Of a stretch of DNA of 64,000 nt, positions 1 to 64,000 are shown in pieces. Under the pieces are notes generated by a model. It was not told the origin of the DNA. It searched no databases and saw only the letters and a program-made list of their open reading frames with translations. Origin of the DNA: Desulfatirhabdium butyrativorans DSM 18734 (GTDB taxonomy: Bacteria > Desulfobacterota > Desulfobacteria > Desulfobacterales > Desulfatirhabdiaceae); the NCBI RefSeq assembly GCF_000429925.1, contig NZ_AUCU01000017.1, positions 60,206 to 124,205 of the forward strand, given 5' to 3'. Numbering within the stretch: the first letter of the stretch is position 1; every line of letters begins with the position of its first letter. The position numbers and the translations under genes were made by a program.

Positions 1-408
1 TTTCGCCCGCCGCTCGGGTTTTTCCGCAATTTTCTGGTTGAATCGAAAGGGGTTCACCGGGATGCCTTCGACATCAAGAGCGCCATGATGCCGATCGTTG
101 ACATCGCCCGCATCTATGCGCTCAAATACGGCATCCGGGAAACCAATACGCAGGAGCGGCTCTACCAGTTGTATCTCAAGAAAAAATTCAAGTGGGACAC
201 CTACAGCGAAATCGAACACGCATACAGTTTTCTGATGCAGCTCCGGTTTGCCAGGCAGATTCAGGCGATACTCAACGAAAACCAGCCGCCCGACAACTAC
301 ATCACCCCCAAGAAGCTGACCCGGATCGAACAGACCATGCTCAAGGAAATTTTCGTCCGGATCGAGAGCATCCAGAAACAGACCAGTTTTGAATTTACAG
401 GATCGTAG
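1..408 (+). CDS. DUF294-type putative nucleotidyltransferase, C-terminal part
   Basis: The frame is open from base 1 and stops with TAG at 406-408, so only the last 135 residues are in the window. The text matches the C-terminal substrate-binding-like domain of DUF294 proteins, which usually follow CBS domains and a nucleotidyltransferase domain; recognisable parts are PPLGFFRNFLVE, FDIKSAMMPIVDIARIYALK and the helical tail ending in RIESIQKQ. These proteins are thought to be GlnD-like signal proteins, but their substrates are unknown. The N-terminal domains lie outside the window, so the assignment rests on the C-terminal domain only. No partner gene is evident downstream. Confidence 0.75.
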   Translation, partial: FRPPLGFFRNFLVESKGVHRDAFDIKSAMMPIVDIARIYALKYGIRETNTQERLYQLYLKKKFKWDTYSEIEHAYSFLMQLRFARQIQAILNENQPPDNYITPKKLTRIEQTMLKEIFVRIESIQKQTSFEFTGS

Positions 409-425
409 AAATCGGATATTACCGG

Positions 426-458
426 AGCCAATTGCAAAAGCCCTTCCGCGTCATTCCC
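426..458 (+). repeat. Half copy of the MITE-like palindromic element
   Basis: The terminal sequence agccaattgcaaaag followed by the start of a gtcattccc arm matches the left end of the elements at 21494, 38335 and 40734. The right half is missing and replaced by heptamer repeats. Together with the next two entries it fills the gap between the DUF294 gene and the kinase gene (409-676). Confidence 0.6.
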
Positions 459-460
459 AC

Positions 461-590
461 GGGAGTCGAAAATCAGGAGTCAGAAGTCAGAAGTCAGGAG
501 TCAGAAGAAAAGCGGCTGGCTCCTGTTTTTCCGGGCTTGCTCCTGCGACTTTCATTCATCGGGGTGAAATCCCGGTTGCATGGGGGATTT
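461..590 (+). repeat. Heptamer repeat (GTCAGAA family) plus adjoining module
   Basis: Bases 461-512 carry degenerate 7-base units of the type GTCAGAA/GGAGTCA. Directly after, 509-590 holds a unique-looking module with landmarks ctcctgcgactttcattcat and ggggtgaaatcccggttgca. The same module, on the opposite strand, follows the same heptamers at 55967-56160, so heptamers and module appear to be one composite repeat. No coding function is apparent. Confidence 0.75.
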
Positions 591-676
591 AGCCGGGGTG
601 ACGAGAAGGGTATGACGGCTTTTCTTCAGGTCAAGACATTGGGATCGCAACAGGAGGAAACAGGGAGGAAAAGAAC

Positions 677-1297
677 ATGGCCGTATTGACGATTTCGAGA
701 CATTTCGGAGCTGGCGGACGGACCCTTGGCGAGAAGGTCGCCCAACAACTGGGCTATACGCTGTACGACGACGAGCTGATCCAGATGGTGGCCCAGAAAG
801 CCAAGGTATCGGTGAGCTGGGTGGAGAACATGGAAAAGGAGGCAGGCGGCGCTTTTTCCAAATTCATTACGAACCTGATCCCCCGTGCTTTCATGGATCG
901 GCTTCTGGACGACAACAAAGGCTATCTGGACGAGGAAATCTATATCGATATCCTGACCAAGCTCATCCAGAAGATCGGAGACGAGGACAAAGCCGTCATT
1001 GTGGGCCGTGGAGCGCAATATGTGCTGCGGGACCATCCGGATGCCTTCCATATCCTGATGGTGGCGGATCTCGAGGATCGGGTCCAGTTCATGGAAGATC
1101 ACTATGAGCTTTCTCCCAAGCAGGCGCTGCAGATCGTGAACCGGCAGGACAAGCGCCGGATGAATCTTTACCGGAAATTCGGCCGCGAGGATTATGACAA
1201 CGCCGAGCTCTACCACCTGGTGTTGAACATGAGCAAGCTGAATCTGGACAAGGCTGTTCAGGTTGTGTTGAAATTGCTGGAAAACGGCGGCGCATGA
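677..1297 (+). CDS. Cytidylate kinase-like family protein
   Basis: 206 residues in the Cytidylate_kin2 style: it begins MAVLTISRHFGAGGRTLGEK, the P-loop-like glycine-rich nucleotide-binding segment of this family, and goes on with LYDDELIQMVA and IVGRGAQYVL, which fit the NMP-kinase fold. The start is supported by the purine-rich ribosome site gggaggaaaagaac just upstream. The gene overlaps the next start by four bases (ATGA), so it is co-translated with the radical SAM gene. The true substrate of this subfamily is not established; a CMP kinase role is only a family-level guess. Confidence 0.8.
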   Translation: MAVLTISRHFGAGGRTLGEKVAQQLGYTLYDDELIQMVAQKAKVSVSWVENMEKEAGGAFSKFITNLIPRAFMDRLLDDNKGYLDEEIYIDILTKLIQKIGDEDKAVIVGRGAQYVLRDHPDAFHILMVADLEDRVQFMEDHYELSPKQALQIVNRQDKRRMNLYRKFGREDYDNAELYHLVLNMSKLNLDKAVQVVLKLLENGGA

Positions 1298-2415
1298 TCG
1301 GGGATCGGATCGAGACACTGTTTATCCACCGTTCGGTGGTCTCTGAGCCGGCGGTGGCGGCGATCGTATCGAGGTTCGGTCTGGCGCCAAGGATCGTGCC
1401 GGATGCGACGGCGGTTTACCGTTTCGTCTCGCAATCCGAGAACCCGATCGATACCGGGAAGCGCACGCTGTTTCTCACCGAAAATCCGGGTGCCTTCATC
1501 CGTCCGTGTCCGGGCACCCGCCATTACCGCTGCTGCGGGTACCAGATTCTGCATATCGGCACCTTCTGTACGATGGATTGCGCCTATTGCATTCTGCAAA
1601 CCTATTTCCATCCGCCGGTTCTCCAGTTTTTCATCAACCACGACGAGCTCTTCCGTGATCTGGATGAGGCACTGGCCTGCCGCCGGTTCAGGCGGATCGG
1701 CACGGGCGAGTATACGGACAGCCTCATTTGGGAGACCGCGAGCGATCTCAACCGCCGGCTCGTCGAGCGGTTTTCCCGGCAGCGGGACTGTGTGCTCGAG
1801 CTGAAGACGAAGACCACCGCCATCGGCCGGTTGAAGGGCTTGGATCACCAGCGGAAGACGATTCTGGCCTGGTCGCTCAATACCGAACGGATCATCGCCG
1901 AAAACGAGCGGAACACGGCTGCGCTTCAGGCAAGGTTCCGGGCTGCGGCGGATGCCCAGGCATGGGGCTATCCGCTTGCCTTTCATTTCGATCCTATCGT
2001 GCTCTATGAAGGAGATGCCGCAGATTATATCGAGGTGATCGACCGGCTCTTTGCCCATGTCGATGGCGAAAATGTGGTCTGGATCAGTTTGGGCAGCTTC
2101 CGGTTCCTGCCGGATTTGAAAGGCGTGATTCAGAGGCGCTTTGCACACTCGGGTCTGATCTACGGGGAGTTCGTGCCCGGAATGGACGGCAAGATGCGCT
2201 ATTTCCAGCCGTTGCGGATCGATCTGTACCGCCGGATCGTCGATCGCATCCGGCGCCATGCCCCCAACACGCTGGTCTATTTCTGCATGGAAGATGAGCG
2301 GGTCTGGGAGCAGGCCATCGGATGCGTGCCCGATCCGGATGGGGGGCTGCCCCGGATGCTGGATGAGGCTGCCGCCCGGGTTTGCGGACTGACCGGCGCA
2401 ACCGGGTTGAACTGA
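1294..2415 (+). CDS. SPL family radical SAM protein
   Basis: 373 residues. A CxxxCxxC radical-SAM cluster motif (Cys92, Cys96, Cys99 in FCTMDCAYC) and the surrounding IGTFCTMDCAYCILQTYF text match the spore-photoproduct-lyase-like family. In spore formers the family reverses UV lesions in DNA; in non-sporulating Desulfobacterota its role is unknown. ELKTKT and the WSLNTERI segment are typical of the core barrel. Translation is coupled to the kinase-like gene through an ATGA overlap. It converges on the helicase gene with 72 bases between stops, and I see no strong terminator there. Confidence 0.85.
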   Translation: MIGDRIETLFIHRSVVSEPAVAAIVSRFGLAPRIVPDATAVYRFVSQSENPIDTGKRTLFLTENPGAFIRPCPGTRHYRCCGYQILHIGTFCTMDCAYCILQTYFHPPVLQFFINHDELFRDLDEALACRRFRRIGTGEYTDSLIWETASDLNRRLVERFSRQRDCVLELKTKTTAIGRLKGLDHQRKTILAWSLNTERIIAENERNTAALQARFRAAADAQAWGYPLAFHFDPIVLYEGDAADYIEVIDRLFAHVDGENVVWISLGSFRFLPDLKGVIQRRFAHSGLIYGEFVPGMDGKMRYFQPLRIDLYRRIVDRIRRHAPNTLVYFCMEDERVWEQAIGCVPDPDGGLPRMLDEAAARVCGLTGATGLN

Positions 2416-2487
2416 GCTGATGCTGATCTGATAGGAAATCGGGCCATGGTCGTCTGGCCGGAACGTTGACCATGCCCGTTGACTTTG

Positions 2488-5400
2488 TCATGATAGATTG
2501 CTGTAAAGCCTCATATGATTTTGAAATTCGCGATTGATGCGCGTTTTGACCATTCCGATGGTGATATCCGAGCGGTTGCCTTTGAGCCCGTCAGCCAGGC
2601 GACAGGCTGCATCCAGGGCTGCTGTCACCAGTGCGATCGGTAAGGAAGGGGCGGTTTCGTCTCCAACATTGGGCACGGGAACGTCGAAGAGGAAGTCGTC
2701 TTTGATTTTGCGCAGTGTAACAGCGTTTAATCTGGGGATAAGCAAGCGGTCCCTTTTTTCAATTACCCTGTCCAAATCCTTAATGGTTGTCCAGAAATTG
2801 TCGGTTTCATTGACCCCTATCGGGGGCAGCAGGCTGTCGGCAATCATTAAATTCAAGGCTGCATGCGCGTGCCCAACCGCCTGGTTTTGCCTCTCCAGTC
2901 GTGGAATCGCAAGAATGGGCTCAAATTCTTTTCTCACCATCTCTTGAAGGCGGATTTTCACTCCGGTCAGGTCCGCTCCCTCCAGGTCAATCGTTTCATC
3001 CAGCACCAGACCGTTCAGGTCTGCCCATGAAGTGATCAGCCGTATCCCGGTAATGCCCGCGTTTTCAACACTGGCGACGGCATAGGCGACAACCTGGGCC
3101 TGGGTGCCCGGCACTGGCTCATTCAGACGCTGAATGCATCCTGGAAGTTCGAAAGAAGTAAGCACATTGAGTATTTTTTCAAAAACCGGATCTCCATAGC
3201 TGGTGAAAGCCAACGATTTTTCAGTGTCTTTCAAGCCTTTTTCAAACAAATCCCGATCCGGTGTGAGCACGGCGCCATCAAGAAAGTTCTCGGACCCACA
3301 CAAGGTAATGGTTCGGATCGCCGGATCACTGGAAACAACGCATCCCAGTTCCTTGAGATATCGAGATTCGGCAATCGCCTGCCAGATGGTGTCAAGGGTT
3401 ATGGGCTCCTGTTTTCGGTCAGATTGTCCCTTGAGGCGCATGTAGATTTCGAAGAGATCCCTGGATGGTATTTCCATGCATTGGGTCTGCTCTTTCTGGG
3501 TCTGAATGCGCTCTTTGGCGCGGACCTCCAGTTCCTCCGGGGTTAGCGTGCGGGCTGCCAGTTCGTTGAATTCCTCCCGGGTGACCGGCAGCATGGAGAC
3601 CTGTTGCATTCCCACCACATATCCGGCCTGTACCAATCGTTGAAGCAGCCGCTCGTATACGATCTGTTCCGCCGAGTCGGCATAACACAGGTTCAGGACA
3701 GATATGCGCTCGTGCTTTTGTCCGATACGGTCGATCCGGCCGATGCGCTGCTCTACTTTCATCGGATTCCAAGGCAGATCATAATTCACCAAAAGGTCGG
3801 CAGTTTGAAGGTTCAACCCTTCAGCCGCTGCATCGGTGCAAATTAAAATATCGATCTCGCCGCGCAAGAACCGATGTTTGATTTCATCCCGTTCGGTGCC
3901 GCAGAGATTGTAGCCCCGGGGATCCACATACTGCCCTCCCTGACCCGAATAGGTTCCAATCAGCATTTTCGGGTCAATTTCCAGAAGCCGATGAACCAGA
4001 TCCTTGAGGGTGTCGAAAAACCGGGTAAAAACAACCGTCTGCCGGATGCGGTGATCCGAAAGTTTGCGCTCATTCAATACCCGCAGCAGCTCCCGCATTT
4101 TAAGCGGAGTGGCGGAAATATCCTCCAGAGAGGCGATCATCCGATCCAGTCGCTGTTGTTCCCAGGCCAGGTCCCCGATGGAGCGGTCTTTCAATAGTCC
4201 GTCAATTACCCTTTCATCGGGTTCGTCTTCCAACTCGGCAAAGAGTTCAGAATCGTCTGATTTCTCATCACATAAGGGCGCATCCTGCAGATGGGAAAGG
4301 GTGGCGGCGACTTTTTCCAGCCGCCTTTTAAGGGTTTCCCGAATCGCAAAAAGGCTGGATGCCAGGCGAAGCCTGAGAAAACTCAGGTATAATCCAAGAC
4401 TGGCACGCCAGGCGCTGGAAGTGTTATGGTCGGAAATCTGATCCGTCAGTTCTTCGCAATAATTTTCCAAGTCTTCGTAAGCGGATTTTTCAATGCCACT
4501 GAGTACGATCCGCGGAACAGCCAGAATATCGCGGCGGGCAAGATTGGCTCCCAACTGTCCATTTTCCCGGTAGATTTCGAGCAGTGGGCGCCCATGCCGG
4601 AGCATCACGCGCGATAGTGGGGAGGCTAAAAAAATCAATCGCAGGATTTTCCTGCGATCTATGCCTTTGGGGGTAATACCATGCTCCAGCCACAAACGAA
4701 CAGCCACAGCCATCTGTCCATCGATCACCGTTTTTCCAAGATAATCCCACAAGAGCGGATCCTGGCGTTTGAGTGACAGGATGGCTCGGTGCAGCATCTC
4801 CCAGGCGCCGTCATCAATATTCCCGCCTTGAACCAAGGTTCCCAGTGCCTGATAATACGCCCAGGTAATGGAGGGATCGAACAGGAACGCCCCGACGCGA
4901 TGGGTCAGCGTCAACAGATCAAACACTTCGATCCAGTCAAGCTGCATAGGGGTTGCGGTAGCCATCCACAGACAGGGCGTTTTCGAACGGATATGTTCGG
5001 AGATGGTTCGATACAGATTGCCGAACCTGGGCTGCGAGCGGAGGCCGTTTTTGGGATTACGGCGTCTGGCATAATGCGCTTCGTCCACCAGAACGATGTC
5101 GAAAGCGGCCGACTTTTTCAATTCGGCCAGCCGTTCCTTGCGACTCAGCAGGCCGTTTGAGGCAATACACAAATTGGGAGAAAACAGACTGGCAGCGTCG
5201 GTCGTCGATTCCCGGGGAAAGATGACCTCATGACGGGCCGCGCCACCGGACAATGCCCGTGCAAAAGGCATAAAGAACTTGGAGGCCATCTCCCGCTGCC
5301 ACTGCCGTGTCAAACTGGCCGGTGGGGTGATCAGTACCCGTCTGACCAGACCGGAGAGCACCAGAGATCGAATTGCCAGGCCGGCTTCGATGGTTTTCCC

Positions 5401-6378
5401 CAGTCCGACTTCGTCACAGAGCAGGTAACTGTATGGCCAGGTTTCAATAAGCCTTCTGGCCACCACTTCCTGGTGAGGCCAGGGCGCTACCGCGGCGGTA
5501 GCCATGCCCACAAATCGTCCGCCGGGCAGGCAGGGGCCGTCTTTGATCAGGGAAAATCTCAGGCGCTCCATGGCCGATGGCGGTTCTATTTCGGGCGAAA
5601 CAGCAGACGTGCCGTCAATTTCCATGGGTCTTGCGACGGTATTCCCCAGGTCGATCAATTTTTTCCGGACCGCCTCGGGCAGGGTGAACGTCCGGATGTG
5701 CGGATTGGTATTGTTCCAGAGGGCATCAAAAGCTGCCTGGGCTTCATCCGCCCGCCTTCTTTCAATGTCTCCCCACCAGTCCGCGTGGACATCGATATTT
5801 TCGGCATTGTGAACGAGGGCGGTTCTGGATTCGTTCAGTGATCCGGACACGTACAGGCGATTGTTCTCAGCATCCGTGAAAACGGCCCATTTTTCATGAA
5901 CATAACCGTCGTCGACAGCATCGAATGGAAGGGGCTTTCCTGTTTGCTTGTGAACTCGAAAGGCAATGCGAATATCGAGGACCCCTTTGGCCACCATCCA
6001 GGCCAGAAGTGCAACACCATTCTCCACATCTTTCGGCCACAGACTGTCCTGATTCAGCTCCCGATTCAACGCCGCCGCCAGTCGCTCACTGTCTCCTTTC
6101 AGAACAGCCGCGACATCGGCCGGATCCATGTCCGCGCCCACCACCAGACGCATCCCTCCCCCGGCCCGGGTAAATGCCGAAAATCCCTGGGAAGCGACGG
6201 CCAGCGAGGAGGATCGAAAATAGCCGGCCACGCGGTCGTATTGGATGCTGCGGGCTAAAGCCGGAATGTAAAAATCGTGAAGAATATCCACCGGACGGCC
6301 ATCAGAACCGGTGCTGGATGTCTTATAGGAAAAATGCCAGGGGAAAGATTTGAAATTGGTGGAAGGGCTTTCCGGCAT
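2488..6378 (-). CDS. PLD-nuclease / SNF2-family helicase fusion
   Basis: 1296 residues. The N-terminal 220 residues resemble a phospholipase-D-type nuclease domain with an HxK motif (His161-Glu-Lys163) followed by SGSLNESRTAL. The SNF2 helicase core follows: motif I DEVGLGKT at 322-329, motif II VDEAH, an SAT-like MATATPM, and C-terminal motifs GLNLQTADLLVNYDLPWNP and QRIGRIDRIGQ. The combination is typical of DNA translocases in methylase-based anti-phage systems (compare DISARM DrmD plus DrmC, here fused). It is the last gene of the minus-strand operon, starting 6 bases after the ParA-like stop. A weak ribosome site suggests coupling. Confidence 0.85.
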   Translation of the reverse strand: MPESPSTNFKSFPWHFSYKTSSTGSDGRPVDILHDFYIPALARSIQYDRVAGYFRSSSLAVASQGFSAFTRAGGGMRLVVGADMDPADVAAVLKGDSERLAAALNRELNQDSLWPKDVENGVALLAWMVAKGVLDIRIAFRVHKQTGKPLPFDAVDDGYVHEKWAVFTDAENNRLYVSGSLNESRTALVHNAENIDVHADWWGDIERRRADEAQAAFDALWNNTNPHIRTFTLPEAVRKKLIDLGNTVARPMEIDGTSAVSPEIEPPSAMERLRFSLIKDGPCLPGGRFVGMATAAVAPWPHQEVVARRLIETWPYSYLLCDEVGLGKTIEAGLAIRSLVLSGLVRRVLITPPASLTRQWQREMASKFFMPFARALSGGAARHEVIFPRESTTDAASLFSPNLCIASNGLLSRKERLAELKKSAAFDIVLVDEAHYARRRNPKNGLRSQPRFGNLYRTISEHIRSKTPCLWMATATPMQLDWIEVFDLLTLTHRVGAFLFDPSITWAYYQALGTLVQGGNIDDGAWEMLHRAILSLKRQDPLLWDYLGKTVIDGQMAVAVRLWLEHGITPKGIDRRKILRLIFLASPLSRVMLRHGRPLLEIYRENGQLGANLARRDILAVPRIVLSGIEKSAYEDLENYCEELTDQISDHNTSSAWRASLGLYLSFLRLRLASSLFAIRETLKRRLEKVAATLSHLQDAPLCDEKSDDSELFAELEDEPDERVIDGLLKDRSIGDLAWEQQRLDRMIASLEDISATPLKMRELLRVLNERKLSDHRIRQTVVFTRFFDTLKDLVHRLLEIDPKMLIGTYSGQGGQYVDPRGYNLCGTERDEIKHRFLRGEIDILICTDAAAEGLNLQTADLLVNYDLPWNPMKVEQRIGRIDRIGQKHERISVLNLCYADSAEQIVYERLLQRLVQAGYVVGMQQVSMLPVTREEFNELAARTLTPEELEVRAKERIQTQKEQTQCMEIPSRDLFEIYMRLKGQSDRKQEPITLDTIWQAIAESRYLKELGCVVSSDPAIRTITLCGSENFLDGAVLTPDRDLFEKGLKDTEKSLAFTSYGDPVFEKILNVLTSFELPGCIQRLNEPVPGTQAQVVAYAVASVENAGITGIRLITSWADLNGLVLDETIDLEGADLTGVKIRLQEMVRKEFEPILAIPRLERQNQAVGHAHAALNLMIADSLLPPIGVNETDNFWTTIKDLDRVIEKRDRLLIPRLNAVTLRKIKDDFLFDVPVPNVGDETAPSLPIALVTAALDAACRLADGLKGNRSDITIGMVKTRINREFQNHMRLYSNLS

Positions 6379-6384
6379 AATGTC

Positions 6385-7368
6385 TCAGGAAAATGAAATA
6401 CCGGCACGGGCCGCTATTCTGGTTGCAAGTCGTTGAAAATCTCCATAACAACTTTTTACAGCCTCGATGTGAGAGCCAATTGCCCCATCTGCGGACTTAA
6501 GGAAAAATATGGGCTTTCGGGCCTCCATTGCCATTGCCATCAGGCTTCGGTAGTGCTTGAGCAAAGACAGACAGTATGGATCCTGTTCAACCGTGGGTAA
6601 AGACTGAATGGACTCATTCAGCACCGCGTCGCGATAGACTTGTGGTATTCGATTCATCCAGCGTTTATATGCCTTGACCGGACGGTTGTCGAGAATGCTG
6701 TGTTGCATGACGATATAGCCGACAGGTTGCATCGTGCCTTTGGGCATCGGGATATCAGTCGGTGCTTTTTGAAGAAGTTCCGCCCATATGACGCGCCAGT
6801 CCTGCAGAGTGGGTCCAAGGTTCTTTAACCCCTGCAGAGAGAAAAGATCCGGCGCCAACGGCAGGCATACCTGATCGGATGCAATCAGGGCCGATCGATT
6901 GATGGCTCCCAGGTTGGGACCAACATCAATCAATACGATTTCTGCACCCCAATCCGCTCCGCTCTGAACAAGACGATGAAATGCCGTCATGGTGCGGAAG
7001 GCGGATTCATCGCGATTGTGACACCGGGGCCACGCATCCGAAAGCTTATCCTCAAATCGGGACAGCCCAAGGTCTCCGGCAATGAGACCGAGGTTCGGGG
7101 TAATCATTTCTGTATGAGGTTTGGCGATATCGCCAATACCGCGCATAATCGGACGAATAGCTCCATAAACTGTGTCGGGGTGCTCGTTGTCGGGCCACAG
7201 GCTTTCCAGACGGTCCTCATCCAGAAACATGGCAGTAAGATTGGCCTGCGGGTCAAGATCGGCGGCAAGTGTTTTTACCCCATGATCAGCAAACATCCAC
7301 GCCAAATGATACACCAGAGATGTCTGACCCACACCGCCCTTGTTGTTGAAAAACGCTACAGTCTTCAT
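6385..7368 (-). CDS. ParA-family ATPase-like protein with altered Walker A
   Basis: 327 residues. The N-terminus TVAFFNNKGGVGQTSLVYHL is the deviant Walker A region of ParA/MinD ATPases, and LAADLDPQANLT is the following conserved block; VLIDVGPNLGAINRSAL matches the Walker B area. The P-loop lysine next to the threonine is replaced by glutamine (codon CAG), so ordinary ATP hydrolysis may be lost, while the upstream signature lysine is kept. A good ribosome site (ggaggtcggc) precedes the ATG, which overlaps the AlbA_2 gene stop by four bases. Its role in a defence operon is unknown; spatial organisation or sensing on DNA is a guess. Confidence 0.8.
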   Translation of the reverse strand: MKTVAFFNNKGGVGQTSLVYHLAWMFADHGVKTLAADLDPQANLTAMFLDEDRLESLWPDNEHPDTVYGAIRPIMRGIGDIAKPHTEMITPNLGLIAGDLGLSRFEDKLSDAWPRCHNRDESAFRTMTAFHRLVQSGADWGAEIVLIDVGPNLGAINRSALIASDQVCLPLAPDLFSLQGLKNLGPTLQDWRVIWAELLQKAPTDIPMPKGTMQPVGYIVMQHSILDNRPVKAYKRWMNRIPQVYRDAVLNESIQSLPTVEQDPYCLSLLKHYRSLMAMAMEARKPIFFLKSADGAIGSHIEAVKSCYGDFQRLATRIAARAGISFS

Positions 7369-8549
7369 GCCGACCTCCGGAATATCCTGACCAGAAAGGA
7401 ATGCGGATCGAACTCAAATTCAGCAGGAGGGTTGCCGTTTTGTGCCAGAAGCATCTGTGCGCGTTGAACGCCGTAGCCGAAGCGGTTGACAAAACCGAGG
7501 GATTTCATGGCTTCGGCAATCACGGGATTGCGGTAACTGTTTCGTGTCGGAAAGTTTTCCCGCGTAGCTTCCCCATACAGGCCGCCTGGATTCAGAATTT
7601 CAATGTGGTCAATAAACGCATAAAACCGAATGGGCGAATTACTGTCATAGTTACGGTGCATGACTGCATTCATCAGCAGCTCGCGCAGCGCCCATTCTGG
7701 ATAGTCCGGAAGAAGTTTTTCCTCAAATGTGCTGACGGAGCGCACGCTTGTCTGAATCAGGAGTTTAAGCCGAACCTCCAGTTCATGAAGCACGGTGTGA
7801 AGGTCTCCAGAGATTTCAGATTGGTCTTCTGGCAAATCGGTCAATTGCGTACCCGGAAGCCTGATGTATTGGACATAGGCGCCTGGCAGAAAAAAACGGG
7901 GGTTTTTGCCGAACAGCAGAATACCCGCATAAGTTGGGCAGGCGCGCTCCGGATCAAAAAACCGCAGAGAAGCCAACTGGTGCTCGACAGATCGCTGGTT
8001 GCCTGCAATGGTTTCCAGATCAACGGCCTGCCTACGATAGGCGTCGAATTGTCCCAATGCGATGTCATCAATTGTTGCCTCAGTACAAGGGCGGGCATCA
8101 AAGGATCGCGCCACCGCCACCCTTCTTTCCGAAAGCACGCGCTCTTCCTGTTCGCTGGCAATCGCCTTTCGCGGCCCAACGCGGATGTAAATGCGTCCTT
8201 TGTAACGGACAGGCGGAAGATCCGACGGGTAGACTTCCACAACGGCCACATCTCCGCCATTCAACGCAAATCCGGATACGTTCATGAGGGGCTGGGGTAA
8301 AACGTTTCCATCCGATCGAATGCCACCAAGGTTCCTCAGCAGTTTATCGGTAACTTTCAATCCGGAAAGTGTTCCATTGTCATGAACGCCGATGAGAAGA
8401 TAGCCTGGTCTGCGGTGGTCGGAAAGATCATTGGCAAAAGCGCAGATAGCCTGACAAAATTTATCCATATCTGTCGTTGACGTTGTCCGCTCGATATCAT
8501 CGGCTTCCAGATCGGACAAAATGTCCTTTAGTTGAGCTTCGGTTATCAT
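7365..8549 (-). CDS. AlbA_2 (Schlafen-like) DNA-binding protein with ATPase-like C-terminus
   Basis: 394 residues. The N-terminal ~130 residues (FCQAICAFANDL, GYLLIGVHDNGTLSGL, GRIYIRVGPRK) match the AlbA_2/Schlafen fold, a putative nucleic-acid-binding domain. The C-terminal part (ALRELLMNAVMHRNY, IDHIEILNPGGLYG, GYGVQRAQ) matches the HATPase_c_4 domain normally paired with it; these proteins were often called transcriptional regulators or ATP-dependent helicases. The ribosome site ggaggcgcc supports the start. It sits between the methylase and the ParA-like gene and is translationally coupled to the latter. Confidence 0.85.
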   Translation of the reverse strand: MITEAQLKDILSDLEADDIERTTSTTDMDKFCQAICAFANDLSDHRRPGYLLIGVHDNGTLSGLKVTDKLLRNLGGIRSDGNVLPQPLMNVSGFALNGGDVAVVEVYPSDLPPVRYKGRIYIRVGPRKAIASEQEERVLSERRVAVARSFDARPCTEATIDDIALGQFDAYRRQAVDLETIAGNQRSVEHQLASLRFFDPERACPTYAGILLFGKNPRFFLPGAYVQYIRLPGTQLTDLPEDQSEISGDLHTVLHELEVRLKLLIQTSVRSVSTFEEKLLPDYPEWALRELLMNAVMHRNYDSNSPIRFYAFIDHIEILNPGGLYGEATRENFPTRNSYRNPVIAEAMKSLGFVNRFGYGVQRAQMLLAQNGNPPAEFEFDPHSFLVRIFRRSA

Positions 8550-8582
8550 GGCGCCTCCATCCGTTTCCGTGTCGCCATATGG

Positions 8583-10064
8583 CTATTTCAGCCCAAAAAT
8601 TAGAGCATGAGCTTCTTTTTGGAGTTTTTCATCCCCCACGTTAGCAGCCCAAACGTTCAGCAGATCTTTGAAGAAATCTTCTTTGTCCCGGGCATGACGA
8701 TGCAGGTAGCCGCGGGCCACGGGTATGTCGCCTGAGCGATAAGCCATAATCAAGCCATGAAGCAGGTCCCATTCGTTTTGAGGGGATTCCAGCCGGCGCG
8801 GATGACGCTCTCCGGGTCTGGCCAGTCTCAGGCTGGATCCTTTTCGAACCAGTGGCGCATGAAATCCGGTGTCCTCTGCCTGCGCATGTGCTGAACGGCG
8901 ACCTGTTCCGGATGCCTGGGTATTGATCCCGATAAATCGTCCTTCGGCCGTATAGCCGCCGCCTTTGTTTTCCAGCCGGATATTCAGGGACTTTGACAGG
9001 TTGAGGGCTTCATCGAAAGAGAACTCGGTGAGTCCGAAAATTCCGAACAGGGTCAGTGCCATGGCCGCCTCGGGTGTCAGGTCTTCAACCTTGAGGCGCC
9101 CAGCGGTAACCCGGCGGATGTGGTTTTGCGCCACTACCCGGCTTGCCTCGCTCATGGCGCGGATCGGGCCGACAGGTTCATCGCCGTCCAGAACCGGCCA
9201 GCTCTGAGAAAGCACCCGCAGCGCCCTGCCGTACGAAGCCACCATTTCATCCACAGGATTTAGCTTCAGCTTTTCGAATTCCGATAGCCCATCCGTAACA
9301 GCATCGCGGATCTGCTGAGCAACGCCAGTTCCGCCGAGGTCGGTCCAAAGTGCAGGATTTGTGGATTCAACAATGCGTTTTCTACAGGTTATAAAGATTG
9401 AGCTTGTAGCCGATGCGTTATCCATAAGATGCTGTGAATTGGCAAACTCAGACTCAACAGGGAATGCAGAAGTAATAATCCATCGATACTGTATTAATGA
9501 TTGAGTCAAGGCTTCCCATGCATCTTGACTTTTATGAGTAAACATAAGGGTCATCAATCCACTATCTTTTGTGACCCTGTAACATTCATTAAAAATCTCT
9601 CCCATTATACGTTCGTAGCTAATCTTAGCTTCTTTGCTGCCTCCATCTCTGTCTGGATTTGCAACAGCTTCATCCTGTTTGTTCGTCAGTCTCCGATTAA
9701 AAAAACAATAGAGATCTTTTAATGTCCTTTTTTGCCAAACATAGTAGAAGTCGGAGAGCTCTGCATACTGAACGTTGTTATAGTATGGTGGATCCATACA
9801 CACCAAGTCTACAGAGTTGCTTGGAACATCAGGCATATATCCTGCTGTTCCATTAATAATTTGGACAACTGGTTTTAAAGAATTATTCAACGATGTTCTA
9901 TCATTGAAATATAGGGTGGATATACCCTTGTAGGCATCAATAATTTGCGAAAGACCCCAAGCTGCCCCGGAATGCGGACCAGTAAAAATCATTTCACCAA
10001 AGGTCCATTTTAACGAATAGTCATGACGACCAAATGATCCAGAAACCTGACCCCTCTGGGCCAT
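8583..10064 (-). CDS. DUF1156 DNA methylase, C-terminal half after a frameshift
   Basis: The frame encodes the C-terminal half of a DUF1156 methylase. It carries the catalytic motif DPPYYNNVQY (residues 91-100), typical of adenine-N6/cytosine-N4 methyltransferases, and the family block FGRHDYSLKWTFGEM. The ATG at 10064 is unlikely to be a natural start, as no ribosome site precedes it and the conserved text is continuous with the preceding frame. Adding one G to the G run at 10051-10054 joins both halves into one protein of about 1,080 residues. It is either a disabled methylase, a frameshifted product or a sequence error. The segment 9360-10020 is clearly AT-richer than its flanks. Confidence 0.8.
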   Translation of the reverse strand: MAQRGQVSGSFGRHDYSLKWTFGEMIFTGPHSGAAWGLSQIIDAYKGISTLYFNDRTSLNNSLKPVVQIINGTAGYMPDVPSNSVDLVCMDPPYYNNVQYAELSDFYYVWQKRTLKDLYCFFNRRLTNKQDEAVANPDRDGGSKEAKISYERIMGEIFNECYRVTKDSGLMTLMFTHKSQDAWEALTQSLIQYRWIITSAFPVESEFANSQHLMDNASATSSIFITCRKRIVESTNPALWTDLGGTGVAQQIRDAVTDGLSEFEKLKLNPVDEMVASYGRALRVLSQSWPVLDGDEPVGPIRAMSEASRVVAQNHIRRVTAGRLKVEDLTPEAAMALTLFGIFGLTEFSFDEALNLSKSLNIRLENKGGGYTAEGRFIGINTQASGTGRRSAHAQAEDTGFHAPLVRKGSSLRLARPGERHPRRLESPQNEWDLLHGLIMAYRSGDIPVARGYLHRHARDKEDFFKDLLNVWAANVGDEKLQKEAHALIFGLK

Positions 10065-11827
10065 CTCGTTTGCCGGCTGTTGTAATCCACGCCTTTATCG
10101 ATAGCAAACTGGAGGTAGGTCACCACTGCTCGCCCTTTTTCGAAACCCAAGTCTTCAATGATGATTGGCTTCAGCCGGTTGAGTTCCTCCACCATCGTCA
10201 GGTGGCCCAGTAACTGCCGGGGAGTGAACATATCGCACCAGCGGTTCATCCCAACTCTGAGAGGTTCCTTTGTTTTATGACCCAATGGGATGCTCTCTGT
10301 TGGAATCAGCCCGGCTGCATCCCACCGATCCCAATTCTCCATGAGTCGTTTTTCCGCTTCAGCCAATGCATCCAAATCACGCTGATTGGGTGGGCGGAAA
10401 AAACGCACCTTTTCGGTCTTGATTTCCCCTGCTCGATCTCCACTTTTATAGCGAAGGGGTTTCCCCTTGCTGTCCAATTTCGGCTGGAAACGAATGGCCA
10501 CCACGCAATACAGCCGATCATGCCATTTTCCGACAGAAGATTCCCCGCGTGCCTGGCGTTTGATCTCTTCGGCATCGATGGCTTGCAGGCAATGCACACA
10601 GGTCCCGACCCCACGATTTACTGTTGCCGTATCAGGATCTTCGCCCTTGGGACCTTTCCCCTTAACCGCCCGGTAGGTTTCAAATCGGACTTTGCCGTTT
10701 TGGGGTTGCCCATCGGTAAGGATCCGAACCCCCCATTGGCTCCCTGCCTCTTTGCTCAGCCAGCAGGTATTCAACAGCGGCGCCTCACCGCCACAGTTGG
10801 GGCAGGTGACCTGGCGGCAGTAGAGGATTCCGGTATGGTCATACTCGGGGACATTGAAAATCGGAACAACATCTGGGCACAGTTTACAGTGGGATTTTAA
10901 ATGATCTATCTCCTGAGGCGGAAGTGGTGAGAAGGGGGTAACGTCAGACATTACCTTGGATACATGATCGAGTAGTTGACTCCCGTAGAATTCAATATCT
11001 TTAACAAGCTCTAAACCAAACTTGGCAGGATACTCCAATGTGGCATGAAGAATGACAGATGCAACCGGATTTAGTTCATTTGCAATGACTTTGTGACCCA
11101 GCCTCAAAGCTTCGAATGGAATGGAGCCTCCCCCAGAAGTAGGATCCAATATGACTTTTGGCTCGCTTACAGGTTCAGGTGCATTTAAAAATGCTCTGCC
11201 ATACCCATACAAATCCTCAGGGGTCCATTGAATAGATTTTCCTGTGACAGATACCACATTATCGGATTTTGCAAATACAATACGTTCATTTACATGCGCC
11301 GGATCAGCAGGCATAACCTTTACTGCCAGGCATTCACCAACCTCAGGCAATGGCTGGGGAATAGGCTGAGACTCCGACTCCCAGCGCAACAATACCGGAT
11401 CATTCGCTAATGAAACATTGGAGGTTTTGAGTCTTGCGATCGTTTGAATGTTTTCGAATCGCCTTTCCTGTTCTTTGGACAAAAGCCTCAAAACACCATC
11501 ATCAACAGGCAAAATCGCCTTTCCATTTTCATCTTTTTCTACTTTCTCCAAAAGCTGTCCAACGAGTGTCCACTGTTGGCCATTGATCTCAACGACACGT
11601 TTTTCAATTCCCAGTTGCCGAAGAAACCAGTCCGGATCAGTGTCCGCCGGTAAGAGGGAAGCCAGTATAGCTGCCCGGCTGGGTGTCAGTGGCCGACGAG
11701 CCCACCAGACGTGAAGGAAATAGAGTGGCGGCAGCGCAGAACTGGCACCCCTTTCCCGCTGTGTTTCAGCACCTACCTGGTGGCAGGGAAATCCTTTTTC
11801 AATCAAACGCAAGTCATTGTGATCCAT
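10010..11827 (-). CDS. DUF1156 DNA methylase, N-terminal half
   Basis: 605 residues from the chosen start, which begins MDHNDLRLIEKGFPC as in DUF1156 proteins; an upstream in-frame start at 11926 would add an unlikely 33 residues. It contains WWARRP (41-46), the SAM-binding motif DPTSGGGSIPFEALRLG (from 228) and a zinc-ribbon with paired cysteines around residues 314-345. The family belongs to the COG1743 adenine-specific methylases with Zn ribbon. It runs out of frame after DYNSRQTRW, where the C-terminal half continues in the -1 frame. The start overlaps the TOPRIM-like gene by about 14 bases. Confidence 0.85.
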   Translation of the reverse strand: MDHNDLRLIEKGFPCHQVGAETQRERGASSALPPLYFLHVWWARRPLTPSRAAILASLLPADTDPDWFLRQLGIEKRVVEINGQQWTLVGQLLEKVEKDENGKAILPVDDGVLRLLSKEQERRFENIQTIARLKTSNVSLANDPVLLRWESESQPIPQPLPEVGECLAVKVMPADPAHVNERIVFAKSDNVVSVTGKSIQWTPEDLYGYGRAFLNAPEPVSEPKVILDPTSGGGSIPFEALRLGHKVIANELNPVASVILHATLEYPAKFGLELVKDIEFYGSQLLDHVSKVMSDVTPFSPLPPQEIDHLKSHCKLCPDVVPIFNVPEYDHTGILYCRQVTCPNCGGEAPLLNTCWLSKEAGSQWGVRILTDGQPQNGKVRFETYRAVKGKGPKGEDPDTATVNRGVGTCVHCLQAIDAEEIKRQARGESSVGKWHDRLYCVVAIRFQPKLDSKGKPLRYKSGDRAGEIKTEKVRFFRPPNQRDLDALAEAEKRLMENWDRWDAAGLIPTESIPLGHKTKEPLRVGMNRWCDMFTPRQLLGHLTMVEELNRLKPIIIEDLGFEKGRAVVTYLQFAIDKGVDYNSRQTRWPRGVRFLDHLVVMTIR

Positions 11828-12431
11828 GTGGGCCTTGTTTGCCAATTTCGCGAAGACGGTTGCGTGTACGCGCCAGACTATCCGCATTTTCTGCTGCTTT
11901 GACCGGAGACCAGTATTCCCTGACAAACCGGCTCAGGATATGGTTGTATCCGAAACCGATCCTGGCAGTTGAACCCCTATCCGGCAGAACTTCAACCTTG
12001 ATTTTTCGATAGCCATAGCGACGGATAAGCTTCATCAACATTTGCTTGGGTTCGTCAAGGGATTCCGGATTTCGCGGTATTTTCTCAACCGGAACACCTG
12101 AGTATTTCGAAAATCCCTCCCGGTCTGCCAACAACCATGCTTCGACCTCCCGTACCGCTACTCGAAACAACATATTTTTTGGTAATGGGTGTCTGCCACA
12201 CCAATCGTCAATCAAGACTGGCGCACACTCGATATGATCCAGATCCGTCATTAACAGAACCGGGATGGCATGTGCTGTTTTGATAAATTCCAAAATCCGC
12301 TGTTTTAGATATCCGTTACCCTTGCGACCCATACGAACGGCAATGCACATTCCCTCATTCGCATCCTCAACCAGCCGCTCCAGTACAGATTCACTTAACG
12401 CATCCTCTGATGCAATAAACAGGTCTGTCAT
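11814..12431 (-). CDS. TOPRIM-like (DUF4276-type) protein
   Basis: About 205 residues starting at an ATG inside the ATGA overlap with the AAA ATPase stop. Candidate TOPRIM-type acidic residues are an early glutamate in FIASEDALSE, the DxD in LLMTDLDHIE, and the REVEAWLLADRE block common in DUF4276/RloB-like proteins. Such proteins usually pair with an ABC/OLD-type ATPase in two-gene anti-phage modules (PARIS, AbiL and Gabija are comparable arrangements). A nuclease role is inferred from the fold and neighbour only. The family name is not certain. Confidence 0.65.
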   Translation of the reverse strand: MTDLFIASEDALSESVLERLVEDANEGMCIAVRMGRKGNGYLKQRILEFIKTAHAIPVLLMTDLDHIECAPVLIDDWCGRHPLPKNMLFRVAVREVEAWLLADREGFSKYSGVPVEKIPRNPESLDEPKQMLMKLIRRYGYRKIKVEVLPDRGSTARIGFGYNHILSRFVREYWSPVKAAENADSLARTRNRLREIGKQGPHGSQ

Positions 12432-13585
12432 CCCCACAATCCCAATTGTTCAAGTTTTTTCGGACGGGTCTGGGGCAACACAACCTCTGCCACAGAAAAT
12501 CCCGAATCCAGACCTTTCTGTTCGGCATTGCTGACAGGTCGAATATGGGTGCCCTCATGGCTGGGTTCCAGTACGATGACGCCACGTGCATCAATTCCTT
12601 TGTTTCCCAGCAGAGATTCGCTATGGGTGCTGATGATAATCTGTCGCCGACGCTTGGTCATGCGTTGAACACCTTGCATCAAAGCAGGAATTTGTTCGAC
12701 CACTGCCTGGTGCAGTGACAATTCCGGCTCTTCGATCAACAGGAGCGAATCCCCATCCAAAAGAGACCACAGAATCCCCAACAGTCGCAATGTGCCGTCG
12801 GAAAAATGCTCTTCCCGCTGCCAACCGGCATTGGGGCGGTGGTGCTCATAAAGCGCTTCCAGATGAGGTGCTCCGGTTATTTCGTCCGCTTTAAAACGTA
12901 TTTCCTTGAATTGCGGCACTGCAACGGAAAGCGCTCTGCAGATTTTAAGCAACCGCGCATCACGTGTTTTTTTCTGACACGAAGCGATCTGTTCCAGAAA
13001 TCCCTGCCCGAAAGGATCATTTTCAAGTCGGTTTCCCCCGATCCTGTCACCGAATTTCAATAATTGGGGCACCAGGTGAAGATAGGTGATATTGGCCAGA
13101 AAATTGGCAATGTCCCGGAACTGGCCATTGGCTCTGGTCTGCTCCAGATGCGTTTCAGTCAGCAGTTGAGCGTCTTCTGTATCGTGAGAATCGGGACGAG
13201 ACAGGATATTTTTCTCTCCCTGCCAGACTTCCTCTGTTGAAACCATCAGGCGCTGGGCGCCTTTTCCCTCCGTTTTAAATCCCAATACATACCGCCATGA
13301 TGGCAACGGGTCGTCGATTCGCTCAGAAAAATGAAGCTCAATTTTTACTTCAGTATCCCGTCTGGCATGAAGGCAGCGAAGTTTGGTAATGCCTCCCCTC
13401 TCATTGACGGCTTTCTGTAAACCGCCGCCCGACGGCTTACAGATGTCACGAAGAAAACGGAATACATCCAGAAGATTCGATTTTCCGACAGCGTTCGGAC
13501 CAATGATATAGGACTGAAGCATCAGGCGGACTTCAGCATCACGGAAGTTCCGCCAATTTTTCAGTTTCAAACCAGTAATCACCAT
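12428..13585 (-). CDS. AAA/ABC-type ATPase (OLD/RecF-like)
   Basis: 385 residues. Walker A GPNAVGKS lies at 29-36 after the RecF-like opening LKLKNWRNFRDAEV. An ABC-type signature SDGTLRLLGI, the Walker B LLLIEEPELSLHQ and the H-loop IISTHSESLL are all present. This is the overlooked-type ATPase that partners TOPRIM nucleases, and the next gene encodes just such a partner with a four-base overlap. The ribosome site ggaggcata precedes the ATG. It follows the 223-residue unknown gene with an 8-base gap, so it is embedded in the larger methylase operon rather than standing alone. Confidence 0.85.
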   Translation of the reverse strand: MVITGLKLKNWRNFRDAEVRLMLQSYIIGPNAVGKSNLLDVFRFLRDICKPSGGGLQKAVNERGGITKLRCLHARRDTEVKIELHFSERIDDPLPSWRYVLGFKTEGKGAQRLMVSTEEVWQGEKNILSRPDSHDTEDAQLLTETHLEQTRANGQFRDIANFLANITYLHLVPQLLKFGDRIGGNRLENDPFGQGFLEQIASCQKKTRDARLLKICRALSVAVPQFKEIRFKADEITGAPHLEALYEHHRPNAGWQREEHFSDGTLRLLGILWSLLDGDSLLLIEEPELSLHQAVVEQIPALMQGVQRMTKRRRQIIISTHSESLLGNKGIDARGVIVLEPSHEGTHIRPVSNAEQKGLDSGFSVAEVVLPQTRPKKLEQLGLWG

Positions 13586-13593
13586 TATGCCTC

Positions 13594-14265
13594 CTAACCC
13601 CTGAGCCCTTCCAGCATCAGGCCGACAGACTTATCTCCGGGCTGTCCTCCCAGCATCACTTTCATGCCTGCCAGCGCCCACCGATTGGCGGCATCCCCGT
13701 ATGTCGTTATGCGGGACAGCCAGTAGCCGGCCTCCTCCCGTGTAAAGCGATTCACCCGACGGGCAATCAGCTCCACGCGATCCAGTTCCAGAATCCGCTC
13801 CTGAAGTTTGAATATCAATGCAAGCTTGGAACCGGCTTCTGCATCCAGGGGAAGGTTTCCGCGGAAAGTAATGCGCTGGCTGTTCACGTATTGTCCCAGT
13901 TCCAGCGGTATCCCCTGGCTGTTGCAGATTCTTCCAATGATGGTACGAATCACCGGCAGGATACGCTGCTGTTGGGGACCGTATATCAAGCCGATCTCCC
14001 GAAGTATCGATCTTGGGGCTACCATATTGCCGGTATCTGTCCGCTGGTCCGGATGAATGCGCTCTTTAATGATGAATACAGGGATAGGCTTGTCTTTGTG
14101 TTCAGTTATACGCAGCACCCAAGGCGCGTGGGAAATTTCCGGCTCAATAAAACGGATATAATGAGGGGTCAGGGACTTGGGACCAGGGGCTGGGGGCTGG
14201 GGGCCAGGGGTCAGGGGCTTGGGATCAACTGCCGATTCTTTTTTCGATGGATTTTCGTAAGCCAT
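13594..14265 (-). CDS. Uncharacterised protein of the DUF499/DUF1156 neighbourhood
   Basis: 223 residues that I cannot assign with certainty; it may belong to one of the small DUFs (DUF3780/DUF7680-like) that accompany DUF499 and DUF1156 genes. The body from about residue 35 (HYIRFIEPEI) to the end looks globular, with EIGLIYGPQQQRI and FRGNLPLDAEAG segments. Residues 15-33, rich in Pro and Gly, are encoded by the heptamer repeat at 14163-14225. The only ATG upstream of the body lies inside the preceding four-helix-bundle gene (41-base overlap). The original N-terminus may have been replaced by an insertion. Confidence 0.55.
   Translation of the reverse strand: MAYENPSKKESAVDPKPLTPGPQPPAPGPKSLTPHYIRFIEPEISHAPWVLRITEHKDKPIPVFIIKERIHPDQRTDTGNMVAPRSILREIGLIYGPQQQRILPVIRTIIGRICNSQGIPLELGQYVNSQRITFRGNLPLDAEAGSKLALIFKLQERILELDRVELIARRVNRFTREEAGYWLSRITTYGDAANRWALAGMKVMLGGQPGDKSVGLMLEGLRG
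14163..14225 (+). repeat. Heptamer repeat, GGCTGGG family
   Basis: About eight degenerate 7-base units (ggaccagg, ggctggg, ggccagg, ggtcagg, ggcttgg) in register. It is the third 7-base family in the window. It lies inside the start of the 223-residue gene and abuts the stop of the four-helix-bundle gene. Confidence 0.8.
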
Positions 14266-14593
14266 TTATCGTTCTTCCAATCTCTGATGTTTTCTCAAAG
14301 AGTTTTTCAATTTGCTTTTCATCAATATAACCCAATCTATGTGCTATTTGAAGATGTGTTTCAAGTCCTGCAAGAGAACCGGAAGCTATCGATAGAAATT
14401 GAAGAAATTCCCTGCTATGCTGGCGTTGATGCCCTTTTGCGATATTGGCTGACAACGATACTGCTGCACGTTGCAACTGACTCGAAAGCCCATAAATCTC
14501 TTTTTTTGGAAAAATATCCGTTATCCGATAACAAGCTACCACCAGATCCATTGATTTCTGCCAAACATCCAGATCCCGATAGCTTTTAACCAT
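14225..14593 (-). CDS. Four-helix-bundle protein (23S rRNA intervening-sequence type)
   Basis: 122 residues. SYRDLDVWQKSMDLVVACY, YGLSSQLQRAAVSLSANIAKG and the C-terminal helix are the hallmark of the four-helix-bundle family first seen in rRNA intervening sequences. Function is unknown; the genes are scattered and often mobile, and turn up inside other operons. The start ATG overlaps the DUF499 stop (TGATG), so it is co-translated. With the heptamer repeat directly behind it, it looks like an insert between the DUF499 gene and the 223-residue gene. Confidence 0.85.
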   Translation of the reverse strand: MVKSYRDLDVWQKSMDLVVACYRITDIFPKKEIYGLSSQLQRAAVSLSANIAKGHQRQHSREFLQFLSIASGSLAGLETHLQIAHRLGYIDEKQIEKLFEKTSEIGRTINGLRKSIEKRIGS

Positions 14594-17500
14594 CACTCTC
14601 TTCCCCCGACCCCTGCTTTTCTCAATTCTTCAAGAAAGGGGCAGTCCTCCTGAGGATCATTGATTTCAATAAAGGCTTCGGTATTCTCCCCCTTTTCGAT
14701 CAAGGCATCCAGCACCTCAAACAACTCGCCGGAAGCTTTAAGGCTTTCCGGAGTTGCGTCCATCAAGCTGATCCGAAGGGTCCCACCGGCTGGCAGAGCC
14801 AGTTCCGTCAAGTCCAGCAGCTTGATTCCGGTTTTGCCACCTTTTTGATAAATGGATCCGATCCGCCGCAATAACGGCAGCAGTGCGGCAGCGCCTTCTT
14901 TGCCGAATAACTGGATGTCTTTTTTCTTGTGCGTAATCCAGCCTTTTTCGGCTGCACTTGCCGGTGTGATAATGACATCGGAAGGATCCGGTTTGAAAAA
15001 TACCGAACCATCTCCGCCGATGAGTTCCGGTTTCCGTTCCTGATTCACAGTGCCTTTGTAAGCCAGAATACGGTCTTTTTGCATCAGCTTTGAAACAGCG
15101 GCGGATATCTTCTCATCCGAAATCGCACCGAAGCGGTCCGTAACGATGTCTTTAATCTGGTTCACGGTAGCGGATCGCATTTCGTAGGACACTGTCTGTA
15201 CCCAGTTTTCCACCTGGGAAGGATCCGGTTCTTTGCCTTTGGTCCATCCCCGTTGGATGGCGCCTTCAGGGGTCACGATTCCCTGGTCATCTGCAATCTC
15301 CTGATGAAAGGGGACCCCTCCGTCTTCTCGACTGAAAAACATCTCCGGCCGGATAGCCTGCTGCTCTTTTCCCATGAAAAACAGGCACCACATCCCCCGT
15401 GCCGTGCCTTCTCGAATGACTTGGTCCAGTACCTGGGGGGATTCCAACATGGGCCAATTCCGCAGCCGTGCAAAATTTTCGCGAAGTGCGCCCACCCGCA
15501 CGGTTTCTTCCCGACTGAAAAACAGCTTTCGGAGGCTTGCCAGGCTTTCGCCATTCACGCGCTCGGGTGTGATCAGTTCACCATCTTCGACCAGTGTTTT
15601 CCGAATCTGCTCCAACACAGCCATGCCGCTTTCACCGCCGCCGGTCCGAATTTCTTTAAATACGATCTGTCCTCCGGCAGAAGGGTACCAGAGCTGCCGA
15701 TAGGATTCAGTAACCACTGTTTCAATCGCCTTTTCGCGCTCCCGATAGCGCTGCCTGAAATCCTCATTCAGGAGTTTCTGAGGTTGAATGCCATGCGCCT
15801 GTGGATTCTTATCGAGCTTTCGCATGGCAAGGACCGTGCGTGCCAGATCCTTTAAATTCTCTGCGGCCATTCTGGCTTTTTCCGATTGGATTCCAAACAG
15901 GGACTCCTTGGGATGTCCTTTGACACGGGCGATGACAGTTTCCGGAACCAGGATGACCACATGGTTTTGTTCCAGGCGGGGGCGATTCGGACCGGCAGTG
16001 GTCACCATGTCGTTGATGTCCACTTCTCCGGCGTTCAGCCCCACGATCGCCAATACCGGTTTTCCGGTATTATCCGGAATGTTTTCAGGGAAAGCGACAT
16101 CATGAACGACCTTGAACGCTTTGGCATCCACACTGACAACCTTACGGGAAACCGCATCGAGGAGAGCGTCGATTTCCATCGTGGCCAATGACCGGCGGAT
16201 CTTGGCCAGGGCGATATTGACGGATGGATCCAGGCTGGCGTAATAGCGGCCCTGGTTGAACCGCAGATAAAACGCGCTATTGCCGATCTCTTTGAGGGCT
16301 TCGGTTACCTGGGGCGGGGTCAGTCCGGGAAAGGACACCTCCAACAAAGCGTCCTGTTCCGTGAGACCAAAGATATTCGAGCCCGTTTCCTGCTCCCGGC
16401 CCACCAGACTATGTAAAAAAACCGTTTTCCACGTATATTCGTACATGGCCCATCCTTCGGGGTGAGGATTTCGACGGTCGGCTATCTCGGCATTGCTGAG
16501 GCCCCCGGTTAGACTGTCCGTATCCGCTCCGCCGACATCGGCATTGAGAACCGCCAACAGATCCCCGGCTCCGGTACGGCCGATTACCTCGTTCACCGTG
16601 CGGGTGTCGCGAAGATCCAGATGGCAGGTCTGAATCATGGGAACATGCTTTTGCTTTTCCCAAATGGCCCTTACCGCCAGGGCCAGTACCCGCAACACCC
16701 CTCGGGTACTCTGGAAATTCTCATAAGCGGCCAGTTTGTTGTTGAGAAAACTGATCAGGGTGGGGTGAAAGGGATACATAGCCGCCAACCGCTCCCGGTA
16801 ATCCGCCCGCAGCGCTTCATCGGGGAGCATGGAGCTGTTTTTACGATACATTTCCGCATACAAGCCAGCGGTCTCGACTGCCGCGGCGTTATCGATGCTC
16901 GTAAACAGCCGCTTGGCCAGCACCCGGGATATTTCCGTATGTTGCACTGGCACCACAGCCGTGGCATCCCTGGCCACAACACTGGAGGCCCCGTCGATGG
17001 CCTGCTGTCCAATACCCAGCGCTGCGTCCTGGTCGATATCTTTGCCCGTGACCTGGGAAAGCAGTTCCGCCAGTATTTTTGTTTGTTTGGCAAATGCGTC
17101 CCTGGCGCTTGCCAATGTTTCAACGATCGCAAGTCCGGCATGTTCTCTGGCATACCCATGGAGCGGCAGCAGAAATGCTTCCAGTTGCTGCCTGGCCTCC
17201 GGAAGGGCGGCAGAAAACCGGGCGGCATACTGGGCCAGTTCGTCGATCATCAAAAGGACTTTACGACCGGCAAAAATCGATTCAAAATAATTCTCGCCAG
17301 GAGCCGCATAAGATTCCGCATCCTGTTCCACTGCCCGATACAGGGACTCGCCCCCGATCTGAAACGCAATTTCACCCCATAACGTATGCGGCAGCAACTG
17401 GATCCCTTTGGGCTTGTGAACCGGCAGCTTGTCGCCTGCGATGCCCACCACGCAGACTTCACCGGGAGCGGGCAACAAGATCGGATCCAGGATATCACCC

Positions 17501-17844
17501 AAAACCGGGCTCAGTTCTTTGCCCCTGAATCCAATGTGGGCACAGGCGATGAGTGTATGGGTCTTGCCGCCCCCGAATCCGGTTTCCAGCCGGTGGATGG
17601 CCGGAACCGTGTTGTTGCCGGATAGCCGTAAAAACACTTCCTCAACAACCGTTTTCAGCCCTTGGGATGGGTAAGTTGCGTCGCAAAAAAATTCTTCTGC
17701 ATTGCCGTAAACAGAATGCAAACCTGCTCCTTCCCCACGATAACCCTTCATTACTGCTCCCAGCGAGGCCGTAAAAATTTCCGGGTTGAACGTTCCCTTC
17801 AGAATGTCATCTCGGGGTACGCAGGATTTCAGGATGCTGATCAT
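14593..17844 (-). CDS. DUF499 AAA+ ATPase
   Basis: 1083 residues from the ATG at 17844, which has a strong ribosome site (gggaggtggtg); a longer frame from 17943 lacks one. Walker A GFGGGKTH is at 89-96 and Walker B VLLMIDELAQ near 201. The family (COG1483) is a large predicted ATPase recurrently next to DUF1156 methylases and SNF2 helicases in defence islands. Its biochemical action is not known to me; a DNA-dependent motor or clamp is plausible. First gene of the defence operon, preceded by a marked dyad symmetry at 17946-17985. Confidence 0.85.
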   Translation of the reverse strand: MISILKSCVPRDDILKGTFNPEIFTASLGAVMKGYRGEGAGLHSVYGNAEEFFCDATYPSQGLKTVVEEVFLRLSGNNTVPAIHRLETGFGGGKTHTLIACAHIGFRGKELSPVLGDILDPILLPAPGEVCVVGIAGDKLPVHKPKGIQLLPHTLWGEIAFQIGGESLYRAVEQDAESYAAPGENYFESIFAGRKVLLMIDELAQYAARFSAALPEARQQLEAFLLPLHGYAREHAGLAIVETLASARDAFAKQTKILAELLSQVTGKDIDQDAALGIGQQAIDGASSVVARDATAVVPVQHTEISRVLAKRLFTSIDNAAAVETAGLYAEMYRKNSSMLPDEALRADYRERLAAMYPFHPTLISFLNNKLAAYENFQSTRGVLRVLALAVRAIWEKQKHVPMIQTCHLDLRDTRTVNEVIGRTGAGDLLAVLNADVGGADTDSLTGGLSNAEIADRRNPHPEGWAMYEYTWKTVFLHSLVGREQETGSNIFGLTEQDALLEVSFPGLTPPQVTEALKEIGNSAFYLRFNQGRYYASLDPSVNIALAKIRRSLATMEIDALLDAVSRKVVSVDAKAFKVVHDVAFPENIPDNTGKPVLAIVGLNAGEVDINDMVTTAGPNRPRLEQNHVVILVPETVIARVKGHPKESLFGIQSEKARMAAENLKDLARTVLAMRKLDKNPQAHGIQPQKLLNEDFRQRYREREKAIETVVTESYRQLWYPSAGGQIVFKEIRTGGGESGMAVLEQIRKTLVEDGELITPERVNGESLASLRKLFFSREETVRVGALRENFARLRNWPMLESPQVLDQVIREGTARGMWCLFFMGKEQQAIRPEMFFSREDGGVPFHQEIADDQGIVTPEGAIQRGWTKGKEPDPSQVENWVQTVSYEMRSATVNQIKDIVTDRFGAISDEKISAAVSKLMQKDRILAYKGTVNQERKPELIGGDGSVFFKPDPSDVIITPASAAEKGWITHKKKDIQLFGKEGAAALLPLLRRIGSIYQKGGKTGIKLLDLTELALPAGGTLRISLMDATPESLKASGELFEVLDALIEKGENTEAFIEINDPQEDCPFLEELRKAGVGGRE

Positions 17845-17945
17845 CACCACCTCCCAAAATAGTTGGCGTTCGATGCGTATGTTTTCTGTGTGCGCTCGTC
17901 GATGGCGCCAGTCCCCGTCATGCCGGAGAAAACCGGCAGCCATTA

Positions 17946-17985
17946 CCTTTTATGCTGCAACATCGGATGTGATCCAGCATAAAGG
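17946..17985. promoter_or_regulatory. Nested dyad symmetry, candidate operator
   Basis: Outer arms cctttTATGCTG and CAGCATAaagg (one base bulged) enclose an inner perfect palindrome acatc-g-gatgt. It lies about 100 bases upstream of the DUF499 start, in the expected promoter region of the defence operon. No repressor gene is adjacent. Binding is inferred from symmetry only. Confidence 0.5.
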
Positions 17986-18143
17986 GAAATTCCGGATCAG
18001 GCTGTGATAACGAATTGATTTATGAGGCTTTCTGAATAGCAGAGCCTCGGGATGTAATCAAGCACTATTCTGTTCCATTAATTTGACATATTCCGCACTG
18101 TGGATTAGCGTAGCTATAGATGGCCATATGATGGAGGTGAGAA

Positions 18144-18230
18144 ATGAGAACCATTCAGATGACACTTGATGATGATCTTGTTACGGCACAAATCATTTTT
18201 ATCTTTACTTCCTGCATTTTTTCATCGTAA
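18144..18230 (+). pseudogene. Truncated antitoxin-like reading frame
   Basis: The 28-codon frame starts MRTIQMTLDDDLVTA, a near-typical beginning of ribbon-helix-helix antitoxins, behind the ribosome site ggaggtgag. After about 17 codons it runs into the diverged repeat at 18194 and stops. No toxin gene follows. It is probably the stump of a lost toxin-antitoxin pair. Confidence 0.5.
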
Positions 18231-18330
18231 ATTCTGGCCAAGTTCCATTTTATGAGCGGTTTTTGCTCAGGAGCAGGAAGTCTGACCGTGTAGGATTACC
18301 CTTTTCACATCAGGCTTTCTGAAAGCAATT
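18194..18330 (+). repeat. Diverged direct repeat, copy A
   Basis: This segment aligns along its length with 21697-21831 in the same orientation; shared landmarks are atctttacttcctg, agcggt and gaaagc near the ends. On the minus strand it reads ARIYDEKMQEVKIKM in an open frame, so the repeat is probably the remnant of a coding sequence. The rest of 17986-18458 holds the antitoxin stump and a pyrimidine-rich tract near 18340-18400, and no other gene. Confidence 0.6.
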
Positions 18331-18458
18331 TCTTATCATCTCATTTTGTCATCCATCTCCATCCATCTTGTCATCCTCATCTCACTCTGATCATTCCCTG
18401 CCGTATGATAAAGGCGTGATTCAGATGTGAACAAGTATCGGATGACTGAAGCGTTACG

Positions 18459-19682
18459 ATGCCGGTATTTTCCTATACAGCACTGAATCCTTCCGGAAAG
18501 AGCGTTTCCGGAATCCTGGATGCCGATAGCCTGGGTGCGGCCAGAAAACAGCTCCGGCAATCGGAGCTCTATCCGACCCGGATCGAGCCTGCGGAAGCGG
18601 GCGGCGCCGAGACCGGGTGGTTTTCCCGCATCCTGAACCGACGCGTCGGACTCGAAGAGCTGGGAACCATGACCCGGCAACTGGCTTCGCTGGTTTCCGC
18701 CAACATTCCGCTCGTCAATGCGCTCAGCGTCCTCATCCCCCATCTTTCCGCAAAAGCGCTCCAGCACCGCCTCAGCCAGGTCAAGAGCGACATGCTCGAA
18801 GGCACGGGTTTTTCCGCGGCGTTGGCCCGGCACCCGTCGGCATTTCCGGCGCTCTATGTCAATATGGTCCGGGCAGGAGAAATGTCTGGCACCCTCGATC
18901 TGGTGCTGAATCGGCTGGCCGACATTCTGGAGAAGCAGCGGCAGATCAGAAACCGGATCTGGACGGCGATGGTCTATCCGCTGTTTCTGACCGTTACCGG
19001 TCTGGCCATCCTGATTTTTCTGGTGGCTGTCGTCGTTCCCGGCATGGTGCAGATTTTTGCGGACATGAAACAAGTGCTGCCGCTTCCGACCCGTATCCTC
19101 ATCCGGACAGGGGATTTTATCTCCCGGTGGGGCTGGGGCATGGTGGTGCTGGCCATCGGCGGGCTTGCGGGCTGGCGGCGTGCGCTCCGAAACGAGAAGT
19201 TCTGCCATGGGCTGGATCGGCTGGTGCTGCGGCTGCCGCTCATCGGCCGGTTGAACCTGCAGATCATCACCGCAAGGATTTCCAGAACGCTGGGCTCCCT
19301 GTTGAACAGCGGCGTGCCCATGCTGACAGCCATTGAAATTGTGGCATCCGTGAGCGGCAACCGCATTCTGTCCGAAGCGATGGAGGTCATCCGCCGGAAA
19401 ATCGAACGCGGCAGGCCGCTTGCCGCTTCCCTGGAGGAAACCGGGTTGTTTCCGCCGCTTTCGGTGCAGATGATCCGGGTGGGGGAGCAGACGGGCGAGC
19501 TGGAGCAAATGCTTGAAAAAGTAGCCGATTTCTTTGATGGGGAAAGCGAGGCGCGTATCGCCCGGCTGGTGAGCATCGTAGAGCCCTGTCTCATTCTGGC
19601 AATGGGGTTGATCGTGGGGTTTGTGGTGCTGTCCATTTGCCTGCCGATCTTTGACATGAACCGTCTGGTCAGGATCGGGTAG
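18459..19682 (+). CDS. gspF: Type II secretion / type IV pilus inner-membrane protein, GspF/PilC family
   Basis: 407 residues, the normal length for GspF/PilC. Two T2SSF domains are visible at roughly 65-190 and 265-390, the second starting around FRE-like RISRTLGSLLNSGVPML. Hydrophobic spans near 170-195, 225-240 and 375-400 make it an inner-membrane platform protein that works with an assembly ATPase to move pseudopilins. No gspE or pseudopilin gene is adjacent, so it is an orphan, or its partners lie elsewhere. It converges with the PqqD-like gene, their ends overlapping by 14 bases. Confidence 0.85.
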   Translation: MPVFSYTALNPSGKSVSGILDADSLGAARKQLRQSELYPTRIEPAEAGGAETGWFSRILNRRVGLEELGTMTRQLASLVSANIPLVNALSVLIPHLSAKALQHRLSQVKSDMLEGTGFSAALARHPSAFPALYVNMVRAGEMSGTLDLVLNRLADILEKQRQIRNRIWTAMVYPLFLTVTGLAILIFLVAVVVPGMVQIFADMKQVLPLPTRILIRTGDFISRWGWGMVVLAIGGLAGWRRALRNEKFCHGLDRLVLRLPLIGRLNLQIITARISRTLGSLLNSGVPMLTAIEIVASVSGNRILSEAMEVIRRKIERGRPLAASLEETGLFPPLSVQMIRVGEQTGELEQMLEKVADFFDGESEARIARLVSIVEPCLILAMGLIVGFVVLSICLPIFDMNRLVRIG

Positions 19683-20082
19683 GGGGATCGTCTGGGGGCA
19701 GCCGAAGCACGATGATGCCTCTTTTCCCGAGTTCCCGCAAAAATTGCGATACCGATAGCTGGGCTTCCCGGAGCAGCACGCCGTAGTGCTTCGAAAACCG
19801 GATGGCCAGATCGGAAACGGTGGATGCCCCATCGATCCAGTCCCAGACGGTCGAGCCCATGGCATCCAGTTCGAGGCGCCGGATGCGGCCTTCCGGAGGT
19901 TTTTTCAGGGCGTTGCGAATGGCTGAAAGCACCGGATGCAGGGGCTCGGTATAGGAAAGTACAATTACCTGCGGGGCCCGCCGCGATTCCCGGACCGAGG
20001 GCGCCCGGGTTGGAATGCATGCCAGTGCCTGTTGGCGGGTTAGCGCGGGCGGTTTGGGCTGCTTTCTGCAAAAAGCGATCAT
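19669..20082 (-). CDS. PqqD-like peptide chaperone domain protein
   Basis: 137 residues. The C-terminal 75 residues (RRLELDAMGSTVWDWIDG, TVSDLAIRFSKHYGV, VSQFLRELGKRGII) match the PqqD/RiPP recognition element fold, which binds leader peptides for radical SAM or other RiPP enzymes. The N-terminal ~60 residues are basic and not recognised. No RiPP precursor or maturase is adjacent, so its partner is unknown; the SPL gene is 17 kb away and not an obvious partner. The start is supported by a gagg site. Confidence 0.7.
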   Translation of the reverse strand: MIAFCRKQPKPPALTRQQALACIPTRAPSVRESRRAPQVIVLSYTEPLHPVLSAIRNALKKPPEGRIRRLELDAMGSTVWDWIDGASTVSDLAIRFSKHYGVLLREAQLSVSQFLRELGKRGIIVLRLPPDDPPTRS

Positions 20083-20112
20083 TGACGGCCTCGCCGGAAT
20101 CCATCAAATGAA

Positions 20113-21336
20113 TCAAATGACATGAACCGGAATGGACGAACAGGATTCGGACAGCGGAAGGGATTGCTGCGCCAGGCAGATGATACCACCGGGACCGATT
20201 GGCTTGTTCAATTTTTCCAGCACCTGAAAGTGTCGAATGGCAGTTTTATCCGGAGAAGCGGTTTTCTTGAACTCGAGCGGATAAATCGTACCATCCTGAA
20301 TGATCAGCAGGTCAATTTCCTTTTGGTCCCTGTCCCGATAGAAATAAAATGGCGTGTTGCGTCCATTGTGCCACCAGCTCTTCAGAATTTCAGTCATGAT
20401 CCAGGTTTCCAGAATGGCGCCGGATGCGGCCCCGGCCAGCAGCGTTTCCGGGCTGGACCATTCGGTCAGCCATGCGCACAGGCCGGTATCGAGAAAATAC
20501 AGCTTGGGTGATTTGACCAGCCTGCTGGTGATATTGGTGTAATAGGGTTCGAGGAGATAGACGATTCCGGATGCCTGAAGAATGGAAAACCAGTTCTTGG
20601 CGGTATTCGGGGCTACATCGGCATCCCTTGCCACTTCTGCCACATTGAGCAGATTGCCGGAACGGGCTGCAGCGGCCCGAAGAAACCGCAGAAAGGCCAT
20701 TTCATCTCCGACTCTGGCCAGATCACGGATATCCCGTTGCAGATAGGTTTGAACATAGGAGCTGTAAAACAGGTCGCGGTCCACTTCCTGATGAAGCGCT
20801 ACAGCCGGAAAGGAGCCCCGCCAGATCACTGTGAAAAGCTCCTGAAGGGACAAGCTGCCGAACAATCCCGCCCGCCGGTCAATTTCTTCCGGAATGGGCA
20901 GAAACGGGGTCGATTGTGTTCCCTGGCCCATGCATTCCGAGCGGGAAAGCCCCAGCATCCGTACAATGCCTACCCGACCGGCCAGTGATTCGGATGCCCC
21001 TTTCATGACATGAAACTGCTGAGACCCTGTCAGCCAATACAGATTCGGCTCCCGCCTTCTGTCAACAGCCATTTTTATGTAGGGGAGCAGTTCCGGAGCA
21101 TACTGGATTTCATCGATCAGTACCGGTGGTGGAAACCGCTGCATGAAAAGCGCCGGATCCGATTTGGCCAAGCTCAGAATCAGCGGGTCATCCAGGGTGA
21201 CATAGGCCCTATCTTCATGAATCCGGTTTTGCAGAAATGTGGTTTTTCCGACCTGCCTGGCCCCGGTAATCAGCATGACCGGAAACTGGGAAGCCGCTTT
21301 TGCGAAAAAGCCTTCGAGTGTTCTGGATACCATCAT
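20113..21336 (-). CDS. AAA_14/DUF4143 ATPase
   Basis: About 407 residues from the paired ATG codons at 21331-21336 (MMVSRTLEGFF), preceded by ggtgag; an upstream in-frame start at 21522 would run into a repeat element and is not favoured. Walker A GARQVGKT, Walker B-like VLIDEIQYAPELLPYIK and the C-terminal EIDLLIIQDGTIYPLEFKK segment fit the AAA_14 plus DUF4143 family, common stand-alone ATPases of unknown function with a nuclease-like C-terminus. It lies between two copies of a diverged direct repeat. Confidence 0.85.
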   Translation of the reverse strand: MMVSRTLEGFFAKAASQFPVMLITGARQVGKTTFLQNRIHEDRAYVTLDDPLILSLAKSDPALFMQRFPPPVLIDEIQYAPELLPYIKMAVDRRREPNLYWLTGSQQFHVMKGASESLAGRVGIVRMLGLSRSECMGQGTQSTPFLPIPEEIDRRAGLFGSLSLQELFTVIWRGSFPAVALHQEVDRDLFYSSYVQTYLQRDIRDLARVGDEMAFLRFLRAAAARSGNLLNVAEVARDADVAPNTAKNWFSILQASGIVYLLEPYYTNITSRLVKSPKLYFLDTGLCAWLTEWSSPETLLAGAASGAILETWIMTEILKSWWHNGRNTPFYFYRDRDQKEIDLLIIQDGTIYPLEFKKTASPDKTAIRHFQVLEKLNKPIGPGGIICLAQQSLPLSESCSSIPVHVI

Positions 21337-21493
21337 CTGCTCACCATATCGTCTAAAATGAAATTGAATTGCATTCTGGCCGAAACTTTTTGCCGTGTCA
21401 AGTTTCGGGTTCAACGCAGTTTGGGGTTCAAGCCGAGGCGCGGCAGGAGCGGATTCGACAGATTTGCGGAAAATCGCTTTCCATTGGTCTGGG

Positions 21494-21610
21494 CCAATTG
21501 CAAGATCCCCATTTTCAGTCACCCCTTCGAAAGTCGGGGTCCATAATGCTTTGAAATGAATGGATTCCGGCTTTCGCCGGAATGACGCAGAAGCACTTTT
21601 GCGATTGGCT
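21494..21610. repeat. MITE-like palindromic element, copy 1
   Basis: About 117 bp with imperfect inverted ends (ccaattgcaag and cttttgcgattgg) and internal arms cgaaagtcggggtcca / tggattccggctttcgccgg. The internal spacer taatgctttgaaatgaa is shared with the copies at 38335 and 40734. No coding capacity. Confidence 0.75.
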
Positions 21611-21696
21611 CGTCTGTGTCAGGATAGCTGGAACGCATCGTTTAATCCTTGATGTCCTCTTTGCCAGAGTTCTTTCGATCTTGAAGCGCCCCAAAG

Positions 21697-21831
21697 CATT
21701 TTGATCTTTACTTCCTGTCCTTTTTCGTCGTAGATTTGGCCGCATCCTTTATTTCAAGCGGTTCTTGATCGGAAACGGGAAGACCGGTCGGGCATGATTC
21801 CCCTTTTGGGGGCAGACCTGCCGAAAGCCAT
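21697..21831 (+). repeat. Diverged direct repeat, copy B
   Basis: Counterpart of 18194-18330 in the same orientation. Its minus-strand reading, IYDEKGQEVKIKMLWGAS, parallels copy A, which suggests a duplicated and decayed gene end. The gap 21337-21849 contains this repeat and the MITE-like element and no intact gene. Confidence 0.6.
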
Positions 21832-21849
21832 TTTGCGAGTCCATCACCC

Positions 21850-22365
21850 ATGATTGATGTTCACATTCGTTTTGCCCAAAAAGAAGACGTTCCCGACATC
21901 CTGCGATTGATTCTCGAACTGGCCGAATACGAAAAGCTGGCGCATTGCGTGACAGCCACCCCAGAAATCCTCGAAAACTCCCTTTTTGGCGACAGGCCGA
22001 CGGCAGAAGTGCTGTTGGCGCTCCACAGCGATACGCCGATCGGTTATGCCCTGTTCTTCCATAATTTTTCGACGTTTCTGGGGAAACCCGGTATCTATAT
22101 CGAAGATATCTTCGTGCAGCCCGGATTCCGGGGAAAGGGGATCGGCAAGGCTTTTTTTCAGCGGCTTGCGGGCATTGCGCTGGAGCGGGGTTGCGGCCGC
22201 ATGGAATGGAATGTCCTGAACTGGAACCAGAGCGCCATCGATTTTTACAGCAGCATGGGGGCCGTTCCCGTCAATGGATGGACATGTTATCGGCTGATCG
22301 AAACCGATTTCCCCCGGGTGGCCGGAGCCGCTCCTTGCAGCAACTATCCCACCCATAGCCCATAG
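21850..22365 (+). CDS. GNAT family N-acetyltransferase
   Basis: 171 residues. IYIEDIFVQPGFRGKGIGKAFF holds the acetyl-CoA binding motif (Q/R)xxGxG/A, and MEWNVLNWNQSAIDFYSSMGA is the C-terminal GNAT block seen in diamine/spermidine acetyltransferase-like members. Acetyl-CoA-dependent N-acetylation of a small amine is likely, but the substrate is open. Its last residues (NYPTHSP) and its stop codon are supplied by the heptamer repeat that follows, so the natural end may have been altered. Confidence 0.85.
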   Translation: MIDVHIRFAQKEDVPDILRLILELAEYEKLAHCVTATPEILENSLFGDRPTAEVLLALHSDTPIGYALFFHNFSTFLGKPGIYIEDIFVQPGFRGKGIGKAFFQRLAGIALERGCGRMEWNVLNWNQSAIDFYSSMGAVPVNGWTCYRLIETDFPRVAGAAPCSNYPTHSP

Positions 22366-22425
22366 CCCATAGCCCATAACCTATCACCTATCACCCATAA
22401 CCTATAGCCCATCACCTATCGCCTA
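22345..22425 (+). repeat. Heptamer repeat, CCCATAA family, copy 1
   Basis: About eleven degenerate 7-base units (cccatag, cccataa, cctatca, cccatca). The tract covers the end of the GNAT gene and reaches to 20 bases before the PaaK start. A second tract of the same family lies at 59507-59585. Confidence 0.85.
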
Positions 22426-22446
22426 AATCCGGAGACCCATCACGAT

Positions 22447-23763
22447 ATGAATACCAAATACAGCACCCGCTTCGCGCCACCGTTTGAAACGGTCGAGGCG
22501 CTCAAGGCCCATCAACTGGCCGGGCTTCGCTGGACGGTTGCCCATGCCTACCAGAACGGTCCGGCGTATCGCCAAAAGCTCGATGCCGCAGGCATCCGGC
22601 CCGAAGACATCCGAAGCCTCGATGACTTGCGCAGGCTTCCCTTCACGACTGCAGAGGATATCCGGGAAGGCTATCCTTTTCCGCTCCGCTGCGTACCCTT
22701 CGAGCGCATCGTCCGGATCCATTCTTCGAGCGGAACGACCGGAAAACGCAAGAACCTCTGTTACACCCGGAAGGATGTCGATGACTGGACCCATTTTTTC
22801 GCCAGGGCCTACGAGATGGCCGGTGTGACCGCCGAGGACCGGGTTCAGATCGCCGTGGGTTACGGGGTGTGGACTGCCGGGATGGGATTTCAACTGGGTT
22901 GCGAGAAACTGGGCGCCATGGCGCTGCCGGTCGGGCCCGGAAACGTGGACATGCAGTGCCAGTTTCTGGTCGATTGCCAATCCACGGTGCTCTGCTGCAC
23001 GGCATCCATGGGATTGCTGATGGCCGACGAAGTGCAAAAGCGCGGCATCGCCAATCGGATCCACCTGAAAAAGGTGATTTACGGATCGGAGCGGGCTTCC
23101 GTGTCGATGCGGAAAAAAATTTCGGAACAGCTCGGGGGCGTCGAGCTCTTTGACATCCCGGGCATGACGGAACTCTACGGTCCGGGTACCGGCATCGAAT
23201 GCACGGACCATGACTGCATTCATTACTGGGCGGATTATTACATTCTCGAAATCGTCGATCCGCAGACCCTGGAGCCGCTTCCAGACGGCGAATGGGGCGA
23301 GATGATCGTCACCACCCTGTGCAAGGAAGCCGTACCGCTCATCCGGTACCGGACGAGGGACATCACCCGGATCATTCCCGGCGCCTGCACCTGCGGCACC
23401 ATTCTGCCCCGCCATTCCCGGATCAAAGGCCGCACCGACGACATGTTCAAATTCCGGGCGGTCAACATCTATCCGGCTACCATCGATCAGATCATTTCCG
23501 GTATTTCAGGCCTGGGTTCCGAATACCAGATCCATCTCTATCAGGACGAATCCGACCGGGGGGTGATGAAGATCGTCGTGGAGATGGCGGATAATGCGGA
23601 GCTTTCGCTTGGCGAGCGCCTGGCCAAGGAGTTGATCTACCAGGTCAAGCGAAAGGTGCTGGTCACACCCATTGCGGAAGTGGTCCCCTATGGCACGCTG
23701 CCCCGATCGGAGCGCAAAAGCAAGCGGGTCTTCGATACCCGGATTCAGGATGCCATCGTATAG
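22447..23763 (+). CDS. paaK: Phenylacetate-CoA ligase
   Basis: 438 residues, full length for PaaK. The adenylate-forming P-loop SSSGTTGKRK, the GYGVWTAGMGFQLGCEKLGA block, FDIPGMTELYGPGT and the C-terminal RTDDMFKFRAVNIYP hinge are diagnostic. It activates phenylacetate or a related aryl acid with ATP and CoA in the cytosol. No other phenylacetate-pathway genes are adjacent; in anaerobes it often serves indole-acetate or phenylacetate use. A hairpin at 23791 probably ends the transcript. Confidence 0.9.
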   Translation: MNTKYSTRFAPPFETVEALKAHQLAGLRWTVAHAYQNGPAYRQKLDAAGIRPEDIRSLDDLRRLPFTTAEDIREGYPFPLRCVPFERIVRIHSSSGTTGKRKNLCYTRKDVDDWTHFFARAYEMAGVTAEDRVQIAVGYGVWTAGMGFQLGCEKLGAMALPVGPGNVDMQCQFLVDCQSTVLCCTASMGLLMADEVQKRGIANRIHLKKVIYGSERASVSMRKKISEQLGGVELFDIPGMTELYGPGTGIECTDHDCIHYWADYYILEIVDPQTLEPLPDGEWGEMIVTTLCKEAVPLIRYRTRDITRIIPGACTCGTILPRHSRIKGRTDDMFKFRAVNIYPATIDQIISGISGLGSEYQIHLYQDESDRGVMKIVVEMADNAELSLGERLAKELIYQVKRKVLVTPIAEVVPYGTLPRSERKSKRVFDTRIQDAIV

Positions 23764-23790
23764 GACGTGAAGGAAGGGAATGCCAGCGGC

Positions 23791-23823
23791 CGGGACGTAA
23801 AACTCGATTTTACGTCCCGTTTG
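23791..23823 (+). terminator. Probable intrinsic terminator after paaK
   Basis: A perfect 12-bp stem (cgggacgtaaaa / ttttacgtcccg) with a 5-base loop follows the paaK stop by 27 bases. The T run after it is short (gttt), so termination may be partial. Confidence 0.6.
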
Positions 23824-23932
23824 GTGAAAGCCTCTGGATCTCATTCCGTAAGCACCGCCCTTGCAGCCAGGGCTGTTTCCCGATGAAGGAAAGTCGCAGC
23901 GGTGACATTGCAGAGACCGTATTTTCCCTTAC

Positions 23933-24119
23933 GGGTCGGGCGGATCCGGGTCCATCAAGAAAAACCGAATCAAATAACTGATGGGTTTATATCATGTTTT
24001 CTCCGTGAGAACGCCCGACCCAATCACGCCAAAAGCGTGACGCCTTTGGCGTGATCTCCGGCGGCTTCAGACAAGTTCCCGCTGCATCGCAAAACAGCCT
24101 GACCTCCGGCTCAGGTTGT
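23933..24119. other. Intergenic region with inverted repeats
   Basis: The 449-base gap between paaK and the receiver-kinase gene (23764-24212) contains no convincing gene. It holds a long-range inverted repeat (gggtcgggcg at 23933 and cgcccgaccc at 24012), a second one (atcacgccaaa at 24023 and tttggcgtgat at 24045), and a segment near 24087-24117 that recurs inverted at 44263 (cctgagccggag). Confidence 0.5.
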
Positions 24120-24212
24120 CAAGAAAACTGGGTTTCCGTTCAGGCACTATCTTTTGCCGATACAGCCTATCTGATCCAAACGGTTCTCTGAAGTGCAGAC
24201 GCACCGGCATGT

Positions 24213-25697
24213 TCACCCCTTTTCCAAAGGCAGCCACACGGTGAAGGTGCTGCCTTTTTGGGGAATGCTCTCCACCGCAATCTTTCCCTGGTGGGATTCG
24301 ACGATTTTCTGGACGATGGCCAGTCCCAGGCCCGTTCCCTGGATCGACCGGGTATCCTGGTTCCGAACCCGGTAAAACCGCTGAAAGATTTTTTTCGTCT
24401 CTTCTTCATTCATGCCAAGTCCGGTATCCCGGACCCGCAGGGCGAAATAATCCCCTGCCGCTTCGGCCGAAACCGTCACCACGCCGCCATTCGGAGAGTA
24501 CTTGATGGCATTGGTAAGAAGGTTGGAGAGCACTTCCTCCATGTTCCTCCGGTTGGCCCGGATGGGCGGCAGGGACTCGGGAATTTCCGCAATCAGACAG
24601 ATGGACTCGGATTCGGCCCTGGGCCGGTGAAATTCCACCTGATCCCGGATGATGGCCGCCATGTCGAGAAGGGATCGTTCCGAAACGATCAGCCCCGATT
24701 CGATCGTGGCCAAATCCAGCAGTTCCGTCGTCATCTGAGCGAGGTTGCCGATCTTCTCATATGCCCGCTCCAGGATTTCCCGCTGTTTGGGGGTGAGATC
24801 CCCCGCGAGCCCTTCCAGAATGACCTGAAGCTGCATCAGCACGGAATTCATGGGGCTTCGAAGCTCGTGGCTCACCATCGAAACGAAATCGGATTTCATG
24901 CGGTCCATGTGTTTCAGGGCCGTGATGTCATTCAAGACCACGATGGCGCCGACAAGCCTTCCCGGCCGGTTCCGAAACGGAATCACCCGAACAAGAACCA
25001 CCGCCTCTTCCGCTTCTTCACCCGGGCAGAGCGCCAGTTCCCGGACCGTTTCTTCAATTGCGTCCCCATCTCCTTCAAACCCGCCGGTCGCCTCATGCAC
25101 GAGCTCTTTGAGCGGCTCAAACCCGATGACCTCCCGGTAATCGAGCCCCCAGGGCGCAAGCGTCGTCGATGCGGCCATCCGCAGAAAGGTCGGGTTTGCC
25201 AGAACCACCCGATGCTGGCGGTTGATACACAAGACGCCCTCCGAAAGCCGATTGACCAGTGTTCTCAGCCGGGAGCGGGTTTCGGAAATATCCCGCAACG
25301 CCCGGTTGAACTCGATGGCCTTGGAAACCGTTACCCGCAGTTGCTCCGGCGAAAATGGCTTGGGGATGAAATCGAAAGCGCCCCGTTTCATGGCATCCAC
25401 GGAATGCTCCACCGTGGCGTAACCGGTGATGACGATCACGACGGTATCCGGATAGCATTCCCGGATGTTGGCCAGGACATCCAATCCGGAGAGCTCAGGC
25501 ATCATCAGATCGAGCAACACTATGTCGAAATAGGATTCCTGGACCAGATTGAGCCCTTTCAGGCCGTCCGGCGCGAGAGTCACTTCATAGCCGCAGTCTT
25601 CCAGCACCATGCTGCAGGCTTCCCGGATGCGCGGTTCATCGTCGATGACCAATATGCGAATCGGACTTGCATCCGAATCATTCCAGATGTCATTCAT
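24213..25697 (-). CDS. Response-regulator receiver fused to PAS-type histidine kinase
   Basis: About 494 residues from the ATG at 25697 (site aggac just upstream; a longer start at 25748 would overlap the upstream gene). Order: receiver domain (RILVIDDEPRIREA, phospho-Asp in VLLDLMMPE, lysine in IPKPF), a PAS-like region, HisKA with phospho-His in SMVSHELRSPMN, and HATPase (NLLTNAIKYSPNG, DTGLGM, GTGLGLAIVQKIV). It lacks an output domain and a membrane span, so it is a cytosolic phosphorelay component. It lies 13 bases after the PAS kinase gene, last in the redox operon. Confidence 0.85.
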   Translation of the reverse strand: MNDIWNDSDASPIRILVIDDEPRIREACSMVLEDCGYEVTLAPDGLKGLNLVQESYFDIVLLDLMMPELSGLDVLANIRECYPDTVVIVITGYATVEHSVDAMKRGAFDFIPKPFSPEQLRVTVSKAIEFNRALRDISETRSRLRTLVNRLSEGVLCINRQHRVVLANPTFLRMAASTTLAPWGLDYREVIGFEPLKELVHEATGGFEGDGDAIEETVRELALCPGEEAEEAVVLVRVIPFRNRPGRLVGAIVVLNDITALKHMDRMKSDFVSMVSHELRSPMNSVLMQLQVILEGLAGDLTPKQREILERAYEKIGNLAQMTTELLDLATIESGLIVSERSLLDMAAIIRDQVEFHRPRAESESICLIAEIPESLPPIRANRRNMEEVLSNLLTNAIKYSPNGGVVTVSAEAAGDYFALRVRDTGLGMNEEETKKIFQRFYRVRNQDTRSIQGTGLGLAIVQKIVESHQGKIAVESIPQKGSTFTVWLPLEKG

Positions 25698-25710
25698 GTC
25701 GTCCTGTCTT

Positions 25711-27222
25711 TCAACCGATGGATTCCGGCAAACCGTGTTCTGCTGCATGGAAGAGGGGCAGTGCCAGCAGAAACGTCGTTCCGCCGGGTCCGGTTTCCTT
25801 GACGGAAAGATTGCCGTTGTTGTCTTTCACGATGCCGATGGCCGTACTCAATCCCAGACCCGTTCCCTTGCCCGGGGCCTTGGTGGAGTAAAACGGATCG
25901 AAAATATGCGCCAGGTGTTCCTTGGCAATCCCGCTGCCACTATCCTGCACCTCGATGCATCCCACATCCCTTGCGCTTTCCGCATAGGTCCGCAACATCA
26001 GCACGCCTTTCCCTGCCATGGCGTCGATCGCATTCATGATCAGGTTGATCATCACCTGCTTCAATTTGTTTTTGTCGGCAAATACCCGAATGGGTTCGGC
26101 GGACAATTCCTTGCGGATCTCGATGTGCATCAGCAGCTTCTGGTCACGGATCAGACGAAGCCCTTCTTCCACGAGCTCGTCGAGTCCGAACACCTCTTTG
26201 CGGATGGTCGTCTGACGACTGTACACCAGAAGGTTCTTGACGATGTCGCGGCATCGCTCCGCATCTTCCAGGATGCAGGCAAGGGTCTTGCGCAGGGAGC
26301 TTCCGGGCGGCAGTTTCTCGAGGGCCATTCCGGTAAACATCAGAATGCCGGTCAGCGGATTGTTGATCTCATGGGCGACACCTGCGGCCAGTCTGCCCAG
26401 GGAGGCCATTTTTTCCGACTGCACCACCTGTGCCTGGGCTTCGATCAGTTTCTGCCGCACCGCAAGCCGCTCCCGCAGATCGTTGTAGATGCCCATCGTC
26501 GCGACTTCTTCATTTCCCTCATAAATGATGGCCGCCGTCATTTCCGCGGGAACGATTTCTCCGGAGGCCGTGCGGATGTCCACCCGGGTCATGGGCAGCT
26601 TGCCATGCCCTCCGAAAGCATCATCGCGCAGTTTCTTCATGATGTCCCGAGCCACGCCCGGCGGATAGAGCACCTCGATGTTCAGCCGCTCCACCGATTC
26701 GAGCCGGTACCCGAAAAGCGTTTCAGCGGCTCGGTTCATCAGCAGCACCAGCCCCTTGCGATCTGCTGCCACAATGGGAGAAGGCGAGCTCTGGATCACC
26801 CGATCCATGAACTCGCTGATTCCCTGAAACATGATCTCGAGCTGTTTGGTTTTGGTGACATCCCGGATCGACTCGATCACGAAAGCCACTTCACCCCGGT
26901 CGTCGAGAATGGGGGAGAAGACCCGGTCTTCCCAGCGCATGCGGCCGTCTTCGGTACGAATCTGCCGCAGCAGGGAATGTCCGCTTTTCTGCTCGATGGT
27001 CTTGGCAAACGGGCAATCATCCCGAAGGCAGGGCAGGTCGGGATCATGGCCGTTTTGAAACAGATCGCGGCAAGTTTTGCCCAGGATGGATTCCTCTTTG
27101 TCGATGTGCATTTTTTCGAGGAATCTGCGGTTGGCTGCGACGATCTGCGAATGGGTGTCGAGAACCAGCGTGGGGAAGGACAACGAGTCGAAAACGCGGC
27201 TTCTCCAGTCTGGCGCATTCAT
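25711..27222 (-). CDS. PAS-domain sensor histidine kinase
   Basis: 503 residues; the ATG at 27222 sits in an ATGA overlap with the upstream gene, which settles the start. Two PAS domains precede the kinase. The first carries a cysteine-rich insert (GKTCRDLFQ, LPCLRDDCPFAK) as in many redox-sensing PAS proteins of this group. HisKA contains VAHEINNPLTG, and HATPase has NAIDAM, DSGSGI and GTGLGLSTAIG. No transmembrane span is visible, so it is cytosolic. A role in sensing redox or carbon state for the neighbouring Hdr/Met genes is inferred from position. Confidence 0.85.
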   Translation of the reverse strand: MNAPDWRSRVFDSLSFPTLVLDTHSQIVAANRRFLEKMHIDKEESILGKTCRDLFQNGHDPDLPCLRDDCPFAKTIEQKSGHSLLRQIRTEDGRMRWEDRVFSPILDDRGEVAFVIESIRDVTKTKQLEIMFQGISEFMDRVIQSSPSPIVAADRKGLVLLMNRAAETLFGYRLESVERLNIEVLYPPGVARDIMKKLRDDAFGGHGKLPMTRVDIRTASGEIVPAEMTAAIIYEGNEEVATMGIYNDLRERLAVRQKLIEAQAQVVQSEKMASLGRLAAGVAHEINNPLTGILMFTGMALEKLPPGSSLRKTLACILEDAERCRDIVKNLLVYSRQTTIRKEVFGLDELVEEGLRLIRDQKLLMHIEIRKELSAEPIRVFADKNKLKQVMINLIMNAIDAMAGKGVLMLRTYAESARDVGCIEVQDSGSGIAKEHLAHIFDPFYSTKAPGKGTGLGLSTAIGIVKDNNGNLSVKETGPGGTTFLLALPLFHAAEHGLPESIG

Positions 27223-27731
27223 GGCAGGCAGGTATCCGATGGGTGTTGGAACGATCGGCTCAAGGACGAAGAAGCCCGATCGGCCATGCCGGCGGCAAGC
27301 AGCAAATAGACCGAGCTGGCGCTGCATACCAGAAGCCGGGGTCTGATGCCTTCCCGGCGCAGATCGTTTTGGACGGCATGCGCAATGCCGAAACGATCCC
27401 CGAAATGCGGGCCCTGAAAGCAGAGCAGATCGACGGATTCCACGTCTTCGTCGATTGCCGGCAGATTGCCCCACATGTGATCAAATCCGGTTGGGCCGGG
27501 ATGATCCTGGGGACGAACCACTGCTGAAAGCCGGAGGCCGCCGTCAGCAAGCGAACTGACCGCAACCAGGGCGATATCGGGCTGATCCTCGAAGCGCCCG
27601 TCCGCCAGCAGGCGGCCTGCATCGGCGAATGCCCCGGCCGGAATGATTTTGGAGTAGCAGGCGAGCGACTTCTGGCAAAACAGGCCATAGGTCTTGATGA
27701 TCGGTTCCCAATAAATGGCGATGGTTTCCAT
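27219..27731 (-). CDS. Uncharacterised protein, possibly ACT-like (second of pair)
   Basis: 170 residues from METIAIYWEPIIKTYG; the start overlaps the preceding stop (TGATG), and its own stop overlaps the PAS kinase start. I do not recognise a named family. The C-terminal stretch RPRLLVCSASSVYLLLAAG resembles the second ACT repeat of aspartokinases, and it follows another protein of similar length and style, so a small-ligand sensor is a reasonable guess. No catalytic motif is visible. Confidence 0.6.
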   Translation of the reverse strand: METIAIYWEPIIKTYGLFCQKSLACYSKIIPAGAFADAGRLLADGRFEDQPDIALVAVSSLADGGLRLSAVVRPQDHPGPTGFDHMWGNLPAIDEDVESVDLLCFQGPHFGDRFGIAHAVQNDLRREGIRPRLLVCSASSVYLLLAAGMADRASSSLSRSFQHPSDTCLP

Positions 27732-28288
27732 CAGGATCGCTCCTGATACCGAACCTGAAATTCGGGCTCGAAGGGGGCATGGTTTTCCGGCAGGCGGACA
27801 TGATCCAGGAGACTTTCGATGCATTCCTTGCGCCGATCATGATCCGTCAACACCACGAGGCTTGCGAGGGACGAGCCGGCGGCGTAAATCGGAAGCGCCC
27901 GGCAGGCGAAGGCCTGCAGGATCTTTCCGAGAAGAGTGAGTCGTCTGCCGAAAGGATATACGCTGATGGCGACCACGGGAGCGATCCGGCGGATGCCGTC
28001 CACGTCCTGCAGAATCGGCTGTGCCCGATCGATCTCGGACGCATCGATGCAGAACATGGCGCAGGCCGCATTTTTCGCCGCATCGATCAGCACGACCGGC
28101 AGATTGATCTGACCGGAAGCCAGGCGCTCGAGAACGGATTCGAGCGCCTCGGGATCGGGGGTTTCCCAGCGGATCAGAACGAGCGGGTTGCTGAGTTTGA
28201 TCCCGCCTACGGCAAGTTTATCGCTTTGCGTGAGGCTGGAATCCGTGTCCGCTGGAGATGAAACGACTCGTTGGACCATCGGGATCAT
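27731..28288 (-). CDS. Uncharacterised protein, possibly ACT-like (first of pair)
   Basis: 185 residues from MIPMVQRVVSS, whose ATG overlaps the response-regulator stop (ATGA); a longer frame to 28474 is only the shadow of that gene. The text GKILQAFACRALPIYAAGSSLASLVVLTDHDRRKECIESL strongly recalls the ACT regulatory domain of aspartokinases, but there is no kinase domain. Lying between a receiver protein and a sensor kinase, it may bind an amino acid or a folate-pathway ligand. Confidence 0.6.
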   Translation of the reverse strand: MIPMVQRVVSSPADTDSSLTQSDKLAVGGIKLSNPLVLIRWETPDPEALESVLERLASGQINLPVVLIDAAKNAACAMFCIDASEIDRAQPILQDVDGIRRIAPVVAISVYPFGRRLTLLGKILQAFACRALPIYAAGSSLASLVVLTDHDRRKECIESLLDHVRLPENHAPFEPEFQVRYQERS

Positions 28289-28671
28289 CCGAGATGGTCT
28301 TTCACGATTTCGACGAGTTTGTTCAGATCGATGGGCTTTGGAACGTAATCGTCTGCCAGGGTGTTCTTGCCGTCCCAGTGGGTGTAGCTGGTCGATGGTA
28401 CGGCATCGGCCACGGCCGTCAGCAGAACGACGATGATGCCCTTGTAATCGTCGCTTTTCTTGAGCTCGTCGCAAAGGACATAGCCGTTTTTCCGCGGCAT
28501 CATCACATCCAGAATGACCAGTGCGGGCTTCTCCTTCTGGATCTGTTCCATGGCTTCCACGCCGTCATAGGCCTTGGCCGTGCGGAAATTCATGCTCTCG
28601 AGTTTCATTGTGACGGATTCCACCAGATCGGGATCGTCGTCTACTACCAGAATCAGGGGTTTCGTACTCAT
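28285..28671 (-). CDS. Single-domain response regulator (CheY-like)
   Basis: 128 residues from MSTKPLILVVDDD (site aaagg upstream; a longer start at 28707 is possible). Acid pocket DDD, phospho-Asp in LVILDVMMPRKNG, Thr in VVLLTAV and Lys in VPKPIDLN are all present. It has no output domain. It starts 108 bases downstream of metF and is coupled to the ACT-like genes and kinases that follow, so it likely passes phosphate within that set. Confidence 0.9.
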   Translation of the reverse strand: MSTKPLILVVDDDPDLVESVTMKLESMNFRTAKAYDGVEAMEQIQKEKPALVILDVMMPRKNGYVLCDELKKSDDYKGIIVVLLTAVADAVPSTSYTHWDGKNTLADDYVPKPIDLNKLVEIVKDHLG

Positions 28672-28779
28672 TTCGGGTTTTCCTTTCAAATTGATGGATG
28701 ATGTCATAAAAAATATCGGTCAAATCAGCAGGATCAATCGGATCCTCCGGATGAATCGGATCCGAACGATCCTTTTCCT

Positions 28780-29706
28780 TCAGTTGATCTTCGGTCGCGG
28801 ATACAATCCGGCCTTCTGCACGATTTCGGGAACCTTGTGCTCCCATTCGATGGCCATCAGGTGAATGCCGGCCACTCCCTCGATCTGTCTGAGCCGCTGG
28901 ATCATTTCCACGCAGATGGCAATGCCTTCATCCGCCTGCTTCTCCTTGGGGGTTGCGGCCATCCGGTCCACGATGTGCTGGGGAACATCCATGCCCGGGA
29001 CCTTGTTTTTCATGTAGCGGGCCATGCCGACGGTCTTGATGGGCGTCACCCCCGCCAGGATGTCGCATTTTTCATGCAGCCCGCGCTTTCGCACCCCTTC
29101 CATCCAGAGCTCGAATTTTTCGAGATTGAAAATGCACTGCGTCTGAATGAAATCTACACCCGCAGCCACTTTTTTCGCAAGCCTGGCCACCCGCAGCTCG
29201 AAGGGATCGGCGAAGGGATTGGCCGCAGCACCGATGAACATCTTTGGCGGATTTTCGATGTCCGCCCCGCCCTGAAATTTGCCCTCGTCCCGCATCTTGC
29301 GAACCATCTGGATGAACTGGATCGAATCGATGTCGTGAACTGCGGCAGCCATCGGATGGTCCCCGAATTTGGGATGATCGCCCGACAGGCAAAGCATGGT
29401 GTTGATCCCATGGGAATAGGCGCCGATGATGTCGGCTTGCATGGCCAGGCGGTTTCTGTCCCGGGTGACCATCTGCAGGATGGGATGAAGCCCGGCCTGG
29501 CGCAGAAAAAGACTTGCGCCGAAACTCGACATGCGTACCATGGCCGTCTGGTTGTCCGTTACATTGACGGCGTCCACATAGTCGCCCAACATCTTGGCTT
29601 TTTCCAGAATCTTTGCGGGAACGGCCCCTCGCGGCGGCCCGCACTCCGAGGTGACAGCAAAATTTCCGGAACGGAGAACTTTTTCGAGTACGCTTTCGGT
29701 TTTCAT
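28780..29706 (-). CDS. metF: Methylenetetrahydrofolate reductase, MetF family
   Basis: 308 residues. Family blocks are FAVTSECGPPRGAVP, VNVTDNQTAMVRMSS (flavin and folate site), MVTRDRNRLAMQADI and DFIQTQCIFNLEKFE. It reduces methylene-THF to methyl-THF in the methyl branch of the Wood-Ljungdahl pathway. Its ATG overlaps the metV stop by four bases, matching the MetVF complex in which MetV supplies an iron-sulfur zinc protein in place of an NADH domain. This is the second MetF-family gene of the operon. Confidence 0.9.
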   Translation of the reverse strand: MKTESVLEKVLRSGNFAVTSECGPPRGAVPAKILEKAKMLGDYVDAVNVTDNQTAMVRMSSFGASLFLRQAGLHPILQMVTRDRNRLAMQADIIGAYSHGINTMLCLSGDHPKFGDHPMAAAVHDIDSIQFIQMVRKMRDEGKFQGGADIENPPKMFIGAAANPFADPFELRVARLAKKVAAGVDFIQTQCIFNLEKFELWMEGVRKRGLHEKCDILAGVTPIKTVGMARYMKNKVPGMDVPQHIVDRMAATPKEKQADEGIAICVEMIQRLRQIEGVAGIHLMAIEWEHKVPEIVQKAGLYPRPKIN

Positions 29707-30371
29707 TCGGCCAGATCCTCCCTTACGATTTTTCTTGGGCCGGCCCCCCGGCCGTTTCTCCAGTCCTTCGCCGGAATAATCTCTTCATAGCGATCCGTCA
29801 GATTGAGCGCCTTGAGCCGCTCCCAGATCAGCGCCCAGGCGCAGTCCACATCCGGGCTGATCTCGCATTTTCCGCCGGTCGATCCGCCGCAGGGGCCGTT
29901 CATCAACTGTTTGGAACAGCGGGCGATGGGGCAGATGCCCGCCGTGATGCCGAGCAGGCAGTCGCCGCATCCGGCGCAACGCTCGGCCCATACCCCCTGG
30001 CGTTCGGATGCGCCCATGAATTTCGTGTTGACCGCCGGAAAAACCGGTTTGTTGCGGTAGCGCCGGGCCAGCTCCTGCACCCCGCAGCCGCAGGCCATGG
30101 ACAGAACAGCGTCCACGCCGTCGATCATAGACACGAGCTCTTCCACATATTCCGGATCACACTGGCGCTCGAGGGTATGTTCCAGAATCTGGATGGATTT
30201 TCCCTGTTTCAAAAAAGCCATCTGCAGCATCGAAGAGAGGATCCCCACTTCCTTTCGGCCTCCCGCCGAGCAGACGGTGACGCATTCATTGCATCCGACC
30301 AGTAGAATCTTCTGGAACGGCCGGATATATTCGATGATTTCATCGATGGGTTTGCGTTCAGCAGTAATCAT
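29703..30371 (-). CDS. metV: MetV, methylene-THF reductase C-terminal-domain iron-sulfur protein
   Basis: 222 residues. Cysteine clusters GCNECVTVCSAGG, ACGCGVQELA, CAGCGDCLLGITAGICPIARC and LMNGPCGGSTGGKCEI are the pattern of MetV/MTHFR-C proteins, which bind [4Fe-4S] and zinc and form the MetVF complex. Electron supply is expected from HdrA/MvhD. A ribosome site ggag lies 11 bases upstream; the gene follows mvhD with a 42-base gap. Confidence 0.9.
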   Translation of the reverse strand: MITAERKPIDEIIEYIRPFQKILLVGCNECVTVCSAGGRKEVGILSSMLQMAFLKQGKSIQILEHTLERQCDPEYVEELVSMIDGVDAVLSMACGCGVQELARRYRNKPVFPAVNTKFMGASERQGVWAERCAGCGDCLLGITAGICPIARCSKQLMNGPCGGSTGGKCEISPDVDCAWALIWERLKALNLTDRYEEIIPAKDWRNGRGAGPRKIVREDLAE

Positions 30372-30413
30372 GAGACGATTTTCTCCTTCAAAGATGGGAG
30401 CGCTCGCTCCCGG

Positions 30414-30851
30414 TTAGGCGGCATCCCGGTGCAGGGACCGGATCGGGGTCGGCCCGAGGGCCCGGATGGTTTCGGTAAATTCTTTGGCCACTTCCGCAAA
30501 CCGCTCCCCCATGCCTGCGGACATCTTGAACATCGCCAGTCGCTCGGCGCCGATGCCGATATCATCGAGCAGCTTCTGGACATAGGCCACCCGTCTGGAA
30601 GCCCGATGGTTGCCGTTTTTGAAGTGGCAGTCCCCATCGAGACATCCGGCCACATAGACCCCGTCGGCGCCTTTTTCGAAGGCCTTGAGGATGTGGATGG
30701 CATCCACCTTGCCGGAGCAGGGAACCCGGATGATCGACACATTGGCGGGATAACACAGGCGTCTGGTACCGGCCATGTCGGCTGCGGTGTAGGCGCAGTA
30801 GTGGCAGCAAAAGGCGATGATGACTGGTTCAAAGGGTTCTTGGGTTGTCAT
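30414..30851 (-). CDS. mvhD: MvhD-type hydrogenase iron-sulfur subunit
   Basis: 145 residues from MTTQEPFEPVIIAFCCHYCAY; the ATG overlaps the hdrA stop (ATGA), which rules out the longer frame to 31049. FCCHYCAYTAADMAG, RVPCSGKVD and VAGCLDGDCHFKNGN give the conserved cysteines of the [2Fe-2S] MvhD/FlpD family. It passes electrons between HdrA and a partner dehydrogenase; no hydrogenase or formate dehydrogenase gene is in the window, so the donor is elsewhere. Confidence 0.9.
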   Translation of the reverse strand: MTTQEPFEPVIIAFCCHYCAYTAADMAGTRRLCYPANVSIIRVPCSGKVDAIHILKAFEKGADGVYVAGCLDGDCHFKNGNHRASRRVAYVQKLLDDIGIGAERLAMFKMSAGMGERFAEVAKEFTETIRALGPTPIRSLHRDAA

Positions 30852-33800
30852 AGAACCATCCTTTCGAGCAATCCATTGAGTTTTTCCAGAATCTGATCGT
30901 CTTCGAACTTCATCAACTGAATGGCCTTGGCCGGGCATTCCGAGGCGCAAAGCCCGCATCCGCGGCACCGGACGGGATCGATCTGGGAGTAGCCGTCCGC
31001 ATTGATGAAGGGCACCCCGAAGGGGCATACCCGCACGCAGATAAGGCATGCCGCACAGCGTTTGGAATCGACATGGGCCACTGCAGAAGGCAGCTCCACG
31101 GTTTGTTTGCTGAGCATGGTCATGGCCCTGGAGGCTGCAGCTTCGGCCTGCGCCACACTTTCGCGGATGGACTTGGGCGCATGGGCCGTTCCGGCGACGA
31201 AAAAGCCGGGGACCGGCAGATCGACGGGCCGCAGTTTGATGTGATCCTCCAGGAAATAGCCGTCCGGCGTTCTGGGCAGGCGGAAGATGGCGGCCAGGTC
31301 CTCGGCGGATTCTTCGTCCACCGCAAAACCGGTGCTCAGTAGCAGCGCATCGGCGGAAACGGCCAGCCGGCGATCGATGATGGGGTCATGGAAGGTGACT
31401 TCCACCTGAGCGCCATCGGCGCTCACCACCGGCGGATTCTCCGGCTCATACCGCACGAAGACGACACCGGCTTCCCGGGCCTTCTGGTAGTAAAGTTCCT
31501 GGAAACCGTAGGTACGAATATCCCGGTAGAGCACGAAAATCCGGGCTTCCGGATGAACGGCCTTGATGGCGAGGGCGTTTTTGATGGCCGCCTGGCAGCA
31601 GATGCGCGAGCAGTTCGGATTGCCCGGTACGCGCGATCCGACACACTGGATCATCACCACCGTGTTCCAGTTCTTTACGCTATCCGCCTGCTCCGCCAGG
31701 ATGGCGTCGGCATCGAGCTGGGTCATTACGGCCGGATGCCGGCCCAGCAGATACAGTTCGGGCCGGTTGGGAATGGCGCCTGTAGCGAGAATGGTCGCCC
31801 CGTGGCTGATCTGGCGGTAGAACATTTTGGGCCCGATCTGGAGTCCTGTCTTGAAGAGACCCGGGATGCCGCTGTGATCGACGATGAAGGCGCTGGTGAT
31901 CACCTGGATGTTGGGGTGGTTCATGGTCTTTTCGACGAGATCCCGGACGAAGGAGGTCACATCATCGCCCTCGATGGTCTTGTGAACCAGGTTCGCCGTT
32001 CCGCCGAGCATCGATCGGCGCTCCACCAGAAACACGCGCTTCCCCTGGTCGGCCAATCGAAGACTTGCGCTCATGCCGGCCACACCGCCGCCGACCACCA
32101 GTACATCCGGATTCATTTCGAGGCGGTTGTCCGCCAGGGCGCGAGCTTTTCGCACCGAGGAAACGGCCGCCCACATCAATTGCCTGGCCTTGGCCTTGGC
32201 GTCCTGCAGATGGTCATAGTGAACCCAGGTATCCTGATCCCGCAGGTTGGCGATTTCGAGCAGGTTCCGGTTGAGGCCGGCTTTGCGGATGAGGTCCTGA
32301 AAGCGGATTTCATGGGTCCTGGGCGAGCAGCCGCCGATGACGACGCGGTTCAGCCGGTTCTCGATGATGCTCTCCCGAATGGCTTCCATGGAGCCCCGCG
32401 AGCAGCCGTGCCCGACAGCGCGGGAAACCACCACACCGGGCAGCTTGGCCGAAAATTCAGTCAGATCCGCCACGTCGATCACACCGCCGATGTTTTCGCC
32501 GCACTCACAGATGAACACCCCGATCCGCGGATCCTGACCGCTTACATCGATCTCGGGGATTTCTTCCGGGATTTCCGCTTCCGGATCCGCTGGCGCCTCG
32601 ATGGCCTTTTCCACATGGGCCGATGCCCGGCAGGCCGCGGCACTGGCCTGGATCATGGTTTCGGGGATATCCTTGGGGCTTTCGAACATCCCGCAGACAT
32701 AGACCCCGGGGCGCGATGTGGCCACCGGGTCGAAAGGCGCGCTTGCCGCAAACCCGTAAGCGTTCAGCTCGACGCCGATGGCTTTAGCCATGGCCTGAAG
32801 CTCGGCAGACGTATGGAATCCGGTGGAAAGAACGACCAGATCGAATTTGTCCTCGATCATGGCGGAGGCTTCCTCCGAAGCGTAGGTCACGGTCAGCCGG
32901 TCTTCCCCGGGTTTGCGGAAAACACTGTGGGGCCGGCTGCGCACGAAACGGATGCCATACTGGCTGCGGCATCGCTCGTAGTAAAGCTCGTAGTCTTTCC
33001 CGAAGGTTCGGATGTCCATGTAGAAAATGGCCGTATCGATGCTCTGCTGGAACCGCTCCTTGGTGACGGTGGCTTCCTTGAGGGCGAACATACAGCAGGC
33101 GCTCGAACAATAGGGCATCGCATTTTTCTGGAGCCCCCGGGAGCCCACGCACTGGATCCACGCGATTTTTTCCGGAACGCGGCCGTTCGATGGGCAGACG
33201 AGGTTGCCGCCGGTCGGCCCGGATGCGGACAGAATCCGCTCGTACTCGAGGCTTGTGACCACATCGGGATCCTTGCCGTAGCTAAAATTATCCAATACGG
33301 CCGGATCGAAAATGGAAGCGCCCATGGCCAAGACAACGGAGCCGACACCGACCTCGGCGCGCTTTTCCGTATCCTCCGGCCGGATGGCCCCTGCCGGGCA
33401 GCAGCGCGCCAGGGCTTCCCAGTCCCGCACCCTGGCCGGATCGATCCGGTAGGCCTGGGGCGTTGCCTGCGGATAGCGCATGCAGGTGGGCGCCCGGTGG
33501 TCAAGCCCCGGCTTGAATTCGACGCATTCGGGAAACTGCCTCTGGCACTCGCCGCAGGCCGTGCATAGCGCCGTATCGATGTAACGGGGCATGGTGTGGA
33601 GCGTTGCGGTAAACCGGCCGGCTTCCCCCTCCAGGGCGGCCAGTTCAGTCAGCGGCATCCATTCGATGTGGCGGCTCCGGCTCTCTTCGGAGACGTCCGG
33701 TGAAATGGTGCACAGATCGCAATTGTTGGTTGGAAACGTCCGGTCGAGCTGGGTCATCAGCCCGCCGATCGTGTTGGCCTTGTCGACCATCAGCACGTTC

Positions 33801-33904
33801 TTTCCGGATGCGGCCAGGTCCAGGGCGCAGCGGATGCCGCCGATGCCGCCGCCGACAACCAGGACGGTGCTGTTGTGTGGGGATGGATTCGATGGTTTCA
33901 TCAT
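30848..33904 (-). CDS. hdrA: Double HdrA-like flavoprotein (heterodisulfide reductase subunit A)
   Basis: 1018 residues from the ATG at 33904 (site ggaagaag). Two HdrA-like units are fused: the first FAD motif VVGGGIGG at about 16-23, the second VVGGGVAG at about 603-610. Between them IGVFICECGENIGG (from 461) is the usual HdrA start. The first unit has its own cluster CTACGECQRQFPEC (114-127), and the C-terminus carries two ferredoxin motifs CAACLICVRVCP and CRGCGLCASECP (950-990). HdrA is the flavin bifurcation site that splits electrons between ferredoxin and a low-energy acceptor. Plain HdrA is about 650 residues. Confidence 0.85.
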   Translation of the reverse strand: MMKPSNPSPHNSTVLVVGGGIGGIRCALDLAASGKNVLMVDKANTIGGLMTQLDRTFPTNNCDLCTISPDVSEESRSRHIEWMPLTELAALEGEAGRFTATLHTMPRYIDTALCTACGECQRQFPECVEFKPGLDHRAPTCMRYPQATPQAYRIDPARVRDWEALARCCPAGAIRPEDTEKRAEVGVGSVVLAMGASIFDPAVLDNFSYGKDPDVVTSLEYERILSASGPTGGNLVCPSNGRVPEKIAWIQCVGSRGLQKNAMPYCSSACCMFALKEATVTKERFQQSIDTAIFYMDIRTFGKDYELYYERCRSQYGIRFVRSRPHSVFRKPGEDRLTVTYASEEASAMIEDKFDLVVLSTGFHTSAELQAMAKAIGVELNAYGFAASAPFDPVATSRPGVYVCGMFESPKDIPETMIQASAAACRASAHVEKAIEAPADPEAEIPEEIPEIDVSGQDPRIGVFICECGENIGGVIDVADLTEFSAKLPGVVVSRAVGHGCSRGSMEAIRESIIENRLNRVVIGGCSPRTHEIRFQDLIRKAGLNRNLLEIANLRDQDTWVHYDHLQDAKAKARQLMWAAVSSVRKARALADNRLEMNPDVLVVGGGVAGMSASLRLADQGKRVFLVERRSMLGGTANLVHKTIEGDDVTSFVRDLVEKTMNHPNIQVITSAFIVDHSGIPGLFKTGLQIGPKMFYRQISHGATILATGAIPNRPELYLLGRHPAVMTQLDADAILAEQADSVKNWNTVVMIQCVGSRVPGNPNCSRICCQAAIKNALAIKAVHPEARIFVLYRDIRTYGFQELYYQKAREAGVVFVRYEPENPPVVSADGAQVEVTFHDPIIDRRLAVSADALLLSTGFAVDEESAEDLAAIFRLPRTPDGYFLEDHIKLRPVDLPVPGFFVAGTAHAPKSIRESVAQAEAAASRAMTMLSKQTVELPSAVAHVDSKRCAACLICVRVCPFGVPFINADGYSQIDPVRCRGCGLCASECPAKAIQLMKFEDDQILEKLNGLLERMVL

Positions 33905-33968
33905 CTTCTTCCAGTATGCTCTTTCCTGAAGGGTTATTTTATCGGAAGGCGAACAACGCCTGCCGGCA

Positions 33969-34841
33969 TCAGACGCCTGCTGCATCCAGAATGGCCGGAA
34001 GCCGGTGCTCCCATCCCATACTCTGGATCAGAACGCCCGAAACCGATGCTTTCAGTTGGGCAAGCGTTTCCCCGGCGATTTTGAGGCACTCCAGTTCCCG
34101 GTCGGATGCCTTGCGAATCCGGGTGATCGTCTCTTCGGACAGATGGGCGCCCGGCTCGTTGGTGGCGATGTAGCGGGCGACCGCCACGGATTTGATCAGG
34201 AAAACGGTGGCGATGACCGGAACCCCGAGACTTTTGAGTTGCCGTGCGACCGGCTCGAACCGTTTGGCGTCAAAAACAGGCTGGGTGACGATAAAGGCCG
34301 CGCCGCTCTGAATTTTCGTCCGGGCCATTTCCATCTCCCGCTCCAGGGCGGCGTCGTCTGCAACGGCAGGCAGCATGCATCCCACAATCCATTCCGGCGC
34401 GCCATCGAGATCGAAACCCGCCAGATCCTTTCCGGCCTTCAGTTGGGCCGCGCACCGCAGGATCCCGATTTCATCGAGATCGTTCACGGTTTTGGCATCG
34501 CGATGGTCGCTGTTGGCCATCGCCTCGCCATTGACCACGAGGATGCCGGAAACCCCCAGCACCTGAGCGGCAAGCAGGTCTCCCTGGATGGCCAGTCGGT
34601 TGCGGTCTCTACCGTAAGCCGTGATGAACGGATCGATGCCGGCCTGTTTCAGGGCGGCCGCTCCGCCGAGGGCGCTCAGGCGCATGACGCCATTGTCCAT
34701 GTCCGGCACCACGACTGCATCCACCCGGCCCTTGATGTGTCGGGCGTCGGTCATGAAGCGGGAAATGTCCACGCCCTTGGGGGTGTTCATCTCGGCCAGC
34801 ACCACAAATTTACCGGTTTTGAAAGCTTGTACGATATTCAT
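33969..34841 (-). CDS. metF: MetF-family methylenetetrahydrofolate reductase (second copy)
   Basis: 290 residues. FVVLAEMNTPKGVDIS, VVVPDMDNGVMRLSALG, TAYGRDRNRLAIQGDLL and FIVTQPVFDAKRFEPVA follow the MetF fold. It is clearly diverged from the MetF at 28780 and lacks an adjacent second MetV, so the two may act on different folate or acceptor states or form a mixed complex. It sits between hdrCB and hdrA, 64 bases before hdrA. Confidence 0.85.
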   Translation of the reverse strand: MNIVQAFKTGKFVVLAEMNTPKGVDISRFMTDARHIKGRVDAVVVPDMDNGVMRLSALGGAAALKQAGIDPFITAYGRDRNRLAIQGDLLAAQVLGVSGILVVNGEAMANSDHRDAKTVNDLDEIGILRCAAQLKAGKDLAGFDLDGAPEWIVGCMLPAVADDAALEREMEMARTKIQSGAAFIVTQPVFDAKRFEPVARQLKSLGVPVIATVFLIKSVAVARYIATNEPGAHLSEETITRIRKASDRELECLKIAGETLAQLKASVSGVLIQSMGWEHRLPAILDAAGV

Positions 34842-34857
34842 CGTCTTTCCTTATCAT

Positions 34858-34925
34858 GAAGAAGTCAGAAGTCAGGAGCCAGAAGTCAGGAAAACGGCTG
34901 CTGGCTCCACCTTGAAAATGGTTCC
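34858..34925 (+). repeat. Heptamer repeat (GTCAGAA family) with partial module, inside the operon
   Basis: Units agaagtcagaagtcaggag are followed by a shortened version of the module seen at 509-590 (acggctgctggctcc). It fills most of the 146-base gap between hdrCB and metF. It carries no gene. Confidence 0.7.
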
Positions 34926-34987
34926 CTGTCATCCTGCAGAAGCGGGCCTTCGCCTGCTACCCAGAATGCCGCGCCAGGCTTCGGCGC

Positions 34988-36307
34988 TTATTCCCCGGAT
35001 TCCGGATGGAACACATCGACATCCTGCAGTTCCTCACCGAGATAGGCCCGCTCTTTGGGTCCCAGTATCCCGAGCGAGAGACAGATCAGCGTCCACAAAT
35101 GCACCGTATGGTATCCGCCATCGAAATGGTCGTTCAGATCGTGGATCTGGCTGTGGCAGTTGTGGCAGGGTGCGATACAATACGTCGCACCTGTCGCCTT
35201 GATCTGATCGAATTTCAATTTCCCGTAAGCATGCCGGGCTTCCGTATATCCGGACTGGAGATATCCCCCCCCTCCGCCGCAGCAGTAGTTGTTGGAACGG
35301 TTCGGCTGCATGTCGATGAAGTTCTCTTCGCCGACAACCGCCTTCACCACAAACCGCAGGTCTTCCGCAACGGGGTCACCGAAGCTCTTGCGGACAAGCT
35401 GGCACGGATCCTGAACCGTGAACTTGATCCGGCGCTCCCGGTTCCATTCGCTGCTGACCTTGAGTTTGCCTTCCCGAATCCACTGCGCATAGTATTGAAT
35501 GATGCTCTTGATCTCGAAACGGGCTTCGATGCCGAATTTCTGCAGTCCGGACCGGACCGCGAACAGTTCGTGCCCTCACTCCGTATTGAGCCAGACGCGG
35601 CAGCCCAGGTCGTGAACGGCCTTGGCCTTCACTTCGACGATGTGTTTCCAGCTTTCGTCATCGGCCAGAAACATGCAGTAGTTTTCCGCAGCCCATCCCT
35701 TGGTGCCGTAAGTCCAGTCGGCGCCCACCAGGTGCAGGATCTTCCACAGCGGCACCATCTCATCGGGCTCCGTCACCGGTTCGCGGGAATTCTGGTTCAG
35801 AAAGAACATCGCCCCTTCCTTGTTGATCGGGGCTTCCATCTCGGCAAATTCGGGTTGGGACTCCCGATATTCTTCGAGTACGTCGTTCACCACGAATTCG
35901 AAATCCTCTTCGCTGGCGCCCATGGCGCTGCAGGAATCACTCTTCAAGGCCATGTCGCAGGAGCCGAGAATCCCTTTGGGACGCTGGTCCCGCGGGGTGA
36001 GCTGCCGGGCATAGAAGACGAGCTGGGGGATGTTGATCTTCATGGGGCAGACATAGATGCAGCGCTGGCACATCGAGCACATCCAGGGCCATTTCGATTC
36101 GACGATGGCCTCATCCATGCCGAGTGCGGCCATGCGGAGAAATTTTCTCGGGTCCATGCCTTCGAGCCCGGTCGCCGGGCATCCGGAAGAACAGGCCCCG
36201 CAGGTCAGACACAGGTCGAGGTTGCCACCTTCCGGAAGCAAGGCCTTCACCTTGTCGAGGAATCTGCTGCTGGATCTGGTTGGAATGCGAATGGGTTCTG
36301 CTGTCAT
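34988..36307 (-). CDS. HdrC-HdrB (HdrD/DsrK-like) iron-sulfur reductase, probable selenoprotein
   Basis: 439 residues if the in-frame TGA at 35576-35578 is read as selenocysteine (residue 244). N-terminal HdrC part: two [4Fe-4S] motifs, Cys33/36/39/43 and Cys77/80/83/87. C-terminal HdrB part: CCG region with Cys342-Cys343 and CxxxCxxC at 377-384. Around the TGA the text is NTE-U-GHELF, where relatives normally have NTECGHE, so Sec replaces a conserved cysteine. Both sides stay in one frame and are conserved in character. A SECIS-like hairpin follows. The protein should reduce a disulfide or similar acceptor with electrons from HdrA. Its start overlaps the TusA-like stop. Confidence 0.85.
35542..35578 (-). 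promoter_or_regulatory. SECIS-like hairpin downstream of in-frame UGA
   Basis: After UGA, 15 bases lead into a 7-bp stem gcggtcc / ggactgc with a 5-base loop ggtcc; three more base pairs (ttc with gaa) lie just below. The loop starts with GGU, as in the E. coli formate dehydrogenase SECIS, and the distance from UGA to loop (about 22 bases) falls within the bacterial range. SelB binding is inferred. Confidence 0.7.
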
Positions 36308-36582
36308 GAATCTTTCCTTTTGTAAGGTTTTGGAAGTGTTTCTTCTTTCTGGAGCCGAAGAATCGTCATGTCCATTTCCTCGGATAGCGGTTCCACCGAA
36401 ACGATCGAATAGGATGTTTTCGGGAGCACCCGCAGCAAATCCCGCTGCATTTCCGGGTCGCATCCCATGACCTGCATGATTTGTTTCGGTTTCAGGCGCT
36501 GGAAGGCAAGGGATACCTTGAGAATGGAAAAGGGTGCGATGATTCCCCGAATATCCAGCGTACAATCGGCTTTTCGTTTCAA
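36304..36582 (-). CDS. TusA/SirA-like protein lacking the catalytic cysteine
   Basis: 92 residues from a TTG start with a strong site (ggagagg) 8 bases upstream; the ATG at 36771 would cross the promoter and is rejected. The opening ADCTLDIRGIIAPFSILKVSL is the TusA fold, but the hallmark CPxP is here APFS, so the persulfide-carrying cysteine is gone. The rest (VMGCDPEMQRDLLRVLPK) is intact. TusA proteins carry sulfur; this one cannot in the usual way and may be a structural subunit. It is first in the redox operon, overlapping hdrCB. Confidence 0.8.
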   Translation of the reverse strand: MKRKADCTLDIRGIIAPFSILKVSLAFQRLKPKQIMQVMGCDPEMQRDLLRVLPKTSYSIVSVEPLSEEMDMTILRLQKEETLPKPYKRKDS

Positions 36583-36621
36583 CGTCGGTTTCCTCTCCTG
36601 AAGTGCCAGGCGCCGAATTAA

Positions 36622-36637
36622 AGCAAATGGTATGCCA
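36622..36637 (-). promoter_or_regulatory. Sigma-54 promoter (-24/-12)
   Basis: On the minus strand the sequence TGGCAT-accat-TTGCT fits the sigma-54 consensus TGGCAC-N5-TTGCA with one mismatch in each box. The -12 box lies about 40 bases before the TTG start of the TusA-like gene. A sigma-54 activator gene starts divergently at 36787. Confidence 0.75.
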
Positions 36638-36786
36638 ATCGGCAAAAAAAGAAAGAATTGCTGGATATTCAGAAGAATCGAATAGATAGAGACCGGTATG
36701 CTCTGCATGGTCCGAATGGCTTGCCCGAAAAGGATAAAGTTGATAAAGTGATCGCCTTTTACAGATGTCAAGTGGGTTGAACAGGG

Positions 36787-38298
36787 TTGATCACCGGGAG
36801 CAGCAGTCAGGAGTCGGAAGACAGACGGCAGGAGACAGAAGCGGTTGCCACGTGTTTCGAAAAGGCGCCTGCTTTGTCTGAGTGGATGGAATCAAGGCGG
36901 GGTGTGGTGGATCAGGAACTCGATCAATATTGGAAAACGGTGTTCAACACGATTCGGGATGGCATTATGATCGTCAATGTGGAAGGGACGATCGTTTCGG
37001 TGAATCAGGCGCTTCAGACCATGACCGGATACCATCGGGACGAGCTGATCGGAAAACCCTGCCACATCATCGGCTGTGATGTCTGCCGCAAGCGATCCGG
37101 ATCGAGCGGCGGGTTTTCCTGCGATTTGTTCCAGTTCGGCGAAATCCGGGTGCGACGCTGCCTGCTGGCCACAAAAGCCGGCGGGATGCTGCACGCCCTG
37201 CAAAACGCCTCCCTGCTGAAGGATCGGGACGGCATGGTGATCGGCGCCGTCGGAACCTATACCGACATTTCCGAGCTGACCCAGAAGGACAACCAGCTCG
37301 AAGCGTTCCGGAAGGAGCTCCAGGCAAGCGATCAGTTCCACGGGATCATCGGCGCAACGCCGATCATGCGGCAGGTATTCGATCTCATCGAAAATGCAGC
37401 CCTCTCCGATGCGCCCGTCATCATTTACGGCGAAAGCGGTGTCGGCAAGGAACTGGCGGCGCAGGCCGTCCATGAAATCGGGGAACGCCGGAAAGGGGCT
37501 TTCGTCAAGGTCAATTGTGCAAGCCTCACCGACTCCCTGCTGGAGAGCGAGCTCTTCGGGCATGTGAAAGGGGCCTATACGGGTGCGATCCGGGACCGGG
37601 TCGGCCGTTTTGAGAAGGCTTCAGGCGGCGACATCTTCCTCGATGAAATCGGGGACCTGCCGATGACCACGCAGGTCAAGCTCTTGCGGGTTCTCGAAGA
37701 AAAAGTGATCGAGCGGGTCGGATCGAGCTCACCCGTACCGGTCGATGTCCGCATCATTTCGGCGACCAACTGGGATCTGGCCCGCCTGGTCGATCAGGGA
37801 AAATTCCGCAAGGACCTGTTTTTCCGGATCAACGTCATTCCCATCCACCTGCCGCCCCTCCGGGACAGGCTTGCCGACGTGCCGCTGCTGGCGGAAGCCT
37901 TTTTCCGCAAGATTCGCCTGAAAAGCGGCAAACCCATCCAGGGGATCGGCAACCAGACCATGGCGGCGCTCATGAACTATTCCTGGCCCGGAAACGTCCG
38001 GGAACTCAAGAGCGCCTTCGAGTATGCCTTTGTCGTTTGCCACGACGAGTTCATCCAGCCACACCACTTGCCACCCGGTGTCGTCGGATCGGCCAGCGAG
38101 CCAGCCCCTACCTTCACCGCCCGATCCTTCAACATGCGTGAGATCGAAAAACAGGAATTGATCGAAGCCCTGGAAAAGACCGGCTACAACCAGTCCAAAG
38201 CTGCGGAAATGCTCGGGGTCTCCCGCGTGACGATCTACAACCGGATGAAACGCTTCGGGGTCGTGCCCAAAAGAGGACTCGAGGTGATCGGCGGTTAA
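36787..38298 (+). CDS. PAS-domain sigma-54-dependent transcription activator
   Basis: About 503 residues from a TTG at 36787, or 470 from the ATG at 36886; the first ~30 residues are coded by repeat-like sequence, so the later start is plausible. Domains: PAS with cysteine-rich insert (CHIIGCDVCRK, FSCDLF, RRCLLA), AAA+ with Walker A GESGVGKE, the sigma-54 contact loop GAYTGA, Walker B IFLDEIGDL, arginine-finger region FRKDLFFRINVI, and a Fis-type HTH (NQSKAAEMLGVSRVTIYNRMK). It faces away from the redox operon and is the likely activator of its promoter. Confidence 0.9.
   Translation: MITGSSSQESEDRRQETEAVATCFEKAPALSEWMESRRGVVDQELDQYWKTVFNTIRDGIMIVNVEGTIVSVNQALQTMTGYHRDELIGKPCHIIGCDVCRKRSGSSGGFSCDLFQFGEIRVRRCLLATKAGGMLHALQNASLLKDRDGMVIGAVGTYTDISELTQKDNQLEAFRKELQASDQFHGIIGATPIMRQVFDLIENAALSDAPVIIYGESGVGKELAAQAVHEIGERRKGAFVKVNCASLTDSLLESELFGHVKGAYTGAIRDRVGRFEKASGGDIFLDEIGDLPMTTQVKLLRVLEEKVIERVGSSSPVPVDVRIISATNWDLARLVDQGKFRKDLFFRINVIPIHLPPLRDRLADVPLLAEAFFRKIRLKSGKPIQGIGNQTMAALMNYSWPGNVRELKSAFEYAFVVCHDEFIQPHHLPPGVVGSASEPAPTFTARSFNMREIEKQELIEALEKTGYNQSKAAEMLGVSRVTIYNRMKRFGVVPKRGLEVIGG
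36803..36842 (+). repeat. Degenerate heptamer repeat at start of activator gene
   Basis: Units cagtcagg, agtcgga, agacaga and ggagacagaag in 7-base steps belong to the GTCAGAA family. They lie within the extended N-terminus of the activator frame. Confidence 0.5.
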
Positions 38299-38334
38299 TG
38301 CCATGTGCATTATTGATAAAAGGCAACAATTGCG

Positions 38335-38454
38335 AGCCAATTGTAGAACCCCCATTTTTTCGTCACCCCGGCGAAAGCCGGGGTCCATAACGCTTTAAAA
38401 TGAATGGATTCCGGCTTTCGCCGGGATGACGCAGAAGGACTTTTGCAATTGGCT
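38335..38454. repeat. MITE-like palindromic element, copy 2
   Basis: Ends agccaattgtagaac and gacttttgcaattggct form imperfect inverted repeats around gtcaccccggcgaaagccgg and tccggctttcgccgggatga. This is the most complete copy of the family. It fills half of the 242-base gap after the activator gene. Confidence 0.8.
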
Positions 38455-38540
38455 CTTGTGGCTATATTTTTCACGCTGTATGGCAAAAATACCTGCCTTC
38501 AGGCGGAGCGATGCACCGAATTCGGTTTTCCGTTCAGGCA

Positions 38541-39497
38541 TTACCCGGCAAATGTCAGCTTCGTTCCAGCCATGTTGAGGATGAATTTGTCGGGCATCTC
38601 CTTTTCGATGTGCATCACCGCCTTTCTGCCAGTGCAGTGACAGGGGATGATGTATTTCGGATCGAATTTTTTCATCTCTTCCGTCGTTTGGCCGATGATG
38701 GGCTCGAAAAGCGGACCGCTCAGATGGAAGCCTCCCATGATGGCATACACTTGATCGATCCCTGTCGTCCGGATGGCGTGGTGCACCGTATTGACGGCTC
38801 CGGAATGGGCGCACCCCGTCAATACCACAAGCCCTTTTCCTTTTACGTGCATGACCACACCCGAATCGTCTTCGATCGGGTCCCATTCCTCAAGCCCGTT
38901 CTGTTGCCGGTAGGCAATGGGGAACCCTTTCTCGAAGTCGGTCACCCGGGGGATTTCTCCCAGAAACAGGGCGTGGCCGTTCAGAAGCGGATAGGGAGTC
39001 GTGGTCTCCACCAGATGAAAACCGGCCGCAAGGACATCCTCCCGATTGAAGACCGGAAAATCCAGTTTGAGTTCCGGGCCGAGCTTGAGGTATCTGGGCT
39101 GCGCAAAGACCATGGGATGGGCGACGAAATCGATGGCTTTCCTGTCTCCCGGAATGCGTTCACCGAAGGCTTTCAGGCCGCCGGTATGGTCCATGTGGCC
39201 ATGAGAGAGGACGACCGCCTTGACCGATCCCAAATCGGCGTTCAGTGCGTCCGCATTTCGGGCCGCGCCATCCTTTGAAAAGCCGAAATCGAAGAGAAAA
39301 GAGGCTATCTCCTCGCCATCATAGACCTTCACCATCGCCGAAAACCCGTGTTCCGCGAATATGGAACCGGCCATTTTCATGTCCCTGGAGAACAGGCTCG
39401 CTCGCTGGATCACGTCGGTGTTGTCCATTGCCGTGATCTCGATGTAATTGTCCTGAAACGTCAGAATTTCCACCTTGTCGCTCGATTTGATGTCCAT
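38541..39497 (-). CDS. MBL-fold metallohydrolase
   Basis: 318 residues from MDIKSSDKVEIL (site ggag, 8-9 bases upstream). AVVLSHGHMDHTGG carries the HxHxDH zinc motif, VVLTGCAHSGAVNTV the later metal ligands, and IIPCHCTGRKAVMHI the C-terminal histidine. The text matches the subgroup close to 7,8-dihydropterin-6-methyl-4-(beta-D-ribofuranosyl)aminobenzene-5-phosphate synthase-like hydrolases. The substrate is unknown. It lies 70 bases downstream of the MaoC gene and is probably co-transcribed with it. Confidence 0.85.
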   Translation of the reverse strand: MDIKSSDKVEILTFQDNYIEITAMDNTDVIQRASLFSRDMKMAGSIFAEHGFSAMVKVYDGEEIASFLFDFGFSKDGAARNADALNADLGSVKAVVLSHGHMDHTGGLKAFGERIPGDRKAIDFVAHPMVFAQPRYLKLGPELKLDFPVFNREDVLAAGFHLVETTTPYPLLNGHALFLGEIPRVTDFEKGFPIAYRQQNGLEEWDPIEDDSGVVMHVKGKGLVVLTGCAHSGAVNTVHHAIRTTGIDQVYAIMGGFHLSGPLFEPIIGQTTEEMKKFDPKYIIPCHCTGRKAVMHIEKEMPDKFILNMAGTKLTFAG

Positions 39498-39567
39498 CGG
39501 ATACGTCTCCTCGCTTATCGGCCCTTGTTTGATTACCCTATATCCCTGACATTGACCCAGATCCCCA

Positions 39568-40047
39568 TCATGGGACATTTCGGCAACGAATGAAATTGAG
39601 CGCCTTCATGGTCATGACGACTTCTCCGTTCTGGTTCATGGCCTCGACGTCTGAACGGACAAGCCCGCGGTCGGGCTTCGAACGCGACCGTTTGGTTTCC
39701 GCAACGGTGATCCGCAGCGAAAGCGCATCCCCCGGTCGAACGGGCTTGAGCCAGCGCAGTTCATCAACCCCAGGGGAGCCAAGACTGGCCACATGTGACA
39801 GATAATGGTCCACGAACAACCGCATCATCAAACTGGCGGAATGCCATCCGCTCGCGATCAGGCCCCCGTAAACGGACTGTTTCGCAGCCTCCGGATCCGT
39901 GTGGAAGACTTGTGGATCGAAACGCCTTGCAAAACGGATGATTTCATCCTCCTCCACCCGGATTTCCCCGAATTCATGCACGGAGCCGGGCACATAGTCC
40001 TCGAAATACCGCTGATCGATTGGGTTTGAAAAATTGCCGATTGTCAT
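39568..40047 (-). CDS. MaoC family (R)-specific enoyl-CoA hydratase-like protein
   Basis: 159 residues from [15 protein letters not shown] (site gaggaaacgcc; the longer start at 40101 has none). The hot-dog hydratase motif is seen in [20 protein letters not shown] and [17 protein letters not shown], and [17 protein letters not shown] is the typical second half. It hydrates enoyl-CoA or acts in a related acyl-CoA step; the substrate is not clear from context. Confidence 0.85.
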
Positions 40048-40218
40048 GGCGTTTCCTCGCCGGTGTCTATAGTCGTTGATATTCGTTTTTTCTGAGTCCA
40101 TTGCGTTTGATCCATCCTTCTTCCCACCAGCGCCTGGCCGACGCCTTTTCAGCAGGGGTCCGTTTTCATTTGGGTTTGCCCATGCATCTTCTCCACAATG
40201 TGCCGGTGCCCAGCCCGG

Positions 40219-40320
40219 TTATCCAATCCGGTATTTTTTCATTTTGGCATACAGGGTGCTTCTTCCGATGCCCGGCGCTCTGATCATCAATGACGATCGG
40301 CTTGCGCATGCAGTCACCCT
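40219..40320 (-). pseudogene. Remnant of a Fis-type HTH (C-terminus of a sigma-54 activator)
   Basis: On the minus strand the frame ends APGIGRSTLYAKMKKYRIG followed by TAA, which is the recognition helix and tail of a Fis-type activator. No AAA+ domain precedes it. The gap 40048-41005 otherwise contains only a MITE-like copy and low-complexity sequence near 40925-40975. Confidence 0.6.
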
Positions 40321-40733
40321 GAAGCGAGCTGCGTGTCCATCATGCGATGATTAGATCAGAACACGCAGACTGGCAAGCTTTTTCTGACAAGAGTGTTTGA
40401 AAATCGGCAATCGGGTCAACATTCTTTCCTGACCGTTCAAGGGGTTTTTTCTTTGCATCATCGTTGCCGTACCTTGTAAGCGGATAGGCTCAGGCAGCAA
40501 TGACGCTGAATGGGGGAGCAGGCTTCGACGGGCTCAACCCTGTCACATTTTGGCCCAACTTCATGGTTGATACACAAAAATCTTTAAATATCCAATCGAT
40601 AAAAGTGACATTCTTCAATTTAGGCACTACGGATTTGTTTGGCTCTGCGAAGTTCGTGGGAATAGATCAGAGGATGGTTTGTTGATTTTTGCCAAGGCGG
40701 AGGGATGGACTCAGGATGTCGTAGATAAGGGAG

Positions 40734-40845
40734 GCAATTGCAAAACCCCCTTTTCGTCACCCCGGCGAAAGCCGGGGTGAATAACGCTTTAAAATGAATG
40801 GATTCCGGCTTTCGCCGGAATGACACAGGAACTCCTCTCAATCGA
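40734..40845. repeat. MITE-like palindromic element, copy 3
   Basis: The left end gcaattgcaaaacccc and the core ggcgaaagccggggt / attccggctttcgccggaat match the other copies, with the same spacer aacgctttaaaatgaatg. The right end is eroded. Confidence 0.7.
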
Positions 40846-41005
40846 CCGAAGAGCTTAAGTCGATGGCATTGACTCCCGATTCGAAAAAATCATGGAATAC
40901 AGCACCACGCAAATACCGAACCGGACATTGTTGATTACGACGACGGCAACGATAGCAACAACGACTCTCGCCGCGTTGCGGAGGATGTTCCTCCACGATA
41001 TACGA

Positions 41006-42307
41006 TCACGATTGCCCTGCAACCTCCCGCTCGTCGATCGGGATATACTTCTGAACCGTGTTCCCGATATAGATTTGCCGGGGCCTGCTCAAGCGCCATT
41101 TCGGATCATCGAGGCTTTCTTTCCACTGGGCTATCCAGCCGGGGAGACGGCCAATCGCGAACATGACGGTGAACATGTTGGTCGGGATTCCCATGGCCCG
41201 CAGCACAATACCGCTGTAAAAATCCACGTTCGGATACAGGTTGTGATCGATGAAATAGGAATCCTGCAAAGCAATCTCTTCCAGCTTCAACGCAATATCG
41301 AGAAGGGGATCGGAAATCTTGAGCTTTCGGAGCACTTTGTCGCACATGCGCTTCATGATCTTGGCCCTTGGGTCATAGGTCTTGTATACCCGATGACCAA
41401 AGCCCATGAGGCGGAATGGATCGTTCTTGTCCTTGGCGCGCATGACAGCCTTCTGAACGTCCCCCCCGTTTTTCTGGATATCCATCAGCATTTCAATAAC
41501 GGACTGGTTGGCCCCGCCGTGAAGCGGACCCCAGAGCGCGGAAATGCCGGCGGATATTGCCGCATAGATGTTCACCTTGCCGCTTCCGACCATGCGGACC
41601 GTGGATGTCGAGCAATTCTGCTCATGATCGGCATGAAGAACCCAAAATACATTCAGTGCTTCTACCAGAGTATCGTCAATACGATACGGTTTGACGGGAT
41701 TGTCGAACATCATGTTCAGAAAATTGGCGCAGTATGTCAGGTCCGGCCGCGGGTAGATGACCTTATGCCCCTTTGATATCTTGTAGGACATGGCCGCCAT
41801 CGTCCGGATCTTGGACATCAGCCGCGCAACGATCAGGTTGAGTTCCTCCTCGTTGGTAATGCTGTAAGCAGGATAGAAACTTCGCAGGGCGGTAACCATC
41901 GATGCAAGGATGCCCATCGGATGGGAAGCCCTCGGAAAGTTCTGGAAAAAAGCCTGCATGTCTTCATGAATCAGGGAGTTGTCGTTCAGGAGAACCGAAA
42001 AATGGTTCAATTCCCGACGTGTCGGCAATGCACCATGAATAAGCAGATATGCCGTTTCGGTAAAGATGGACTTTTCGGCCAGTTCCTCGATGGAATATCC
42101 CCTGTAACGCAGGATTCCCCGCTCTCCGTCCATGAATGTGATGGCGCTCTGGCAGCTTCCCGTATTGGCATAGCCCGGATCGAAGGTGATCAGACCCGTT
42201 TTCTGTCTCAGCTTGCCAATATCGATGGCCAATTCGCCTTCGGCACCTTCGATGAGAGGCAGTTCAATGCATTTATCCCGATAAATCAATTTGACGGTTT
42301 CGCTCAT
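41006..42307 (-). CDS. gltA: Citrate synthase
   Basis: 433 residues, the size of type II citrate synthases. Catalytic regions are NVFWVLHADHEQNCSTSTVR, ALWGPLHGGANQSVIEML (His), RLMGFGHRVYKTYDPRA (His) and NVDFYSGIVLRAMGIP (Asp). It condenses oxaloacetate and acetyl-CoA in the TCA cycle, which in this kind of organism may run oxidatively or for biosynthesis. It stands alone; 42308-42488 upstream holds nothing obvious. Confidence 0.95.
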   Translation of the reverse strand: MSETVKLIYRDKCIELPLIEGAEGELAIDIGKLRQKTGLITFDPGYANTGSCQSAITFMDGERGILRYRGYSIEELAEKSIFTETAYLLIHGALPTRRELNHFSVLLNDNSLIHEDMQAFFQNFPRASHPMGILASMVTALRSFYPAYSITNEEELNLIVARLMSKIRTMAAMSYKISKGHKVIYPRPDLTYCANFLNMMFDNPVKPYRIDDTLVEALNVFWVLHADHEQNCSTSTVRMVGSGKVNIYAAISAGISALWGPLHGGANQSVIEMLMDIQKNGGDVQKAVMRAKDKNDPFRLMGFGHRVYKTYDPRAKIMKRMCDKVLRKLKISDPLLDIALKLEEIALQDSYFIDHNLYPNVDFYSGIVLRAMGIPTNMFTVMFAIGRLPGWIAQWKESLDDPKWRLSRPRQIYIGNTVQKYIPIDEREVAGQS

Positions 42308-42488
42308 ATCTTACTCCAAAATCTGAAAACGAATTTTTCACCCAATCGCTGGTGGCTTCTGAAACAGCCTTCCCCCGATGCCGGCCAATGGCCGGGCGGG
42401 ATACTGTTGCTGGATGCCTCCCGCCAAAAGGGGGATTTCGCAGACAAGAATCGAAAGAAGGAAGCACTCCCGATTGCCAACGAAATCG

Positions 42489-44066
42489 TCAATACGTGAA
42501 ATCGAAGCCCATGTAGAGATCATGAAGGGCGGGCATGATGGATTCAGAGGCATCGCTGGCATTCGAGCGGATATCGTGCTGACCGACGATGTTGAATTGC
42601 CACCGATCGTTCAGTTGAATGCCAAGGCGCAATGCCATATCCCATGTGTTGAGGGAATCGGAAAATACCGATCTGGTGACATCCTCCTGATCGGCATAAT
42701 GGATCGCCATATTCAGGGAATATCGGTTTCCCAGGGGGTTGAGCTGCGTGTTCAGACCGAATGTTCTTTTGGGGACTTCATAGCCTTGCCAACGCTCCGC
42801 CGGGTAATCGTAGATGAGCACAGAGGGTGTGATGGTCAACCAGGAACTGGGCTGGAAATCTCCGGAAAGTTTGTATCCCAGGCGATTGAGGGGTAAAGAA
42901 GCATCATCTTTGGAATCGGTTTTTACAGAAGGTCGAAAATCGATTGCCCCAGATCGCAAATCAGCAGGATTGAGCCAGGCATATTGCGGATAAACAGATT
43001 CATGAATTGCTGCCACATTGAGTTTGAAAGCGTCGTTTGCGGCTTTTGCGGCATAGGAGATTTCCACATGGTGTGTGCGCTGGGCATCGAGATAGGCCAT
43101 GGCCTGCCTGTCGTTCAACCCCGGAAGCACATCTGATGAAGGCTGCCCTTTTTCAACCGGGATCTCGTTGCGCACGCTGGTGGAGAAATCATTTCTGGGT
43201 CCGATCGGTATATCCACACCGGCATCCATATCGAACGTTTCCTCAGGTCCCTTTCGATTGAATGCCATCACCCGCTTGGAGCCAACGAACCGCTTTTTCC
43301 AATAGTTTTCATCCAGGCTCGATATGGTCACTCCTTCGGAACTGCTGGCATGGACAAACTGGCCGTCTGAAAGGTACATGCCCACATGGTTGATGCGGTG
43401 ATTTTTGGGATTTCGGAAGAAGACCAGATCCCCTGGTTCCATTTCCTCTTCGTCCACCCGATGCAGGCTCGAAAACTGGTATTGGGCAAGGGAATTGTGC
43501 GGAAGCTGTATGCCAAAATAACTGCGATAAAACTGGCTGACAAATCCCGAACAATCCATACCCTGTCTGGAGGTTCCGTTCGGTCTATAGGGAATTCCGA
43601 GATAATTTTGAATTTTATCTTCGAATTGCTCATCCGACATTCCGTAGACATGCAGAATCGGCTGCGCCGAGTTTTCAAACTTTGTCGATTTCAAATGACT
43701 GATCGGACTTGGACAGGTTCCAGCCTTCGCAGTCTGTGTGTGAATGGAAGTCTTGTGATGTTCTGTCGTTTTGGCGTGATGATTGGTTTTCGGTATCCTG
43801 GCTGTCTTTGCGGGCTTGGCGTGTTTCAGGATTTTGGTTGTTTTCAGTGACTTTACAGGCTTCGTTTTGCCCATTGAAATGGAAGGGCACAGAATCATCA
43901 TGAAGATGCAGACCGCCATGGCAGTCCATACCGTCGAATTGCAGCGAATATTATCATGTATCATACGCATTTTCCCATTGGATTCCCCCGGCGAAGATGC
44001 CGGAAAAATCGTTTGCATCCGGGCACCGGCGGAAAGCATCGGAGGGAAGCTTATCCGTTCCGGCAT
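42489..44066 (-). CDS. NlpC/P60 hydrolase with beta-barrel-like C-terminal region
   Basis: 525 residues from the ATG at 44066, which has an ideal ggag site 6 bases upstream; a start at 43970 is possible. A hydrophobic stretch (TVWTAMAVCIFMMILCPS) acts as export signal, then a Lys/Thr/His-rich linker. The NlpC/P60 domain has Cys in GMDCSGFVSQFY, His in HRINHVGMYLSDG and HASSSEGV, so it can cleave cell-wall peptides. From about residue 330 the sequence alternates in short amphipathic strands (LGYKLSGDFQPSSWLTITPS, YSLNMAIHYAD) and ends FDFTY, like an outer-membrane barrel end. The combination is unusual. Confidence 0.75.
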   Translation of the reverse strand: MPERISFPPMLSAGARMQTIFPASSPGESNGKMRMIHDNIRCNSTVWTAMAVCIFMMILCPSISMGKTKPVKSLKTTKILKHAKPAKTARIPKTNHHAKTTEHHKTSIHTQTAKAGTCPSPISHLKSTKFENSAQPILHVYGMSDEQFEDKIQNYLGIPYRPNGTSRQGMDCSGFVSQFYRSYFGIQLPHNSLAQYQFSSLHRVDEEEMEPGDLVFFRNPKNHRINHVGMYLSDGQFVHASSSEGVTISSLDENYWKKRFVGSKRVMAFNRKGPEETFDMDAGVDIPIGPRNDFSTSVRNEIPVEKGQPSSDVLPGLNDRQAMAYLDAQRTHHVEISYAAKAANDAFKLNVAAIHESVYPQYAWLNPADLRSGAIDFRPSVKTDSKDDASLPLNRLGYKLSGDFQPSSWLTITPSVLIYDYPAERWQGYEVPKRTFGLNTQLNPLGNRYSLNMAIHYADQEDVTRSVFSDSLNTWDMALRLGIQLNDRWQFNIVGQHDIRSNASDASESIMPALHDLYMGFDFTY

Positions 44067-44350
44067 TCATTTCTCCTTCAATATCATATTCTTGCTATAA
44101 AGCTGGCGATTCGCCCCCGATTAAAAAGACTTTACCCCCCCTTGTTGCAGACAGGTGAATCGCTGATTGAATGCCTTTATCGCACCCCGAACCTGCTTGT
44201 CAACCCCAAAGCGGGATGTGCGGGTGAGCGATACGACATCGAACGAAAGACCCCTTTCGGGTGCAACCTGAGCCGGAGGGCATGCTGTATCGCAAAATTG
44301 CCTGCCCTCCGGCGGCGTGCCGCTCCGAAGAGGGGATTTTCGTTCCGTCG
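44067..44350. other. Gene-free intergenic region with dispersed repeat
   Basis: No gene is visible. Bases 44263-44290 (caacctgagccggag...) match, inverted, the segment near 24087-24117. Several short GC-rich palindromes follow. Confidence 0.4.
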
Positions 44351-45688
44351 CTATCGTATCCTGCTTCCATGGCGATCCGGCATCGCAGACAGCCGATACA
44401 CCCGATCGATTCGAATGGTCAGCACATCAAACAACCATTTTCCTCCGTAATAGAGCATTCCCCGCTGCAGCAGAAACCATCCGGTCTGCCAGGCGATGGC
44501 CGCAGGGCTGGCCCGTCTGGCCATCCGATAGACGGTCAAAGGCAGACTGGCCCACTGATAGATATCCCATGCCTGACGGATACCTTTTGCAGACATTCGG
44601 GTAATCGGTGAATCGGCCCATTGACCCAAATGCATCAGTGTCGCCAATCGGACACCATGCAATCTTCTGAAAATCCCAAATCTTTCGGTTTCAGCCAGAT
44701 ATTGCAGAAGGCCTCCCGTTTCCTGCAGCAAAATGATGATCAATGCTTCCTCATCGGCGCAATCGCTGTTTGGAAAATAAACGGATGCCTTGTGTTGGAT
44801 CACCTCCCAAACGGCGGATTTCCATTGCGTCCAGTTCGGTGAGCGAACCCATAGCCGCCCCTTGAGCAGACGCGACCGGATGGCGAGCAGTTGTGTATCC
44901 AGAGGTGGTTCTTCGGTGTTGTCCATCTGTTTCATTTCTTCCAGAACGGCTTCCATTTGCCGTTCTGTCGGCATCTGCTCACACAGCCGCCGATCATCGC
45001 CGTAAGCCATCAGCGCGTTCCGTCCGACAAACAACGTCATATCGACCAGAAAAAATCGCAAGGTTCTCCGATAGATCCATTGATTCATCCCCCGGATCGC
45101 CCAGGACAGTGGATCCATCAGCACAAGGAGCCGCAGATCGTTGAGACGGTGCAGCAAAATCCGATGGCGGATGGAAAATCGGATCAGCGGGTGATTGCGG
45201 ATGCTCTGGTAACCGGCTATCGCTTGTCGAAAATGCCGTATCCGGATCCTTTTCAACCGGGAGAAAACGGGTCTTTCCAGAATTTCTCGAAGATGGCAGG
45301 AGATCGTATTGGCGCAGTACAGCAGACTTCCAACGGTAACCATAAGCTCGGGCTGCTCGGTTTCCGGATGAAAGCAGGCAGCGATGGAACGAAGGAAAGC
45401 GGGAAAGTCGGAAACGACCGAAAGACCGGTGGATGCCTCTCGCCATACCAGATCGCAGCGCCGCCAAACCACATCGATAGCCGCCTTCATGGGTTCATCG
45501 GCATCGTTGGCGCTGTCCCTGAGCGACTGCAATTCCTGACGGATGGATCGCCGCCAGTGAAACATTCCCCGAAGCTTCCAGCTCGCCAGAAGAATCAGCC
45601 CGGCAACGATCACCAGTATGCAGAGCAGGATCCATCGCACCAGGATCAGCGCAAACGAAATCGCTTCATGTAACGACAAACTTTCCAT
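44351..45688 (-). CDS. Uncharacterised membrane-anchored protein
   Basis: 445 residues that I cannot place in a family. The N-terminal segment ALILVRWILLCILVIVAGLILLA is a clear membrane anchor. The rest is strongly basic and helical with many Arg and Trp residues (VWRRCDLVWREA, RIRIRHFRQAIAGY), and a weak second hydrophobic region lies near LFVGRNALMAYG. It is divergent from holA and its 5' end lies close to it, so it may share the promoter region. No motif for an enzyme is seen. Confidence 0.6.
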   Translation of the reverse strand: MESLSLHEAISFALILVRWILLCILVIVAGLILLASWKLRGMFHWRRSIRQELQSLRDSANDADEPMKAAIDVVWRRCDLVWREASTGLSVVSDFPAFLRSIAACFHPETEQPELMVTVGSLLYCANTISCHLREILERPVFSRLKRIRIRHFRQAIAGYQSIRNHPLIRFSIRHRILLHRLNDLRLLVLMDPLSWAIRGMNQWIYRRTLRFFLVDMTLFVGRNALMAYGDDRRLCEQMPTERQMEAVLEEMKQMDNTEEPPLDTQLLAIRSRLLKGRLWVRSPNWTQWKSAVWEVIQHKASVYFPNSDCADEEALIIILLQETGGLLQYLAETERFGIFRRLHGVRLATLMHLGQWADSPITRMSAKGIRQAWDIYQWASLPLTVYRMARRASPAAIAWQTGWFLLQRGMLYYGGKWLFDVLTIRIDRVYRLSAMPDRHGSRIR

Positions 45689-45785
45689 TTCCGACGGATT
45701 CTGTTATGAATTTCAGGAACGAAGAACTTCCGATAAACCCGTCAAAAATCCGGGCGGATACCAACCTCATCAGGATATTTTCCCT

Positions 45786-47270
45786 ATGGCCGAGCTGTTC
45801 TATCGAGCGTTTCCATCATACCTGAAATCGCTTCATCAGGACAAGGACGCAAGTCCTTTTGCACCGGTGTATCTGTTGCATGGTGATGAAATGCTCTACA
45901 AATCGGCGCTGGATGATTTGCTTGACACGATGATGACTCCCGAAGACCGAATTACGCGGTTCGAATCCATGGAAGGCATCGCGGAAAACCTTTTCAGAGC
46001 CATCGAATCGATCCAGACGTTTTCGTTTTTTCCCGGCATCAAGGTCATCGGCTTTCTCGACACAAACATTTTTACAGAGCATCAGGAGCCATCCAAAACC
46101 TTCTCGAAGCTGCAGGAGGCCCTTTCCAGACAAGACTCCCGAAGTGCCGCCCATCATCTCGGAAAGCTTCTGGATGCCAGATCCCTCACTTTGGATTCGG
46201 CTGAATCCGACATTCTGGCGATTTTTACCGAATTCGGCATGAGCGAGAAGGACAGGTCCCTTCTTTCAGAGCTTCTCGCTTACGCCCGACAGCATCGTAG
46301 CGGCGATGGAATGGATTCGGCCATCCAACTGCTTGAAAAAGAGCTGATGCGCGGATTTCCCGAAGGCCATCACCTGATCCTGACTGCAGAAGCTATCGAT
46401 CGGCGCAAATCCCTCTACAAACGCATTCTGGAAAAAGGCGTCGTTGTCGATTGCAGCGTCCCGAAGGACGTTTCGACAAAGGCTTCCCGTCAGGCCATGG
46501 AACCGATTGTGGATGGCGAAATCCAGCGGGTCCTTTCCGGTCACGGGAAACGGCTCTCCGGCCAGGCAAAGGCCGCGCTCATCGAGAAAACGGGTTATCA
46601 TTTGCGCACAATCGCCTCGGAATTGGCCAAACTCGTGCAATATACCGGGAACCGCAAGGAAATCACGGCTGAAGATATCCGCCAGGCGGTCACCCGCTCC
46701 AAAACAGACCCCATCTATGTCTTTACCAATGCGCTTACCGATAAAAACCTGCCCCAGGCCCTCTCAGCCCTCGATGCCCTGCTCAACGGCGACCTCTTCC
46801 CGCCACAGATCATCGCGGCCATGCACAATCAGGTGCGTAAAATGATCGTTATCCGATCCTTTCTCGACAAGACCGGAGTTCAAGGTGATATGGATTTCAA
46901 CACATTTCAGAATCGGATCCTCCCGCAAATTCAGGCATTCGACGATGCGCTGCAACTTCAGGTCAGCCAGTGGCATGCCATGCTTTCACCGCCGGATGAG
47001 CATCCACCATCAAGGAAATCGAAAAAAACGGCGGATTCATCCCGCAAGACCGAGTCTGTTCCGGGTCTCATGAAAAAAGGGCAAAATCCCTATCCGGTGT
47101 TTCTCTTGCTGAACAAAGTGCACCGTTTCACCTTGGCTCGTCTGGTGCGACTGCTTCAATTGCTGGGAGAAGCGGATGAAAAACTGAAATCCGGGACGCT
47201 TCATCCGCGGGCCGTCCTGGAGCATGTCGTTATGGCCTTCTGTATCGATGATGCTGCATTGACACCATAA
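45786..47270 (+). CDS. holA: DNA polymerase III subunit delta
   Basis: 494 residues from MAELFYRAFPSYLKSL; the longer frame to 45618 lacks a site. Family text includes APVYLLHGDEMLYKSALDDLL, IKVIGFLDTN, HHLILTAEAIDRRKSLYK, RTIASELAKLVQYTGNRKEITAEDI and the C-terminal VFLLLNKVHRF helices. HolA opens the beta clamp in the clamp loader. It is longer than the usual ~340 residues because of inserts near 90-150 and 400-440. pyk follows after 15 bases. Confidence 0.85.
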   Translation: MAELFYRAFPSYLKSLHQDKDASPFAPVYLLHGDEMLYKSALDDLLDTMMTPEDRITRFESMEGIAENLFRAIESIQTFSFFPGIKVIGFLDTNIFTEHQEPSKTFSKLQEALSRQDSRSAAHHLGKLLDARSLTLDSAESDILAIFTEFGMSEKDRSLLSELLAYARQHRSGDGMDSAIQLLEKELMRGFPEGHHLILTAEAIDRRKSLYKRILEKGVVVDCSVPKDVSTKASRQAMEPIVDGEIQRVLSGHGKRLSGQAKAALIEKTGYHLRTIASELAKLVQYTGNRKEITAEDIRQAVTRSKTDPIYVFTNALTDKNLPQALSALDALLNGDLFPPQIIAAMHNQVRKMIVIRSFLDKTGVQGDMDFNTFQNRILPQIQAFDDALQLQVSQWHAMLSPPDEHPPSRKSKKTADSSRKTESVPGLMKKGQNPYPVFLLLNKVHRFTLARLVRLLQLLGEADEKLKSGTLHPRAVLEHVVMAFCIDDAALTP

Positions 47271-47285
47271 GAAAGGATCACCGCC

Positions 47286-48695
47286 ATGATGCGTAAAACC
47301 AAGATCGTCTGCACGATAGGACCTGCAAGCCGAGACCCGAAAATACTCGAAACGCTGATCCAGGAAGGCATGCAGGTGGCCAGGCTCAATTTCTCTCACG
47401 GCACCCATGCCGAGCACCTGGAAATGCTGACGCACATCCGCGCCATCTCCGATCAGCTTCAGCGCCCGGTTGCCGTGCTGCAGGATTTGTGCGGGCCCAA
47501 AATTCGCGTGGGCCAAATCGCCGATAACGGCATTCGGCTGGTTCCCGGCCAATCGATCATCCTCCGATCCGAAGAGGATACGCCGGCGCCCAAAGATCGA
47601 ATTCCGGTTTCCTATCCTTCGCTTGCAGAAGATGTCCGGCCAGGCGATCGTATTTTGCTCTCCGATGGGATGATGGAAATTCAGGTCGAACGGATCGAAG
47701 GACTGGATGTTTTCTGCAAGGTCATCACCGGAGGGCTCCTGAGCTCGCACAAAGGCGTCAATCTGGTGACCGGAACCTTTCATGCGCCATCCCTGACGGA
47801 AAAGGACAAGGACGATCTTGCCTTCGGACTGGCGCACGGCGTCGATTTCGTGGCGCTTTCCTTCGTCCGGAAAGCTGCAGACATTCTGGATGTGAAACAG
47901 CGGATTCAGCAGGCAGGAAAGAACGTTCCCGTCATTGCCAAGATCGAAAAACACGAGGCCATCGATGCCATCGATGCCATCGTTGCGGCATCGGACGGCA
48001 TCATGGTAGCCCGAGGGGATCTGGGCGTCGAAATCCCCCTCGAGCGCGTCCCGCACATTCAGAAAGAACTCGTTCGAAAAGCCCGGCATGCCGGAAAACC
48101 GGTGATCATCGCCACACAGATGCTGCGCTCCATGGTCGACAGCCCGAGGCCAACCCGGGCAGAGGCTTCGGATGTGGCCAATGCGGTTCTGGACGGGGCC
48201 GATGCCATCATGCTCTCCGAGGAATCGGCAAGCGGCAATTATCCGGTGGAGGCCGTTCGCTTCATGAGCCGGATCGCATCCAATGCCGAGGCTTATTATC
48301 CCTATCGCAGCGGGCTGGACACCACACCCGAAAAGGAAATCTCCGAATCCGTCGCCTTCGCCTCCTGCACCATCGCCGAACATCTGGATGCTGCAGGCAT
48401 CGTCACGCCAACCCGATCGGGACTCACGGCCATGCAGGTCGCCCGATACCGACCCAGGCAGCCGATTCTCGCGCTCTCACCCGAGCTGGAAAGCATCCGG
48501 AAACTCTGTCTCGTCTGGGGATGTATTCCGATCTGGGTGCCGGATGCCACGGCTGAAGACGAGGCCGTCAGGAAAGCCAGCCAGATCGTCCTGGATGCGG
48601 GACTCGGAAAACCCGGCGATTTGATGGTTTTTACCGCCGGATATCCGGTGTGGGTTTCCGGATTGACCAACATGCTCCATGTCAAACGGTTGTAA
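47286..48695 (+). CDS. pyk: Pyruvate kinase
   Basis: 469 residues, full length. KTKIVCTIGPASRDP, VARLNFSHGTHAEH, VAVLQDLCGPKIRVG, IAKIEKHEAIDAIDAIV and MVARGDLGVEIPLERVP are diagnostic; metal and phosphoenolpyruvate ligands are in place. The C-terminal allosteric domain is complete (FTAGYPVWVSG). It makes ATP and pyruvate from phosphoenolpyruvate in the cytosol. Convergent with the transporter gene, 6 bases between stops. Confidence 0.95.
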   Translation: MMRKTKIVCTIGPASRDPKILETLIQEGMQVARLNFSHGTHAEHLEMLTHIRAISDQLQRPVAVLQDLCGPKIRVGQIADNGIRLVPGQSIILRSEEDTPAPKDRIPVSYPSLAEDVRPGDRILLSDGMMEIQVERIEGLDVFCKVITGGLLSSHKGVNLVTGTFHAPSLTEKDKDDLAFGLAHGVDFVALSFVRKAADILDVKQRIQQAGKNVPVIAKIEKHEAIDAIDAIVAASDGIMVARGDLGVEIPLERVPHIQKELVRKARHAGKPVIIATQMLRSMVDSPRPTRAEASDVANAVLDGADAIMLSEESASGNYPVEAVRFMSRIASNAEAYYPYRSGLDTTPEKEISESVAFASCTIAEHLDAAGIVTPTRSGLTAMQVARYRPRQPILALSPELESIRKLCLVWGCIPIWVPDATAEDEAVRKASQIVLDAGLGKPGDLMVFTAGYPVWVSGLTNMLHVKRL

Positions 48696-48701
48696 GTTGG
48701 T

Positions 48702-49637
48702 TCATCCGGCAATTTTCATCCAGAACACATAGGTCAGCGCCGAAAGCAGGGTATTGATGGAAATGGCTGCAACGGCCAGCTCCGTATCCCCATCGATTTC
48801 CCGGGCCATCACGTATGCAAGGGTCGCCGTAGGCGCGGCCAGAAGGATCAGCGCAGGCATATAGCTTTGGGGCGCTTTTCCCATCAGTTGAAAACCGAGG
48901 AATCCCGCGGCAGGCATCACCATGAGCTTCAAGGCGCCACTGCCCAGCGCGGCGGCCAGTTTGAGCCACACCACATCGAAGCTCAGGGAGGCGCCGATAA
49001 TCAGCAGAGCGAGCGGCAGCGACATGCCCGCCAGAATCTGAAGGGACTGATCGATGATTTTGGGAATCGGTACACCCAGCCAGGAAACGAGCATCCCCGC
49101 CATCGATGAAAAAATGACCGGATTCCCCAAAATCCGTTTCAGGATCACCCTGCTGTTTCCCTTGATTTCGGGACGATCCGAAAAGAACTGCAGGATGAAC
49201 ACCGCCAGGATGTTCTGCAGGATCATGATGAAGCCCGCATAAATGCTGGCCTTGGTGAGCCCGGCCTGGCCCAGCGCGTAATAGGATACGGCAAGACCGA
49301 TGTATCCGAGATTGCCGTGGCAGGATGTTTGGACGAAAGTTCCTCTTCCGGAAAATTTTCCCGGTTCCCGGGGGGAAATCAGGAAAGCCAGCCCCCAGGA
49401 AAGCAGAAACACGACGAAAATGGCTGCCAGACTGATCGAAAGAATCCCCAGATCGAACTCCTGATGCAGGGAAGCCTTCGAAATGGACCGGAAGATGATT
49501 GCCGGAATGGCGATATAGAAAACGAGGCGATTGGCAGGCGCCAGGAATTCCGTGGGAACGAACCCCATTTTCCGGGCAGCAAGTCCGAGCAAAATAATCA
49601 CGAAAATCGGGGCGATGGTAGCCAGGATTTCAATCAT
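48702..49637 (-). CDS. AEC family transporter
   Basis: 311 residues from MIEILATIAPIFVIILLGL; the start overlaps the upstream stop (ATGA). About ten hydrophobic spans and the two halves related by sequence (ILLGLAARKMGFVPTEF, LPLALLIIGASLSFD) mark the auxin-efflux-carrier family, which in bacteria exports or imports carboxylates or amino acids. The substrate is open. It is co-translated with the DMT transporter. Confidence 0.85.
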   Translation of the reverse strand: MIEILATIAPIFVIILLGLAARKMGFVPTEFLAPANRLVFYIAIPAIIFRSISKASLHQEFDLGILSISLAAIFVVFLLSWGLAFLISPREPGKFSGRGTFVQTSCHGNLGYIGLAVSYYALGQAGLTKASIYAGFIMILQNILAVFILQFFSDRPEIKGNSRVILKRILGNPVIFSSMAGMLVSWLGVPIPKIIDQSLQILAGMSLPLALLIIGASLSFDVVWLKLAAALGSGALKLMVMPAAGFLGFQLMGKAPQSYMPALILLAAPTATLAYVMAREIDGDTELAVAAISINTLLSALTYVFWMKIAG

Positions 49638-50596
49638 TTCCGAATGCTTCCCGTATTTTCCAGAACGACGATCAGGACGGCAGCCAAAACGGCCACGCTG
49701 CCCAGCCCTGCCATGAGGCTGAGACGCTCCTGCCACCAGAAATAGGCGATGATGGTGGTGAAAACCGGTTCGAACGTCGCGGCAATGCTGGCCCGGCCGG
49801 CTTCGAGATGTCTGAGACTCGCATAGTAACAACTGTTGGCGCCATAGGTGCATACCAGGGAGAGCAGGACCAGCGACATCCAGGCCATGGCGCTCTTGTG
49901 CGAAAAGGTCACAAAGGGCAGCAGACCTGCGATGCCGATCGGCAGCAGGTACAGAAACAGATTGGCGGAGCTGTATCCTTTGGAAAAACGTTTTCCGAAC
50001 AGATAATAGAGCGAATAGCAGAATCCGGAAACAAGCCCCCAGAACACGGCCGATCCGGAAAATGCGCTTCCAGGCAGACTGGTCCCGCCAAGCGAAATGG
50101 CCCCCACCCCAGAGAGCGTCATGACAAGAGCCAGCAGTTTTACCCGCGTGATGGCCTCATCGAAAAAAAACCGGGCAAAAATCGTCACCCATGCGGGCGC
50201 CGTATACAGCAGCACCGATGCGAGCGCTGCGCCGCCTTGCTGGACGGCAAGCTGGTAGGCGACATAAAACAGGGATACCCCGCTCAACCCAAAAACCAGC
50301 AGATAGGGAAGGTCCTGCCTGTTGACATGCGTCTGGCCGGAGATCGCGGCATGCAGGGCAAACAGGCACCAGGAAAAAACCGCCCGCCAGAAAGCCACTT
50401 CAAGCGGTAAAAGCCCTTCCCGAAACGCCAGTTTCGACAATGGCCCGATCAGGCTCCACAGCAATGCGGCCGAAATGATCCACATATAGCCCAAGGCAGC
50501 AATTCCATGGCGATTCACGACAGACCCGGTGGAAGGCCCGGTCTCGGTAGAACGCTCAATTGGTCCGCCTGCAATCTGCGTATTTTGGTTGTCCAT
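49634..50596 (-). CDS. DMT family (EamA) transporter
   Basis: 320 residues with about ten hydrophobic spans in two EamA repeats: AALLWSLIGPLSKLAFREGLLPLEVAFWR and VFWGLVSGFCYSLYYLFGKRF, each followed by FEPV/APAW-type ends (EPVFTTIIAYFWWQE). Likely a metabolite or amino-acid exporter of the inner membrane. The first 30 residues are polar. Ribosome site weak. Confidence 0.85.
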   Translation of the reverse strand: MDNQNTQIAGGPIERSTETGPSTGSVVNRHGIAALGYMWIISAALLWSLIGPLSKLAFREGLLPLEVAFWRAVFSWCLFALHAAISGQTHVNRQDLPYLLVFGLSGVSLFYVAYQLAVQQGGAALASVLLYTAPAWVTIFARFFFDEAITRVKLLALVMTLSGVGAISLGGTSLPGSAFSGSAVFWGLVSGFCYSLYYLFGKRFSKGYSSANLFLYLLPIGIAGLLPFVTFSHKSAMAWMSLVLLSLVCTYGANSCYYASLRHLEAGRASIAATFEPVFTTIIAYFWWQERLSLMAGLGSVAVLAAVLIVVLENTGSIRK

Positions 50597-50784
50597 ATTC
50601 GTTGTTTCATGGTAGGAATGAGGAGATCGGCAATCGATTGGCCCGATGGCCTCGCCAATCTATCTTTCATGCGTTGAAAAGTCAAAACCTGATGGACGCG
50701 CAACAATTCGTTATTCCGAACGAGAACATGCACGGATTTTTGGCTGGTTGCGCGCTCATCCCCTTATCGTCCAAGAGGTTACGG

Positions 50785-51000
50785 ATGCCTTCCACAAACC
50801 CTTCTCAGACTCAATCGATCGATGCAATCGTCTCCAGCATTCTTGCGCGGGCGGAATCGACGTCAGGCCAGGATCGGCCCGCACAAATTCACTCGGTTCT
50901 GATGGATGTCATGACAAGGCTTGCTCCAGTGCTGAAAAGCGAGCGGGAAGCCTGTAGAACTTCATCGACATGCCCAAAGGCATCCACCTGCGACGGGTAG
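50785..51000 (+). CDS. Small uncharacterised protein
   Basis: 71 residues from MPSTNPSQTQSIDAIVSS, with an agagg site 6-7 bases before the ATG. Content: a helical middle (SVLMDVMTRLAPVLKSERE) and a cysteine at each end of the tail (CRTSSTCPKASTCDG). No family recognised. It lies 163 bases before the CHASE4 kinase gene; the rest of 50597-51163 shows no other gene. Confidence 0.35.
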   Translation: MPSTNPSQTQSIDAIVSSILARAESTSGQDRPAQIHSVLMDVMTRLAPVLKSEREACRTSSTCPKASTCDG

Positions 51001-51163
51001 TATTTTCATTTTGCGATCAAAAGGATATTCCGGCGCCTCGAAATCTTGAGCCTACAGATCACAGGCTCGCGGCAAACCCTTTGCGGGTGCGGGGATGCGT
51101 ACGTTTCCGCTTCCCTGCAGCGCAAGGCATTTCAGAGACGCTCCGGGGGCGCTACGGAGGCCC

Positions 51164-53356
51164 ATGTCCATTAAGCTAAAAATCATTCTGAGCATTCTAT
51201 GCATTGTCGCGCTCAGCACATTCACGATGGAGTGGTGCGCCCAGCGTTTGTTGCTCTCCCGGTTTTCAGCCATCGAATCGGCCCAGGCCATGGAAAACTT
51301 TGTCAGGTTCCGCAACGCCATCGATTCCGAAATCGAGCGCCTCGATGGGATATGTCACGACTGGGCCTCCTGGGACGATGCCTACTCGTTCGTGCAAGAC
51401 GCTTCCGAGTCCTTTTTGCAAACCAATCTTCAGGACAATGTTTACAAGATCAAGAACCTCAACCTGATTGCCTATTGCGATGCTGAAGGCAAAACTGTCT
51501 TTGGCGGGGCAAGGGACATTGTCGAGGACAAGCCTATCGAATTCGAAGCCTTCTTCGCTCAGTATCTGAAGACCTCCTCCCCCATCCTCCATGCATGGAA
51601 ATCCAACCCCAGGCGGTTCCCGCTGAAAGGTGCCGTCATGACAACGCGAGGCCCCCTGGTGTTTGCCTGCCGCAGCGTGTTGCCCAGCAACGAGAACGCT
51701 GTGCCGATGGGCTTTCTGGTCATGGGAAAGCTTCTCGATGACGAAACGGTCTTTGCGATTTCCAAACGCATCAGCCTGAGATGCGCCATCATCGATTTCA
51801 AGAAACCCGGTTCACCGGGGCTCCTGCCCGATGGCGCGCCCATACCGACCGCTGAAAAACCCCATCAGATCGTCGATGCCGAGGCCATCGAGCTCATCGG
51901 CGGTTATCCCGATATCGAGGGCAAACCGCTTTTCGGAATGGCGGTTTTCTCGGATCGGGACTTTTATCAAAATGGTCTGGAAATCGTCCGCTATCTTCGA
52001 TGGATCATCCTTGCCCTTGGCTTTTTCTGTCTGGCGAGTCTGTTCTTGCTGATCCACTTCACCACCATTCAACCCTGTCAGATCCTGATGAATCATGCTG
52101 CCCATATTTATGAAACCGAGGATCTCCAGATCAGGCTGCCCGAAAATCGGCGGGATGAATTCGGCAAACTGTCCAAAATCTTCAACGCCATGATGGAGAA
52201 GATTGCCCAGTTGATCTCCCGGGTGAAATATTCCGAAGCGCTGTATCGAACCGTTTCCGATCATTCGATGGCCATGATCGCCATGATCCAGCGGTATCGG
52301 ATCCGATATGCCAATCCTTCGCTTCTGGCTTGTAGCGGCTACCGGGAAGATGAAATCATCGGCATGAACCCGCTTGACTTGATACATCCAGATGATCGAT
52401 CCGCCGTAGATCAGGCGATTCGAAACGCCAGGATCAATGAAAGCTGGAGCGATAGCGTGCGTCTTTTAAGCCATTCAGGCGAAACCCGCCGAGTGGAACT
52501 CGTGGCTTCCGTCGTGAGTTGGGGGGAAGCGCCGGCCATTTTGGTCCATGGCATCGATATCACCGAAAAACTCGCGATCCAGCAGCGCAATGTCGAACTG
52601 GAAGACAAAGTCCGACAGACAGAACGCATGGAAACCCTCGGAATTCTGGCAGGCGGAGTCGCCCATGACTTGAACAATATCCTGGGGGCCATCATCAATT
52701 TGCCGGAAGTCCTGCTGATGAAAATCGCAGCGGATGATCCACTGCGCAAATCGCTTCAGATGATCCAGGATTCGGGAAAACGCGCTGCCGCGCTGGTAGA
52801 GGATCTGCTGACCATCGGCAGGGGCTCCAAAGCCCGGCACATCGAGCTGTCCCTCAATGCCGTCATTCGGCAGTATCTGGATAGCGCCGAATTGCAGGAT
52901 CTGAATAGGCGCCATCCCCATGCCACTATCATCGAAGATTTGCATGAAGCACTTTCCCCGATTCTGGGCTCACCGCTTCATCTGAACAAAGTCATCATGA
53001 ATCTCGTGACCAATGCTGTCGAATCGCTGCGTGCACCTGGGGTTGTTCGCATTCGGACCCGTAACGTTCTGGTGGACCATCCGATTGCAGGTTACGAAAC
53101 CGTACGAAAGGGAGATTACGTCCAACTGACGGTATCGGATACGGGCATGGGCATGGAACAAGGCGATATTCAACGGATATTCCAGCCCTTCTTTTCGAAG
53201 AAAACCCTCGCGAAGAGCGGGACAGGTCTTGGGATGACCATCGTCTGGAACACGGTGGCCGATCATGACGGGTACATCGAAGTCGAAAGCATCCCGGAAA
53301 AAGGAACGACATTCCATCTCTATTTCCCGATGGCTCAGAAGGAATTGGGCTCATGA
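51164..53356 (+). CDS. CHASE4-HAMP-PAS sensor histidine kinase
   Basis: 730 residues from MSIKLKIILSILCIVAL (site ggagg; the longer frame to 51095 is not needed). Order: membrane span 5-25, CHASE4 sensor (EIERLDGICHDWASWDDAY), second span near 285, HAMP, PAS (YRIRYANPSLLACSGY), HisKA-type GGVAHDLNNILGAI and HATPase with NLVTNAVESL, DTGMGM, SGTGLGMTIVWNTV. It senses an outside cue. The stop overlaps the channel gene start (ATGA), tying kinase and channel together. Confidence 0.9.
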   Translation: MSIKLKIILSILCIVALSTFTMEWCAQRLLLSRFSAIESAQAMENFVRFRNAIDSEIERLDGICHDWASWDDAYSFVQDASESFLQTNLQDNVYKIKNLNLIAYCDAEGKTVFGGARDIVEDKPIEFEAFFAQYLKTSSPILHAWKSNPRRFPLKGAVMTTRGPLVFACRSVLPSNENAVPMGFLVMGKLLDDETVFAISKRISLRCAIIDFKKPGSPGLLPDGAPIPTAEKPHQIVDAEAIELIGGYPDIEGKPLFGMAVFSDRDFYQNGLEIVRYLRWIILALGFFCLASLFLLIHFTTIQPCQILMNHAAHIYETEDLQIRLPENRRDEFGKLSKIFNAMMEKIAQLISRVKYSEALYRTVSDHSMAMIAMIQRYRIRYANPSLLACSGYREDEIIGMNPLDLIHPDDRSAVDQAIRNARINESWSDSVRLLSHSGETRRVELVASVVSWGEAPAILVHGIDITEKLAIQQRNVELEDKVRQTERMETLGILAGGVAHDLNNILGAIINLPEVLLMKIAADDPLRKSLQMIQDSGKRAAALVEDLLTIGRGSKARHIELSLNAVIRQYLDSAELQDLNRRHPHATIIEDLHEALSPILGSPLHLNKVIMNLVTNAVESLRAPGVVRIRTRNVLVDHPIAGYETVRKGDYVQLTVSDTGMGMEQGDIQRIFQPFFSKKTLAKSGTGLGMTIVWNTVADHDGYIEVESIPEKGTTFHLYFPMAQKELGS

Positions 53357-55854
53357 AGCTACTGCGATTCATTGCCGCATCGATCCTGATCATCTTCTTT
53401 CAGTCATGGATGACCGGTGGGTCATTCCTTGCGATAGCATCGGCGACAGATGCGCCGGCGGGCAGTCCTCAGCAGCAACAGCAGGATATTCGCCAGTCCA
53501 TCGATGCCATGCTCGCATCGGAGACCGCTGCGCTCGAAGATGTCAAAACCCTCCAGAAGCAGATCGAAACCAATCAGAAAGCGCTTGCAGCCGAAATGAA
53601 CACCTACCGGATGCAGATTTCGGCTTACGGAAACCTACTGGCGCAACCGGATGTCAAGCTGGGTGAGCTGGAAAAAGCCTGGGTACAAACGGCAGACGTT
53701 ATGGGGGTGATTACCCAGCAAATCAAGTCGCTTCGCCAGAAGCTCAATACAACCAACGCGCAGTGGAGCCAGGTGGTCGCCCAGATCGACCTCAACAGCA
53801 AACAGCTTCTCGACATCCAAGCTGCAGGCGTGGCTGACGCCTCGGCTACGGCATTGCAAAAAAAGCTCAAATCTCTGGTGGATTTGCTGAATGCACGCAA
53901 AGCGAGGCTGGAAAAAATTCAATCAATCCAGTCGGACACCGTCAATCAACTGGATGATATTCAAAGTATCCTGACTGAGTTGGCCCAATCGTTCGAAGAA
54001 AAGATCCATTCCCAAAAACAGCAGGAACTTTTCCAAAAAAGGCCTTCCCTGCTCCAGCAGATCAAATTGACCAAATTTCGCTCCGATGCCGACGAAATCC
54101 GAGCGGCTTTTCAAATACTCCTGTCCGCATCGTTTTATTTTCAGCAGCTCAAGGCCTTACGAGACAGCTATCTCCCGCACACCAGCATTGCACTGCTCCT
54201 GTTGATTCTATGGCTTGCTCTCGTTCATCGGCTGCAGGTGCACATCCAGGCATGGGGGGGAACTCGCACCTGGATGCCCTGGCAGAAAATTGCCTTCCAT
54301 ACGATTCATCGTTCCTGGATGCTGTCGGCAATCACCCTCTATGGTTTTGTGTTCCTGATATTTTCAGGAGCATGGCCTTACAGATTCATCGGGGAATTGA
54401 TTTCCGATCTGCTGCTGCTGATTCTGTTCTGCAAGTGGCTATCTTTGCTGGTCACCGGCATGGATGCATTGAATCCACCGCGTTTTCCGCTGGCGCTGGC
54501 CGCTTCCATGCGATGGCTTATCTTCGGCGCACAAGTGTATGGCGCCCTTCTGATTCTTTCCAGGCTGTTGATCTCCGATACGAACCTTTATTGGATCGGG
54601 ATGAAGCTTGTCGGTGAAATCGGCTTGCTGCTTTGGATTGGCGAAGCGATCCATCGAAAAAGGTTCGAATGGGATCGCTGGGTGCCGATGGCCTGGTTTC
54701 CCTATGTCCGTGCCGCAGGATCCGCCATCATGTGGGCTATCGGCATCATCCCTGTCGTTCTGGACTGGACCGGTTACAACGTGTTTGCGCTCTTCTGGCT
54801 GGCATCATGGGGCCAGACAACGGTTTGTCTGCTTTGGGCCATTGTATTGTTTCATTCGCTTCGGGAATGGAACGAGGCTGTTCTGGCGCAGGAGGAAACC
54901 AGAAGCACCCTGCTGAAACCAAGCGATGGATATTCCGCCCGATGGATTCTTCTGAGGCTGGCATGGATTGCCCTGCCATCAGGAATCATTGCCTCGATCC
55001 TGATCAGTTGGGGCGCCAAGCAGACGATCATCGGCCATATTTTCCAGATACTCGCTTATCCAATCACCATCGGCTCGATCCGTTTCAGCATATCTGGCAT
55101 CATCGGTGCGGGTCTGATTCTGTTGATCGCCAGGCTTGTCCTCAAGCCTTGGCGCAGGTGGATCAAAGACAAGTTGTTCAAAGGAAGCGGCCTGGAGAAG
55201 GGATTTATCGATTCCATCGCCACATTGACAACGTATGTTCTCTGGGCTTTGGCGATTTTCATAGCACTTCAGGCGCTTGGAGTGAGCACTGCATCCCTTG
55301 CCGTTGTGTTCGGTGCGCTCGGCATCGGCCTGGGTTTCGGACTGCAGAACATTTTCAACAATTTCATCAGCGGAATCATTCTGCTCTTCGAAAGGCCAAT
55401 TCAGGTGGGAGATGCCATCGAGATCAACGGCACCTGGGGCATCGTCAAGAAAATCAATTTTCGCTCCACGCAGGTGCAGACCTACGACAATGCCTCGCTG
55501 ATCATCCCCAATTCCGAGTTCATCAGCAATTCGGTCACCAATTGGACCTTCAAAGACCAGCGTATCCGCAGGATCATCACCATCGGCGTGGCCTATGGAT
55601 CGGATTCGGATCTGGTGGTCAGCACCCTGACCGAAATCGCCATGGCTTGCAAGAAGGTGCTCAAATATCCCCAACCGGATGTCATATTCGCCGATTTTGC
55701 CGACAGTGCCCTGACATTCAAACTGCGTGTCTGGACAACGCTGGATGATATGGTAAGTGTCGAAAACAAACTCAGGCACGATATTTACAAGGCGTTTGCC
55801 GAAAAAGGCATCGAAATCCCCTTTCCGCAGCAAGACATTCATATCAAGGAGTGA
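53353..55854 (+). CDS. Large mechanosensitive channel, MscS family
   Basis: 833 residues. Signal-like start (ASILIIFFQSWMTGGSFLAIA), a periplasmic coiled-coil of about 200 residues rich in Gln/Leu, some eight hydrophobic spans, then the MscS core: LGVSTASLAVVFGALGIGLGFGLQNIFNNFISGIILLFERP (pore helix) and VGDAIEINGTWGIVKKINFRSTQVQTYDN (beta domain). This is the layout of MscK/YnaI-type channels. It releases solutes upon membrane tension; coupling to a histidine kinase suggests sensing of osmotic or envelope stress. Confidence 0.9.
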   Translation: MKLLRFIAASILIIFFQSWMTGGSFLAIASATDAPAGSPQQQQQDIRQSIDAMLASETAALEDVKTLQKQIETNQKALAAEMNTYRMQISAYGNLLAQPDVKLGELEKAWVQTADVMGVITQQIKSLRQKLNTTNAQWSQVVAQIDLNSKQLLDIQAAGVADASATALQKKLKSLVDLLNARKARLEKIQSIQSDTVNQLDDIQSILTELAQSFEEKIHSQKQQELFQKRPSLLQQIKLTKFRSDADEIRAAFQILLSASFYFQQLKALRDSYLPHTSIALLLLILWLALVHRLQVHIQAWGGTRTWMPWQKIAFHTIHRSWMLSAITLYGFVFLIFSGAWPYRFIGELISDLLLLILFCKWLSLLVTGMDALNPPRFPLALAASMRWLIFGAQVYGALLILSRLLISDTNLYWIGMKLVGEIGLLLWIGEAIHRKRFEWDRWVPMAWFPYVRAAGSAIMWAIGIIPVVLDWTGYNVFALFWLASWGQTTVCLLWAIVLFHSLREWNEAVLAQEETRSTLLKPSDGYSARWILLRLAWIALPSGIIASILISWGAKQTIIGHIFQILAYPITIGSIRFSISGIIGAGLILLIARLVLKPWRRWIKDKLFKGSGLEKGFIDSIATLTTYVLWALAIFIALQALGVSTASLAVVFGALGIGLGFGLQNIFNNFISGIILLFERPIQVGDAIEINGTWGIVKKINFRSTQVQTYDNASLIIPNSEFISNSVTNWTFKDQRIRRIITIGVAYGSDSDLVVSTLTEIAMACKKVLKYPQPDVIFADFADSALTFKLRVWTTLDDMVSVENKLRHDIYKAFAEKGIEIPFPQQDIHIKE

Positions 55855-55966
55855 AAAGGAAAAAGGGGTGGATCGGGTCGGTTGAAAAGGGAATTCGTTA
55901 CCCGTCCATACAAACAGGCCACAAGCCTAATGCGGACTACCCACTGCCGACTACAATATTTTAACG

Positions 55967-56160
55967 ATAATCCTCCGTGCAACCGGGGTTTCACCCCGAT
56001 AAATGAAAGTCGCAGGGGCGATCCTGGAAAAGCAGGGTTCTTCCGCTTTTATTCTGACTTCTGACTTCTGACTTCTGACTTCTGACTTCTGACTCCCGAC
56101 TCCCGACTCCCGACTTCTGACTTCTGACTTCTGACTTCTGACTCCTGATATTCGACTTTC
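55967..56160 (-). repeat. Long heptamer repeat plus module, inverted copy
   Basis: On the minus strand, about fifteen GTCAGAA-type units (56050-56160) lead into the module with cctgcgactttcatttatcg and ggggtgaaaccccggttgca, ending near 55967. It is the inverted counterpart of 461-590. It accounts for the gap between the channel and cold-shock genes together with the promoter at 56183. Confidence 0.85.
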
Positions 56161-56182
56161 GCAGAAAATCATCAGAATTTGT

Positions 56183-56211
56183 TTGACACCCCAGAAATGG
56201 GGGCGTATATT
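56183..56211 (+). promoter_or_regulatory. Sigma-70-type promoter of the cold-shock gene
   Basis: TTGACA at 56183 and TATATT at 56206 are separated by 17 bases, near the ideal pattern. The expected transcript has a leader of about 125 bases before the ATG, as common for cold-shock genes. Confidence 0.8.
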
Positions 56212-56342
56212 GCACGAAATCAGTAAAGATCTGCAACGCACCGCAGGTCGGTTTCTTACAGCAGGATCGATTCGTTTTCGTCATAGCGAACCCCTGAAGT
56301 CTGGGACCTTGATGATAAAATTAGGAAAGGAGGGAAATCGCT

Positions 56343-56543
56343 ATGGCAAATGGAATCGTGAAATGGTTCAACGACAGCAAGGGTTTTGGGTTCATTGAGC
56401 AGGAAAATGGAAAAGATGTTTTCGTACATCATTCTGCAATCAATGCAACCGGTTTTAAATCCCTGTCCGAAGGTGATCGTGTCACCTTCGACGTGGTGCA
56501 AGGCCCCAAAGGCCCCGCAGCCGCCAACGTCACACGGGTCTGA
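56343..56543 (+). CDS. Cold-shock domain protein
   Basis: 66 residues. [17 protein letters not shown] (RNP1) and DVFVHHSAI (RNP2) are the RNA-binding motifs of the CspA family, and [21 protein letters not shown] is the usual end. It acts as an RNA chaperone in the cytosol. Strong site aggaggg, long leader, and a terminator at 56609. Confidence 0.95.
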
Positions 56544-56608
56544 TATGACTTCATGTAAACTTTGATTCGCCTTTCAGGCGTCATCGAAGAACATGGTTCA
56601 ATACAGGC

Positions 56609-56646
56609 AAAAAAGGCGTCTTCTTGAAAGAGAAGGCGCCTTTTTT
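56609..56646. terminator. Intrinsic terminator, possibly bidirectional
   Basis: A 9-bp stem (ggcgtcttc / gaaggcgcc, one G-U pair) with T6 on the right and A6 on the left, downstream of the cold-shock gene. Confidence 0.85.
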
Positions 56647-56690
56647 ATTTCAATGTCTTTTCCACCATCCCGGATGTGATCGAAAGGAAG

Positions 56691-57113
56691 ATGAAACAAC
56701 CCATCTACGAATGCATCGATCATACAGCCGACATGGGCATACGGATTTTCGGAAAGAACCTGCCGGAAGTGTTCTCGAATGCAGCCCTTGCCCTGTGCGA
56801 CCTTCTGATCGATTGTCAATACGATTCAAAGATCGAAACCCGCACGATATCGGTCAAAAATACAGATTGGGAAACCCTTTTGATATCCTGGCTTCGGGAG
56901 TTGCTCTACATTTGGGTCACCAGAAAAGGGTATGTCATCCGCGTGCGGCGAATCGAGCTTTCGGAATATCAATTGACCGGTCAGATCGACTTTGGCTATT
57001 ATGAACCCGGTGCATGTGAATTGCGGCACGATATCAAGGCAGTTACCTATCACCAGATCGAAGTGACGCCTGTCGAAAATGGTTACCGGGCTCAGGTCAT
57101 CTTCGATGTATAG
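56691..57113 (+). CDS. Archease
   Basis: 140 residues from MKQPIYECIDHTADMGIRIFG with site aaggaag. DHTADMGIR with the metal-binding Asp/His, the central LLISWLRELLYIW and the C-terminal acidic FDV define archease. It speeds up the guanylylation and turnover of RtcB, whose gene starts 23 bases downstream. Confidence 0.9.
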   Translation: MKQPIYECIDHTADMGIRIFGKNLPEVFSNAALALCDLLIDCQYDSKIETRTISVKNTDWETLLISWLRELLYIWVTRKGYVIRVRRIELSEYQLTGQIDFGYYEPGACELRHDIKAVTYHQIEVTPVENGYRAQVIFDV

Positions 57114-57136
57114 GGATTGAATCGGGGAGAGAGGGG

Positions 57137-58576
57137 ATGAGCCCGAGTTTTCAGCAACTGGACGAATACCGGATAGAAATCCCGGCCACCGGCAATATGC
57201 GGGTGCCGGGCATTGTCTATGCCCGCATCGATATGCTCGAAAAAGGCGACGGGGAGCAAGCCCTGCAGCAGGTCCGCAACGTCGCCTGTCTTCCCGGCAT
57301 CCTCAAGGCTTCCCTTGCCATGCCCGACATGCACTGGGGCTATGGCTTTCCGATCGGTGGCGTGGCTGCCTTCGACTGGGATACGGGTGTCGTCTCTCCC
57401 GGTGGGGTCGGCTACGACATCAACTGCGGGGTGCGGCTGTGCACGACAGCCATCCGGGCTGCAGAAATCCGGCCCAAACTGCAGCAGATTGTCGATGCGC
57501 TCTATCGAGACATTCCCTGCGGCGTCGGTTCCACAGGCTCCATCCGGTTGTCGAACAGGGACCGGAAAGCCGTTCTGGAGCAGGGAAGCCGCTGGGCGCA
57601 GCGACACGGCATGGCCGAGCCGGAAGACATCGAACATACCGAAGACGGCGGGTGCATGGCAGGGGCCCATCCGGAAGATGTCAGCGATCGGGCCATGGAA
57701 CGCGGAAAGGATCAGCTCGGGACCTTGGGCGCCGGGAACCATTTCCTGGAAATCGGGGTGGTGGACCGGATATTCGATCCGAATACCGCCGATGCCTTCG
57801 GGCTTGTGGAAGGGGGCATGACCCTGATGTTGCATTCCGGCTCCAGGGGACTCGGCTATCAAGTCTGCGACGATTACCTTGCGATGATGATTCGGGCAAG
57901 CGCCAAATACGGCATTTCCCTTCCGGATCGGCAACTGGCTTGCGCACCGCTCGTTTCTGAGGAGGCCAGGCGCTATCTGTCCGCCATGGCCTGCGCGGCA
58001 AACTACGCGTGGGCAAACCGCCAGATTTTGATGCATCTTGCCCGGGAATCCCTGATGCGGGTGCTGGCCATCAGCCCGAAAGGTCTCGGTTTCAGACTGT
58101 TGTACGATGTCTGCCACAATATCGCCAAAAAGGAAGTTCACGTCCTGGATGGCAAACTCCGGACGGTATGCGTGCATCGCAAGGGGGCCACCCGTGCTTT
58201 TGCCCCGGGAAGCGATCTGTTGCCCGAGGCGTACCGCAAAACCGGTCAGCCCGTCATCGTTCCCGGAGACATGGGAAGGGAGAGTTACGTTCTGGTCGGA
58301 ACGGAGAAAGCCATGACCGACACCTTCGGTTCGACGTGCCACGGCGCCGGAAGGCTGCTCAGCCGATCGGCTGCTCAGAAAGCATCCAAAGGCAGATCCA
58401 TCGACCGGGAACTCGCCCAAAAAGGGGTTCTGGTCCGCTGGACAGGTCGTTCGACCCTGGCCGAGGAAATGCCGGAAGCCTATAAGCATGTATCGGATGT
58501 CGTCGATGTCGTGGATGGTGCAGGCATTTCCCGCAAGGTCGCCCGCCTTCGCCCTCTTGGCGTCATCAAGGGCTAA
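57137..58576 (+). CDS. rtcB: RNA-splicing ligase RtcB
   Basis: 479 residues. Metal ligands in VGYDINCGVRLCTTAI, GTLGAGNHFLEI, LMLHSGSRGLGYQV, and the histidine in STCHGAGRLLSRSAAQK that takes up GMP are all present. It joins 2',3'-cyclic phosphate RNA ends to 5'-OH ends for tRNA or RNA repair, using GTP and Mn. Strong site gagagagggg. Forms a unit with archease. Confidence 0.95.
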   Translation: MSPSFQQLDEYRIEIPATGNMRVPGIVYARIDMLEKGDGEQALQQVRNVACLPGILKASLAMPDMHWGYGFPIGGVAAFDWDTGVVSPGGVGYDINCGVRLCTTAIRAAEIRPKLQQIVDALYRDIPCGVGSTGSIRLSNRDRKAVLEQGSRWAQRHGMAEPEDIEHTEDGGCMAGAHPEDVSDRAMERGKDQLGTLGAGNHFLEIGVVDRIFDPNTADAFGLVEGGMTLMLHSGSRGLGYQVCDDYLAMMIRASAKYGISLPDRQLACAPLVSEEARRYLSAMACAANYAWANRQILMHLARESLMRVLAISPKGLGFRLLYDVCHNIAKKEVHVLDGKLRTVCVHRKGATRAFAPGSDLLPEAYRKTGQPVIVPGDMGRESYVLVGTEKAMTDTFGSTCHGAGRLLSRSAAQKASKGRSIDRELAQKGVLVRWTGRSTLAEEMPEAYKHVSDVVDVVDGAGISRKVARLRPLGVIKG

Positions 58577-58614
58577 CTTCGGGTAATGCACTGAACTATG
58601 GAAAGGGAAACCCA

Positions 58615-59439
58615 TTGAACATTGTTGAAGCGGTCATCCTGGGCATTGTCCAGGGATTGACGGAATTCCTGCCGGTCAGCAGCTCCGGCCATCTCGTGCT
58701 GCTCCAAAATTTGTTCGGCCTGAAGGAGGCCGAGCTTGTCTTCGATGTCAGCGTTCATGTCGGGACCATTTTAGCCGTCCTCATTTTCCTCCGGAAGGAA
58801 ATATCCGCTATCCTCGGGAGCCTCTGGAACACGGGATCGCTCTGGCTGAAGGGCAGGATCAACGGTGCAGTCGCCTGGCAAATCCCCGAAATCCGGCTGA
58901 CGGTTCTCGTTGTCGTAGGCTCCGTTCCAACCGGTATTTTGGGCCTCGCCTTTCACAAGATCGCAGAAACGCTCTTTTCGACCGTTTTGATCGTTTCGAT
59001 CGACCTGATGATCACCGGCATCCTGCTTGCCCTGACCCGATTTGCCGGAAAGTGGGGCAGAAAGGCGGACCGGATGACCATCCGGGACGGGCTTGTCATC
59101 GGACTGGTTCAGGGCATCGCCATCATGCCCGGCATCTCCCGATCCGGCTCCACCATTTCAGCCGCCGTTTTCATGGGAATCGAACAGGAGACGGCAACCC
59201 GTTTCAGTTTTCTCTTGTCCATTCCCGCCGTGATCGGTGCAGCGCTCTTGAGCCTCAAGGGCCTGGATCAAATATCCGCAGCGCACCTCGGTCTCATTGC
59301 TGCGGGAATGGTGTCTTCCGCTCTGGTCGGTTATGTGTCGCTTGGCTTTCTCGTGAAGATTGCCCGGCAAGGCAAACTCTATCTCTTTGCGCCGTATTGC
59401 ATTCTGGTAGGTGTCGCGGGACTGGTCTGGCTTCGATAG
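58615..59439 (+). CDS. uppP: Undecaprenyl-diphosphatase
   Basis: 274 residues from a TTG start (site gaaaggg). LTEFLPVSSSGHLVLLQ and the IMPGISRSGSTISAAVFMG motif carry the catalytic residues of the UppP/BacA family; about eight membrane spans. It recycles the lipid carrier for peptidoglycan and confers some bacitracin tolerance. It follows rtcB by 38 bases and may share its transcript. Confidence 0.95.
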   Translation: MNIVEAVILGIVQGLTEFLPVSSSGHLVLLQNLFGLKEAELVFDVSVHVGTILAVLIFLRKEISAILGSLWNTGSLWLKGRINGAVAWQIPEIRLTVLVVVGSVPTGILGLAFHKIAETLFSTVLIVSIDLMITGILLALTRFAGKWGRKADRMTIRDGLVIGLVQGIAIMPGISRSGSTISAAVFMGIEQETATRFSFLLSIPAVIGAALLSLKGLDQISAAHLGLIAAGMVSSALVGYVSLGFLVKIARQGKLYLFAPYCILVGVAGLVWLR

Positions 59440-59506
59440 CCGGACAAGGTGCGGTTGCCATCGGAGAGGTGTGCTTTCCAGCTACCTCTATCCCGTAGCA
59501 TATAGC

Positions 59507-59585
59507 CCCTAACCTATTGCCCATAACCCATAACCCATAACCCATTACCCATAGCCCATAGCCCATAACCCATTGCCTATCGCCT
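59507..59585 (+). repeat. Heptamer repeat, CCCATAA family, copy 2
   Basis: About eleven units (cccataa, cccatta, cccatag, cccattg) in 7-base register between uppP and the phosphohexomutase gene. Same family as 22345-22425, same orientation. Confidence 0.9.
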
Positions 59586-59607
59586 TTTTATACCGAAAGG
59601 ACAACGG

Positions 59608-60954
59608 ATGAATCCCCAAATGTTTCGGGAATACGATATTCGCGGCATTGCCGGAAAGGACATGAAGGAAGAAGATGTATACACCATCGGCCGGGCCATC
59701 GGCACGTATTTGCAGCGCCGGGGCGCCGAACGAATCAGCGTCGGCAGGGATTGCCGGCTGAGCTCCGATGCCTACGCCGAGCGGATCATCGCCGGATTGA
59801 CGGCCTCGGGATGCGGGGTCACAGACATCGGCGTATGTCCGACCCCCCTGCTGTATTTTTCCATTCCGCATCTGCAGCAGGACGGCGGGGTCATGGTCAC
59901 GGCAAGCCACAATCCGGCCGAATACAACGGTTTCAAAATCTGCCTCGGATCCGATTCCGTACACGGAAAGGATATTCAGAACATCCGGGCACTTGCGGAA
60001 AGCGGGGATTTTGTTGTCGGAGCGGGAAGTTGCATCCAAACGACCATTCTTCAGGACTATCTCGATCATATCGCAGGCGGGATCCGCATCCAAAGACCGC
60101 TTCGAATCGCCATCGATGCCGGAAACGGAACGGCCGGAGCCGTTGCCCTGCCGCTGCTCAAGCGTCTGGGTATGGATGTGCATGCCCTGTATTGCGAGAT
60201 GGACGGCACCTTTCCCAACCATGAAGCCGACCCGACCGTGTTGAAGAATATGAACGATTTGATTGCCCTGGTGCGGGCCGAGAAACTCGATGTCGGCATC
60301 GGTTTTGACGGGGACGGAGACCGGATCGGGGTAGTGGATGAACAGGGAAGAATCATTTATGGCGACCGGCTGATGATTCTCTATGCCCGGGAAATTCTTG
60401 CCAGAAAGCCCGGTGCGACTTTCATCTCCGAGGTCAAATGCTCCCAGGTTCTCTACGACGAGATCGAGCGGCTCGGCGGAAAAGCCGTCATGTGGAAGAC
60501 GGGGCATTCGCTCATCAAGAAAAAAATGAAGGAAACCCATGCCGAGCTTGCCGGCGAGATGAGCGGTCACATGTTCTTTGCCGATCGCTATTTCGGTTAC
60601 GACGATGCCGTATATGCCGCATGCCGGCTTCTGGAAATTCTTTCCGGTGCAGGAAGCGCGCTTTCGGATCTGCTTTCCGATCTGCCGCAGACCTGCAACA
60701 CGCCGGAAATCCGCGTGGAATGCCCGGACCATCTCAAATTCGATGTGGTCCAGCGGCTTTGTGACGAATTTCGGAAGCACTATCCGGTCATCGATATCGA
60801 CGGGGCCCGGGTGTTGTTCGACGGCGGATGGGGCCTTGTCCGTGCCTCCAACACCCAGCCGGCACTGGTGCTGCGCTTCGAGGCGGACAGCGAACAGCGG
60901 CTTGCCGAAATCCGGGATATCGTGGAAGGCAGGCTTCGGGAAGTGGCCGGGTGA
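59608..60954 (+). CDS. Phosphomannomutase/phosphoglucomutase
   Basis: 448 residues, AlgC/ManB type. Active serine in VTASHNPAEYNGFK, metal loop in FDGDGDRIG, sugar-binding GEMSGHMFF and the phosphate-binding loop RASNTQPALVLRFEA are present. It interconverts hexose-6- and 1-phosphates for envelope polysaccharides. Site aaggacaacgg. Confidence 0.9.
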   Translation: MNPQMFREYDIRGIAGKDMKEEDVYTIGRAIGTYLQRRGAERISVGRDCRLSSDAYAERIIAGLTASGCGVTDIGVCPTPLLYFSIPHLQQDGGVMVTASHNPAEYNGFKICLGSDSVHGKDIQNIRALAESGDFVVGAGSCIQTTILQDYLDHIAGGIRIQRPLRIAIDAGNGTAGAVALPLLKRLGMDVHALYCEMDGTFPNHEADPTVLKNMNDLIALVRAEKLDVGIGFDGDGDRIGVVDEQGRIIYGDRLMILYAREILARKPGATFISEVKCSQVLYDEIERLGGKAVMWKTGHSLIKKKMKETHAELAGEMSGHMFFADRYFGYDDAVYAACRLLEILSGAGSALSDLLSDLPQTCNTPEIRVECPDHLKFDVVQRLCDEFRKHYPVIDIDGARVLFDGGWGLVRASNTQPALVLRFEADSEQRLAEIRDIVEGRLREVAG

Positions 60955-61000
60955 AAGAACTCGGATGGCAGACGACAATCAAAACACAGGGAGGAATCCA

Positions 61001-61363
61001 TTGAATATCCAGGCCATGATCGATCAGGTTAAGCGGCATCCCGAAGCCGAAAAAATCGGGATGATTCTGTGTCACAACGGGGTTGTTCGTGCCACCGCCA
61101 GAGACGGCCGGGCCGTGAGTGGGCTTCGCATTGCCGTGGATCACGAAAAATTGCGGGAAGTCGTTGCCGAAAAGAAGAAGACACCGGGAATTGTCGAAAT
61201 TCTGGTGGAAATCGTGGAGGGCAAGGACCTTGCGGTTGGGGATGACGTGATGGGGCTTGTGGTTGCAGGGGATATCCGGGAGACCGTAATTGCGGTGCTG
61301 CGGGACACCCTTGAAACGATCAAGACCGTGGTGACGCAAAAGAGGCAGTATTTTGTTGAATGA
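61001..61363 (+). CDS. MoaE-like molybdopterin synthase large subunit
   Basis: 120 residues from a TTG with an excellent site (gggaggaatcca); an ATG at 60965 would add 12 residues. GMILCHNGVVRATARDGRAVSGLRIAV and VGDDVMGLVVAGDIRETVIAVLRDTLETIKTVV follow MoaE, which transfers sulfur with MoaD to make molybdopterin. No moaD is adjacent. The lysine-rich middle KKKTPGIVEILVEIV is shortened compared with MoaE, so catalytic ability is unsure. Confidence 0.7.
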   Translation: MNIQAMIDQVKRHPEAEKIGMILCHNGVVRATARDGRAVSGLRIAVDHEKLREVVAEKKKTPGIVEILVEIVEGKDLAVGDDVMGLVVAGDIRETVIAVLRDTLETIKTVVTQKRQYFVE

Positions 61364-61615
61364 ACGATGCCTCTCCTTGGGGCGGGGTGATGAGTCGCTT
61401 GCGCTCCAGAATCGCGCTGATCTGCGCTTCGCTCAGGGTATTACTCTCGATGGCCAGCGAGCCGTGGATGGTGCGGATGCGGTTGATGCGCCGCAGCCGC
61501 AAGGCTCTGGCCTGATCGGTGAGCACGGTCAATCGCCCGATGGCCTCGCTGATACCCGATTCAGGATCTCGGGGATGATCGTGTAGAGCGGCTGGTAGGT
61601 GGAGGAATTACTCAT
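61320..61615 (-). pseudogene. Broken Fic-family gene, N-terminal fragment
   Basis: The ATG at 61615 overlaps the four-helix gene stop (ATGA). The frame reads MSNSSTYQPLYTIIPEILNRV, then shifts by one base near 61555, after which SEAIGRLTVLTDQARALRLRR and RIRTIHGSLAIESNTLSE continue the Fic N-terminus. Homology ends near 61375 at the edge of moaE. The catalytic HxFxxGNGR motif is lost. Confidence 0.7.
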
Positions 61616-62253
61616 GACTGGTTCCTCCGCTTGGCGGTGCGAACGCGGAATAACCGTTCGGTGAAGCCGCCTTTGTTTTCAAAATCCTGCGCCAGGCGTT
61701 CGACCTGGCGGTCGAGGAGGGCACAGGCCACTGCCAGCAAGGTCAGGGCTGCGTTGGCGGAAAGCTCGGGATAGATCTTGGTGGACAGTATGGAGGTTGT
61801 GGACTCGGTGGACGAATCGGGTTCTGGCCCACACTGTCCACTCGTTCCACAAAGTCTACCTTTTTTCGCCACCGCCACCACCCAGGCCGCCACCTCGTCG
61901 GCAGTCGTGCAACGCCGGTCGATCAGCCCCTGCCGCAGCGGATTTTCCCGCTCCCACTGCGCCAGTCCCCGCTGCCTCAGAAAATCTTCATAGTCGAGCT
62001 TCAACTCCTCCAGACTGGCGAGGGCCACTTGGGTGAGCTTGAGTTCGGTCTTCTTTGATGTCGCCGAAGCCTGCGAGCCTTCGGCAATGTTCTGCACCCC
62101 GCTGCGCGCTGCCTGCACCATCTGATCCCGCGTGCGGCTGAATTTGTCGATATAGCGGTCGCAAAACCGCACCGTCACGTCGTAAACCAGTCGCGCCAAC
62201 TGAAAGCTCTTGAGTTTGCGGTAACCACCGTGTTTGGGGATCAGCTCAGACAT
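61612..62253 (-). CDS. Four-helix-bundle suffix-domain protein
   Basis: 213 residues. The N-terminal half (YRKLKSFQLARLVYDVTVRF, MVQAARSGVQNIAEGSQA, TELKLTQVALASLEELKLDYEDFL) is the four-helix bundle family; a C-terminal suffix with ANAALTLLAVACALLDRQVERL follows. Function unknown; such genes often precede fic. It starts 3 bases after the XRE gene and overlaps the broken fic. Confidence 0.85.
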   Translation of the reverse strand: MSELIPKHGGYRKLKSFQLARLVYDVTVRFCDRYIDKFSRTRDQMVQAARSGVQNIAEGSQASATSKKTELKLTQVALASLEELKLDYEDFLRQRGLAQWERENPLRQGLIDRRCTTADEVAAWVVAVAKKGRLCGTSGQCGPEPDSSTESTTSILSTKIYPELSANAALTLLAVACALLDRQVERLAQDFENKGGFTERLFRVRTAKRRNQS

Positions 62254-62256
62254 CGT

Positions 62257-62502
62257 TCATTTCTCATACGACGGCACGAAGAAAAACGAATGGCTCACGC
62301 GAAGGCGCGTGAAGACAATATGCACACAAAAGGCCTTGAATTGCGTTCTCGCCAGTTTGAAGGGAACCGTTTTGCTGTTTTCCCAGCGGTTGATCGTGGA
62401 AAAGCCCACGCCCAGTTCATGGGCCAGCTCTCCCTGGTTGAGCCCCAGTTGCTGGCGGACTTCTTTGACCGTCTCTGCAAAATTTTCCGGTGCCCTTGCC
62501 AT
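62257..62502 (-). CDS. XRE-type helix-turn-helix regulator
   Basis: 81 residues from MARAPENFAETVKEVRQQL. LGLNQGELAHELGVGFSTINRWENSK is a clear helix-turn-helix of the Cro/CI type. The tail (VHIVFTRLRVSHSFFFV) is unlike typical relatives and may be altered. Likely regulator of the downstream genes. The gap 62503-62701 shows no further gene. Confidence 0.75.
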   Translation of the reverse strand: MARAPENFAETVKEVRQQLGLNQGELAHELGVGFSTINRWENSKTVPFKLARTQFKAFCVHIVFTRLRVSHSFFFVPSYEK

Positions 62503-62701
62503 ATCGGTTGGCCTCAATTCCTGGGGCGCCACCAATTCATCGGCGGCGAGCGAACGCAATTTGCCCAACGTAGAATTACGACCCTTACAAATAGCAGGTG
62601 ACAACGCATGTGAAAAGCGAGAAATTGGCGCTTGTCCTTGGAGGGTGTGGCGACCTGATGCAAAACAGCCTCGTATTTTCACGAATGGGAATCGAATCGG
62701 C

Positions 62702-63871
62702 CTACCTGTCCGGCAGCTCCGTGCCGCGACTCATAATCTCGATGTAGCCCGTATAGCTGAACAGGCGGTTGCGTCTCTGGGCGGTCAGCTCTTTGACGAT
62801 ACCCAGCTGTTCCAGGTGGCCGAGCGCCTTGTTTACCGTGGCCGGAGTGATGCCGGTCTTCTCCACCAATAAGCCCGAGGTGGCAATGGGGTGCTCCATC
62901 AACGCCCGATGAACCTGCAAGGTGGATGCCGCTGCCCGTCCGAGGCCGCTGATCTTGTTGCGGTCCTGGTTCGACAGGTCGAGAAGCTGCTGGGCCGTTT
63001 CCACCGCCTGGGTGGCGGTGACGATAACCGCCTCGGCGAAGAAGTCGAGCCAGGCTTCCCAGTCGCCGGTCATATGCACGTTGTTGAGCAACTCGTAGTA
63101 ATACTGGCGGTGTGTCTTGAAATGGAGGCTGAGGTAGAGTATCGGCTCCCGCAGTACCTTCTGTTCGCACAGGAGCAACGCGATCAACAGACGACCGAGA
63201 CGGCCGTTACCGTCCAGAAATGGGTGGATCGTCTCGAACTGCACATGGGCCAGCGCTGCCTTGAGCAGCACCGGGGTCGGCTCCGGCTTGTCGTGGAGGA
63301 AAAGCTCCAGCTTGCTCATGCACTCCAGTACCTCTTCGGCAGGCGGCGGAACGAAGGCCGCGTTGCCCGGCCGGGTGCCACCGATCCAGTTCTGGCTGCG
63401 TCTAAACTCGCCAGGGGTCTGATTGCTGCCCCGGCCCTTGGTCAGCAGCACACCGTGGATCTCACGGAACAGCCGCAGCGACAGCGGCAACCCTTCCTTC
63501 AGCAGACGCAGGCCATGGTCGAGGGCCGCAACATAGTTACTGACCTCCCGCACGTCATCCAGAGGCACACCGGGTTCCTGATCCAGCTCAAACAACAGCA
63601 GGTCGGAAAGCGACGATTGTGTTCCCTCGATCATGGAGGAGAGTACCGCCTCCTTGCGGACGTACATATAAAGAAACAGCGAGGTGTCCGGCAACAGAGT
63701 CGAGACGCTGTCCAGCCTTCCGAGCGCCAGCAGCGCCTGGTCGAACTTGTTGCGCAGCTCCGGCGTCCAATCGATTGGTGGACATGGCGGAAGCGGCGCG
63801 GGTACGAAGGCCTGGACCTTCTCACCCACCGTCGATATGGTCACGTATCTGCCTTGGAGTTCTCGCTTCAT
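62702..63871 (-). CDS. Fic family protein (AMPylase-type)
   Basis: 389 residues. Catalytic motif HPFLDGNGRLGR at 216-227; inhibitory motif SxxxEG at 78-83 (SSMIEG) upstream, so it is the self-inhibited class. A winged-helix C-terminus (LMEHPIATSGLLVEKTGITPATVNKALGHLEQLGIVKEL) could bind DNA. It would transfer AMP or another nucleotide phosphate to a protein; the target is unknown. Confidence 0.9.
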   Translation of the reverse strand: MKRELQGRYVTISTVGEKVQAFVPAPLPPCPPIDWTPELRNKFDQALLALGRLDSVSTLLPDTSLFLYMYVRKEAVLSSMIEGTQSSLSDLLLFELDQEPGVPLDDVREVSNYVAALDHGLRLLKEGLPLSLRLFREIHGVLLTKGRGSNQTPGEFRRSQNWIGGTRPGNAAFVPPPAEEVLECMSKLELFLHDKPEPTPVLLKAALAHVQFETIHPFLDGNGRLGRLLIALLLCEQKVLREPILYLSLHFKTHRQYYYELLNNVHMTGDWEAWLDFFAEAVIVTATQAVETAQQLLDLSNQDRNKISGLGRAAASTLQVHRALMEHPIATSGLLVEKTGITPATVNKALGHLEQLGIVKELTAQRRNRLFSYTGYIEIMSRGTELPDR

Positions 63872-63884
63872 CCTGTCTGCCTCG

Positions 63885-63900
63885 AACCTAAAATAAGGTT
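63885..63900. promoter_or_regulatory. Palindrome upstream of fic, candidate operator
   Basis: AACCT-aaaata-AGGTT, a perfect 5-bp dyad 14 bases before the fic start. The winged-helix tail of Fic could act here as autorepressor; this is inference. Confidence 0.45.
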
Positions 63901-63923
63901 CATCTTTATTTTATTCTAATGTG

Positions 63924-63947
63924 AAAAACCTTGCCCTCAGGGCAAGG
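63924..63947 (-). terminator. Intrinsic terminator of an upstream minus-strand gene
   Basis: On the minus strand, stem ccttgccct / agggcaagg followed by TTTTT. It should end a transcript entering from beyond 64000. Confidence 0.7.
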
Positions 63948-64000
63948 TCAGAGTTCAGCGGCTTTGCCGTCTGAACGACTCAGTGGTACACCGCAAGATT

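Follow-up and report, generated by a model that had tools for sequence, protein, structure and literature searches.

A predicted selenocysteine in an HdrC-HdrB fusion protein encoded with methylenetetrahydrofolate reductase genes in Desulfatirhabdium butyrativorans

A gene for an HdrC-HdrB fusion protein in Desulfatirhabdium butyrativorans DSM 18734 contains an in-frame UGA (35578-35576, minus strand) that is almost certainly decoded as selenocysteine (Sec). Taking the evidence as a whole, we consider it likely that the product, HdrCB(U), is a subunit of an Hdr-type methylenetetrahydrofolate reductase in which a selenolate would sit beside a noncubane iron-sulfur cluster. The gene cluster is one for the folate step of one-carbon metabolism, and the organism is related to sulfate-reducing bacteria. 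Coordinates are those of the window, by which we mean the whole 64,000-nucleotide stretch of DNA that was analysed.

Results

The reading frame and its internal TGA

The gene lies at 34988-36307 on the minus strand. Its 440 codons are interrupted by one stop alone, the TGA of codon 244 (35576-35578) in the context NTE-U-GHELF, and end in TAA; read through, the frame would specify 439 amino acids with Sec at position 244, a length that corresponds to roughly 49 kDa. An earlier model reading of the letters (the sequence-only reading) had proposed that a TGA interrupts a 440-codon minus-strand frame, and the translation bears this out. From 436 related stretches in one collection, the best 80 of the 436 loci were retained, all of them TGA-bearing; together with a second copy from locus L113, two further copies in the D. 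butyrativorans genome (L147 and L148) and the window itself, these made a set of 84 copies to which several genomes contribute two or three. Exactly one in-frame TGA was present in each of the 84 copies (the best 80 of 436 loci plus four), always in the same column, and E-U-G-H was invariant throughout that set. When 297 genomes of the phylum were sampled, the TGA was carried by every one of the top 19 rows, of which three came from the organism's own genome; the highest-ranked row lacking it was at 68% identity. Three close Sec copies of HdrCB are found in the D. butyrativorans genome, and the cultured relatives Desulfospira joergensenii DSM 10085 and Desulfatitalea alkaliphila each have a copy. 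A further in-frame stop interrupts a few sequences in a separate list of relatives, G046, G161 and G126 among them.

If the TGA were a real stop, the gene would be a pseudogene or would be expressed as two polypeptides, and an in-frame GTG at 35350 could begin a downstream piece of 120 amino acids. A nonsense mutation is made extremely improbable by the presence of this TGA in every one of the 84 copies (the best 80 of 436 loci plus four), which come from many genomes, by the intact CCG domain downstream and by the SECIS covariation and Sec genes described below; the initial preference for Sec over nonsense is upheld on these grounds.

The SECIS hairpin

Bacterial SECIS elements are hairpins that lie shortly downstream of the UGA and have a G in the apical loop. 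A hairpin with a 7-bp stem and a GGUCC loop occupies 35542-35560 on the minus strand (5' arm GCGGUCC, 35560-35554; loop GGUCC, 35553-35549; 3' arm GGACUGC, 35548-35542), and its 5' arm starts 15 nt past the TGA, as the sequence-only reading had described. The minimum-energy fold has one extra pair, closing a 3-nt loop. Taken by itself, the folding energy discriminates poorly (z = -2.2, with 9 of 200 shuffles folding equally well). At least six of the seven stem pairs form in 65 of 66 distinct TGA+39 sequences and all seven in 31 of the 66; the mean of 6.45 pairs compares with 4.05 ± 0.14 of seven (maximum 4.42) after random synonymous recoding with the codon use of the family (200 runs). Among 385 scored codons, +7, +8, +10 and +11 after the TGA have the least synonymous freedom, and codons +6 to +14 form the most synonymously constrained nine-codon interval of the gene.

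Covariation was scored in 21 sequences, hand-picked for their diversity; L047 and L048 lie outside this set, and their letters fit the stem only with a one-base shift. In these 21 diverse sequences 92.5% of stem cells are paired, as against 14-39% when the arms are slid, and both sides have changed in 16 cells, which fall in four of the seven stem pairs. None of 500 shuffles matched the percentage paired, the 16 doubly changed cells or the covariation score; two of the five covariation measures lay within what shuffling gives, namely doubly changed pairs (67/500) and further pair types (163/500). The stems of L175 and L176 have AACCC/GGGUU in place of AGUCC/GGACU, and the encoded residues differ. 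The hairpin is under selection and has been kept by compensatory changes.

Selenocysteine machinery

The genome (4.48 Mb in 73 contigs, 97% complete) encodes a tRNA-Sec with anticodon UCA (77.1 bits against an Rfam cut-off of 47), SelA (608 bits; cut-off 268), SelB (356 bits; cut-off 242) and SelD (375 bits; cut-off 125), the last of which carries its own UGA. All four of the genes that the sequence-only reading had proposed to look for (selA, selB, selC and selD) are therefore present. Genome-wide reassignment of UGA to Trp or Cys would also turn the codon into sense, and the TGA does sit where relatives have Cys; nothing else favours this explanation. Both the tRNA-Sec(UCA), SelA, SelB and SelD of this genome and the conservation of the hairpin in genes with UGA but not in those with Cys weigh against it, leaving reassignment with next to no probability.

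Contigs C12 and C13 have further SelB-like matches at their ends (191 bits), which were considered as extra SelB genes and set aside as EF-Tu-like. The C12 match was so assigned because it adjoins tRNA genes for Thr-Gly-Tyr-Thr, which we take to be the usual setting of the EF-Tu gene; the match on C13, where no tRNA was found, and one in another genome (G393:C501) were dismissed by likeness only. In one other genus of the phylum, a tRNA-Sec and HdrCB relatives containing a UGA occur in each of the genomes G393, G429 and G464; two of the three have a UGA-bearing SelD, and SelB exceeds its cut-off in two. SelA over cut-off (TIGR00474, PF03841) was found in none of these three genomes, which are 62-79% complete; the gene may lie on missing contigs, or there may be another route to Sec-tRNA. 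At L184 (G393:C163, 443-3838) one strand carries, in this order, an hdrCB-like Cys gene, a divergent second tRNA-Sec (UCA; 58 bits) and a SelB gene (315 bits), and the same order recurs in the same genus at L187 (G464:C258), where SelB is a partial match of 272 bits.

Exchange of Sec and Cys among relatives

Twenty relatives at 31-72% identity were fetched, drawn from the 297-genome listing mostly for being without the TGA. Column 244 holds Cys in 15 and Sec in five, that is, one or the other in 20 of 20, the pattern that the alignment had been expected to give if the codon specifies Sec. With the register unchanged, the stem forms no more than five of its seven pairs in any of the 15 Cys relatives and six or seven in all five Sec relatives. 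Two remote relatives, L053 (27%) and L054 (23%), gave no clean alignment at this column. A 54-row tree (35 Sec and 19 Cys, using 28 of the 84 family copies and leaving out L050, L053 and L054) has seven changes of state between Sec and Cys, at least five of them forced by well-supported (starred) branches; some of its branches are long and its deep placements are unsure. One Cys paralog, L164, is encoded in the D. butyrativorans genome itself and is 64% identical to HdrCB(U); natural Cys paralogs such as this permit a direct comparison of Sec with Cys. The same genome also has a fifth, distant relative, L174 (G000:C69), at 37-38% identity, with Sec and its own SECIS-like stem of six out of seven pairs.

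Domains, fold and cluster ligands

HdrCB(U) is predicted to be a soluble HdrC-HdrB fusion with an EtfD/HdrB fold. Residues 30-91 (36035-36220, minus strand) form an HdrC-like 2x[4Fe-4S] domain that matches Pfam Fer4_8/Fer4_17 and HdrC chains in the PDB. Residues 297-388 (35144-35419, minus strand) form a C-terminal CCG domain, the only one that Pfam CCG matches, with the noncubane cysteines C302, C342, C343, C381 and C384; these five and H246 are invariant in all 84 copies (the best 80 of 436 loci plus four). The predicted structure (pLDDT 86, pTM 0.88) has its best fold match in EtfD of Mycobacterium smegmatis (Z 26.1, rmsd 3.0, 377 residues), and HdrB chains match with Z of about 21 over about 250 residues. 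For this frequent selenoprotein of the Desulfobacterota, no NCBIfam model scored above its cut-off. DsrK, HmcF and TmcB are sequence relatives whose models match far below the NCBI cut-offs (106.6 against 400, 165.6 against 750 and 160.7 against 735, respectively), and identity with any of the three was rejected; no solved DsrK structure appeared in the PDB sequence or fold match lists for HdrCB(U). The sequence-only reading had spoken of an HdrCB/DsrK-like reductase, of which the HdrC-HdrB fusion stands and the DsrK assignment falls with the failed cut-off.

In a profile alignment to EtfD, residues 244, 246 and 247 fall opposite Cys581, His583 and Cys584, respectively. The accessible text on EtfD assigns Cys503, 538, 581 and 584 as ligands to a linear [3Fe-4S] cluster and Cys637, 672, 673, 709 and 712, together with His583, to a noncubane [4Fe-4S] cluster (PMC13083937). 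Since C302, C342, C343, C381, C384 and H246 align with the ligands of the latter, the noncubane site of HdrCB(U) appears to be complete. Among the ligands of the linear cluster, the alignment leaves only position 244, as Sec, and Sec244 would stand two residues before His246, the counterpart of the histidine that caps the noncubane cluster in EtfD. Two complete CCG cysteine motifs, as in an HdrB with two noncubane clusters, were not found in HdrCB(U), whose N-terminal ligands are missing except at residue 244. Going by the EtfD alignment, there is a good likelihood that Sec244 lies beside the noncubane cluster.

The gene cluster

On the minus strand the gene order is tusA-like, hdrCB(U), metF1, hdrA, mvhD, metV and metF2. 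Downstream of hdrCB(U) are metF1, which encodes a methylenetetrahydrofolate reductase-like protein (33969-34841; Pfam MTHFR), and hdrA (30848-33985), whose 1045-amino-acid product has two flavin domains and ferredoxin domains. These are followed by mvhD (30414-30851; Pfam FlpD, with the VhuD model below its cut-off), the start of which was placed at an ATG overlapping the hdrA stop, the mechanical open reading frame extending to 31049. The last two genes are metV (29703-30371; MTHFR C-terminal, DUF5981) and metF2 (28780-29706), a second MTHFR-like gene whose product is 30% identical to that of metF1. ATGA start/stop overlaps link tusA to hdrCB and hdrA to mvhD. No TGA or Sec was found in the HdrA or MvhD of the cluster, both frames being open. 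With metV, metF, hdrA, hdrB/C and mvhD in one cluster, the gene set of an Hdr-type methylenetetrahydrofolate reductase is present, and HdrCB(U) probably works with the MetF, MetV, HdrA and MvhD products, presumably in a complex.

The operon opens with a gene (36304-36771, minus strand) whose stop overlaps the start of hdrCB. Its TusA-like product (30.8 bits with Pfam TusA; cut-off 28.6) is extended at the N terminus. As TusA proteins carry sulfur, a persulfide partner for HdrCB is conceivable. On the plus strand, a divergent gene for a PAS/sigma-54 activator (36787-38298) has 60-70% identical neighbours in L110, L118, L119, L129 and L144 and is a probable regulator of the cluster.

Neighbourhoods were counted at the 40 of the 80 named loci with at least 5 kb on either side, and partners were sought within 6.5 kb on the same strand. 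HdrA, MvhD, MetV and MetF were all nearby at 18 of the 40, none of the four at 19 and some of them at three; given the 19 loci without any of these partner genes, the subunit is not tied to MetF. The gene order of the window recurs in L110, L118 (cut by a contig end), L119, L129 and L144, and the five together make up every locus whose MetF shares at least 50% identity with the metF1 product. Their HdrCB belongs to the VTF subtype and that of the window cluster (28780-38298) to the ELF subtype, and the two are separated on the tree. D. butyrativorans also has an orphan VTF copy at another place in its genome (L148, 9549-10865). Comparison of the six clusters suggests that the Sec subunit of this one may have been swapped for a paralog. 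In a Desulfamplus MAG, two Sec hdrCB genes, one per subtype, stand in tandem (L113, 1102-2418 and 2837-4153).

Discussion

SelB and tRNA-Sec almost certainly insert Sec at UGA 35578-35576 under the direction of the hairpin at 35560-35542. We propose that HdrCB(U), as the fused HdrC-HdrB subunit, would carry electrons into or out of an Hdr-type methylenetetrahydrofolate reductase composed of MetF1-HdrA-MvhD-MetV-MetF2. Electrons from or to HdrA would pass via the two HdrC-like cubanes to the noncubane [4Fe-4S] cluster of the C-terminal CCG domain. Its N-terminal counterpart would have lost its own cluster ligands, the Sec244 position excepted, and the Sec244 selenolate beside the noncubane cluster would act as a second sulfur/selenium-capturing centre. 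With electrons supplied by the cluster, this centre could make and break a selenosulfide with DsrC or some other dithiol protein as its thiol/disulfide partner. We offer this selenosulfide chemistry at Sec244, and the choice of redox partner, as a tentative suggestion. A further idea, that in this HdrCB branch Sec244 replaces a whole lost noncubane cluster of the Hdr active site and creates, together with the noncubane cluster that is left, a mixed Se/FeS two-site disulfide-cleaving centre in a bifurcating methylenetetrahydrofolate reductase, is doubtful.

Another explanation, and a substantial possibility, is that Sec244 has a structural or tuning role: the selenolate or His246 would bind the noncubane cluster and shift its potential, and the subunit would be an electron wire with no disulfide substrate. 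Sec is usually retained for catalytic redox chemistry, which counts against such a role, as does the alignment of residue 244 with a ligand of the other EtfD cluster and not of the noncubane one. EtfD is nonetheless the closest match by both fold and alignment, and its His583, which aligns with His246, ligates a noncubane cluster that is called non-catalytic in the accessible text, a property ascribed there to the capping histidine (PMC13083937); by the same reasoning, a capping histidine would argue against disulfide chemistry in HdrCB(U).

Several published systems resemble HdrCB(U) or its gene cluster. A 2006 survey, as far as its available text goes, counted five members in an Fe-S oxidoreductase (GlpC) family of selenoproteins and placed some of these in deltaproteobacterial hdrA-frhD operons (PMC1794560). 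Fe-S oxidoreductase-like GlpC is elsewhere equated with COG0247 (accessible portion of PMC9312934), and the available sections of a 2026 review give its Sec motif as UGH and name GlpC among selenoprotein families whose functions are largely uncharacterized (PMC13188914). HdrCB(U) resembles the GlpC (COG0247) selenoproteins, as they are described in these excerpts, in its UGH motif, in being a CCG Fe-S protein, in its occurrence in Deltaproteobacteria and in the proximity of hdrA and mvhD/frhD, which some of them share; motif, domain and setting suggest that it belongs to this family. The published operon, as given there, is glpC-hdrA-frhD-frhG-frhA, whereas the neighbours in the window are metF, hdrA, mvhD, metV and metF; hdrA and the frhD-like mvhD are thus present, and frhG and frhA are not among the neighbours identified. 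An Fe-S oxidoreductase and a heterodisulfide reductase were listed in 2021 among the selenoproteins of a marine deltaproteobacterial genome (PMC8318568, accessible text). HdrD4 of Desulfobacterium autotrophicum HRM2, HdrCB-like and named as a Sec protein in 2009, is likewise a soluble HdrC-HdrB fusion with Sec; the available part of that paper does not state the position of the Sec or any linkage to metF (PMC2702500).

As a Sec GlpC family and a Sec HdrD4 have already been published, this kind of selenoprotein is not new. For a Sec HdrCB tied to metF, we found no report in the searchable literature, supplementary files apart, and the papers searched contained neither a MetF-HdrA-MvhD-MetV-MetF cluster with a Sec subunit nor a cluster whose HdrCB subtype is unlike that of five sister clusters. 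The MetVF-HdrCBA-MvhD systems of Sporomusa ovata and Moorella thermoacetica have, according to the accessible text, the same set of subunits in one cluster, but with HdrB and HdrC separate; in the window the two make up one Sec-containing fusion, and a second metF comes at the end of the cluster (PMC9430772). The word selenocysteine is absent from the main text of that paper as available, which reports interactions of the Sporomusa proteins by pulldown and no purification of a tight complex (PMC9430772). A metF-HdrABC association has also been predicted in Seep-SRB1g (PMC10553843, available text). Finally, EtfD of M. smegmatis (PDB 9ojn) shares with HdrCB(U) the aligned CxH motif and all ligands of the second cluster, but is membrane-bound, has Cys in place of Sec and keeps the linear [3Fe-4S] cluster, the other ligands of which HdrCB(U) lacks. 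Together with this alignment, the place of HdrCB(U) in a methylenetetrahydrofolate reductase cluster provides both a testable site and a testable pathway for the protein.
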